A DNA stretch of 35,256 nucleotides from contig JAFZFR010000033.1 in assembly GCA_017555805.1 (NCBI GenBank), forward strand, positions 1 through 35,256. Direction: 5' to 3'. The stretch comes from Alistipes sp. GTDB lineage: Bacteria; Bacteroidota; Bacteroidia; Bacteroidales; Rikenellaceae. The position numbers and the translations under genes are program-made. Position 1 is the first letter of the stretch; each line of letters starts with the position of its first letter. Positions 1 through 35,256 of the stretch are shown one piece after another. The notes under the pieces were generated by a model. That model saw only the letters and a list, made by a program, of their open reading frames with translations, did no database searches and was not told the origin of the DNA.

Positions 1-975
1 AAACCTGAAAAGGTTATTATGCTCGAAGCTACTGCATCGTTCGGAAAGTTTGAGTTCCGTCCGTTGGAGCCTGGTTTCGGTATGACTGTCGGAAACGCTT
101 TGCGACGCGTTTTGCTCTCATCATTGGAGGGTTATGCAATTACGACCGTAAAGGTAGCCGGAGTGAACAATGAGTTTGCCGCTATCCCGGGTGTGATGGA
201 GGGTATGATGGATATCATCCTCAAGCTCAAGCAGGTACGCTTCCTTCGTACGGTAGATAATCAGGAGTCTGAGAAGATCACCGTGAATGTTGCGGGTGTT
301 ACCGAGCTGACAGCAGGTTATATCTCTAACTACCTCTCATCGTTCAAGGTCCTTAACCCAGAGCTCGTAATTTGCCACTTGGCTCCAGGTAGCAAGATGC
401 AGATTACAATCACTATCGGTAAGGGTCGCGGATATGTGCCTTCAGAGGAGAACGCTCCTATCGCAGCAGGCGAGTTGGATGTTCTTCCTATTGACTCTAT
501 CTTCACGCCCATCAAGAATGTCAAGTACTCGATTGAGGATTACCGCGTCGAGCAGAAGACCGACTATGAGAAGTTGAATTTGGAGATTACTACCGACGGT
601 TCGATCCATCCTAAGGAGGCCTTGAAGGAGGCTGCCAAGATTTTGATCCAGCACTTTATGCTTTTCTCTGACGAGAAGATCACAATCAATATGGACGACA
701 CCAGCGAGAACGATACTTTGGATGATGAGGCATTGCGTATGCGCCAGCTTCTGAAGACAAAGCTCTCGGATCAGGACTTGAGCGTTCGTGCGCTCAACTG
801 CTTGAAGGCAGCTGATGTTGATACCGTAGGCGATTTGGTTAAGCTCAACCGCAACGAATTGCTGAAGTTCCGTAACTTCGGTAAGAAGTCGCTCACAGAG
901 TTGGATGAGTTGTTGGCATCACTGAATCTTAAGTTCGGTATGGATGTATCTATCTACAAACTTGATAAAGATTAA
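1..975 (+). CDS. rpoA: DNA-directed RNA polymerase subunit alpha (5' end outside window)
   Basis: RpoA dimerises to nucleate assembly of core RNA polymerase, and its C-terminal domain contacts UP elements and activators. The N-terminal domain shows the conserved block [20 protein letters not shown] followed by [11 protein letters not shown]. The C-terminal domain (roughly the last 70 residues) has the helix-hairpin-helix stretch around [16 protein letters not shown] and [11 protein letters not shown]. The frame is open from base 1: codons before the first ATG at 19 read KPEKVI, which matches the residues before this methionine in Bacteroidales RpoA (recalled, not searched). The true start therefore lies upstream and 19 is an internal Met. 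324 residues are visible. rplQ starts 2 bases after the stop, the standard alpha-operon order. Confidence 0.97.
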
Positions 976-977
976 TT

Positions 978-1538
978 ATGAGACACAATAAGAAATTTAA
1001 TCACCTTGGCAGACAGGCGGGTCACCGTAAGGCGATGCTTTCAAATATGGCTTCATCGCTTATCCTGCACAAGCGTATCGAGACTACAGTTGCGAAGGCA
1101 AAGGCAGTTCAGATGTTCATCGAGCCACTCGTAACAAAGTCAAAGGAGGATACTACTCACTCTCGTCGTGTAGTTTTCTCATACCTCAAGCAGAAGGAGG
1201 CAGTTACTGAGTTGTTCCGCACAATCGCTCCTAAGATTGCAGAGCGTCCAGGAGGTTACACTCGTATCCTCAAGACTGGTTTCCGTCTTGGCGATGCTGC
1301 TGATATGTGTATCATCGAGTTCGTTGACTTCAACGAGGCTTACACATTCGGTACAATGCCATCTACAGAGGAGGCTAAGCCAAAGACTCGTCGTTCACGC
1401 AGCAAGAAGACAACTGACGCTGTTGAGGACGCTACAGTAGTAGCAGAGAAGAAGGCAAAGGCTCCACGCGCTGCAAAGGCAACAGCTGTTAAGGCTGCTC
1501 CAGTAGCGAAGAAGACCAATGTAGGTAAGAAGATGTAA
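978..1538 (+). CDS. rplQ: 50S ribosomal protein L17 with Lys/Ala-rich C-terminal extension
   Basis: L17 is a large-subunit ribosomal protein lying near the exit tunnel. The first 120 or so residues carry the family signature: [20 protein letters not shown], then [17 protein letters not shown] and the [20 protein letters not shown] block. The remaining 60 or so residues are a low-complexity basic tail rich in Lys, Ala and Thr, making the protein 186 residues against about 120 in E. coli; such tails are usual in Bacteroidota. It is the last gene of the alpha operon, 2 bases behind rpoA, and is followed by a strong terminator at 1579-1610. Confidence 0.97.
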
Positions 1539-1578
1539 TTTGCAGCGCTCTTAAGCGCAGCGAAATATATCAACTTCA

Positions 1579-1610
1579 GACCCGTTCCTTTTAGGAGCGG
1601 GTCTTTTTTT
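1579..1610 (+). terminator. Rho-independent terminator of the rpoA-rplQ operon
   Basis: The arms GACCCGTTCC and GGAGCGGGTC form a 10-bp stem (one G-U pair) with loop TTTTA, followed directly by seven T residues. It lies 40 bases after the rplQ stop. A smaller hairpin, GCGCT/AGCGC, sits between the two at 1545-1558. Confidence 0.93.
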
Positions 1611-1621
1611 ATTCAAACCCC

Positions 1622-1726
1622 CATAGGGTGGTAAATTTTTCGTTGCGCTAGGTTTGAAATGCTCACATACCTCAAGTATGCTCCGCTTTCAAACCCTTCG
1701 CGCGCCTAAAATTTCCTCACCCTATG
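1622..1726. repeat. Imperfect 105-bp inverted repeat (intergenic palindromic element)
   Basis: Nested complementary arms can be read directly: CATAGGGTG (1622-1630) with CACCCTATG (1718-1726), an AAATTTT-type block inside each, GGTTTGAAA (1651-1659) with TTTCAAACC (1687-1695), and a central hairpin CATAC-CTCAA-GTATG (1666-1680). The whole can fold into one long interrupted hairpin. A stretch very like its right arm (GCCTAAAAATTCCTCACC) recurs at 11527-11544, so it belongs to a dispersed family. No coding frame is convincing here. Confidence 0.7.
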
Positions 1727-1763
1727 AGATTTTGCGGTATGGGAGTAATGTCCCCGTTGTTAC

Positions 1764-1843
1764 ACACCCGTAACGGGTGTTTCTCATTAACTTAGCTATC
1801 AAAGAGATTATTTTCTGGGCGTGTGGGGCACCCGTAATGGGTG
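1764..1843. repeat. Two copies of a short ACCCGTAA(C/T)GGGT hairpin
   Basis: ACACCCG-TAA-CGGGTGT (1764-1780) and CACCCG-TAA-TGGGTG (1829-1843) are near-identical triloop hairpins 50 bases apart, each followed by TTT. They resemble weak terminators, but no gene ends near them, so I treat them as part of the repeat cluster between rplQ and the EF-G2 terminator. Apart from these repeats and the one at 1888-1960, I see nothing coding in 1611-2074. Confidence 0.5.
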
Positions 1844-1887
1844 TTTTGCATTTACTTTGACGACACAAAAGTCATTGAGAAAAAGTC

Positions 1888-1960
1888 TATCTTCGGTGGC
1901 TGTGGGGGTCGGCGAGCAAAGCTCGCTGAGCCACCGAAGATACGCCTCGAAACGAGGCGT
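1888..1960 (-). repeat. Two-hairpin structured repeat, copy A
   Basis: Read on the minus strand: a small hairpin ACGCCTCG-TTT-CGAGGCGT, then a 14-bp perfect stem (TATCTTCGGTGGCT with AGCCACCGAAGATA) enclosing the inner hairpin GCGAGC-TTT-GCTCGC and a CCCCC tract. The same architecture occurs at 4805-4872 and 10131-10203 with different but still complementary inner stem sequence. On the plus strand the arms are 1888-1901 and 1929-1942, and the small hairpin is 1942-1960. Confidence 0.75.
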
Positions 1961-2074
1961 GTTATGTTGTCGAAAAAGAAAATCATAAAAGTGGTAAAAA
2001 GAATTGATAATTCTTTATATAATTCTCTATTTCTAAAATTACAAGAAGAAAAATGGGAAGAATAAGAAAAGCAC

Positions 2075-2104
2075 AAAAAAACAGCCTGACCATTCGGTCA
2101 GGCT
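2075..2104 (-). terminator. Rho-independent terminator of the EF-G2 gene
   Basis: On the minus strand AGCCTGACC-GAAT-GGTCAGGCT forms a 9-bp perfect stem followed by a run of seven T (plus-strand A run at 2075-2081). It sits 25 bases past the stop codon of the gene at 2129-4291. Confidence 0.92.
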
Positions 2105-2128
2105 GCCTTGTCTATACCTGGTAAAGGA

Positions 2129-4291
2129 TTAATCCTCGTCAGTATCTGTGTAAGCCTTCAAGAGCTTATCCTGTACATCCGATGGCACCTGCTCGTAAGA
2201 TGCGAACTGCATTGTGTATGTAGCAGCACCTGATGTGAGTGATGACAACGATGTAGAGTAACGATACAACTCTGCCAATGGCACGCGTGCGTTCAAGCGG
2301 TCGAAGCCCTTGTCAGACTCCATACCCATAATCATCGCGCGGCGGTTCTGCAAGTCGCTCATCACTGAACCCATATACTCGCTTGGAGTCAATACCTCTA
2401 CATTGTAGATAGGCTCCATAATCTTTGGACCAGCGTTGCGGAACGCCTCCTTGAATGCGTTACGAGCAGCGAGCTTGAACGAGATTTCGTTAGAATCTAC
2501 TGGGTGCATCTTACCATCGTAAACCACAACGCGGATGTCGCGAGCGTAAGAACCTGTCAATGGACCCTCGTCCATCTTCTCCATCACACCCTTCAGGATT
2601 GCTGGCATAAAGCGAGCGTCGATAGCACCACCAACGATAGAGCTGTAGAACTGCAACTTGCCGCCCCAATCGAGGTCATACTCCTCCTTACCCTTGATAT
2701 TAACGGTAATCTCCTTACCAGCAACCTTATACTTTGTAGGCTCTGGCATACCCTCGTAGTAAGGCTCGATAACCATATGTACCTCACCGAACTGACCAGC
2801 ACCACCTGACTGCTTCTTGTGGCGGTAGTCTGCCTGTGCCACCTTTGTGATAGTCTCACGATATGGAATCTTTGGTGCGAAGAACTCAATCTCCATCTTG
2901 TTCTCTGTTGAAAGACGGCTCTTGAGGATGTTGAGGTGATGCTCACCCTGACCCTGGATGATGGTCTGCTTCAACTCCTTCGAGTACTCAACCAGGATTG
3001 TTGGATCCTCATACTTTGCGTCGTTCAACAACTTGCCGAGCTTCTCCTCGTCGCCCTGCTCCTTCGCCTTAACGGCAGCGCGGTAGCGTGGCTCTGGGAA
3101 TACGATAGGCTCAACCTTCACATGAGCGCCAGCGGCAGCCAATGTGTCGTTTGTGCGTGTGCCCTTGAGCTTCACAGCGCAACCGATGTCACCAGCAGAG
3201 AGTTCAGTCACCTTAATACGGTTCTTACCTGCAACTGCGAAAATCTGTGACAACTTCTCCTTATTGCCTGTGCGGCTGTTCACGAGCTCCATACCCTCGG
3301 TAATCTTACCACGAACTACGCGGAAGTAAGTAATCTCACCGATATGCTGCTCAATCTGGCTCTTGAATACGAATACCACTGTTGGCTGTGATGCGTCAGC
3401 CGCCAACTCCTCGCCCTCGATAGATACGAACTTTGGAGCAACGGTAGGAGTAGTAGGACCTGGCGCTACATTGATGATGAACTCCATCAAACGCTTTGTA
3501 CCGATGTCGCGCTTTGCCGAGCAGCAGAAGATAGGCATAACCTCGCGGTTAGCAACGCCGAGTTTCAAGCCTGAACGGATATCGTCCTGTGTGAGGGCGC
3601 CCTTCTCGAAGTAGAGCTCCATCAATGCGTCATCATATACGGCAGCAGCCTCTGAAAGCTCCTGGTTGAGTGCCAAAGCGTACTCCATCTGATCCTCTGG
3701 GATATCCAACTCCTCGCGAGTACCATTCTCGTCGGTGAAGCGGTACATCTTCATCATCAATACATCGATGAAAGCGGTGAAGCCAGGACCAACCTCTACT
3801 GGGTACTGTACGATGACTGGCTTAACGCGTGATGCCGCGCGAAGACCCTCAATCATATTGTCGAAGTTAGCCTTGTCGCCGTCCAACTGGTTGATAACAC
3901 CAATCAAAGGCTTGTTCAAGATGCGAGCGTAGCGTGACTGAATCTCGTCACCCACCTGCCAGCCGTTCTGTGCATTCATCACGAGGATACCAACATCACC
4001 CACCTTGAATGCTGAATATAAGTTACCGCAGAAGTCGTCTGAACCTGGACAGTCGATAATGTTGAGTTTACGACCCATAAACTCTGTGAAGAGAGTAGTC
4101 GCATAGATCGAACGCTTGTATTCGTGCTCGATATCGGTGTTGTCCGAGAGAGTGTTATTTGTTTCGATGCTACCTCTGCGGTCGATGACCTTGCCTTCGT
4201 AAGCCATCGCCTCGGCAAGGGTAGTCTTACCCGCACCTGGGGCTCCAATAAGAACGATGTTCTTAATTTCCATTGCTGAATAATTTTTCAT
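2129..4291 (-). CDS. fusA2: Elongation factor G paralogue (EF-G2), GTPase-deficient type
   Basis: An EF-G-like ribosomal translocase of 720 residues with the full domain layout. The P-loop is GAPGAGKTT (residues 16-24). The G3 motif reads DCPGSDD (80-86) where canonical EF-G has DTPGHVD, so the catalytic histidine is replaced by Ser84. The G4 motif is NQLD (134-137) instead of NKxD. Domain IV contains the conserved stretch YRHKKQSGGAGQFGEV and later LTGSYARD. These substitutions match, from memory, the EF-G2 family of gut Bacteroides, reported to support translation without GTP hydrolysis and to matter during carbon limitation in the gut. The start at 4291 rather than Met7 is chosen because the N-terminus then aligns with the Bacteroides protein. 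Single-gene unit with its own terminator at 2075-2104. Confidence 0.93.
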   Translation of the reverse strand: MKNYSAMEIKNIVLIGAPGAGKTTLAEAMAYEGKVIDRRGSIETNNTLSDNTDIEHEYKRSIYATTLFTEFMGRKLNIIDCPGSDDFCGNLYSAFKVGDVGILVMNAQNGWQVGDEIQSRYARILNKPLIGVINQLDGDKANFDNMIEGLRAASRVKPVIVQYPVEVGPGFTAFIDVLMMKMYRFTDENGTREELDIPEDQMEYALALNQELSEAAAVYDDALMELYFEKGALTQDDIRSGLKLGVANREVMPIFCCSAKRDIGTKRLMEFIINVAPGPTTPTVAPKFVSIEGEELAADASQPTVVFVFKSQIEQHIGEITYFRVVRGKITEGMELVNSRTGNKEKLSQIFAVAGKNRIKVTELSAGDIGCAVKLKGTRTNDTLAAAGAHVKVEPIVFPEPRYRAAVKAKEQGDEEKLGKLLNDAKYEDPTILVEYSKELKQTIIQGQGEHHLNILKSRLSTENKMEIEFFAPKIPYRETITKVAQADYRHKKQSGGAGQFGEVHMVIEPYYEGMPEPTKYKVAGKEITVNIKGKEEYDLDWGGKLQFYSSIVGGAIDARFMPAILKGVMEKMDEGPLTGSYARDIRVVVYDGKMHPVDSNEISFKLAARNAFKEAFRNAGPKIMEPIYNVEVLTPSEYMGSVMSDLQNRRAMIMGMESDKGFDRLNARVPLAELYRYSTSLSSLTSGAATYTMQFASYEQVPSDVQDKLLKAYTDTDED

Positions 4292-4340
4292 ATTCTTCGA
4301 AGTTTTATTTTAGGTTTTACTTTAATAGGTCGGTTTTAGG

Positions 4341-4404
4341 GCCCATCGTTTGCTATGGGCGTTCAAAATATAAAGTTACGAAGATTTTTTTAATCTCCAA
4401 CAAA
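4341..4404 (-). promoter_or_regulatory. Probable promoter and leader hairpin of EF-G2
   Basis: On the minus strand TAACTTTA (4378-4371) matches the -7 box TAnnTTTG except in the last base, and TTTG (4404-4401) lies 22 bp upstream, slightly longer than the usual 19-21. The presumed leader contains a hairpin with arms GCCCAT/ATGGGC (4341-4360), 50 bases before the start codon. A regulated leader would fit a carbon-controlled gene, but no regulator site can be named from sequence. Confidence 0.4.
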
Positions 4405-4600
4405 AAATCGCAAAAAATCATAAAGATTCCCGCATAAATTAAAATTTATGGGAAGTTTGGGGTTGAAATTTCAAATTTAAGTATTGTATGGCGGGTTTGT
4501 GAAAATTATTCATCACTCGGCAACACCTTTATTATAATAGACGAGGCGGGGTTTTCGGGCGAGGAGGTGGAGGGTGGCGAAATGGTGGAAGAATAAAAAT

Positions 4601-4783
4601 CGGAATTATATACATTAGTGTTGTAGTATTATAATTATGTCATTACCCGACACCCAAAGGGTGGCGAAGGTAATCCTCCAGACAATAAAAGCATTGCTGT
4701 GAATTTACGGGAGGATCCCCATCGCCTTGCTGTGCAAGTCGGGGGATGACGATATGATAACTACACTAAACTATATAATTCCG
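4601..4783. mobile_element. MITE-like 183-bp palindromic element without coding capacity
   Basis: The ends are inverted copies: CGGAATTATATA at 4601-4612 and its complement ending at 4783, with similarity running on through TTAGTGT. Inside, about 41 bases from GTCATTACCCGAC (around 4638) pair with the arm ending GTCGGGGGATGAC (around 4750) at roughly 29 of 41 positions by my count. Each arm carries its own triloop hairpin (CACCC-AAA-GGGTG; CTTGC-TGT-GCAAG). The outer flanks AAAAA/TTTTT continue the symmetry. No clear target-site duplication was seen and no transposase lies in the window. The rest of 4292-5001 holds the EF-G2 leader, the repeats listed below and a terminator. Confidence 0.65.
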
Positions 4784-4804
4784 TTTTTGTTTTATAACAA
4801 TCAA

Positions 4805-4872
4805 TACGCCTCGTGTGCGAGGCGTATCTTCGTGGGTATGGCGCAAAGCGCCCCCCGCTACCCACGAAGATA
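4805..4872 (+). repeat. Two-hairpin structured repeat, copy B
   Basis: Hairpin 1 is TACGCCTCG-TGTG-CGAGGCGTA (4805-4826). Hairpin 2 has the 14-bp perfect stem TATCTTCGTGGGTA / TACCCACGAAGATA (4825-4838 and 4859-4872) enclosing GGCGC-AAA-GCGCC followed by a C tract. Same plan as copies A and C, sharing the outer TATCTTCG but not the inner stem bases. Confidence 0.75.
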
Positions 4873-4912
4873 ATATGCACGCAAAAAATAGGGTCGCATC
4901 TCTGCAACCCTT

Positions 4913-4944
4913 AATTTTGAATTTTGAATTCTGAATTTTGAATT
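4913..4944 (-). repeat. AT-rich AATTCAAAATT-type repeat, reverse copy
   Basis: The reverse complement of 4913-4944 matches bases 5 to 36 of the 36-bp repeat at 10090-10125 and 11474-11509 at 31 of 32 positions by eye. It lies downstream of the M28 peptidase in sense orientation, just past its terminator. Confidence 0.7.
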
Positions 4945-4947
4945 AAC

Positions 4948-4973
4948 AAAAAAGGCTGCCCGTGGGCAACCTT
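4948..4973 (-). terminator. Rho-independent terminator downstream of the M28 peptidase
   Basis: On the minus strand AAGGTTGCC-CACG-GGCAGCCTT gives a 9-bp stem (one G-U) followed by a T run (plus-strand A run at 4948-4953). It is 28 bases beyond the stop at 5002. Confidence 0.88.
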
Positions 4974-5001
4974 TTCTATAAAAATATCAACGATAAAAAC
5001 T

Positions 5002-6519
5002 CTACTTATAAATCTCCTCGCGAGGCAACTTCTTGTCGAGGTTGGCTGTGCCGAGAACCATAATGGCGAGGGCTGTGGCGGCCTGCTCCTGATACTCGGC
5101 GATGCTCTTTTGGTAGGTGTCACGCTCGGTGTGCCAAATCTCGCCGTACTCAAATCCGTAGCCCTTTGGGTCAGTCCACTCATACATCTGCAGGGTAGGG
5201 ATTCCCTCCACCGCGAATGTCGATGAGTCGTTTCCACCGAGGTTCTTTGGCTTGTCACGAGGCTGGAGTTCGTTAATCTTGAAGCCGTACTCTGGGTACA
5301 ACTCGCGCAACGGCTCCGAAATCTTCTCATACTCCTTCACCAGCGACTTTGGTGCCGAGAAGCCAGTGTAAGGCATAGGGCCGCCGTCGCGGTTGAACAT
5401 ATTTGAAATCTTATCCTTCATCTCGGGGTGTGCCTTCAACCACGCCTGCGAGCCGAGCAAGCCGAACTCCTCGGCAGCGAAGAGCACAAAGATGATTGTG
5501 CGGTCAGGCTTCGCACCCGACATCGCAATCATTCTCGCAGCCTCCATCACAGCCGATACGCCCGAGCCGCAATCCACGCCACCCGTAGCCACATCGTATG
5601 AGTCGAGGTGAGCACCCACGATAATATACTCATCGGGATACTTCGCGCCCTTGATTGTCGCCACAACATTGTTGTAAGCCACAGGACCTATCTTAAAGTA
5701 GTTGCGGATGTCGAACTCCAGCTGCACATTTCTTCTTTCGCGCGCCATACGGTAGATGTGGTCAAACTGATGCTCATCAAGGATGATGTTTGGCACTGTA
5801 GGCAGAGAGTCGAAAGGAATCTTCTCGCGGATGACATCGCGGTCGTAGAGCGCTGTGAGGGGTACAGAGCCCTTCTGCACAAAGCCCAGAATACCCGCCT
5901 CGACCATCTGGTTGTAGAACAGAGGCGCGGTGTCGTCGTCGATATACTTCTTCTCGCCGTCCTCGCCTGCGTGCTCACGATTCCACTTCGCCGCCTCGGC
6001 ATTCTTGGCGATAATCTGCTCGCGTCGCTCGTCCCACTCCTTGCCGTAGCCGAATGACCAGCCGCGGTTGTGTCCGTTCAGCAGCACCCACGAGCCCTTG
6101 AGCAGATGTTTTACGCGGTTTACCTGCTCCTGTGTGCGTGGCTCGATAACCACATGACCACGCTGTGGGCCCTTCGTTCCTGCGGTGTAGGATGGTGTGG
6201 CGAAGTGGAGCGGCATATGCTCCTCGCCAGTCATCTGACCCCACCAACCGCCACGGTTGAAGCCCACGCTCAACTCGCCCGCCTTCTCTACGGCAACCTC
6301 ATAGCCCCACTGCTCGAAGCAGCGCACAGCCCAGTCGGCGGCGTTGTCGCAGGCGTCAGAGCCCGCTGGGCGACCTCCAAAGCGGTTGCACAATATGTCG
6401 AGATGCTGCATCGTGCGGTTATCCTCACGCGCCATCTCCACAATCTTCTTCACTGCGGCACTCTGCGCCCAACCAAGCGTTGGCAATAAGGCGAGTGCCA
6501 GGATAATAAGTCTCTTCAT
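5002..6519 (-). CDS. Secreted M28 family zinc metallopeptidase
   Basis: A predicted exported di-zinc aminopeptidase or carboxypeptidase of 505 residues. Residues 1-19 (MKRLIILALALLPTLGWAQ) are a signal peptide. A PA-type insert domain fills roughly 100-260, and the M28 catalytic domain follows. Candidate metal and catalytic residues are His304 and Asp306 (GAHLDSYD), Asp316 (DCGSG; the family usually has D-N/D-x-SG, so Cys317 is a variation next to the ligand), Glu350/Glu351 (AAEEFGLLGS), Asp378 (NRDGG) and a late His in EIWHTERDTY. The start at 6519 is chosen over an upstream in-frame Met at 6579 because the signal peptide begins there and 6535-6569 is the terminator of the preceding kinase gene. 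The DNA of the signal peptide is nearly repeated at 9474. The substrate (peptides, amino acid N-conjugates) cannot be told. Confidence 0.9.
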   Translation of the reverse strand: MKRLIILALALLPTLGWAQSAAVKKIVEMAREDNRTMQHLDILCNRFGGRPAGSDACDNAADWAVRCFEQWGYEVAVEKAGELSVGFNRGGWWGQMTGEEHMPLHFATPSYTAGTKGPQRGHVVIEPRTQEQVNRVKHLLKGSWVLLNGHNRGWSFGYGKEWDERREQIIAKNAEAAKWNREHAGEDGEKKYIDDDTAPLFYNQMVEAGILGFVQKGSVPLTALYDRDVIREKIPFDSLPTVPNIILDEHQFDHIYRMARERRNVQLEFDIRNYFKIGPVAYNNVVATIKGAKYPDEYIIVGAHLDSYDVATGGVDCGSGVSAVMEAARMIAMSGAKPDRTIIFVLFAAEEFGLLGSQAWLKAHPEMKDKISNMFNRDGGPMPYTGFSAPKSLVKEYEKISEPLRELYPEYGFKINELQPRDKPKNLGGNDSSTFAVEGIPTLQMYEWTDPKGYGFEYGEIWHTERDTYQKSIAEYQEQAATALAIMVLGTANLDKKLPREEIYK

Positions 6520-6534
6520 CTTCCTAACCAATAT

Positions 6535-6569
6535 AAAAAAGTGGTTGCCCGAATACTTCAGACAACCAC
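6535..6569 (-). terminator. Rho-independent terminator of the ROK kinase gene
   Basis: On the minus strand a 13-bp stem (GTGGTTGTCTGAA with TTCGGGCAACCAC, including G-U pairs) closes on a 3-base loop and is followed by six T residues. It stands between the ROK kinase stop (6589) and the M28 start (6519), so the peptidase probably depends on read-through or its own promoter. Confidence 0.9.
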
Positions 6570-6588
6570 CTGAAATCAATCTATGTGA

Positions 6589-7596
6589 TTATTTCTGCTT
6601 CTGCCAGATAAGGGCTGATGAGCCGAGGATAGCGGCATTCTTGCCCTCGATGCCTGAAGGCAACAACTCAACCTTGTTCTTGAACATAGGCAACATATTC
6701 TCCTCCATATACCACTTTGTTGGCTCGAAGATGTGCTTGCCAGCCTTTGCCAAACCACCGAAGAGGATGATAGCCTTTGGTGATGTTGTGGCAACCAGGT
6801 CAGCCAATGCCTTACCCAAAACCTCGCCAGTGTAGCGGAATGCCTCCTTTGCGATAGCGTCGCCCTTGTCAGCGGCGATTGAGAGCATCACAGCCTCGAA
6901 CTTTGAGAATGGAGTGTCGCGCAACTCGCTGTCGCAGTTCATCTTTGCCATCAACTCAAACGCTGTACGCTTGATACCAGTAGCCGATGCGTAAGCCTCC
7001 AGGCAACCACGGCGACCGCAACCGCACTCACGACCTGTAACACGGCTGTCAACCATAATGTGGCCATACTCGCCAGCGAAACCATCGTGACCGTAAATCA
7101 TCTCGCCGTTGCTCACGATACCTGAGCCGAGACCTGTACCGAGTGTGATAACAACATAGTCGTCCATACCCTTTGCGCTACCGAACACGCCCTCGCCGAT
7201 AGCAGCAGCGTTAGCGTCGTTGGTGATGAGCACCTGAACACCTGGGAAATACTTCTTTACATCGTCAACGAAGTAGAACATACGGCGGCTCTCGTCTGGA
7301 TTAGGCTCGTCGTCGCGGAACTTCCAGAGGTTTGCTGGAGTCTCGATAGTACCCTTGTGGTAGTTTGCGTTAGGTGCGCCGATACCGATACCAATCAACT
7401 CGAAGTCGAACGATACGCTGCTGATGAGCGCCTTCATCGACTCGCACAAAGTCTTTACATAGTTCTCGTAATCGTCAAATTTCTTGTATCTCTCGGTTGA
7501 GATTGCTGACTCACAGAAGATGGTACCCTCCTCATCAACCAAACCGAATGCTGTATTTGTACCGCCAATGTCGATACCCATTGCTAATTTTTTCAT
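6589..7596 (-). CDS. ROK family sugar kinase (glucokinase-like)
   Basis: Cytoplasmic ATP-dependent hexose kinase of the ROK family, 335 residues. It has the phosphate-binding start GIDIGGTNTAFGLV (7-20), the GIGIGAPN motif, the catalytic-base region TNDANAAAIGE, the second phosphate loop LGTGLGSG, and the ROK zinc site made of GHIMV plus CGCGRRGCLEAYAS. All key residues seem intact, so it should be active. Glucose, mannose or N-acetylated hexoses are all possible substrates and sequence alone does not decide. Its start follows a good Bacteroidota promoter at 7652-7683, and it is transcribed towards the M28 peptidase with a terminator between. Confidence 0.9.
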   Translation of the reverse strand: MKKLAMGIDIGGTNTAFGLVDEEGTIFCESAISTERYKKFDDYENYVKTLCESMKALISSVSFDFELIGIGIGAPNANYHKGTIETPANLWKFRDDEPNPDESRRMFYFVDDVKKYFPGVQVLITNDANAAAIGEGVFGSAKGMDDYVVITLGTGLGSGIVSNGEMIYGHDGFAGEYGHIMVDSRVTGRECGCGRRGCLEAYASATGIKRTAFELMAKMNCDSELRDTPFSKFEAVMLSIAADKGDAIAKEAFRYTGEVLGKALADLVATTSPKAIILFGGLAKAGKHIFEPTKWYMEENMLPMFKNKVELLPSGIEGKNAAILGSSALIWQKQK

Positions 7597-7651
7597 AACT
7601 CTTAAGGTTCTTTATTGTTAAAAATTAATGTTTATACTGTAGTTGGTTTGT

Positions 7652-7683
7652 CAAAGTTAATGATAAAATTCTTTTTCTTCAAA
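7652..7683 (-). promoter_or_regulatory. Bacteroidota-type promoter of the ROK kinase gene
   Basis: On the minus strand TAACTTTG (7659-7652) is a perfect -7 box (TAnnTTTG), and TTTG (7683-7680) lies 20 bp upstream, the consensus spacing for the primary sigma factor of this phylum. The start codon is 56 bases downstream. Confidence 0.8.
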
Positions 7684-7691
7684 CTTTTTAT

Positions 7692-7699
7692 TAAATTTG
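7692..7699 (+). promoter_or_regulatory. Possible -7 box for the polyprenyl synthase gene
   Basis: TAAATTTG fits TAnnTTTG and stands 30 bases before the ATG at 7730. No TTTG is present at the proper distance upstream, so support is partial. It would be divergent from the ROK kinase promoter. Confidence 0.4.
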
Positions 7700-7729
7700 G
7701 GGCATTAACACCGAAAAAATTTTCTTACG

Positions 7730-8704
7730 ATGAGAAACAACGAAGAAATATTGGCTCTGTTCGAGAACCATCTCGCACAGATTCAACTCCCCGAGGAGCC
7801 ACAACTTCTGTACCAGCCAATCCTTTACGCGATGTCGGGTGGCGGCAAGCGCATCCGCCCTACGCTGCTGCTTTTGTGCTGCGAGGCGTTTGGTGGTGAT
7901 GTGCGCGAGGCATTGTCGGCGGCGTCGGCAGTGGAGATGTTCCACAACTTCACGCTGCTGCACGATGACATTATGGACAACGCTATGGTGCGCCGTGGCA
8001 AGCCTTCGGTATTTGCCGAGTGGGGCGAGAATGTGGCTATCCTGTCGGGTGACGCTATGATGATTTACGCCTACAAGTTGCTGCGTAATGTACCCGAGCA
8101 GAAGTTGCCACGCATCCTTGACATCTTCACCGAGATGGCTTTGCAGGTGTGCGAGGGTCAGCAGTACGATATGGACTTCGAGCATCGTCAGAAGGTCGCT
8201 GTGGCGGAGTATATGAATATGATTGAACTCAAGACCTCTGTTCTGCTGGCGGGCTCGGCGATGATTGGCGCTATTCTGGGCAATGCCTCGGAGGAGGACT
8301 CACGCAAGATTTACCGCTATGCGCTGGAGTTGGGTCTGGCGTTCCAGTTGCAGGATGACCTGCTCGACAGTTACGGCACCGAGAAGGTGCTCGGCAAGCG
8401 CATCGGTGGCGACATTCTGGAGGGTAAGAAGACCTGCCTGATGCTTAATGCTATGAGCCGCGCTACGGAGGAGGATCGTGAGATTTTGCGTAACACCCAC
8501 CTCGATGCGTCGCTCTCTGACGACGAGAAGATTGCCCGCGTGAAGGAGGTCTATAATCGTTACGACATTCCTCGTATCATCAACCAGCAGATTACAACCC
8601 GCTTCGAGCGTGCGTTGTCAATCCTCTCGACGCTGGAGATTGAGGAGGAGCGCACCATCTACCTCAAGGAGTTCGCCCAGAACCTGATGGGTAGAGAGAA
8701 ATAG
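7730..8704 (+). CDS. Polyprenyl (geranylgeranyl/octaprenyl-type) diphosphate synthase
   Basis: A trans-isoprenyl diphosphate synthase of 324 residues that condenses isopentenyl diphosphate units onto an allylic primer, feeding quinone side chains or other isoprenoids. The first aspartate-rich motif is LLHDDIMD (Asp79, Asp80, Asp83), followed by VRRGKPS. The second is LQDDLLD (Asp209, Asp210, Asp213). The GGGKRIRP substrate site is at 37-44. Residues before the first motif set chain length, but I cannot assign it reliably. The last 36 bases of the gene plus 11 following bases recur at 10057-10103, suggesting that the DNA between was inserted at this gene's end. Confidence 0.9.
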   Translation: MRNNEEILALFENHLAQIQLPEEPQLLYQPILYAMSGGGKRIRPTLLLLCCEAFGGDVREALSAASAVEMFHNFTLLHDDIMDNAMVRRGKPSVFAEWGENVAILSGDAMMIYAYKLLRNVPEQKLPRILDIFTEMALQVCEGQQYDMDFEHRQKVAVAEYMNMIELKTSVLLAGSAMIGAILGNASEEDSRKIYRYALELGLAFQLQDDLLDSYGTEKVLGKRIGGDILEGKKTCLMLNAMSRATEEDREILRNTHLDASLSDDEKIARVKEVYNRYDIPRIINQQITTRFERALSILSTLEIEEERTIYLKEFAQNLMGREK

Positions 8705-8715
8705 AAATTCAAGAT
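8669..8715 (+). repeat. Direct repeat, left copy: 3' end of the polyprenyl synthase gene
   Basis: These 47 bases cover the last 11 codons, the TAG stop and 11 bases beyond. They match 10057-10103 at 45 of 47 positions. One difference changes the last Lys codon synonymously (AAA/AAG). The two copies bracket the island with the unknown genes at 8739 and 9474. Confidence 0.9.
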
Positions 8716-8738
8716 AATAAAATATAAGCGCAAGTATT

Positions 8739-9386
8739 ATGAATAAATTGATACTTGTAATAGTATCTGTTATATCTTTGTTTTGCGGTTGCGCGAAGCG
8801 AGATAACAAGGCACAAGAGGAGACTCCTGCGCAGGGAGTTGTCAAAGAGAGTGTAGAAGATTGGCAGGCATCTATATTAAGAGACCTTGAGGAATATTAT
8901 AACAGTTGTGAGAAGCGTGTCTATCCTCTGGCTTCGGAAGTTGAGGTGTTGGACAAAAGGCTCAAGAGTCGCCCATATTGGAGAGTTGCAAATTATAAAA
9001 GCGGGCGTGTTGTAGATGACGAGGTTCATTTATATTACAAAGAGGTTCGAGTGGGAGGAGCATCTCGTATGATGATGCATATTAGAGGCGATAGTGTATG
9101 CTACTATGGACTATTTGATGAAGCATCTGCAAGAATGTCGGGAAATGCCCCTATAATTCGCGAATGGCGACGGAGTTCGGATGATATTTTGTTTTGTAGT
9201 GGTGATAGTATAGCGATAGGTTATCTGAAAAAATCGCCAGAAAAAGAACTGAATATATATCAAATATCTGTTTTAGTTCCCGTGACAAAGCAAGAGTGGA
9301 ATTCTTTTCAGCGTGAGCGTGAAAGACTGACAAAGATAGCAGAGGAGACGAATAGGACAATGGCAAATTTAATGGAAGAACAATAA
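8739..9386 (+). CDS. Unknown predicted lipoprotein in the duplicated-end island
   Basis: I do not recognise this 215-residue protein. The N-terminus MNKLILVIVSVISLFCGC is a lipoprotein signal with the lipid-modified Cys at 18 (LFCGC), so it is probably anchored in the outer or inner membrane. The mature part is charged, with a Glu-rich segment to residue 60, a probable beta-rich middle (DDEVHLYYKEVRVGGAS, MMMHIRGDSVCYYGL) and a helical, possibly coiled-coil C-terminus (FQRERERLTKIAEETNRTM). Codon use is more AT-rich than in the flanking synthase and U32 genes, in keeping with transfer. The stop codon overlaps a copy of the M24 gene's leader sequence (9386-9409). Confidence 0.75.
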   Translation: MNKLILVIVSVISLFCGCAKRDNKAQEETPAQGVVKESVEDWQASILRDLEEYYNSCEKRVYPLASEVEVLDKRLKSRPYWRVANYKSGRVVDDEVHLYYKEVRVGGASRMMMHIRGDSVCYYGLFDEASARMSGNAPIIREWRRSSDDILFCSGDSIAIGYLKKSPEKELNIYQISVLVPVTKQEWNSFQRERERLTKIAEETNRTMANLMEEQ

Positions 9387-9409
9387 CTTAAAACTAAATA
9401 ACTATGTTT
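9386..9409 (+). repeat. Near-copy of the M24 aminopeptidase leader and start codon
   Basis: ACTTAAAACTAAATA followed by ACTATGTTT at 9386-9409 equals 11625-11650, immediately upstream of and including the ATG TTT start of the M24 gene, except for a 2-base deletion. Here the ATG at 9404 leads only to a six-codon frame ending in TAA, so it is a stranded start. AT-rich leaders of this style are common in the phylum, so chance similarity is possible. Confidence 0.5.
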
Positions 9410-9473
9410 GACAATGGGCAATAAAAGTTGTTCATCCAATGAAAATGATAGTTATTTATAGAAGTATTTAATA

Positions 9474-10055
9474 ATGAAGAGACTTTTAATTCTGGCACTC
9501 GCCTTATTGCCAACGCTGGGTTGGGGACAGCGTATCGCAGAGAAGATGCAGGAGATGGATGAGCGGATGATATCCCGCGCAGGCCTCTCATTAGAGGAGT
9601 ATTTCTGTGATGCCCAGCCCATACCTCGCAATATAAAGAAGATATTACACTCTGTGGAGTGTTGGAAGGAGAGTTCTAGGTCTTGTGATGTTGTCGATGG
9701 CGTTGTTCGCATTGCAGGTTTAAGAGTTGGAGGGGTTGAGAAAAATACTATCCGTAGATTTACACGAGGCTTCAAGGGCGAATATTACTCGCGCTATTAC
9801 AACTCAGCAGGTTGGCTAAAAGTTCAGGAGGGAGAGTTTCGGTTACATAAGAAAAACTTGCTCTATTACCTCGATGGCGATATTATTTATATACCTCGCA
9901 TCAATCCGAAAAAAGATAAAACGACAGCATATTATAGGCTCACACCTTGTAGGATGAATTTCTCACAGATGAAGCAGCGTATCGCTAACCCTATCATCTC
10001 TAAACCATCCTCGAGAGGTCAATTTGGGAAAAGACACTTAACAACAAAGCCATAG
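9474..10055 (+). CDS. Unknown small exported protein with a borrowed signal peptide
   Basis: I do not recognise this 193-residue protein. Residues 1-19 (MKRLLILALALLPTLGWGQ) are a signal peptide whose DNA matches that of the M28 peptidase (start 6519, opposite strand) at about 51 of 57 bases; similarity stops at the mature boundary. The mature protein has Tyr-rich, basic stretches (EYYSRYYNSAGWLKV, NLLYYLDGDIIYIPR) and no known motif. The C-terminal 20 or so residues look like run-on translation up to the TAG directly before the duplicated synthase tail at 10057, so the original 3' end may be lost. Whether it is functional is uncertain. It is probably co-transcribed with the lipoprotein upstream (87 bases apart). 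Confidence 0.65.
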   Translation: MKRLLILALALLPTLGWGQRIAEKMQEMDERMISRAGLSLEEYFCDAQPIPRNIKKILHSVECWKESSRSCDVVDGVVRIAGLRVGGVEKNTIRRFTRGFKGEYYSRYYNSAGWLKVQEGEFRLHKKNLLYYLDGDIIYIPRINPKKDKTTAYYRLTPCRMNFSQMKQRIANPIISKPSSRGQFGKRHLTTKP

Positions 10056-10056
10056 C

Positions 10057-10103
10057 GAGTTCGCCCAGAACCTGATGGGTAGAGAGAAGTAGAAATTCAA
10101 AAT
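10057..10103 (+). repeat. Direct repeat, right copy: duplicated 3' end of the polyprenyl synthase gene
   Basis: 45 of 47 bases match 8669-8715. This copy is a gene remnant: it would encode EFAQNLMGREK and TAG but has no upstream reading frame. Its TAG begins the 36-bp AT-rich repeat at 10090-10125. It probably marks the original end of the synthase gene before the island arrived. Confidence 0.9.
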
Positions 10104-10125
10104 TTAGAATTCAAAATTCAAAATT
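10090..10125 (+). repeat. 36-bp AT-rich repeat beginning at a stop codon, copy 1
   Basis: The 36 bases are identical to 11474-11509, which also begin with a gene's TAG stop. The unit is built from AATTCAAA-like steps. A reverse copy with one difference over 32 bases is at 4913-4944. Confidence 0.85.
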
Positions 10126-10130
10126 ATAGA

Positions 10131-10203
10131 GCGCCTCGTTTCGGGGCGTATCTTCGGGAGCGTAACGCGCTTTGCGCGTCACCCCCCCCCGCTCCCGAAG
10201 ATA
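10131..10203 (+). repeat. Two-hairpin structured repeat, copy C
   Basis: Hairpin 1 is CGCCTCG-TTT-CGGGGCG. Hairpin 2 has the 14-bp perfect stem TATCTTCGGGAGCG / CGCTCCCGAAGATA (10149-10162 and 10190-10203), enclosing ACGCGC-TTT-GCGCGT and a run of C. It ends 13 bases before the U32 start codon, so it lies in that gene's leader and could shape its translation or transcription. Confidence 0.75.
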
Positions 10204-10216
10204 AAACAAAACACTT

Positions 10217-11476
10217 ATGACAATTAAAAGAAAAGATATCGAGATTATGGCGCCCGTGGGGTGTATGGAGTCGTTGCACGCAGCCATCAAGGCGGGTGCC
10301 GATGCCATCTACTTCGGTGTGGGCGTACTGAATATGCGAGCAAAGTCGGCGGTAAACTTCACCCTCGACGACCTCGCCAATATTGTGAAGATTGCCCACG
10401 AGGCGGGCGTTAAGACCTACCTTACCGTGAACACCATCCTCTACGACAACGAGATGGAGGCGGTGCGCGAGGTTATCGACCGCGCCGTTAAGGAGGGCAT
10501 CGACGCCGTTATCGCGGCAGATGTCGCCGCCATTATGTATTGCCGCAAGGTGGGTATGGAGGTGCATATCTCGACCCAGTGCAACATCTCCAACATCGAG
10601 GCTGCCGAATTCTACTCGCAGTGGGCTGATGTGGTTGTGCTGGCACGCGAGTTGAGCCTTGAGCAGATTGCCCATATCTCCCAGCAGATTGAGGAGCGCG
10701 ACCTGCGTGGTCCTCGCGGCGAGCGCCTGCGTATCGAGATGTTCGCCCACGGAGCGTTGTGTATGGCTATCTCGGGCAAGTGCTATTTGAGTGAGCACGA
10801 GTCACACTGCTCTGCAAATCGAGGTGCGTGCCGACAGATTTGCCGCCGCAAGTATATCATCACCGACGAGCAGACGGGACATCAGTTGGCGACCGATGGC
10901 CGCTACATCCTCTCGCCAAAGGATTTGTGTACAATCGACTTCCTCGACAAGTTTATCTCGGCGGGTGTGCGCGTCTTGAAGATAGAGGGTCGAGCGCGTG
11001 GCGCGGAGTATGTGAAGCGCGTGGTGGAGAGTTACGATGCGGCGCTGAAGGCTATGGAGGCGGGCGAATATACCCCCGAACTGGCGGCATCACTCAAGGA
11101 GCGTCTGCTGACTGTCTTTAACCGCGGCTTCTGGGAGGGTTACTATGCTGGTCGCCCAATGGCGGAGCATACGGCTCACTACGGCTCATCGGCAACCGAG
11201 CGCAAGGTCTATGTCGGCAAGGTGACCAACTTCTTCAAGAAGATTTCCGTTGCCGAGGTGCTGACCGAGGCGGACACCATCAGCGAGGGCGATAACCTCA
11301 TCTGGATGGGCGAGACCACAGGCGCTGTGGAGCAGCGCGCCGAGGGTTTGACCCTCCACGAGAAGGTCGTTGCTCACATCCCCAAGGGTGTCTATTGCTC
11401 AATCAAGGTGCCCGAGTTGGTGCGCCGCGGCGATAAACTCTATAAGATGGTGCCAGCGGCAGAGGCAACACATTAG
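10217..11476 (+). CDS. U32 family protein (TrhP/YegQ-like tRNA hydroxylation)
   Basis: A 419-residue member of peptidase family U32. Members such as E. coli TrhP (YegQ) and RlhA are RNA hydroxylation factors rather than proven proteases; TrhP forms 5-hydroxyuridine at tRNA position 34 using prephenate. The N-terminal TIM-barrel-like part has EIMAPVGCMESLHAAIKAGA and ADAIYFGVG. The family core EMFAHGALCMAISGKCYLS (about 174-192) and SANRGACRQICRRKY carry Cys182, Cys189, Cys205 and Cys209, suited to an iron-sulfur site, with Cys198 nearby. The length fits the TrhP class better than the longer RlhA class. The structured repeat copy C lies directly upstream. Confidence 0.85.
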   Translation: MTIKRKDIEIMAPVGCMESLHAAIKAGADAIYFGVGVLNMRAKSAVNFTLDDLANIVKIAHEAGVKTYLTVNTILYDNEMEAVREVIDRAVKEGIDAVIAADVAAIMYCRKVGMEVHISTQCNISNIEAAEFYSQWADVVVLARELSLEQIAHISQQIEERDLRGPRGERLRIEMFAHGALCMAISGKCYLSEHESHCSANRGACRQICRRKYIITDEQTGHQLATDGRYILSPKDLCTIDFLDKFISAGVRVLKIEGRARGAEYVKRVVESYDAALKAMEAGEYTPELAASLKERLLTVFNRGFWEGYYAGRPMAEHTAHYGSSATERKVYVGKVTNFFKKISVAEVLTEADTISEGDNLIWMGETTGAVEQRAEGLTLHEKVVAHIPKGVYCSIKVPELVRRGDKLYKMVPAAEATH

Positions 11477-11544
11477 AAATTCAAAATTTAGAATTCAAAA
11501 TTCAAAATTGAATTTCGGCAGTTGTGCCTAAAAATTCCTCACCT
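11474..11544 (+). repeat. 36-bp AT-rich repeat copy 2 plus remnant of a palindrome arm
   Basis: 11474-11509 is identical to 10090-10125 and starts with the TAG stop of the U32 gene. It is followed at 11527-11544 by GCCTAAAAATTCCTCACC, nearly the right arm of the inverted repeat at 1622-1726. The remaining 100 bases before the M24 gene show only the AT-rich leader that is partly copied at 9386-9409. Confidence 0.75.
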
Positions 11545-11644
11545 TCTGATGCTTCTCGGTTGAGGCAAGAATGAATTGAGCAGAAAGAGCAGGAATTTAG
11601 TGGAAGCAAAGTAAAAGAATAAAAACTTAAAACTAAATAAAACT

Positions 11645-13039
11645 ATGTTTACAAAAGAGATTTATATGGCGCGTCGTGCGGAGTTGTGCCGTCGCGTTGG
11701 CAAGGGATTGATTTTGCTCCCAGGCAATGTTGAGTCACCACTCAACTACCCAAACAATACATACCACTTCCGTCAGGACTCTACATTTATGTACTTCTTC
11801 GGTCACAGCGTGCCTGCGTTGGTGGGTGTCGTTGATGCCGAGACGGGCGTGGCTACCTTGTACGGCGACGACTTCACCGTTGAGGATATCATCTGGATGG
11901 GTCCACAGCCTACCATCGCCGACTTCGCCGAGCAGGTGGGTGTCGAGTGCTCGAAGCCTATGGCGCAGTTGCAGGGCGACATCGCGGCGGCCATTATGAA
12001 GGGTCGCGAGGTACACTACCTCCCTCCATATCGTGGCGAGACAAAGTTGATGCTCTCGGATTTGCTCGGCATAGCACCTTCTATGCTTCACGCCCGCAAG
12101 TCTATCGACCTGTTGTTCGCTGTTGCCGAGATGCGCGAGAAGAAGTCGGCAGAGGAGATTGCTGCTCTGGAGGAGGCTTTCGAGATTGGCTACCAGATGC
12201 ACACCGCCGCAATGCTCCACACACGCCCAGGTCGCACCGAGCACGAGGTGGCGGCTATCGTTGATGGTATGGCATTGCGCTACGGTACTGGCACATCGTT
12301 CACAACCATCCTCTCGCAGCACGGCGAGGTGCTTCATAACCACGACCACTCGGGCATTATGGAGTCGGGTCGTCTGCTGTTGTGCGACGCTGGTGGCGAG
12401 CATCAGAATGGCTATGTGTCGGACCACACCCGTACATTCCCCGTAAATGGCAAGTTCACCCAGAAGCAGAAGGATATCTACAACATCGTTTTGGCGGCTC
12501 ACGACGCTGCGGCAGAGGCTCTGCGCCCAGGTATGATGTATTCTGAACTCTCGGATGTGTCATCTCACACCCTGCTTGAGGGCTTGAAGGGCTTGGACTT
12601 GGTGCGTGGCTCTGTTGAGGATGCTATGGCGGCGGGTGCGGCATATCTCTTTATGCCTCACGGCTTGGGTCACGGCATCGGCTTGGATGTTCACGACTGC
12701 GAGAATATCGGGGAGCGCTCATTCTCATTCGAGCCATTGGCGGAGCGCGCGAAGGCTTCGGCTTGCTGTATCACACGCGCTTGGTGGCGCTTGATGCCTG
12801 GCACAGTGCTCTCTGACGAGCCTGGTATCTACTTCGTGCCAGCCCTTATCGACAAGATGGAGGCCGAGGGCAAGTACAAGGGCATCGTGAACTACGAGAA
12901 GCTCAAGGAGTACCGTGACTTCGGTGGTATCCGCCTCGAGGATGACCTTATCGTGACCGAGACTGGTTGCAAGATTATCGGCGACAAGACCATTCCTATC
13001 ACCGTTGAGGATGTTGAGGCAATGGTCGGCAAGGCGTAA
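11645..13039 (+). CDS. M24 family Xaa-Pro aminopeptidase (aminopeptidase P)
   Basis: A cytoplasmic di-metal aminopeptidase removing N-terminal residues before proline, 464 residues. The N-terminal creatinase-like domain is followed by the pita-bread catalytic domain with all five ligands: Asp248 (LCDAGGEH), Asp260 (SDHTRTF), His343 (GLGHGIGLDVHD), Glu392 (SDEPGIYF) and Glu432 (GGIRLEDD). Also typical is the early stretch FRQDSTFMYFFG of the aminopeptidase P N-terminal domain. It is followed 41 bases later by mqnB and probably shares its transcript. No signal peptide is present. Confidence 0.93.
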   Translation: MFTKEIYMARRAELCRRVGKGLILLPGNVESPLNYPNNTYHFRQDSTFMYFFGHSVPALVGVVDAETGVATLYGDDFTVEDIIWMGPQPTIADFAEQVGVECSKPMAQLQGDIAAAIMKGREVHYLPPYRGETKLMLSDLLGIAPSMLHARKSIDLLFAVAEMREKKSAEEIAALEEAFEIGYQMHTAAMLHTRPGRTEHEVAAIVDGMALRYGTGTSFTTILSQHGEVLHNHDHSGIMESGRLLLCDAGGEHQNGYVSDHTRTFPVNGKFTQKQKDIYNIVLAAHDAAAEALRPGMMYSELSDVSSHTLLEGLKGLDLVRGSVEDAMAAGAAYLFMPHGLGHGIGLDVHDCENIGERSFSFEPLAERAKASACCITRAWWRLMPGTVLSDEPGIYFVPALIDKMEAEGKYKGIVNYEKLKEYRDFGGIRLEDDLIVTETGCKIIGDKTIPITVEDVEAMVGKA

Positions 13040-13080
13040 GCCGTTGCTCAATCGTTTGTCCAATCAAAACCAAAAATGAA

Positions 13081-13617
13081 ATGAAGACGCTCTACTTGTT
13101 TCCCACCCTTGAGGAGTCTGCGGTGTTCTGCGACCTCTGCCCCAATTTGCGCGAGCAGGTTGTGGTTGTTGGCGTAGGTATGGCCGAGGCGGGTGCTCGT
13201 GCGGCGCAGGCGATTGCGAGGCGAGAGCCTCAGCGTGTGGTGCTGTGTGGCATTGCGGGGGCGTGCGACCGCAGGGTTGAGGTCGGCGCGGTGGTGCAGG
13301 TCGAGAGCGACAGGGTGGCTGGTCTGCCCGAGAAATATTGCATCGAGTACAGCTCCTCCCTGGTCGAGGGGCTGTGCCGTGTGCAGAGCCTTACGGTGAA
13401 TCGTACGGGCGAGTCGCTGTCTGTAGTGGCGGGCAATATCCCCTGCATCGAGCAGATGGAGGGCGCAGCCGTGGCGGCGGCGTGTGAGGCGCTGGGCGTT
13501 AAGGAGTATTACCACCTGCGCGCCATCTCAAACTATGTTGATGACCCCCGTTCGGCGTGGCGCATCAAGGAGGCTGTCAGCGCCCTCGGCGAGTGGCTTG
13601 CCGCACATAATCTTTAG
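13081..13617 (+). CDS. mqnB: Futalosine hydrolase (menaquinone synthesis)
   Basis: MqnB removes hypoxanthine from futalosine in the alternative (futalosine) route to menaquinone, in the cytoplasm. The 178-residue protein belongs to the nucleoside phosphorylase fold: VVVVGVGMAEAGA near residue 30, VVLCGIAGAC (53-62), the substrate-binding IEQMEGAAVA block and RAISNYVDDP near the end, both typical of MqnB. It is a little shorter than usual (about 200-225). mqnD, another gene of the route, lies 5.4 kb downstream on the same strand, separated by an AT-rich insert gene and a rhamnosidase. The first ATG at 13076 gives only two codons; 13081 is the real start. Confidence 0.87.
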   Translation: MKTLYLFPTLEESAVFCDLCPNLREQVVVVGVGMAEAGARAAQAIARREPQRVVLCGIAGACDRRVEVGAVVQVESDRVAGLPEKYCIEYSSSLVEGLCRVQSLTVNRTGESLSVVAGNIPCIEQMEGAAVAAACEALGVKEYYHLRAISNYVDDPRSAWRIKEAVSALGEWLAAHNL

Positions 13618-13631
13618 TGAGTAAAGATTAT
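13607..13631 (+). other. AT-rich inverted repeat at the mqnB end / insert boundary
   Basis: ATAATCTTTA (13607-13616) and TAAAGATTAT (13622-13631) form a 10-bp perfect stem around GTGAG, spanning the mqnB stop codon (TAG, 13615-13617). Only TT follows, so it is a poor terminator. It marks the sharp change from GC-rich mqnB to the AT-rich gene at 13670 and may be a boundary trace or a weak attenuator. Confidence 0.5.
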
Positions 13632-13669
13632 TTGGGGATTTTGTGTGAAACAAAATAATAAAGTTTGTG

Positions 13670-16384
13670 ATGCAAAAGGTTATAAAGATATCTTCTGAAA
13701 CTTACAAAAAAATTAATAAAAAATCTCTTTTTTTTGTAAGAAAATCATACGGATACGACACTTTACTTAATGAAATAGAGTGGCGACCTACAGATAAGGA
13801 AATAGATATTTGTTTTCCTGCGAAGGAGTTTGGAGAATCAAGTTTGCATTATTGCTTATGTTTGATAGATGGATTCTCTGTCAAGCATGAAGATGCAATT
13901 GGATTGTATGAGATGAGATTTCATGTTGCATCCGCCACAAATAATAGAGATTGTGAAATTATTCTCCAACATTGCGTTTCTCGTAGTTGTGACAAAGAAG
14001 ACAAGTATGCTTTCGTGGAATTACTTTGGCTTTTTGATAAAAGTGATATTTCCTTTAGTGCATTACAAACAGCCGTAGCTTCATATGATTCTCGAACAAT
14101 CCCATTTGTATTGGATGTGTTGAGAGCAATGAGTAGGTGTTTGTCTGTGGCAAAACAAGAGACTATTAAGTCTGTCTTTGAGCAATTTGGCGGTGAATAT
14201 AAAGTGTATATGCCGTCACTTGTTTATGATGCGTTTCAATTGTGCGCAAAATCCAACGATAGCGATGTAAGAGAGTATAATATTTTTGATATTGTAAATG
14301 AAATAGTTGGAGAAACGGAATCTAAATGTCCTACAAGGGAGCAAGTTGATAGTGGTAATAATATATTTCAACTTCTAGAATGGTTACATAATAACAATGC
14401 ATTAAGGGATTATAATTCTTTGATCCCATTCTTTTCTCTAGTGTCAGAACCTATTAGACTTGAAATAGTAAAAAGGTATTTTCACGATGTGAGAATGGGG
14501 AAGACCCGACTAGATATTAAGTTGATAGAGCAATTTAGAAGCAATAAATATGATATATTTATTCGTTGTCGTTATGCTGTAGAAACTCCATCCGAAAGAG
14601 TTGTTTTGACAGTTCCATTTCTATGTGATAGTATACTGACATTGCTCAAATCTAAAGGTCAGTGTTTTCAGACATTTGATGGAATTCTTGATTTTGCAAT
14701 GACTCGTTGTGATAAAAACCATCCAGGTGTGGATTTCAAATTGGAAAGATTGATCCCGGTGTGTAAAGGTGGGGCATCCTATAATAAATTGTTTAAAGGT
14801 TTTGTTGTTTATAAATTAGTATGCAAAATAGATCAAGAACAATTAATAGATGAAACTTTGCTTAAATATATTCGTGAAGAACTTGATCGTATAGGAGTAA
14901 GGGCTCAATACCCAGCTTGTAAATATGATGATGCAACCCCGATTGAAACTGTTTTATGTGAAAAATGTTCGCGTAAAATAATAGAAGGAAATGTAGACTC
15001 AAAAAATAAATGTAAAAATTATATTTATAAAGCCTATAGTGACAAATGGGTTGTAAAAGGAACCCAAGAAAATAAAGAAATTTTAAATAGTTTTTTAACC
15101 GAAAGAATTCAGGGTAACGAGACTCTGTTTGAGGACATGTTAGTTGATGTCGGAATGGTGTCTTTGAAGAATTTTCGCAACTATATCCAAATGTTGCTAT
15201 ATTCTTTCAATGAGGAAAAGAATGATGAATTTGTAATTGAACCGTATAAGACTGTTAATAGAAAATATCAGGCAAGATTGATTGAGCGTTTTTTTAAGAT
15301 TGTCAAAATTAGAGTTTTCCCACAAAAAGATGTGTTTGTTGGACCAAAGTTCGATGTTTTTGGATTTAGGAAGGATCTTATGAGGTCTGTGTCGCCCGCT
15401 CACTATCAAGATCAGCAAATAACAATAATAGAGACTTGTAAAGAAAAGGAAAGAAAAGAAATTTATAATAGAGTTGTTGAGTCGTTAAAAAAAGAGTTTA
15501 ATGCACTCGAGTGTAATGGGTTGTATTTTGAACTACCATATAATAAATTGGTGCTTGATAAAATTGTCAGTCGCTATTATGTGAATACATCATATACACA
15601 TAAAAGCGAAGATTCTTATCTAACATTCTTGGAGTCAAACTCCAATAACGGTTTTTATCAATATTGTGCACCCGAATTAAGCGAAGTAAATAATTCAGCT
15701 ATTAACCTTCCGTTTTTTTGGTGTAGAGGAAAGGAGTGTTTTAAAAATAATCTTGGCTTACAACTTTTAGAAAAAGTTAGAGATTGGCGTTTATATTCAT
15801 TGTATCATTTAACGGAAATTATAGGTTATCCAAAAATACACATTACGCCAGCAGGAAACGAACCCGATCCAATGGTAAGAAGTTTTATTGCGATAACTAA
15901 TAAGGTTGTGCAAAAATTTCGCAGATTGAAATGTCGTTCGTGTGGTCATTTGTTGTTTGTGGATAGAGGCGGTAGTTACAATAGATATAATAATTATTCT
16001 TGCGTCAACCCAATTTGTTTAGAGTATCAGAAGCGAGTTTATTTGAATTTTTGTTATAAGTGTAAATCTGGACTTATTGATTCAAGAGATTCTGCCAAAT
16101 GCCCCAATGGTTGGTATATTTGTCCTTCTTGCTTGTCTTGCTGCGATGATGCACAGTATGATAGACAGAGTCAACTGTATATATTATCCAAAACAGATGT
16201 TCCAGAAAGAATACAACGGATGTTAGGTCGTGGTCATAACGATAAAGGTTTATTCTTTTGTCCAAGATGCGGTACCGGTATTGAGGTAATAGATGATGGT
16301 GGGGAGAAATATTCTAAACCTTGCCCTAAATGTGGAAGCGAATTTAGAATATTTGCTAGAGATTTTAAATTAAAACTAACCTGA
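13670..16384 (+). CDS. Large AT-rich protein of unknown function with C-terminal zinc ribbons
   Basis: I do not recognise this 904-residue soluble protein. No signal peptide, membrane segment, P-loop or known nuclease motif is visible. Residues 1-430 look mostly helical and could be repeat-like. A CEKC pair sits near residue 437. Residues 755-904 hold three zinc-ribbon-like modules: CRSCG ... CVNPIC, CYKC ... CPNGWYICPSC, and CPRCG ... CPKCG. The gene is strikingly AT-rich, full of AAA, ATT and TAT codons, unlike mqnB before it and the rhamnosidase after it. A GTG at 13667 is possible, but the adjacent ATG at 13670 is preferred. It ends one base before the rhamnosidase ATG (TGA-T-ATG), so it sits inside the operon. 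Acquired cargo, possibly defence or nucleic-acid binding, is an inference only. Confidence 0.85.
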   Translation: MQKVIKISSETYKKINKKSLFFVRKSYGYDTLLNEIEWRPTDKEIDICFPAKEFGESSLHYCLCLIDGFSVKHEDAIGLYEMRFHVASATNNRDCEIILQHCVSRSCDKEDKYAFVELLWLFDKSDISFSALQTAVASYDSRTIPFVLDVLRAMSRCLSVAKQETIKSVFEQFGGEYKVYMPSLVYDAFQLCAKSNDSDVREYNIFDIVNEIVGETESKCPTREQVDSGNNIFQLLEWLHNNNALRDYNSLIPFFSLVSEPIRLEIVKRYFHDVRMGKTRLDIKLIEQFRSNKYDIFIRCRYAVETPSERVVLTVPFLCDSILTLLKSKGQCFQTFDGILDFAMTRCDKNHPGVDFKLERLIPVCKGGASYNKLFKGFVVYKLVCKIDQEQLIDETLLKYIREELDRIGVRAQYPACKYDDATPIETVLCEKCSRKIIEGNVDSKNKCKNYIYKAYSDKWVVKGTQENKEILNSFLTERIQGNETLFEDMLVDVGMVSLKNFRNYIQMLLYSFNEEKNDEFVIEPYKTVNRKYQARLIERFFKIVKIRVFPQKDVFVGPKFDVFGFRKDLMRSVSPAHYQDQQITIIETCKEKERKEIYNRVVESLKKEFNALECNGLYFELPYNKLVLDKIVSRYYVNTSYTHKSEDSYLTFLESNSNNGFYQYCAPELSEVNNSAINLPFFWCRGKECFKNNLGLQLLEKVRDWRLYSLYHLTEIIGYPKIHITPAGNEPDPMVRSFIAITNKVVQKFRRLKCRSCGHLLFVDRGGSYNRYNNYSCVNPICLEYQKRVYLNFCYKCKSGLIDSRDSAKCPNGWYICPSCLSCCDDAQYDRQSQLYILSKTDVPERIQRMLGRGHNDKGLFFCPRCGTGIEVIDDGGEKYSKPCPKCGSEFRIFARDFKLKLT

Positions 16385-16385
16385 T

Positions 16386-19064
16386 ATGAAAAAGTCTTTC
16401 CCTTTGATGTTGGTGGCTGCGCTGCTGGCTTGCTTGCAGGCTGTGGCGGCGACTATCGCGCCAATAGACCTGAAGTGTGAATACGAGTCAAGTCCTCTGC
16501 TTGATAAGCAAAACCCTCGTTTTCAGTGGATTAACTCAAACCCCAAACTCAAGCAGGGCGCGCGCCAGACAGCATACCGCATCCGTGTGGCTACCTCTGC
16601 TGATGGTTTCGATAATGCCGTGTGGGACACTGGCAAGGTGCTCTCTTCGGAGTCGGCATTCATTAGCTATGCGGGCGAGCCTCTTCGCTCACGCACCTCT
16701 TACTTCTGGCAGGTGATGGTCTGGGACGAGAAGGGTGAGCCTTCGGCTTGGAGCGAGCCTGCGCAGTGGCATATGGGTATGCTTGCGGAGGATGAGTGGC
16801 AGGGCAAGTGGATTGGCGCACCTTGGCAGGGCGAGGAGTCCTACGATGTGCGTGGCACGCTGGAGTTCGACGCCGCACCGCTTCTGCGCAAGGAGTTTTC
16901 GGTGAAGAAGGGTTTGAAGTCGGCTCGCTACTACGGCACAGGCCTGGGCTACCACGAACTATACCTCAATGGCGAGCGCGTGGGCGAGGATTACCTCTCG
17001 CCAAACCAGACAAACTACACTACGCGACCTCTGCTCAATACGCGCGGCATCGTTGTGACCGACCCATTCGAGGAGTACACCGTTCTGTATCTCTCGCACG
17101 ACTTTACCGATAAGTTGCAGGAGGGCGACAACGCCATCGGTGTGATTCTTGGCGATGGATTCTTCAACATCTCACGCCACTGGGTGCTTGGCTACGGAAC
17201 ACCTCGCTTCATCGGTCAGATTGAGTTGGAGTATGAGGATGGCTCGCGCGAGGTTATCGCCTCTGATGAGAGCTGGCGCGCGGAGCGTAGCGCAATCACC
17301 CGCAACCAGATTTACTACGGCGAGTGCTATGATGCTCGCCTTGAGCACGATGGCTGGAGCACAGCCGCCTACGATGACTCTGCTTGGCAGTCGGCAGTTG
17401 TGAAGAATGCCCCTTGCGGCAAACTTATCCCACAGAATGGCCCTGCAGACCGCATCACCGAGCGCTTCGACCCCGTTGAGTTCGAGAAGCGCGACGACGG
17501 CGTCATCCGCGTAAAATTCCCTGTTGAGGTGTCGGGCTGGGTTGCGCTGAAGAATATCGTTGCGGAGGCTGGTCAGCAGATTTCAATCAAGTACTTGAGC
17601 GAGTCGCCAGGCAACGGCGACAACATCTACATAGCCAGAGGCTCGGGCGATGAGTCTTACCACGCTCGCTTCACCTGGTTTGTATTTTCCGAGGTCGAGA
17701 TTTCGGGTATCGACAACCTCTCGGCAGAGCAGGTTGAGGCACACGCCGTAAACTCCGCTGTGGAGCGCGCGGGCGAGTTCAAGACCTCTAACGAGTTGAT
17801 TAACAAGATTAACGAGATTTGGCAGCGTAGCCAACTTGACAATATGCACGGCTCTATCGCCAGCGACTGCCCTCACCGCGAGCGCTCGGCATATACGGGC
17901 GACGGTCAGGTGGCGTGCGTTACGGTGATGCACAACTTCGCGACGCAGACCTTCTACAACAAGTGGCTTCGCGACATCCGCGGCGCGCAGACCGCCGATG
18001 GTTATGTGCCTAACGGCGCGCCTTGGCAGCCAGGCTGTGGCGGTGGTGTCGGCTGGGGTGCAGCCATCGAGATTATGCCGTGGGAGTTCTATCGTCACTA
18101 CGGCGACATAGAGGTGCTGGAGGCGAACTATGGCGCTATGAGCCGCCATATCGCGTGGATGCAGACCTGGGTCGATGAGCGTGGCATTATGGAGTCACGC
18201 GACCCACAGCACTGGAAGAACTTGGGCGACTGGTTGCCTCCTCGTGCGTTGCCTGCCAATGCGCTGGTGCACACCTTCTTCCTCTGGTACTGCTCCGACA
18301 TCACATCAAAGACGGCGACCCTGCTGGGCAAGAACGACGATGCTTGGCGCTTCGCGCAGTTGCGTGACCGCACCGCCGCGGCGTTCCACAAGACTTTCTA
18401 CGACCCCGCTACGGGCTCTTATGGCAGGCACGGCAGTAATGTGCTTGGTCTTGTGATTGGCGTTCCCGATGATTGCAAGGCGAAGGTTGTTGAGGCACTG
18501 AAGGCAAACATCGCCGAGGTGAACGACCACCTCGACACAGGCATTGTCGGCACTCGTCACCTCTTTGAGGTGCTGTGCGACAACGGCTTGCAGGATTTGG
18601 CATATAAGATTATCAACCAGCGTGACTTCCCATCCTTCGGCTGGTGGATTGAGCAGGGGGCTACCACGACTTGGGAGGCGTGGAATGGCGCAGATTCGCG
18701 CAACCACCCAATGTTCGGCGGCGGTATCGGCTGGTTCTACCGCGACCTCGCGGGTCTGGAGGCTCTCGGCGCGGGCTACTCGTCGTTCCAGGTGCGCCCA
18801 GTGTTGCCCGAGGGTTTGGAGTGGGTTGAATATACCCACCGCACAACCTATGGCGATGTGGCTATCAAGTGGCAGAACAAGGCTGGCAAGTTTACTATGC
18901 AGTGTGATGTGCCCGTAGGCTCACGCGCGATTGTATGGGTGCCATTCGCGGGCGAGAAGCCAAAGGTGAAACTTAACGATAATGTGCGCGCTGTGGGCGT
19001 GCGTGAGGGTTATGCGCTCTATCAGGTTGAGTCGGGAAGATATAATTTTAATTCAAAATTATAA
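16386..19064 (+). CDS. Secreted GH78 alpha-L-rhamnosidase
   Basis: Hydrolyses terminal alpha-L-rhamnose from plant or microbial glycans outside the cytoplasm; 892 residues with a signal peptide (MKKSFPLMLVAALLACLQAVA, cleaved near 22). Order: an N-terminal fibronectin-III-like domain (about 25-130, ending RSRTSYFWQVMVWDEKG), a galactose-binding-like sandwich domain (150-310, with YYGTGLGYHELYLNGERVG), a beta-sandwich, the (alpha/alpha)6 barrel, and a C-terminal beta domain. DCPHRERSAYTGDGQ carries the probable general acid Glu499 with Asp494 and Asp506; TTTWEAWNG carries the probable base Glu764. Its ATG is one base from the stop of the AT-rich gene, and its TAA overlaps the mqnD ATG by one base. 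A carbohydrate enzyme embedded between menaquinone genes is odd. Confidence 0.93.
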   Translation: MKKSFPLMLVAALLACLQAVAATIAPIDLKCEYESSPLLDKQNPRFQWINSNPKLKQGARQTAYRIRVATSADGFDNAVWDTGKVLSSESAFISYAGEPLRSRTSYFWQVMVWDEKGEPSAWSEPAQWHMGMLAEDEWQGKWIGAPWQGEESYDVRGTLEFDAAPLLRKEFSVKKGLKSARYYGTGLGYHELYLNGERVGEDYLSPNQTNYTTRPLLNTRGIVVTDPFEEYTVLYLSHDFTDKLQEGDNAIGVILGDGFFNISRHWVLGYGTPRFIGQIELEYEDGSREVIASDESWRAERSAITRNQIYYGECYDARLEHDGWSTAAYDDSAWQSAVVKNAPCGKLIPQNGPADRITERFDPVEFEKRDDGVIRVKFPVEVSGWVALKNIVAEAGQQISIKYLSESPGNGDNIYIARGSGDESYHARFTWFVFSEVEISGIDNLSAEQVEAHAVNSAVERAGEFKTSNELINKINEIWQRSQLDNMHGSIASDCPHRERSAYTGDGQVACVTVMHNFATQTFYNKWLRDIRGAQTADGYVPNGAPWQPGCGGGVGWGAAIEIMPWEFYRHYGDIEVLEANYGAMSRHIAWMQTWVDERGIMESRDPQHWKNLGDWLPPRALPANALVHTFFLWYCSDITSKTATLLGKNDDAWRFAQLRDRTAAAFHKTFYDPATGSYGRHGSNVLGLVIGVPDDCKAKVVEALKANIAEVNDHLDTGIVGTRHLFEVLCDNGLQDLAYKIINQRDFPSFGWWIEQGATTTWEAWNGADSRNHPMFGGGIGWFYRDLAGLEALGAGYSSFQVRPVLPEGLEWVEYTHRTTYGDVAIKWQNKAGKFTMQCDVPVGSRAIVWVPFAGEKPKVKLNDNVRAVGVREGYALYQVESGRYNFNSKL

Positions 19065-19846
19065 TGGAAAAAGTGCGTTTGGCAATCTCACCCTGCCCCA
19101 ACGACACCTTTATGTTCCACGCCCTGGTGCATGGGCTGGTCGATTGCGAGGGGCTGGCGTTTGAGATTGAGTATCACGATATTGAGGAACTGAATCGCGG
19201 CGCGATAGCTGGCGAGGTGGATATGAGCAAGGTCAGTTGCGCCGTCCTGCCCGCCATCACGAAGGAGTACTCTCTGCTCGATAGCGGAGCGGCGCTCGGC
19301 AGGGGTAACGGACCTCTGCTGGTGCAGCGCAAGGGTTTTCAGGGTGCGCTCAAGAGGGTTGCCGTACCTGGCGAATATACTACGGCGAATGCGCTGGTGT
19401 CGGGGCTCTTTCCGCTGATTGACGAGCGTGTGCCGATGCTCTTCTCGGAGATTGCCGAGGCCGTTGAGCGGGGTGATTTCGATGGTGGCGTGCTTATCCA
19501 CGAGGGTCGCTTTGTCTATGAGCGCCGTAATCTGGAACTCGTTGCCGACCTCGGCGTGGAGTGGGAGCGAATGACCGACCTGCCTCTGCCGCTTGGCGGA
19601 ATCGTGGTGCGTAAGTCACTCGGCGCGGACCTTAAGAGCAAGGTTGAGCGCATCCTGCGCCGCAGCATCGAATACGCCTTCGCCCACCCAATGGCGTCAC
19701 GCGACTATGTCAAGCAGCACGCCCGCGAGTTGGAGGATGATGTCATCGACAAACATATCGCTCTTTTTGTCAATGATTTTTCTTTGTCGCTTGGCCCCGA
19801 CGGCCGCCGCGCAATAAGTTATCTGACGGGCGAGATTTACGAATAG
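19064..19846 (+). CDS. mqnD: 1,4-dihydroxy-6-naphthoate synthase (menaquinone synthesis)
   Basis: MqnD converts cyclic dehypoxanthine futalosine to 1,4-dihydroxy-6-naphthoate in the futalosine route. The 260-residue protein has the periplasmic-binding-protein-like fold and family signatures: LAISPCPNDTFMFHALVHG at the start, the DIEELNRGA and DMSKVSCAV motifs, GRGNGPLLV, and the catalytic-site stretch VLIHEGRFVYE with LPLPLGGI downstream. Its start overlaps the rhamnosidase stop (TAATG), which indicates translational coupling. It ends at a perfect terminator. With mqnB upstream it shows that this organism makes menaquinone by the futalosine pathway. Confidence 0.93.
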   Translation: MEKVRLAISPCPNDTFMFHALVHGLVDCEGLAFEIEYHDIEELNRGAIAGEVDMSKVSCAVLPAITKEYSLLDSGAALGRGNGPLLVQRKGFQGALKRVAVPGEYTTANALVSGLFPLIDERVPMLFSEIAEAVERGDFDGGVLIHEGRFVYERRNLELVADLGVEWERMTDLPLPLGGIVVRKSLGADLKSKVERILRRSIEYAFAHPMASRDYVKQHARELEDDVIDKHIALFVNDFSLSLGPDGRRAISYLTGEIYE

Positions 19847-19856
19847 AGAAGAAAAA

Positions 19857-19885
19857 AGTCCGATGGGTAACCATCGGACTTTTTT
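19857..19885 (+). terminator. Bidirectional terminator between mqnD and the converging orphan gene
   Basis: AGTCCGATGG-GTAA-CCATCGGACT is a 10-bp perfect stem followed by a T run to 19885, with an A run on the other side, so it can also end the minus-strand gene whose stop is at 19896. Confidence 0.92.
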
Positions 19886-19895
19886 GTTTGTAAAA

Positions 19896-20669
19896 TTATT
19901 GGTCTAATTTTAAAGATAATATTCCATTTTTAGCCTCCTTTGCGAAAATTTCAAACATATTTTCCCACGCATCTTCGCGACCTTTATTGATTGCGTTTAT
20001 TTGTGTGTCAGCCAAACTTTGCGTGTCCATAAAGGTTGTAAAAATAGATATTCTTGCTTCTGCTTTGTCTTTTGAATGGTCTCCACTTTCATCTATTTCC
20101 CCCACTACAGCAGACTGAGCAAAACAAAAACCGTCAGTTATTTTAAATCCTATTTGTGCGTGTGGTCCATATTTTTCTATTCGTCGATTGATCTCCTTTG
20201 TTATTTCAATTGATGTTCTTTCTCCTCTGTTTCTAGAAAAGAAAATACAAGCAATATCGTTGGTGGAAAGGTTTTCATTTTTCAGACATCTTTCTTTGTA
20301 TCTTTCAAGAAAATGGTTTGTGAATGCATCAATAGCCCTAATGGCATAAGGTTTAGACTCAAAATCACGCTGGTATATATCTGTATATCCTTTGATGATT
20401 AGTCTTTTGTGACCATCGTAATCGATGCCAAAGTAATCTTGGGTGGGGGTTTCTATGCGGAAGCGACTTTCTGCATAGAAAAATATGATGTATTCGTTTC
20501 CCGATGATGGAATATTGTATTCATACCACCTCCACGCGGGGAATTTTTTTTCTTTCTTGAACTCTTTGATTGCTTTAGGGTATAGTTGTTCCATTCGCAA
20601 TTCGACTTTCTTTAAATCGGCTGCGAGTTCATAGTATATTTCTTTGTGTGTCGTACATTCGCGTATCAT
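19896..20669 (-). CDS. Unknown AT-rich orphan protein
   Basis: I do not recognise this 257-residue protein, which seems cytoplasmic and soluble. Notable stretches are an N-terminal helical region (LKKVELRMEQLYPKAIKEFK), FPAWRWYEYNI, the run YFGIDYDGHKRLIIKG, and FSRNRGERTSIEITKEINRR followed by YGPHAQIGFKITDG and a conserved-looking FCFAQSAVVGE. The start is set at 20669 (MIRECTTHKE), not at the upstream in-frame Met at 20720, because a good -7 box at 20690-20697 lies between them. Codon use is AT-rich compared with the neighbouring mqnD, pointing to acquisition. It is a single-gene unit sharing the terminator at 19857-19885. Toxin, defence or regulatory roles are all open. Confidence 0.75.
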   Translation of the reverse strand: MIRECTTHKEIYYELAADLKKVELRMEQLYPKAIKEFKKEKKFPAWRWYEYNIPSSGNEYIIFFYAESRFRIETPTQDYFGIDYDGHKRLIIKGYTDIYQRDFESKPYAIRAIDAFTNHFLERYKERCLKNENLSTNDIACIFFSRNRGERTSIEITKEINRRIEKYGPHAQIGFKITDGFCFAQSAVVGEIDESGDHSKDKAEARISIFTTFMDTQSLADTQINAINKGREDAWENMFEIFAKEAKNGILSLKLDQ

Positions 20670-20689
20670 ATAATGGAATGGGTTTTTAA

Positions 20690-20720
20690 CAAAAATAATA
20701 AAATATAGAAAAAGAGTCAA
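20690..20720 (-). promoter_or_regulatory. Promoter of the AT-rich orphan gene
   Basis: On the minus strand TATTTTTG (20697-20690) fits TAnnTTTG, with TTGAC (20720-20716) 18 bp upstream. Transcription would begin near 20684, which supports the start codon at 20669. Confidence 0.6.
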
Positions 20721-20740
20721 GCCGACAAGATAATTTTTTT

Positions 20741-20930
20741 GATGGGGCTCGACTGCGCTACTGCAAAACGCAGTCGTGTGCTCGATATTGACATTCCCCC
20801 TAAATCCCCCTTTGGCAAAGGGGACTTCGTCAGGGTTCTCGCGCCCTTTGATGGGGCTCGAACGGCGAAGCCGTCACCGAGGTCGTGCCGTAGTCGCCAC
20901 TTGTGGCGGTGCGGGAAACACGACCGAGGT
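20741..20930. other. Non-coding stretch dense in hairpins and short repeats
   Basis: GATGGGGCTCGA occurs twice (20741-20752, 20850-20861). Hairpins visible: CGACTGCG/CGCAGTCG (20750-20776), a CCCCTTTG/AAAGGGG type near 20807-20823, ACGGC-GAA-GCCGT (20862-20874), and GGTCGTG/CACGACC (20881-20925) enclosing CGCCAC-TT-GTGGCG. Short open frames cross it but show no protein-like sequence. It looks like a graveyard of palindromic elements. The second repeat shares GGGGCTCGAAC with the T-arm of the nearby tRNA. Confidence 0.5.
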
Positions 20931-20965
20931 AACCCTCCTTAATTCGAGTCCGCTGTGTGGGGTGG

Positions 20966-21081
20966 GGGTTGGTGGCGTCTGCCATTGGCAGATGCAATAT
21001 AGGCGGTTAAGGGCAGTGAACTTGTTCATAATGCCTTTAGCCGCCTATGTTGAATGAGAGCGAATGCTCCGCCACCAAACC
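20966..21081. other. Branched structured element, candidate non-coding RNA or palindromic repeat
   Basis: Outer arms TTGGTGGCG (20969-20977) and CGCCACCAA (21070-21078) enclose hairpin TCTGCC-ATT-GGCAGA (20978-20992) and a 17-bp stem (20999-21015 with 21032-21048, two G-U pairs if RNA). The three helices make a three-way-junction-like fold of about 115 bases. It has no reading frame and lies between the orphan gene's promoter and the tRNA terminator. I know no RNA family that it matches. Confidence 0.5.
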
Positions 21082-21094
21082 TATTTGCAAAAAC

Positions 21095-21122
21095 AAAAAA
21101 GGAAGAACATTCGTTCTTCCTT
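21095..21122 (-). terminator. Terminator of the tRNA-Lys gene
   Basis: On the minus strand AAGGAAGAAC-GAAT-GTTCTTCCTT is a 10-bp perfect stem followed by T residues (plus-strand A run 21095-21100). It starts 6 bases after the tRNA 3' end. Confidence 0.9.
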
Positions 21123-21127
21123 TTCAG

Positions 21128-21200
21128 TACCCCCTCAGGGGCTCGAACCCTGGACCCCAACATTAAGAGTGTCGTGCTCTACCAACTGAGCTAAAGAGGC
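21128..21200 (-). tRNA. tRNA-Lys, anticodon CTT
   Basis: The minus strand folds as a complete 73-base cloverleaf. The acceptor GCCTCTT pairs with AGGGGGT (several G-U pairs). The D-arm is GCTC-AGTTGGTA-GAGC. The anticodon stem CGACA/TGTTG has loop CTCTTAA, giving anticodon CTT (codon AAG). The T-arm is CAGGG-TTCGAGC-CCCTG, and the discriminator base is A. CCA is not encoded. It has its own promoter and terminator. Confidence 0.97.
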
Positions 21201-21223
21201 ATCAATCATTTAGATTGCTGGTG

Positions 21224-21255
21224 CAAAGATAGCGCAGATTTTCTTTTTCTGCAAA
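21224..21255 (-). promoter_or_regulatory. Promoter of the tRNA-Lys gene
   Basis: On the minus strand TATCTTTG (21231-21224) and TTTG (21255-21252) are separated by exactly 20 bp, a full match to the Bacteroidota primary-sigma consensus, 23 bases before the tRNA 5' end. Confidence 0.85.
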
Positions 21256-21320
21256 TTTTTGGGCGAAATTCATCAAAAAATCGCATCCAAGCCCTTCGCT
21301 AACGCCCTGCACCCGAGCAA

Positions 21321-22649
21321 TTAATCGCTATTCCACTCACCCGCAGCGTCGATGTAAACCACTGGGCGCTTCGCCTCCCACTTCTTCAGGCGGAGGTAAC
21401 TTTCGTAGAGGTTTATGCCGTTTGACGACTCCTCCGCCATGATGTAGCCAATCACGCAGGCGTGTCCGCGTGTGGTGCGGTAGGATGTCTCAACTCTGTC
21501 AAGGTAAGCATTCTTCCAGCGTGGGTCGTTCGATGGGTTGCCACCCACCTGACGCGACAAGCCGCTCTTGCTGGTGTTGATTGGCACCTGCGCGATGACA
21601 TACATACCCAGCGAGTCGCACATACGGTATACATTCTGTGGTACGGCGCCCATCTTGAAGCGCAGGGCGTTGTACTTGAGTACGCGCGCCGCGATGATGT
21701 CCTTGTCGGTGACGGTCAGCGGGTCGAAGTCGCGGTAGAAGAGTTCGGTCTGGATGCCGTTGATGAAGAAGTTACCCTCCTTGTCGGACTCCACCGTACG
21801 GAAGCCGATCATATGCGACTGATACTCCACATTGCGACCCTCCACCTGTGTGCGGATATTGAGGCGGTAGCGCACAGGCATCTCGGCGCACCAGGTCAGT
21901 GCGTAAGGAATCTGTGCGGCGAACTTGATTGTATCCTCGCCACGCATACCGATGGTGATGTCGCGGTGACCATAGGTCACAACGGTAGTATCTGGAGCAA
22001 CCAACTCATAGTGGATGCGCGCCTTCTTTGGGTTGAGCGACTCGGTCTTTACGACGATGCCCAAATCGACATTCGCCCACTCGCTCTTCATATCCACGCG
22101 GGTGTTGTGCAGCACCTCACGCACACGAATCATAGGCTGTGACATCACGAACACCTCGCCGATGTGAGCCTCGGTCTTGTCGTTGAAGCACTCCATCTTG
22201 CGGCTGAAGTGGTCCTTCAGGACGCGGATAGAGATTGTGTTGAGGTCCTCCTTCGACGCCTTCGTTACATTGAACTCGGCGGGTGCGAAGGCGTTGGCAG
22301 AGTAGCCCACCTTCTGACCATTGATAAGCACCTCGTAAGCGCCCGACGCCTCATCGACATAGAGGATTGCCATACGGCTCAACCACACAAACGGGATGAC
22401 ATACTTCGATGTAAAGACCACAGCATCAGCCTCCTCGGTGCGTGTCCACTCCTTCACTGGGCGAACAAACTTCGACGCCACCATACCTGCGCCCAGCGCC
22501 TGCGCCTCCTCGGCGGTAGGGTAGGGCACAACCTTCGTGCGGGCCTTCTCGCGACCGAGCGAGATGTACTCTGGCGAGTCGTACTCCTGTCCGCAGAGGA
22601 TGTTCACCGTGAGGGTCAGGAGTGCTATGATTGAGAAAAATCTTTTCAT
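21321..22649 (-). CDS. Exported GH2 (beta-galactosidase)-like protein, truncated catalytic domain
   Basis: A 442-residue secreted protein built like the front of a GH2 beta-galactosidase. It has a signal peptide (MKRFFSIIALLTLTVNILCG), a sugar-binding jelly-roll domain (GAYEVLINGQKVGYSANAFAPAEF near 104-127), an Ig-like sandwich, and the first part of a TIM barrel beginning FFINGIQTELFYRDFDP. HACVIGYIMAEESSNG sits where GH2 enzymes have the xxxGNESG acid/base motif; Glu407 could be the acid/base, but the Asn before it is Glu here. The protein ends about 35 residues later, before the region that would supply the nucleophile. It is therefore probably not a hydrolase, though it may bind glycan. 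The start at 22649 is chosen for the signal peptide; the in-frame upstream Met at 22775 lies beyond the promoter. Confidence 0.75.
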   Translation of the reverse strand: MKRFFSIIALLTLTVNILCGQEYDSPEYISLGREKARTKVVPYPTAEEAQALGAGMVASKFVRPVKEWTRTEEADAVVFTSKYVIPFVWLSRMAILYVDEASGAYEVLINGQKVGYSANAFAPAEFNVTKASKEDLNTISIRVLKDHFSRKMECFNDKTEAHIGEVFVMSQPMIRVREVLHNTRVDMKSEWANVDLGIVVKTESLNPKKARIHYELVAPDTTVVTYGHRDITIGMRGEDTIKFAAQIPYALTWCAEMPVRYRLNIRTQVEGRNVEYQSHMIGFRTVESDKEGNFFINGIQTELFYRDFDPLTVTDKDIIAARVLKYNALRFKMGAVPQNVYRMCDSLGMYVIAQVPINTSKSGLSRQVGGNPSNDPRWKNAYLDRVETSYRTTRGHACVIGYIMAEESSNGINLYESYLRLKKWEAKRPVVYIDAAGEWNSD

Positions 22650-22666
22650 ATCTTGGTTATAATTGC

Positions 22667-22674
22667 TATATTTG
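22667..22674 (+). promoter_or_regulatory. -7 box for the HsdR-N-like gene
   Basis: TATATTTG matches TAnnTTTG, 33 bases before the ATG at 22708. No TTTG is present at the right distance. It stands only 5 bases from an oppositely directed box at 22680-22687, so the two start sites overlap. Confidence 0.55.
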
Positions 22675-22679
22675 TCGGT

Positions 22680-22687
22680 CAAAGTTA
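22680..22687 (-). promoter_or_regulatory. -7 box for the GH2-like gene
   Basis: On the minus strand TAACTTTG is a perfect -7 box 30 bases before the ATG at 22649. The -33 position lacks a clear TTTG. It supports the start at 22649 over 22775. Confidence 0.6.
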
Positions 22688-22707
22688 CGAAAATTTTTAT
22701 TTTTACG

Positions 22708-23169
22708 ATGAATAAACCATCAAAACTCAACTTTCCGCGCATAAATTTGCACGCCGTCGAGGATAAAGGACGCACGCTGGTCTTCGACCGAGTGCGCTCG
22801 ACCTATGTCGTGCTGACTCCCGAGGAGTGGGTGCGCCGTCACTTGGTGGAGTTTCTCATCTCACATTGTAAAGCCCCTTTGCGCTGCATCGTCGAGGAGT
22901 ATCCCATCCCGCTGAATAATATGGCACAGCGTGCCGATGTGGTTGTGCTGGGCGCCGATGCAAGGCCGCTGCTTGTTGCCGAGTGTAAGTCGGTGGATGT
23001 CGATCTCTCGTCGGAGAGCATCCGCAGCGAGGTCTTTGGTCAGGTGTCGCGCTACAATGCTGTGCTGGGTGCGCGTTATGTTGTGATGACCAATGGCCTG
23101 CACCACTTCTGCTTTGAGCATACGGCGACGGGCTATGCCCCTATGCCATCATTCCCAGTGCTGGGTTAG
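22708..23169 (+). CDS. Stand-alone HsdR N-terminal-like (PD-(D/E)XK) protein
   Basis: A 153-residue single-domain protein resembling the N-terminal nuclease domain of type I restriction HsdR subunits, without helicase or translocase parts. The putative PD-(D/E)XK site is Asp77 (QRADVVVLGAD) and Glu92-Cys-Lys94 (LLVAECK), with a preceding Glu-Glu-Tyr-Pro segment (IVEEYPIPL) and the following Gln (GQVSRYN) also typical of the fold. Stand-alone versions are widespread in Bacteroidota (recalled); their role is not established to my knowledge. The start at 22708 is preferred over 22663 because the -7 box lies at 22667-22674. No hsdM or hsdS is nearby. The stop is one base from the stop of the converging LytTR gene. 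Confidence 0.8.
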   Translation: MNKPSKLNFPRINLHAVEDKGRTLVFDRVRSTYVVLTPEEWVRRHLVEFLISHCKAPLRCIVEEYPIPLNNMAQRADVVVLGADARPLLVAECKSVDVDLSSESIRSEVFGQVSRYNAVLGARYVVMTNGLHHFCFEHTATGYAPMPSFPVLG

Positions 23170-23170
23170 C

Positions 23171-23923
23171 CTACTTTCTGCTTGCCAGGTGGTTGCGGAA
23201 CGAGGCGCGATAGTTAAGGCTCACTGGCACATAATCTCCATTGTCAAGATAGATGCGACCACGCGTATAACTCGCCACGCGCGAGAGGTTCACGATATAA
23301 GAACGGTGCACTCGCATAAAATTGTATGCCGCGAGCATCGACTCCATATTCTTTAGTCGGTAGAGTGTCGTGATTGTCGTGCCGTCGGTCAGGTGCAGTC
23401 TTACATACTCGCCCACGCTCTCGGCGTAGATGATGGTGTTGCACTTGATGAGCGATACCTTGTAGTCGGCCTTGATTGAGATGTAGTCATCATCGCTGGG
23501 GCGCTCACTCTCTGTCGCCTTTTCAATCTCACCCTCGGCTGCGAGTTTTTCGCGGCGCATCTTGAAGAGGTTGCTCAACGATGCCGCCTTCTCGGTGGCG
23601 TGCTTGAAGTCCTCGAACGAGAATGGCTTGAGCAGGTAGTCCACCGCGTCGAGACGGTAACCCTCAAGGGCATACTCCGAGTAGGCGGTGGTGAAAATCA
23701 CCATCGGTGCACTCTTTAGTCCGCGCACAAAGTCCAGTCCGTTCACATCGGGCATATTTATATCCACAAACATCACATCTATGCTCTGCTCGGCGAGCAC
23801 CTGCTCGGCCTCGATGGCATTGCTGCACATCGCTACGAGTTCGGCGCTTTCGATGCGGTCTATATAACTCTTGATTTGACGCAAAGCCAGAGGCTCGTCG
23901 TCAATTGCCATACATCTTATCAT
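23171..23923 (-). CDS. LytTR family response regulator
   Basis: A two-component transcription regulator of 250 residues. The receiver domain (1-120) has acidic residues Asp8/Asp9, the phospho-acceptor Asp54 (MFVDINMPD) and the Thr/Lys switch residues in FTTAYSEYA and YLLKPFS. The LytTR DNA-binding domain (about 145-250) has the typical YAESVGEYVRLHLTDGTT, FMRVHRSYIVNLSRV and PVSLNYRASF segments. Its ATG overlaps the stop of the kinase gene (ATGA), so the two are translated together. Targets are unknown; LytTR sites cannot be assigned from this window. Confidence 0.93.
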   Translation of the reverse strand: MIRCMAIDDEPLALRQIKSYIDRIESAELVAMCSNAIEAEQVLAEQSIDVMFVDINMPDVNGLDFVRGLKSAPMVIFTTAYSEYALEGYRLDAVDYLLKPFSFEDFKHATEKAASLSNLFKMRREKLAAEGEIEKATESERPSDDDYISIKADYKVSLIKCNTIIYAESVGEYVRLHLTDGTTITTLYRLKNMESMLAAYNFMRVHRSYIVNLSRVASYTRGRIYLDNGDYVPVSLNYRASFRNHLASRK

Positions 23924-24990
23924 TTCACAATTGGTATTGAGAGTTTAACAATGTATTCCTTGGGGTTCTTGTCGTCTATGTCGAGCGTATATTTGTCCTC
24001 TCCATAGATCAGGTCCAGTCGCTTGCGTACATTCACCAGACCCACGCCACCCGTCGATACGAAGTGGTTTTCGTGGCGCGAGTTGCGTATCTCAGCGTGT
24101 GCGAAGTCGTTGTCGTAGTGCAATTTGATATGTACGAACGAGGGGTGGTTGTAACTTACGCCGTGCTTGAAACTGTTTTCCACAAAGACAATCAGCACCA
24201 GCGGCGGCACCTTGCCACCCAGCGGTATGTCGCCCTCGCACTCGAACTTGATATCCACCGCGTCGGTGTAGCGGATACGCATCAGGGCGATGTAGTGCTC
24301 GATGAAGCGCTCGTCGTTGTGGATGTCGGTCACCTGATTCTCGGTATCGTAGAGCACATATCGCATCATCTTCGAGAGTTCTATGATAGAGCGCTTCGCC
24401 TCCTCGGTGTTGATGTCGATGAGGGAGTGGATGTTGTTGAGCGTGTTCATGAAGAAGTGGGGGTTGATCTGGTACTTCAGCGCCGCCATCTCGGTTTGCA
24501 GGCTCTGATGCTCCAGTGCCACCATCTTCTGCTCGTCGGCCATCGACTTAAAGATGAACTTGATACCACTATTCGCCACCGCGAGGAAGAATCCCGCCAC
24601 CACATTCCAGTACCACGCAAGGTCGGTGAACGAGGCGCGTCCGTGGATGACATACATATCGCCGCCAGCGTAGGGCACATAGCGCAGAGAGTCGTTGTAG
24701 TGCTCGATACCGTAGAAGATAGCCACCAGCATCGGTATCAGCACCGCCACATAGGTGAGGAACTTTTTACGGAAGAGCAACCTCGGCGCCAGCAGGGCGT
24801 CGTTCACGATAAAGATGAAGAGGTAGGGGAACAACTTACCCCACGCGGTGAACATATTTATCAGATAGACATGCTCCTCCGACATCATCTTCGAGTTGAG
24901 GATGGGCACCAGCCACGCCATACTCCACACCAGAATGTAGAGCAGTCGCTCGCCAAAGACGGGTTTGTAGGTATTGATTTTCATCTTCAT
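23920..24990 (-). CDS. LytS/YpdA-type sensor histidine kinase
   Basis: A membrane sensor kinase of 356 residues, partner of the LytTR regulator with which it overlaps by four bases. Four membrane segments are visible (about 16-33, 45-68, 77-95, 124-147). A helical linker leads to the His_kinase domain with the phospho-acceptor His178 in NPHFFMNTLNNIHSLI. The ATP-binding domain has the N-box-like VFVENSFKHGVSYN and the G-box GGVGLVNVRKRLDLIYG. The small extracellular loops suggest sensing within or near the membrane. The signal is unknown. Confidence 0.93.
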   Translation of the reverse strand: MKMKINTYKPVFGERLLYILVWSMAWLVPILNSKMMSEEHVYLINMFTAWGKLFPYLFIFIVNDALLAPRLLFRKKFLTYVAVLIPMLVAIFYGIEHYNDSLRYVPYAGGDMYVIHGRASFTDLAWYWNVVAGFFLAVANSGIKFIFKSMADEQKMVALEHQSLQTEMAALKYQINPHFFMNTLNNIHSLIDINTEEAKRSIIELSKMMRYVLYDTENQVTDIHNDERFIEHYIALMRIRYTDAVDIKFECEGDIPLGGKVPPLVLIVFVENSFKHGVSYNHPSFVHIKLHYDNDFAHAEIRNSRHENHFVSTGGVGLVNVRKRLDLIYGEDKYTLDIDDKNPKEYIVKLSIPIVK

Positions 24991-24997
24991 AACTATG

Positions 24998-25005
24998 CAA
25001 AGTTA
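24998..25005 (-). promoter_or_regulatory. -7 box of the kinase-regulator operon
   Basis: On the minus strand TAACTTTG lies 8 bases before the start codon at 24990, so the leader would be almost absent. No clear TTTG stands 19-21 bp upstream. The short distance makes this less certain. Confidence 0.4.
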
Positions 25006-25080
25006 GAAATTTTCCGCATAAAATCGCTTTTTGATGTTACAAATCTGCTCCTTGTGCGTATTATATGTGGCGGAAATGCC

Positions 25081-25088
25081 TATATTTG
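25081..25088 (+). promoter_or_regulatory. -7 box of the phosphodiesterase gene
   Basis: TATATTTG fits TAnnTTTG, 26 bases before the ATG at 25114. No TTTG is at the standard spacing. It supports the internal start at 25114 rather than any further upstream. Confidence 0.55.
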
Positions 25089-25113
25089 CGTAAACGAACC
25101 TGAAATTGCAGTT

Positions 25114-26268
25114 ATGAAACGACTCTTTACACTTCTGCTCTGTTGCTTCGCCATGCTCGCTGCCGAGGCGAAAATCTCCGCGCCAAGGATGTATGCCCAC
25201 CGCGGCTGCTGGAGCAAGAACGAGGCGGGCGAGTTTGTCATCCCCGAGAATAGCGTGGCGGCGGTGACTGCTGCGGCAAGGATGGGCTATGAGGGCATCG
25301 AGTGCGATGTGCGCCTGACGAAAGATAACCGAATGGTCATCCTCCACGATGCTACGCTCAACCGTACGGCACGCCGCGCGAGCGACTATTCGCGTCTGGA
25401 TAAACCCGTATATCTCAATCAATTAACCTTCGAGGAGTTGCGCCGCGACTATGTGCTGGAGTCTGCCGACCCCGCGCTGCGTACGCCTATACCAACGCTT
25501 GAGGAGTTGCTTGAGGAGTGCAAACGATGCGGCATTGTGCCGATGTTGCACAGCGCCCTGATGGAGTCCTACCATGTGGCGCAGGAGATGTTTGGCGATG
25601 AGTGGATATGCTTTACGGCGGGCGTTGAGCACCTGAAGCGTGTGCGCGAATTTTCCGACTGCACCATCCTGCTTGCTATAAATGACGGCACCGCCGAGGA
25701 GAATATCGCGCGATTGCAGCAGATTGGCGGTCATTGCGGTATCTCGACAATGAATTACAACCTCTACACGCCAGAGTTCTGCCGCGCGCTGACCGAGGCG
25801 GGCTATGAGGTGCAGGCGTCAATCTTCCCCGCACCCCGCGAGGCCTACGCCCAGCGCAACGGCGTGACATTCCAGCTCACCGACTACTCGTTTATGCTCG
25901 CCGAGGGCGAGAAGGCGGACTACAAGATGACGCACTACAACGGTTGGTACAACCGCTTGGGTTTGGGCTCGCTGATTGATAAGAAGAGCGCTGGCAGGAG
26001 TTTTGATTATGCGGGCTATGTGGTTGAAATCAAGATGAATAGAAAGAGCGCGGAGATTGCGCGTGAGTGCGAGAAGTTGGGCATTGACCCGATGGTGCGT
26101 GTGGGGTTGGACGGCGCAAAATATGAGTTTATGCCTTGCGGCAAGGAGCGAATATTCATCGGTCGCCGCTCGGTAGGTGCTCCGCTTCCAACCGCCGAGT
26201 TTGTGTCAAAAAATGTTGGTCACAAAAATGCCATCCGTCGCGTAAAAGTAAGAATATACGAGATGTGA
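25114..26268 (+). CDS. Exported glycerophosphodiester phosphodiesterase family protein
   Basis: Hydrolyses glycerophosphodiesters from phospholipid breakdown to glycerol-3-phosphate and an alcohol; 384 residues. A signal peptide (MKRLFTLLLCCFAMLAAEA) points to the periplasm. GDPD motifs are complete: His29-Arg30-Gly (YAHRGCW), Glu45-Asn46 (IPENS), Glu63 and Asp65 (GIECDVRLT), and His78-Asp79 (VILHDATLNRT). The barrel continues to about residue 250; the last 130 residues (TFQLTDYSFMLAEGEKADYK onwards) are extra compared with short GDPDs and may form an accessory beta domain. The open frame runs 350 codons further upstream, antisense to the kinase, but that part has no protein-like sequence. 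Confidence 0.88.
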   Translation: MKRLFTLLLCCFAMLAAEAKISAPRMYAHRGCWSKNEAGEFVIPENSVAAVTAAARMGYEGIECDVRLTKDNRMVILHDATLNRTARRASDYSRLDKPVYLNQLTFEELRRDYVLESADPALRTPIPTLEELLEECKRCGIVPMLHSALMESYHVAQEMFGDEWICFTAGVEHLKRVREFSDCTILLAINDGTAEENIARLQQIGGHCGISTMNYNLYTPEFCRALTEAGYEVQASIFPAPREAYAQRNGVTFQLTDYSFMLAEGEKADYKMTHYNGWYNRLGLGSLIDKKSAGRSFDYAGYVVEIKMNRKSAEIARECEKLGIDPMVRVGLDGAKYEFMPCGKERIFIGRRSVGAPLPTAEFVSKNVGHKNAIRRVKVRIYEM

Positions 26269-26274
26269 AAAAAG

Positions 26275-26305
26275 AAAAGGTTGCCCCGACGAGGCAACCT
26301 TTTTT
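26275..26305 (+). terminator. Bidirectional terminator between the phosphodiesterase and GH78-like genes
   Basis: AAAAGGTTGCC-CCGACGA-GGCAACCTTTT is an 11-bp perfect stem with T residues following and A residues before. It lies 6 bases after the phosphodiesterase stop and 18 bases from the stop of the converging gene at 26323. Confidence 0.9.
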
Positions 26306-26322
26306 AGTGCTGTGTGATGCGA

Positions 26323-28569
26323 TTATTTTGCGTTGAGAACGGTGAGGTTTAGGGTGATGTTCTCGAAGCCGTTTGCGAGGTGATCAACATTCCAACCCTC
26401 TGGCACAACGACCGTTGCGTTCATCACATCATCCTCAATCTTCCACTCTACATCCACCGACTCCTCGCCCACTGGGATTGAGCCCTTGCACTGCTTCAGA
26501 CCGCAATCGTTAAAGCGGATAGTGACATTCTTCTCGGCTGGCGAAATATCATAGACACCCAGCGCGTCACGATAGAGCACACGCACGATGTGTGCCGCGA
26601 AGCCGTGGTTGCAACTTGCCGAGGTGGTCATATTCTCCCACAATGTGCCAGTGAGGTCTGCCATCGGGAGATAGTAAGAACTGTTCTCGTCGAGAATCTG
26701 CTTTGCGCGACCCGCCCGCGAGAGCAACTCCATACGCAGGTAGTTGCCAATAAAGGCGTTCGACTCGTGTATCTCGGGGAACTCGTTGTTGGTCTTGCGG
26801 ATTGGACCGAACTTATCGAGCATCTTCACCCATAACTCTGGGTGGCTCTCTGGCGTTGCTGTGCCGAGGTAGAATGCGTAGTACTGGCAGGTCTCGGTGC
26901 GGTTGCGAGTGAGTTCCAACTTGCCCTTGGCGTTGCGGTGGGCGTTGTCAATAAAGAACTCGCCGTCGAACGACTGCTCAACAATGGTCTTTCTCACCTG
27001 CTCCGCCTGTGCGGTCAAGGCGGGGTCATCGTAGAGGCGACCCACCACCTCCAACATCTTGGCATAGAGCATATTGGATGGGTAGTTCACATCCTGCACA
27101 AAACTATTCGCCGCCGACCACTCGACAAACACCCAGCGGGTGAGTTTCTCCAGCAGACCATCCTCGTTAAGGAATGGCTTGAAGTAGTCCACCAGGTCGT
27201 AAACCCTCTGCTTTGCGCGGTCAATCAACTCGCGGTCGCCACTGCGGTGGAGGTACTCCTCCAACTCCAGCACAAACCACATCGCCCAGTTTGGGATATG
27301 GTTCTGGTTGGGGTGGTCGCTTGGGTAGCACATCGGCAGCATACCCTTATCCAGGTGCTTGAACTCCTCTGGCAGGAGGAAGTTCTCAAGGAAATTCTTT
27401 TCAATGTGGGTGTAGCCCGAGAGGTCGAATGCCACGCGAGCCGAGAAATAACTGTCGCACAACCAGCCCGCGCGCTCTCGCGATGGGCAGTCCATAAAGA
27501 CATCCAAGGCGTTCTGGCGATGTGTCTCGCGTGCCGCCTCAAAGAGGATGTTCGTAGGCTCGCTGTCGCTTGAGAATGTGCCGCGCGTAGCGTGTGAGCC
27601 GCAGTAGTCGCGCATATATATCTGCTCAATCTCGCAAGCACCCTTCTCCACCTCCATATTGACATACTGCATAGTGTATGGCTCGAACGATTCGAGGGTG
27701 TATTCTCCTGCCTCCAACTCGTAAGTGGTGCAGGCATAACAACCTAAACGACCGCCATTTACACCCGAGTTGGCATCGAGGATTTCATCAAATACGAAGC
27801 GCACCAAGCAAGGCTCCGTAACCTTCACCTTGAGTCCCAAAAATCCTGTGCTGTTGCACTTGAATTTCCACACGCCACTCTCCATCTTTGTGGCGTTATG
27901 CAGGGTGTAGTCGGGGTGGGGAACACCTCTTGCGAGGAGGTTTCTCGCCGACTGCTCGGCAAGCGTTACGGGCTCTGCGCCGTTCCAATTCTTGTCGGTT
28001 GCCCACGCCTCAAAGTCGGGCGTGAGGGTGTAGTGTTCGATGTGTGGGCGCTGGAAACTGAACTCCCTCACATCCTGCTTGCGCTGCTTCAGGTCGTAAG
28101 CCACAAACTCACTACCCGTTGCGGCCACCACCTCACCATTCAGTTCAACCTCCGCCTGCAGGAACGATGGCTGGTTGAGCAGATAGTAGTTGTCGTCGTT
28201 GTAGCCCGCAACCTCCAGCGCGATGATGTTTTTGCCCAACTTCAGGTATGGCTTAATATCGTAGCAATCAATGCGATAGTAGTCGTGTGCCGCCACGCTT
28301 GGTCCGTGTGCCACAAACTCGCCGTTAATCTTCAGGCGGTAGTCGCACGATGCCGTAAGTCGGATATATGCCTCGCTGACCCAGCCCGCCTTTATAACCT
28401 CGCGGAACGAGAGCGTCAGGTTGCGCTCCGTCTGGCGACCCTCTGCCCATACGGGCTTCGCCTTTGAGAAACTATCGACTTGTGTGAGGTCAGCCTCCTG
28501 GGTTGAGCATCCCACAAGGAGCAGACAGGCAAATGCCGCTGCAAGCAGTGTGTAGAATGAGCATTTCAT
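26323..28569 (-). CDS. GH78-like alpha-L-rhamnosidase lipoprotein
   Basis: A 748-residue surface or periplasmic lipoprotein: the signal peptide ends in the lipobox LVGC with Cys21. A beta-sandwich with a galactose-binding-like fold (about 50-150: YIRLTASCDYRLKINGEFVAHG) is followed by further beta domains and an (alpha/alpha)6 barrel from about 330. DCPSRERAGWLCD (360-372) matches the GH78 acid motif with probable general acid Glu365, and GTLWENM holds a Glu645 that fits the base. The start is placed at 28569 rather than the in-frame Met at 28638 because the lipoprotein signal begins there and the -7 box lies between. Rhamnose specificity is inferred from family; GH78 relatives without rhamnosidase activity exist. 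It is distant from the other GH78 at 16386. Confidence 0.87.
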   Translation of the reverse strand: MKCSFYTLLAAAFACLLLVGCSTQEADLTQVDSFSKAKPVWAEGRQTERNLTLSFREVIKAGWVSEAYIRLTASCDYRLKINGEFVAHGPSVAAHDYYRIDCYDIKPYLKLGKNIIALEVAGYNDDNYYLLNQPSFLQAEVELNGEVVAATGSEFVAYDLKQRKQDVREFSFQRPHIEHYTLTPDFEAWATDKNWNGAEPVTLAEQSARNLLARGVPHPDYTLHNATKMESGVWKFKCNSTGFLGLKVKVTEPCLVRFVFDEILDANSGVNGGRLGCYACTTYELEAGEYTLESFEPYTMQYVNMEVEKGACEIEQIYMRDYCGSHATRGTFSSDSEPTNILFEAARETHRQNALDVFMDCPSRERAGWLCDSYFSARVAFDLSGYTHIEKNFLENFLLPEEFKHLDKGMLPMCYPSDHPNQNHIPNWAMWFVLELEEYLHRSGDRELIDRAKQRVYDLVDYFKPFLNEDGLLEKLTRWVFVEWSAANSFVQDVNYPSNMLYAKMLEVVGRLYDDPALTAQAEQVRKTIVEQSFDGEFFIDNAHRNAKGKLELTRNRTETCQYYAFYLGTATPESHPELWVKMLDKFGPIRKTNNEFPEIHESNAFIGNYLRMELLSRAGRAKQILDENSSYYLPMADLTGTLWENMTTSASCNHGFAAHIVRVLYRDALGVYDISPAEKNVTIRFNDCGLKQCKGSIPVGEESVDVEWKIEDDVMNATVVVPEGWNVDHLANGFENITLNLTVLNAK

Positions 28570-28595
28570 TTTCTTTGCGGTTAAATAGTTTTCTA

Positions 28596-28603
28596 CAAAG
28601 TTA
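28596..28603 (-). promoter_or_regulatory. -7 box of the GH78-like lipoprotein gene
   Basis: On the minus strand TAACTTTG is a perfect -7 box 26 bases before the ATG at 28569. A clear TTTG upstream is missing. Confidence 0.6.
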
Positions 28604-28729
28604 ATGTTTTCGCTGAAAAAACCGCCACTCTGCGGCAAAAAGATGAAAAATTTTACACCCTCAAGATATAATCTTGAAACCTTGCGCGAAAAACCGCCCT
28701 GCGATGTAGGAGATGACGACTATTTTTCC

Positions 28730-28737
28730 TATCTTTG
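28730..28737 (+). promoter_or_regulatory. -7 box upstream of the EamA transporter gene and following operon
   Basis: TATCTTTG followed by TAC fits the Bacteroidota -7 box and lies 29 bases before the ATG at 28767. The -33 element is not evident. It probably drives the long co-directional run to trmD. Confidence 0.6.
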
Positions 28738-28766
28738 TACGATAAATAGACTTTTACACCTGAAAA

Positions 28767-29684
28767 ATGAAAAGGGATAAACTGAAGGGATATATTTGCG
28801 GAGCAGTGTCGGGAGCAACCTATGGTATGATTCCGCTCTTCTCGGTGCCAGTGCTCAACGAGGGTATGGGCTTCGATTCGTTGCTCTTTTACCGCTACCT
28901 GATGGCTGCCGCCGTGATGGCACTCATCCAGTTGGTGCGCCGCCGCTCGTTGGCAATCTCTCCACAGGATTTGCCGCTGGTGCTGCTGCTCGGCGTGTTG
29001 TTCGCCTTCTCGTCGGTCTTTATGTTTATGGCATTTGACTATATGCCTACGGGTCTGGTCTCGACGATGTATTTTATCTATCCCGTCATCACGGCACTCA
29101 TAATGTCGATACTCTACGGCGAGCGGATGAGTTGGGGTAGGGCTATCTCGCTAGTGCTGGCGCTGGCTGGTATCGGTATGTTGTATGTCTCCGACGGCGA
29201 GGAGCGTATGAGCATTATGGGTGTTATACTCACATTCGCCGCGGCGCTGGTCTATGCGCTCTATATCGTTATCACCAACCGCTCACGCATACGCACAATG
29301 CCGAGTGCAAAACTCGCCTTCTGGTCGCTTGTGGTGGGTGCGGTAATCTTCTTCGTGAGGGCCGACTGCGGTACGGCGTTGCAGGCTGTGCCATCTGCAA
29401 AGGCGTGGGGCTTGATACTATTGTTGGCAATCGTGCCTACGGTGGTGTCGTGTACGGCGCTTGTGATGTCAATCAGATATGTAGGCTCAACCGTCACATC
29501 CATCCTCGGCGCGAGCGAGCCCGTTACGGCGGTGCTGTGCGGTACGCTGGTATTTGGCGAGCCTATGTCGTGGAGGATATTTTTCGGAATAGTCGTGATT
29601 ATCGTCGCCGTTATTGTGTTGGTGGCGGGCGATGACCTGATGGCAAAGTTTAGAATCAAATCAAAAAAGAGAGCAATAAATTAA
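28767..29684 (+). CDS. EamA/DMT family transporter
   Basis: An inner-membrane drug/metabolite transporter of 305 residues with two EamA repeats of five membrane helices each. Typical features are GAVSGATYGMIPLFSVPVL in helix 1, the loop SLLFYRYLMAAAVMALIQL in helix 2, and MFMAFDYMPTGLVSTMYFIY. The second half begins near MGVILTFAAALVYALYIV and ends with GASEPVTAVLCGTLVFGEP and a last hydrophobic helix before a basic tail (KFRIKSKKR). The substrate is unknown. rlmD follows 7 bases later. Confidence 0.9.
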   Translation: MKRDKLKGYICGAVSGATYGMIPLFSVPVLNEGMGFDSLLFYRYLMAAAVMALIQLVRRRSLAISPQDLPLVLLLGVLFAFSSVFMFMAFDYMPTGLVSTMYFIYPVITALIMSILYGERMSWGRAISLVLALAGIGMLYVSDGEERMSIMGVILTFAAALVYALYIVITNRSRIRTMPSAKLAFWSLVVGAVIFFVRADCGTALQAVPSAKAWGLILLLAIVPTVVSCTALVMSIRYVGSTVTSILGASEPVTAVLCGTLVFGEPMSWRIFFGIVVIIVAVIVLVAGDDLMAKFRIKSKKRAIN

Positions 29685-29691
29685 AATCAAT

Positions 29692-31101
29692 ATGGCAAGA
29701 AAAAGACAAAATTATCCACTCATCGAGGCGCTGGAGATTACCACTCTGGCAGCCGAGGGCAAGGCTATGGGACGCTATAACGAGCAGGTCGTGTTTGTGC
29801 CGATGACCGTGCCTGGCGATGTTGTGGATGTGCAGATACGCAACAAGCGCCGCCGCTTTATGGAGGGCGTGGTGGTGAACTATGTTAAGCGCTCGCCTCT
29901 GCGTGAGGAGCCTTTCTGTCCTCACTTTGGAGTGTGTGGCGGATGTAAGTGGCAGAACCTCCCATACGCCGAGCAGTTGCGCTTTAAGACCGAGCAGGTG
30001 CGCGACCAACTCACCCGCATCGGTAAGGTGGAACTTCCCGAAATAAAACCTTGTCTTGGTTCGGCGAAGCAGCAGTTCTACCGCAATAAGTTGGAGTTCA
30101 CATTTGCCGACAAGCGCTGGCTCACCTACGAGGAGATTGCCCAGGGTGGCGACATCGACCGCGCACCAGCACTCGGCTTCCACATCCCTAACTGCTTCGA
30201 CAAGGTGCTTGACATCAACAAGTGCTACCTTCAGGCAGACCCATCAAACGGCATCCGCGACGCGGTAAAGCAGTTCTGCATCGAGAATGGCTACTCGTTC
30301 CACAACTGCCGCGAGCATCAGGGCTTGATGCGTAACATCATCATCCGCACAGCCTCTACGGGCGAGGTGATGGTTATCGTGGTCTTTAACGAGAACGACC
30401 AGGAGCGCATCGTGGCGCTTATGGAGATGTTGAAGGCGAAGTTCGAGCAGATTACATCGCTCTTCTATGTGGTAAACACCAAGTGGAACGACTCGGTGGG
30501 CGACCTTGAGCATATCTGCTATGCGGGCAAGGACCACATCATCGAGCAGATGGAGGGCTTGCAGTTCAAGGTAGGTCCAAAGTCATTCTACCAGACCAAC
30601 TCCGAGCAGGCTTACGAACTCTATAAGGTGACACGCGAGTTCGCCGACCTCAAGGGCGACGAGGTTTTGTATGACCTCTACACCGGTACGGGCACCATCG
30701 CCAACTTCTGCGCGCGCCGCGCCAAAAAGGTTGTGGGCGTTGAGTATGTGCCCGAGGCGATTGAGGATGCAAAGGTCAATTCGGCTATCAACGGCATCGA
30801 CAACACCTCGTTCTACGCTGGCGATATGAAGGATGTATTGTCGGATGAGTTTGTTGAGCGCAACGGCCGTCCCGATGTGATTATCCTCGACCCACCACGC
30901 GCGGGCGTTGATGAGCGAGTGATTGAGGTTATCCTCCGCGCCGCACCAGAGCGCATCGTATATGTGAGTTGCAACCCAGCCACACAGGCGCGCGACCTCC
31001 AGTTGATGGATGGTCAGTATGAGGTTGTGGCGGTGCAGCCAGTGGATATGTTCCCACACACCCACCATGTGGAGAATGTGGTGAAACTCCAGCGCCGCTA
31101 A
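29692..31101 (+). CDS. rlmD: 23S rRNA (uracil-5-)-methyltransferase, RlmD/RumA family
   Basis: Uses S-adenosylmethionine to make 5-methyluridine in RNA; 469 residues. An N-terminal TRAM domain (about 8-65) is followed by iron-sulfur cysteines Cys76, Cys82 and Cys85 (CPHFGVCGGCKW) with a fourth Cys probably in IKPCLG. The methyltransferase domain holds YDLYTGTGTIANFCA, the DPPRAGVD motif and the nucleophile Cys427 (YVSCNPAT). The family includes RlmC, RlmD and TrmA-like members; the iron-sulfur cluster favours RlmC/RlmD, but the exact uridine is not decided. Confidence 0.88.
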   Translation: MARKRQNYPLIEALEITTLAAEGKAMGRYNEQVVFVPMTVPGDVVDVQIRNKRRRFMEGVVVNYVKRSPLREEPFCPHFGVCGGCKWQNLPYAEQLRFKTEQVRDQLTRIGKVELPEIKPCLGSAKQQFYRNKLEFTFADKRWLTYEEIAQGGDIDRAPALGFHIPNCFDKVLDINKCYLQADPSNGIRDAVKQFCIENGYSFHNCREHQGLMRNIIIRTASTGEVMVIVVFNENDQERIVALMEMLKAKFEQITSLFYVVNTKWNDSVGDLEHICYAGKDHIIEQMEGLQFKVGPKSFYQTNSEQAYELYKVTREFADLKGDEVLYDLYTGTGTIANFCARRAKKVVGVEYVPEAIEDAKVNSAINGIDNTSFYAGDMKDVLSDEFVERNGRPDVIILDPPRAGVDERVIEVILRAAPERIVYVSCNPATQARDLQLMDGQYEVVAVQPVDMFPHTHHVENVVKLQRR

Positions 31102-31152
31102 TGCACGATTTTGGCTGTTAGACTCGTTCTACTTTAGAACGCTAAAACAGAA

Positions 31153-31866
31153 ATGACTATGAAAAGATTTTTTATCGCAGTGGCTTTTGCCGCAATGATG
31201 CTTGTGGCGCAGAGTGCGCAGGCGCAGTATCAGCAGATGATTCCAACGGTGTCGGTCAATGGCTCGGCACAACTCAAGGTGACGCCCGACGAGATTTACA
31301 TCTCTATCAAACTCGACGAGAGTGACACCAAGGGCAAGATTCCCGTACTCCTCCAGCGCAAGGAGATGCTCTCGGCGCTCAAGAAGTGCGGTATCAATGT
31401 CGAGGAGCAACTCTCGGTGCAGGGAATGACCAGCGAGTACTACCGCAAGCGTGGCTCATTGGCGGCGACGCAGTATGAGTTGAAGGTTGGCTCGGCAGAG
31501 GAGGCGCGCAAGGTCTTTGAGGCGCTCGACAAGGCGGGTGTGGCGAATGTGAACATCACGCGAGCAGCCTGCTCCAACATCGAGGAGCACCGCGCCAAGG
31601 CACGCCAGGCGGCTATGCTGAATGCCCAGATGCGAGCATCACAACTCGCCGAGGCTGTGGGTCAGTCTATCGGCGCGTGCTATGAGATTAACGACTACTC
31701 AACCGATGTGGAGTACTCGACCCGTGCCCGCGTGATGATGAAAAACTCCCTTGCGCTGGAGTCGGCGGACGCCATAGAGGAGGCAGAGCCTGAGGTTGAT
31801 TTCGAGCAGATTGTCATCAAGTACAACCTCTCGGCAAAGTTTTATTTGAACACAGAAACAAAGTAA
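31153..31866 (+). CDS. SIMPL domain (DUF541) exported protein
   Basis: A 237-residue protein of the SIMPL/DUF541 family, whose members include E. coli YggE and are linked to oxidative stress without a settled function. A signal peptide is present (MKRFFIAVAFAAMMLVAQSA, cleaved near AQAQ). The mature part begins with the family hallmark VSVNGSAQLKVTPDEIYISI and later has LSAL-KKCGI and SNIEEHRAKARQAAMLNAQM, then DYSTDVEYSTRARVMM. Met at 31159 is an equally good start since it opens the signal peptide directly. An imperfect hairpin (31125-31141) sits in the short gap after rlmD but lacks a T run. Confidence 0.87.
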   Translation: MTMKRFFIAVAFAAMMLVAQSAQAQYQQMIPTVSVNGSAQLKVTPDEIYISIKLDESDTKGKIPVLLQRKEMLSALKKCGINVEEQLSVQGMTSEYYRKRGSLAATQYELKVGSAEEARKVFEALDKAGVANVNITRAACSNIEEHRAKARQAAMLNAQMRASQLAEAVGQSIGACYEINDYSTDVEYSTRARVMMKNSLALESADAIEEAEPEVDFEQIVIKYNLSAKFYLNTETK

Positions 31867-31870
31867 AGAT

Positions 31871-32542
31871 ATGAAGATTGCACGATTGATATTCAATCCT
31901 ATTCAGGAGAACACCTATGTGGTCTGGGACGAGACTATGGAGGCGGTAGTTATCGACGCTGGTAATATGGGCGAGCGTGAGAACGATGTTTTGGCGAAGT
32001 TCATCGCCGACAACGGCTTGAAGCCAGTGCTGGCGCTCAACACCCACGGTCACTTCGACCACCTGCTGGGCGTTGACTTTCTGCGTAACCGCTACGGCGC
32101 TAAATTGGCAATGAGCTCAAAGGATGAGTTCTTGTTGAAGGGCGCATCCGTAAGTGCCGAGTTGTTCGGTATCCGCGCTGGCGACCTGCCAGAGGCTATC
32201 GACATCGATTTGGAGGGCGAGGAGTCAGTGAAGTTTGGCAACACCGAGCTCAAGATTATCTCTGTGCCTGGTCACACACCTGGTCACTTGGCATTCTATG
32301 AGCCACAGTCGAATGTCCTGTTCACGGGCGACACCCTCTTCCGCGAGAGCATCGGCCGTACGGACCTCCCTGGCGGCGACTACTCGTGGATTATGCGCTC
32401 GATTATCGAGAACATCCTGCCACTTGGCGACGAGGTGAAGATTTACCCAGGTCATGGTGACACCAGCGACCTCGGTCACGAGTCAATGTACAACCCATTT
32501 GTTGTTGAGGTGCTCAACAACGAGGTGAACTACAAGGGCTAA
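31871..32542 (+). CDS. Metallo-beta-lactamase fold hydrolase (glyoxalase II-like)
   Basis: A cytoplasmic hydrolase of 223 residues in the YcbL/glyoxalase II group. The metal site motif THGHFDH (HxHxDH) lies near residue 60. Later ligands are in VPGHTPGHLAFY, LFTGDTLFRESIGRTDLPGG and YPGHGDTSDLGHE. The GRTDL stretch and short length fit YcbL-type enzymes that act on S-lactoylglutathione-like or other thioesters, though Bacteroidales often lack glutathione, so the natural substrate is open. It starts 4 bases after the SIMPL gene stop. Confidence 0.9.
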   Translation: MKIARLIFNPIQENTYVVWDETMEAVVIDAGNMGERENDVLAKFIADNGLKPVLALNTHGHFDHLLGVDFLRNRYGAKLAMSSKDEFLLKGASVSAELFGIRAGDLPEAIDIDLEGEESVKFGNTELKIISVPGHTPGHLAFYEPQSNVLFTGDTLFRESIGRTDLPGGDYSWIMRSIIENILPLGDEVKIYPGHGDTSDLGHESMYNPFVVEVLNNEVNYKG

Positions 32543-32550
32543 ACTCCGCA

Positions 32551-33837
32551 ATGAAAAACCGTCTGCTGACCATTCTTTTGCTCCTCTGCGCGTGCGTATG
32601 CTCGGCGCAGAACACCGTCTTGCTCACGCCCCAGCAGGCAAACGACAGGGTGAGTGGCTACATCAGCGAGGGTAATTACTCCGCTTTGGGTCGCGAGTTA
32701 CCCGCTTTGCGTGAGGCTATCGTACCGCAACTATTGCAGTTGGCGGATGCGCTGGTGGCCTACTATGAGGGTCGTCACGCGGAGAGCAACGCCCTGATAG
32801 AGGGTCTGGCGCAGTATGAGAAGGAGTTGGGCGCGGGGGTTATCACCTCGATGCAGAATATCGCCTACTATAATGCTCTTGCTATGGAAGAGTATGCCAA
32901 GGCGGGGGAGTATCTAAGGGCTGTGGCGCAAAGTGGGGATGAAGCCCAACGCCAAACAATAGCCTATTTCCAAAAGTGGATGGAGGCTATGGCTGGGCAA
33001 AAGGTGGTTAAGATTAAACCTTCAAAGCGCGACCGCGAGTTCACAATCGAGAACCGCAAGGTGGGCGACGGCTCACATATTATGGTCGAGGCGAGGTCGG
33101 GCAAGCAGAGTGTGGATATGATTTTCGACACAGGTTGCTGCTATGCCAACTGCATCACCGCGGAGGCAGCCGAGCGCTTGGGTGTGAAGGTGGTGCTTGA
33201 GGAGTTGCCAATCGACGGCGTGGCAGGCAGCGACAAAGTAAAGGTGGGCATCCTGCCAAAGATGAAGATTGGCGATGTGGTTATCAGGAACGCCTCGTTC
33301 TTCATTCTGGATAAGATTGTGGATGACCCTTCGGTTGGAAAGATAGAAGCCGTCTTGGGTACTCACATTCTGCGCGCTCTGGGTGAGATGCAGATTGATA
33401 CGCAAGAGGGTAAGGTTACACTCCCATCGAAAAAGAGCGAAGCGCCCGAGCAGAGAAACCTATCGTTCCATACGGGAAATTACGGCATCGAAATCGCGTT
33501 TAACGGAGCGAAGATGGTGGTGCACCTCGATACGGGAGCAAACAACAGCCACCTCTCAACGCTCTTTTACAATCAGCACCGCGTGATGGTGGATAGCAGT
33601 GCTGCTTCGCGTGCTACGATTACCCGCTCGGGCGTAGGTGGTGGCGAGAAGGTGGAGATAATGAAGGTGCCTGGCATCGCTTTAGATGTTGCGGGCAAGA
33701 CGATAGTATTTAATCCGATTAGTGTCTATACGCGCGGCGGCGGGTCGTCGTGGTATGGCGTGATGGGTGCTGACTTTTTGTTGGGTGCGGGCAGAGTGAC
33801 GCTCGACCTTGAGAAGATGTATTTAAGAATTGAATAG
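32551..33837 (+). CDS. Exported protein with two retropepsin-like aspartyl protease domains
   Basis: A 428-residue protein with a signal peptide (MKNRLLTILLLLCACVCSAQ). Residues 25-160 are helical with a TPR-like look (LVAYYEGRHAESNALIEG, YYNALAMEEYAKAGEYL). Two retropepsin-like domains follow in tandem: the first with active-site Asp193 (MIFDTGCCY) and closing hydrophobic-hydrophobic-Gly motif AVLGTHIL; the second with Asp327 (VHLDTGANN) and GVMGADFLL. Single-domain retropepsins dimerise, so a fused pair could make one active site, as in pepsin. Substrates are unknown. Its stop is 3 bases from the next start. Confidence 0.85.
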   Translation: MKNRLLTILLLLCACVCSAQNTVLLTPQQANDRVSGYISEGNYSALGRELPALREAIVPQLLQLADALVAYYEGRHAESNALIEGLAQYEKELGAGVITSMQNIAYYNALAMEEYAKAGEYLRAVAQSGDEAQRQTIAYFQKWMEAMAGQKVVKIKPSKRDREFTIENRKVGDGSHIMVEARSGKQSVDMIFDTGCCYANCITAEAAERLGVKVVLEELPIDGVAGSDKVKVGILPKMKIGDVVIRNASFFILDKIVDDPSVGKIEAVLGTHILRALGEMQIDTQEGKVTLPSKKSEAPEQRNLSFHTGNYGIEIAFNGAKMVVHLDTGANNSHLSTLFYNQHRVMVDSSAASRATITRSGVGGGEKVEIMKVPGIALDVAGKTIVFNPISVYTRGGGSSWYGVMGADFLLGAGRVTLDLEKMYLRIE

Positions 33838-33840
33838 ATA

Positions 33841-34569
33841 ATGGGAAAACTTTTTCATAGAGTGCTCTATCGTTGCCTCTCGCTGGAGAACTACTTGCGA
33901 GTGGTGAGCCGTCTGTTCTTCCTCTACCGCGCCGTGGGACTCGGCCGCAAGGGCAGGGCATTGGAGTATGTCTATCACTTGCCGCAGTTGGTCAAGCGGG
34001 GCGATACCGTGATTGACATCGGCGCAAACCTCGGTTACTACACCTGTCCGCTCGCTGACCTGGTTGGCTCGGAGGGTAGGGTATATGCCGTTGAGCCAGT
34101 GCCAGTGATTTTTTCTGTTTTGAAGCGCAATGTGGGCTCACGCAAGAATGTAACGCTGATGAACTACGCGCTGGGCGAGGAGTGTCGCACCATCGAGATG
34201 GCGAATGACTCGGTAGCCTCGGCTGGTTACTTCGGTACGGGGCGCAACTTTGTGAGCGATGGCGAGTTGTCAAAAGATGCGGTGCGCTTTACGGCGCAGA
34301 TGCAGCGCGGTAGCGAGTTGTTTGCCGACTTGGAGCGAGTCGATTTCATAAAGTGCGACATTGAGGGTTACGAGCGTGTGGTACTGCCCGAACTGCGACC
34401 CATCATCGAGCGCCACCACCCGACGGTGCTTGTTGAGACTGATGGCGAGAGCCGCCGCAAGATGATTGAGATGTTTACGGAGTTGGGTTACAAGGCGTTT
34501 ATGCTTCAAGATGGAGCAGAGGTTGCTCTTGATGCCAATTCAGATAAGGATATAATCTTTAGATACTAA
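33841..34569 (+). CDS. FkbM family SAM-dependent methyltransferase
   Basis: A 242-residue class I methyltransferase. The SAM site is [18 protein letters not shown] (about 55-72), with acidic loop VYAVEPVP and the FkbM hallmark [19 protein letters not shown] near 175. FkbM proteins methylate hydroxyls of sugars, polyketides or glycan units; no biosynthetic cluster is nearby, so the substrate is unknown. The first 40 residues are basic and hydrophobic and may touch the membrane. It is packed between the protease and trmD in the same run of genes. Confidence 0.87.
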
Positions 34570-34579
34570 CAAAACTTTT

Positions 34580-35256
34580 ATGAGAATAGATATTATAAGT
34601 GTTGTGCCTGAGCTGCTCACTTCGCCAATGAATGAGTCAATCCTCAAGCGAGCGCAGGAGAAGGGTTTGGTTGAGATTGTTATTCACAATCTGCACGACT
34701 ATGCACACGACCCACGCAAGACCACCGATGACTATCCGTTTGGTGGCGAGGCGGGTATGGTGATGAAGTGCGAGCCCGTGTTTGAACTTATCGAGAAGTT
34801 GCAGTCGGAGCGCAACTATGACGAGATTATCTACACCTCGCCCGACGGCATCACCTACAACCAGCACGAGGCTAACCGCCTCTCGATGTGCGAGAATATC
34901 ATCATCCTTTGCGGTCACTACAAGGGCATCGACTACCGCATCCGTGAGCACCTTATCACACGCGAAATATCTATCGGCGACTATGTGCTGACGGGTGGTG
35001 AGTTGGCGGCGTGTGTGATTGCCGACTCTGTTGTGCGCCTTATCCCAGGTGCTATCGGTGACGAGGCATCGGCGCTGACCGACTGCTTTCAGGATGATTT
35101 GTTAGCCCCTCCCGTATATACCCGCCCATCGGAGTTCCGCGGCTGGCGTGTGCCCGATGTATTGCTCTCGGGTAACTTCGCCGAGATTGAGAAGTGGAAG
35201 GAGGAGCAGGCGTATGAGCGCACCGAGCGACTTCGCCCCGACCTTTTGGACAAAAT
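34580..35256 (+). CDS. trmD: tRNA (guanine-N1-)-methyltransferase, 3' end outside window
   Basis: TrmD makes 1-methylguanosine at position 37 of tRNAs and prevents frameshifting. The first 225 codons are visible and open to the window end (about 225 to 250 is usual). Family signatures: [13 protein letters not shown] start, [15 protein letters not shown], the knot motifs [11 protein letters not shown] and [13 protein letters not shown], then [21 protein letters not shown]. It closes the visible operon, 10 bases after the FkbM methyltransferase gene. Confidence 0.96.

What the first reader, a model, noticed from the sequence alone, without database searches (positions are those of the whole stretch)
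13670..16384. Large AT-rich zinc-ribbon protein gene inserted seamlessly in a menaquinone operon
A 904-residue protein with three C-terminal zinc-ribbon-like modules and no family I recognise. Its base composition is clearly more AT-rich than mqnB upstream and the rhamnosidase downstream, yet it ends one base before the next ATG, so it uses host transcription. A large single gene of foreign character parked between housekeeping genes is a pattern seen for one-gene defence systems and other cargo. That role is inference; the composition, position and cysteine pairs are seen directly.
Basis: partly seen in the sequence, partly recalled or inferred. Interest (0 to 1): 0.75.

Follow-up and report, generated by a model that had tools for sequence, protein, structure and literature searches.

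The report
Stray defence-linked zinc protein gene
A bacterium has picked up, between two of its everyday metabolic genes, a foreign gene for a large zinc-module protein whose relatives sit inside anti-virus (restriction) operons, including some in E. coli, but whose job is unknown.

Summary
An intact 904-codon gene (33% GC, GC3 25%) sits between mqnB and a rhamnosidase gene (GC3 70-75%). It is a foreign insertion: in 29 of 29 genus relatives examined (of 65 with an mqnB match) rhamnosidase or mqnD follows mqnB instead, and it is the only full-length copy in 268 family genomes. Its last codons are the host's rhamnosidase leader.

It is not an orphan. Two full-length homologues (39-41% identical) each start 1 base after hsdR in Prevotella type I restriction operons. 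Its C-terminal Cys-rich module defines a wider family; I found no curated model for the module. Several members add a cold-shock domain and a HARP-like segment. One lies between hsdS and hsdR in Klebsiella plasmids and E. coli (265 of 5426 genomes match, 198 over 80% of the query). Others abut BREX pglZ, follow Wadjet jetD, or lie near Septu. Of 19 loci, 11 have a defence-type neighbour (hand-picked scan, no control).

Best reading: an accessory or effector of restriction-type defence, here a horizontally acquired solo copy read from a host operon.

The parts
13670..16384 (+). Zinc-module protein gene, 904 aa, horizontally acquired
14345..14788 (+). Middle module, residues 226-373, best conserved part outside the C-terminus; weakly and colinearly similar to the segment before the HARP-like region in larger members
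   Evidence: score 27.4, E 0.0025, hhalign probability only 12%; against at most 17.7 for 3 other segments and 15.1 for 8 column shuffles
15659..16354 (+). C-terminal Cys-rich module, residues 664-895, that defines the wider family
   Evidence: C755, C758, C778, C795, C798, D804, R806, C818, C821 the same in 20 of 20 aligned members (excerpts anchored on the D-[AS]-R pattern) and in 9 of 9 of an unanchored alignment
13607..13631 (+). Perfect 10-bp inverted repeat with 5-nt loop over the mqnB stop codon, at the 5' junction of the insert; only copy in the held genome at up to 3 mismatches
16370..16385 (+). Ancestral rhamnosidase leader, now encoding the last residues and stop of the inserted gene
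   Evidence: comparison with the empty site in L037
13081..13617 (+). mqnB (futalosine hydrolase-like), 5' host flank
16386..19064 (+). Alpha-L-rhamnosidase, 3' host flank
19064..19846 (+). mqnD-like (VitK2_biosynth), next gene of the host operon

Best explanation
The gene is a horizontally acquired, solo copy of a protein that belongs to type I restriction-modification operons in Prevotella, and more widely to a defence-linked family built on a Cys-rich, probably multi-zinc, C-terminal module. Shown: the insertion, the homology and the operon contexts. Inferred: the module, with the cold-shock and HARP-like parts in larger members, binds nucleic acid, and the protein acts as an accessory or effector of restriction-type defence, either helping the HsdR or BREX machinery to handle invading DNA or acting on nucleic acid when that machinery is engaged or blocked. 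In this genome it is read from the M24-mqnB-rhamnosidase-mqnD transcript and, without HsdR, would have to act alone.
For: Full-length homologues start 1 base after hsdR in two Prevotella, where HsdM and HsdR are 90% and 85% identical but the zinc protein 58% and HsdS 51%. The window protein groups with these two at support 1.0 in a tree of the module. The module also lies between hsdS and hsdR in a Klebsiella plasmid and in two opened E. coli genomes (265 of 5426 genomes match by DNA); there it stays 98-99% identical, HsdR 97-98% and HsdM 98% (one pair), while HsdS falls to 39-67%. One member abuts pglZ, with brxL next; one follows jetC-jetD by 0.3 kb, one follows ptuA-ptuB with one small frame between. 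CSD and HARP matches in other members. Empty site, leader junction and composition.
Against: No activity has been tested. No CSD or HARP is detectable in the window clade. HARP matches (4 of 15 other members scanned) are all under Pfam's cut-off, and CSD matches in all but one. 6 of 19 loci, the window among them, showed neither a defence neighbour nor an integrase in what I looked at; neighbours were chosen by eye, those of L062-L064 were only read by eye, and there is no control. No HsdR in this genome, so the solo copy could be decaying or inactive. The R-M origin of the clade rests on two genomes.
Confidence: 0.55

Rival explanations
1. It is an hsd-linked guard effector that works like PrrC: silent beside an intact restriction enzyme, and killing or stalling the cell when a phage blocks it.
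For: Same slot as recalled for PrrC (hsdM-hsdS-prrC-hsdR): the opened Klebsiella and E. coli genes lie between hsdS and hsdR. Cold-shock domain suggests RNA or ssDNA binding. Conserved D804 and R806 between Cys pairs could be catalytic.
Against: No Walker A motif and no known nuclease or toxin domain in the window protein; a solo copy without HsdR would lack its keeper; the conserved residues may be structural.
Confidence: 0.2
2. It is a defence protein that works alone; restriction operons are one of several places where it has landed.
For: Solo or two-gene copies among housekeeping genes: the window, L061, L062, L063/L064, L087; varied defence partners rather than one.
Against: Within the window's own clade both relatives are in the same hsd operon, so this branch looks R-M-bound; no phage test.
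Confidence: 0.25
3. It is a stranded passenger: a fragment of a restriction operon captured by illegitimate recombination, kept by chance and on the way to decay.
For: C-terminus runs into the host leader; no HsdR in the genome; little codon amelioration implies recent arrival; full-length in 1 of 268 family genomes.
Against: 904 codons open at 33% GC, and the residues conserved in the module are kept.
Confidence: 0.2
4. It is a host regulatory or housekeeping protein with zinc ribbons.
For: Placed in a metabolic operon.
Against: Absent at this place from 29 of 29 relatives examined; foreign codon usage; no housekeeping family or PDB match.
Confidence: 0.03

Closest known systems
Unnamed gene after hsdR in Prevotella type I restriction operons (WP_237827813.1 on pE2-28; P6B1 chromosome)
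   Same: Full-length homology, 39-41% identity, same Cys module
   Different: There it is the gene after hsdR; here it is solo between mqnB and a rhamnosidase gene, with an altered C-terminal tail
'Cold shock domain-containing protein' between hsdS and hsdR in Klebsiella and E. coli
   Same: C-terminal Cys module with an ID[SA]R-type motif and IC..C..CC; restriction operon
   Different: 615-620 aa, has an N-terminal CSD, shares only the module with the window protein; its annotated frame ends before the last CxxC pairs
HARP domain (PF07443; link to SMARCAL1 recalled)
   Same: Sub-threshold match before the Cys module in 4 of 15 other members scanned
   Different: Not found in the window clade; no helicase attached
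PrrC and other hsd-linked effectors (recalled, not from a call)
   Same: Position inside an hsd operon
   Different: No P-loop motif and no nuclease domain found in the window protein
CoCoNuT and TOTE conflict systems (passages only of PMC11090510 and PMC12458937)
   Same: Combine cold-shock domains with helical regions, CoCoNuTs also with zinc ribbons
   Different: Described there with McrB-type GTPases, or with TPR-CSD fusions plus TBP; I did not search the neighbours for such partners

Membership tests
Type I restriction operon zinc-module protein (Prevotella clade) | Full-length homology to the gene beside hsdR | tested here: met
   38-41% identity over the length; clade support 1.0 in a tree of the module
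Type I restriction operon zinc-module protein (Prevotella clade) | Adjacent hsdM/hsdS/hsdR | tested here: not met
   No HsdR in the genome by protein or HSDR_N search (HSDR_N found in 9 of 14 controls); one weak N6_Mtase match on another contig; the neighbouring genes are an M24 peptidase, mqnB, rhamnosidase and mqnD. Genome 83% complete
Wider zinc-module family | Conserved Cys pairs and D-[SA]-R of the C-terminal module | tested here: met
   Shared by 20 of 20 in an alignment anchored on that motif and 9 of 9 in an unanchored one; hhalign E 6.5e-31 over 222 columns to a five-member group, three of which have a CSD match
Wider zinc-module family | N-terminal cold-shock domain of larger members | tested here: not met
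   No Pfam CSD; profile comparison of residues 1-210 E 0.049 over 12 columns. Not universal in the family either: 6 of 8 members scanned have it
Wider zinc-module family | HARP-like segment before the module | tested here: not met
   Residues 376-670 against the HARP region E 0.1
Known PADLOC defence protein | Match to a PADLOC model | tested here: not met
   0 families at E up to 10 for the window protein. Of 6 other members scanned, one (L087) matches only the PADLOC model CSD_V through its cold-shock domain; the pE2-28 member matches none
Anti-phage defence system | Reduces phage infection | not testable with these tools
   Needs a plaque assay
PrrC-type guard effector | P-loop ATPase with anticodon nuclease domain (recalled) | tested here: not met
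   No Walker A motif, no such Pfam domain
HARP / SMARCAL1-type annealing helicase | SNF2 ATPase domain (recalled) | tested here: not met
   No ATPase domain in the Pfam scan

The most novel reading that the evidence does not exclude
An unnamed, widespread protein family, marked by a multi-zinc module with a conserved D-[SA]-R, is a plug-in component shared by unrelated DNA-targeting defence systems (type I restriction, BREX, and neighbours of Wadjet and Septu) and can also break free: it spreads as recombinase-less one- or two-gene cassettes that land between housekeeping genes with their 3' end at the stop codon, and then acts as a stand-alone defence.
Probability: 0.3. Interest if true: 0.75.

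Novelty: new variant of a known kind. Interest (0 to 1): 0.57.

Why it matters
Type I restriction operons are usually thought of as three-gene systems (general knowledge), yet here a large protein with a shared module rides with them in two Prevotella, in Klebsiella plasmids and in 4-5% of complete E. coli genomes, with no curated model of the module found and no solved structure found by sequence. Because an E. coli version exists, its part in restriction can be tested directly in laboratory strains. The window shows the same kind of gene outside such an operon, inside a metabolic one, with both junctions readable.

Tried and rejected
Curated families: only sub-threshold zinc-ribbon matches for the window protein in Pfam and NCBIfam, weak unnamed matches in PHROGs, nothing in PADLOC. 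NCBIfam and PHROGs were tried with the window protein only; other members were scanned in Pfam and some in PADLOC, where one matched CSD_V through its cold-shock domain. PDB: for the protein, ribosomal S27ae-type zinc ribbons at E 0.31 or worse; for the module profile, mostly unrelated zinc-finger and zinc-ribbon proteins, best E 0.0073; for the G840 member, cold-shock proteins. Phage records: no match for the window protein or the G611 member. Viral contigs: nothing confirmed in three scans. HsdR remnant upstream of the insert: translated in three frames and compared by eye with the HsdR C-termini, no resemblance. tRNA-targeted insertion: the only tRNA found in the window is a tRNA-Lys at 21127-21200, 4.7 kb away. 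Promoter or terminator at the insert: none by simple scan, although the 75-nt stretch 13595-13669 with its two hairpins folds better than 200 of 200 shuffles, z -3.2. CSD or HARP hidden in the window protein: not supported. Azaca link (ZacB match of the third gene downstream of the zinc gene on pE2-28): not pursued.

Literature, ten searches, all used: Azaca names (noise, 8 papers, listing only); type I restriction + cold shock domain + YecA, 0; cold shock domain + defense islands, 3 (passages of two read); cold shock + hsdR + hsdS + accessory, 8, none on this by the listing; cold shock + BREX + pglZ, 0; TOTE; CSD-containing protein + type I restriction, 1 (its one passage, PMC8287167, names a CSD protein in an ICE that also carries a type I system, no function); HARP domain + restriction-modification, 0. 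So 'not in print' means only: not found by these searches of an open-licence library.

Rows dropped before counts: marginal hits G500, G431, G1053 and G1101 came as short loci but were not studied; the Klebsiella and two E. coli loci were counted as one locus; the 19 loci counted are the window, L036, L047, the enterobacterial one, L059-L066 and L081-L087. In G939 (L086) the matched stretch holds two stop codons; I used only the 1182-residue open frame, so the end of its module may be missing.

Full report
Observation. The gene at 13670-16384 (+) is open for 904 codons. Its GC is 0.332 and GC3 0.254, whereas mqnB, the rhamnosidase gene and mqnD have GC3 0.749, 0.698 and 0.686; its codon usage diverges most from the rest among 25 ORFs of the window. 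Low GC is also seen in relatives (0.35 in P6B1; 0.30-0.39 in those). The stop ends at 16384 and the next ATG is at 16386. No curated family claims it: sub-threshold zinc-ribbon matches in Pfam and NCBIfam, weak unnamed ones in PHROGs, none in PADLOC.

The insertion. The host order is M24 peptidase, mqnB, [gene], rhamnosidase, mqnD. Of 101 genus genomes searched, 66 (own included) have an mqnB match. I examined the 29 best of the other 65. The gene is in none; after mqnB comes rhamnosidase in 11 of 29 and mqnD in 18 of 29, and the own genome rings as positive control. Longer stretches of the ten nearest agree (8 rhamnosidase, 2 mqnD). In two of these ten the gap holds a short membrane-protein-like frame of 64 or 109 residues. 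In the nearest relative (L037, G045) mqnB and rhamnosidase are 25 bases apart, against 52 bases from mqnB to the insert's ATG in the window. The relative's TTAAAACTAACCTAATATG, which ends in the rhamnosidase ATG, survives in the window as TTAAAACTAACCTGATATG, where it now encodes the end and stop of the inserted protein. Both flanks are thus syntenic with relatives, which argues against an assembly chimera. At the 5' junction a perfect 10-bp inverted repeat covers the mqnB stop (13607-13631), the only copy in the held genome; the 75-nt stretch around it folds better than all of 200 shuffles. I do not know whether it is a trace of the event or a transcription signal.

Distribution. Among 268 genomes of the family, 8 match, and only the window's genome has the full-length gene; the other seven share the C-terminal module. 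An evenly drawn sample of the order gives 3 of 393, one of them marginal; with the module profile the phylum gives 9 of 395, one marginal, and the class 5 of 395, three marginal. All these counts include the own genome.

Homologues in restriction operons. The only plasmid hit of the window protein is pE2-28 of Prevotella sp. E2-28, 38% identical over 98% of the query. There the gene starts 1 base after hsdR in an operon AAA ATPase, hypothetical, hsdM, hsdS, hsdR, zinc protein. The genome-contig scan, which used two short peptide patterns, gave one locus, Prevotella sp. P6B1, with the same order and spacing. Between the two Prevotella, HsdM is 90%, HsdR 85%, the ATPase 74%, the zinc protein 58%, HsdS 51% and the hypothetical 30% identical. 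The window protein is 39-41% identical to them, and the three group with support 1.0 in a module tree; window plus P6B1 has 0.65. Parsimony, on two genomes, makes an R-M-linked ancestor likely. The window's genome has no HsdR match and one weak N6_Mtase match, with the caveat of 83% completeness.

The wider family. The module also closes proteins of 474 to 1262 residues. Of eight members scanned, six match Pfam CSD, one over the cut-off; one of them matches CspA in the PDB at E 0.0013. A long region follows, which I take to be helical (no prediction was run), and in 4 of 15 members a HARP match below the cut-off. Across 20 aligned members C755, C758, C778, C795, C798, D804, R806, C818 and C821 do not change. 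I cut those excerpts by a D-[AS]-R pattern followed by C..C, so part of this is by construction; the same residues are invariant in nine sequences aligned without it. The 20 include two enterobacterial copies and three near-identical cassettes. Profile comparison links the window clade to a five-member group of larger proteins at E 6.5e-31 over the module. A second, colinear match joins residues 226-373 to the segment before HARP: score 27.4, E 0.0025, but hhalign probability only 12%; three other segments reach at most 17.7 and eight column shuffles 15.1. CSD and HARP are not detectable in the window clade.

Defence context. In the Klebsiella plasmid I opened the order is hsdM, hsdS, YecA-like, CSD-zinc protein, hsdR, SprT; 129 Klebsiella plasmid records hold the protein. 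By DNA, 265 of 5426 complete E. coli genomes match, 198 over at least 80% of the query; the two I opened show the same order beside integrases, one with an IS-truncated hsdM and with the anti-phage gene hhe further on. Across these three loci HsdS varies (39-67%) while the zinc protein is 98-99%, HsdR 97-98%, HsdM 98% (one pair) and YecA 93-97% identical, so the zinc protein goes with the constant core rather than with target specificity. In the Prevotella pair, by contrast, it varies nearly as much as HsdS. In G939 the gene abuts pglZ, with brxL next; in G937 it follows jetC-jetD by 0.3 kb; in G725 it follows ptuA-ptuB with one small frame between, and abiL lies downstream; in G611 it neighbours an OLD/AriA-like ATPase and a Fic protein, in G840 AbiEi lies 3.7 kb off. 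Weaker: G777 (Schlafen-type helicase with AbiO/Nhi matches, 4.8 kb off), G962 (PD-T7-4-like, adjacent), G132 (PDC-S11, 4.6 kb off). In all, 11 of 19 loci have a defence-type neighbour; two more (L059, L065) have a tyrosine integrase; six (window, L061, L062, L063, L064, L087) showed neither. I chose neighbours by eye, scanned only some (L062-L064 none) and have no background rate, so this is a tally, not a test.

Mobility. In the genus a two-gene unit (145 aa + 570 aa) of about 2.5 kb is 91-94% identical between three genomes: in two it sits between genes that I read as radA and rseP, in the third at an unrelated place, and in comparisons with the third the shared DNA ends 3 bases after the stop. 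The window insert also ends at its stop. I saw no recombinase gene inside either unit. This parallel is suggestive only; I have not shown how they move.

Mechanism. What is shown: an intact gene foreign to its site; homology to a component of type I restriction operons; recurrent company of DNA-targeting defence. What is inferred: recent arrival, zinc binding, nucleic-acid binding by the module (helped by CSD and HARP-like parts in larger members) and a role as accessory or effector. The slot between hsdS and hsdR recalls PrrC (from memory), which makes a guard-type effector a serious rival, but no P-loop or known nuclease was found. The solo state argues for either stand-alone action or a stranded passenger. 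Structure prediction, which would have helped most, was switched off.

Verdict. Foreign and defence-linked: well supported. Function: open. The find that deserves follow-up is the unannotated family itself, testable in E. coli.

Noticed in passing
window 19896-20720 (-): A second AT-rich gene (274 aa, GC 0.35, GC3 0.31) right after mqnD, not found in the 10 relatives' stretches searched, only a weak DUF3800 match, no PADLOC match; a tRNA-Lys lies 0.4 kb further.
   Followed up: partly
L062:5180-7685, L063:7474-9980, L064:9072-11549: Two-gene cassette (145 aa + 570 aa zinc-module protein), 91-94% identical, at two different chromosomal sites in three species of the genus, no recombinase seen; shared DNA ends 3 bases after the stop codon.
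   Followed up: partly
L036:17760-23889: Downstream of the zinc gene on pE2-28: a PLD-like 868-aa protein with a ZacB (Azaca) match, a C39-like peptidase and a Sir2 protein, with unannotated genes between.
   Followed up: no
L067:9942-10625, and L068, L069: A YecA-like protein gene overlaps the start of the CSD-zinc gene in the three enterobacterial hsd operons opened.
   Followed up: no
L040:7168 and L043:7217: Two genus relatives carry a short membrane-protein-like frame (64 and 109 aa) in the gap after mqnB, so the interval is variable.
   Followed up: partly
window 8739-10055: Two further genes of lower GC (0.41, 0.44; GC3 0.34, 0.46) upstream of the U32 peptidase gene.
   Followed up: no
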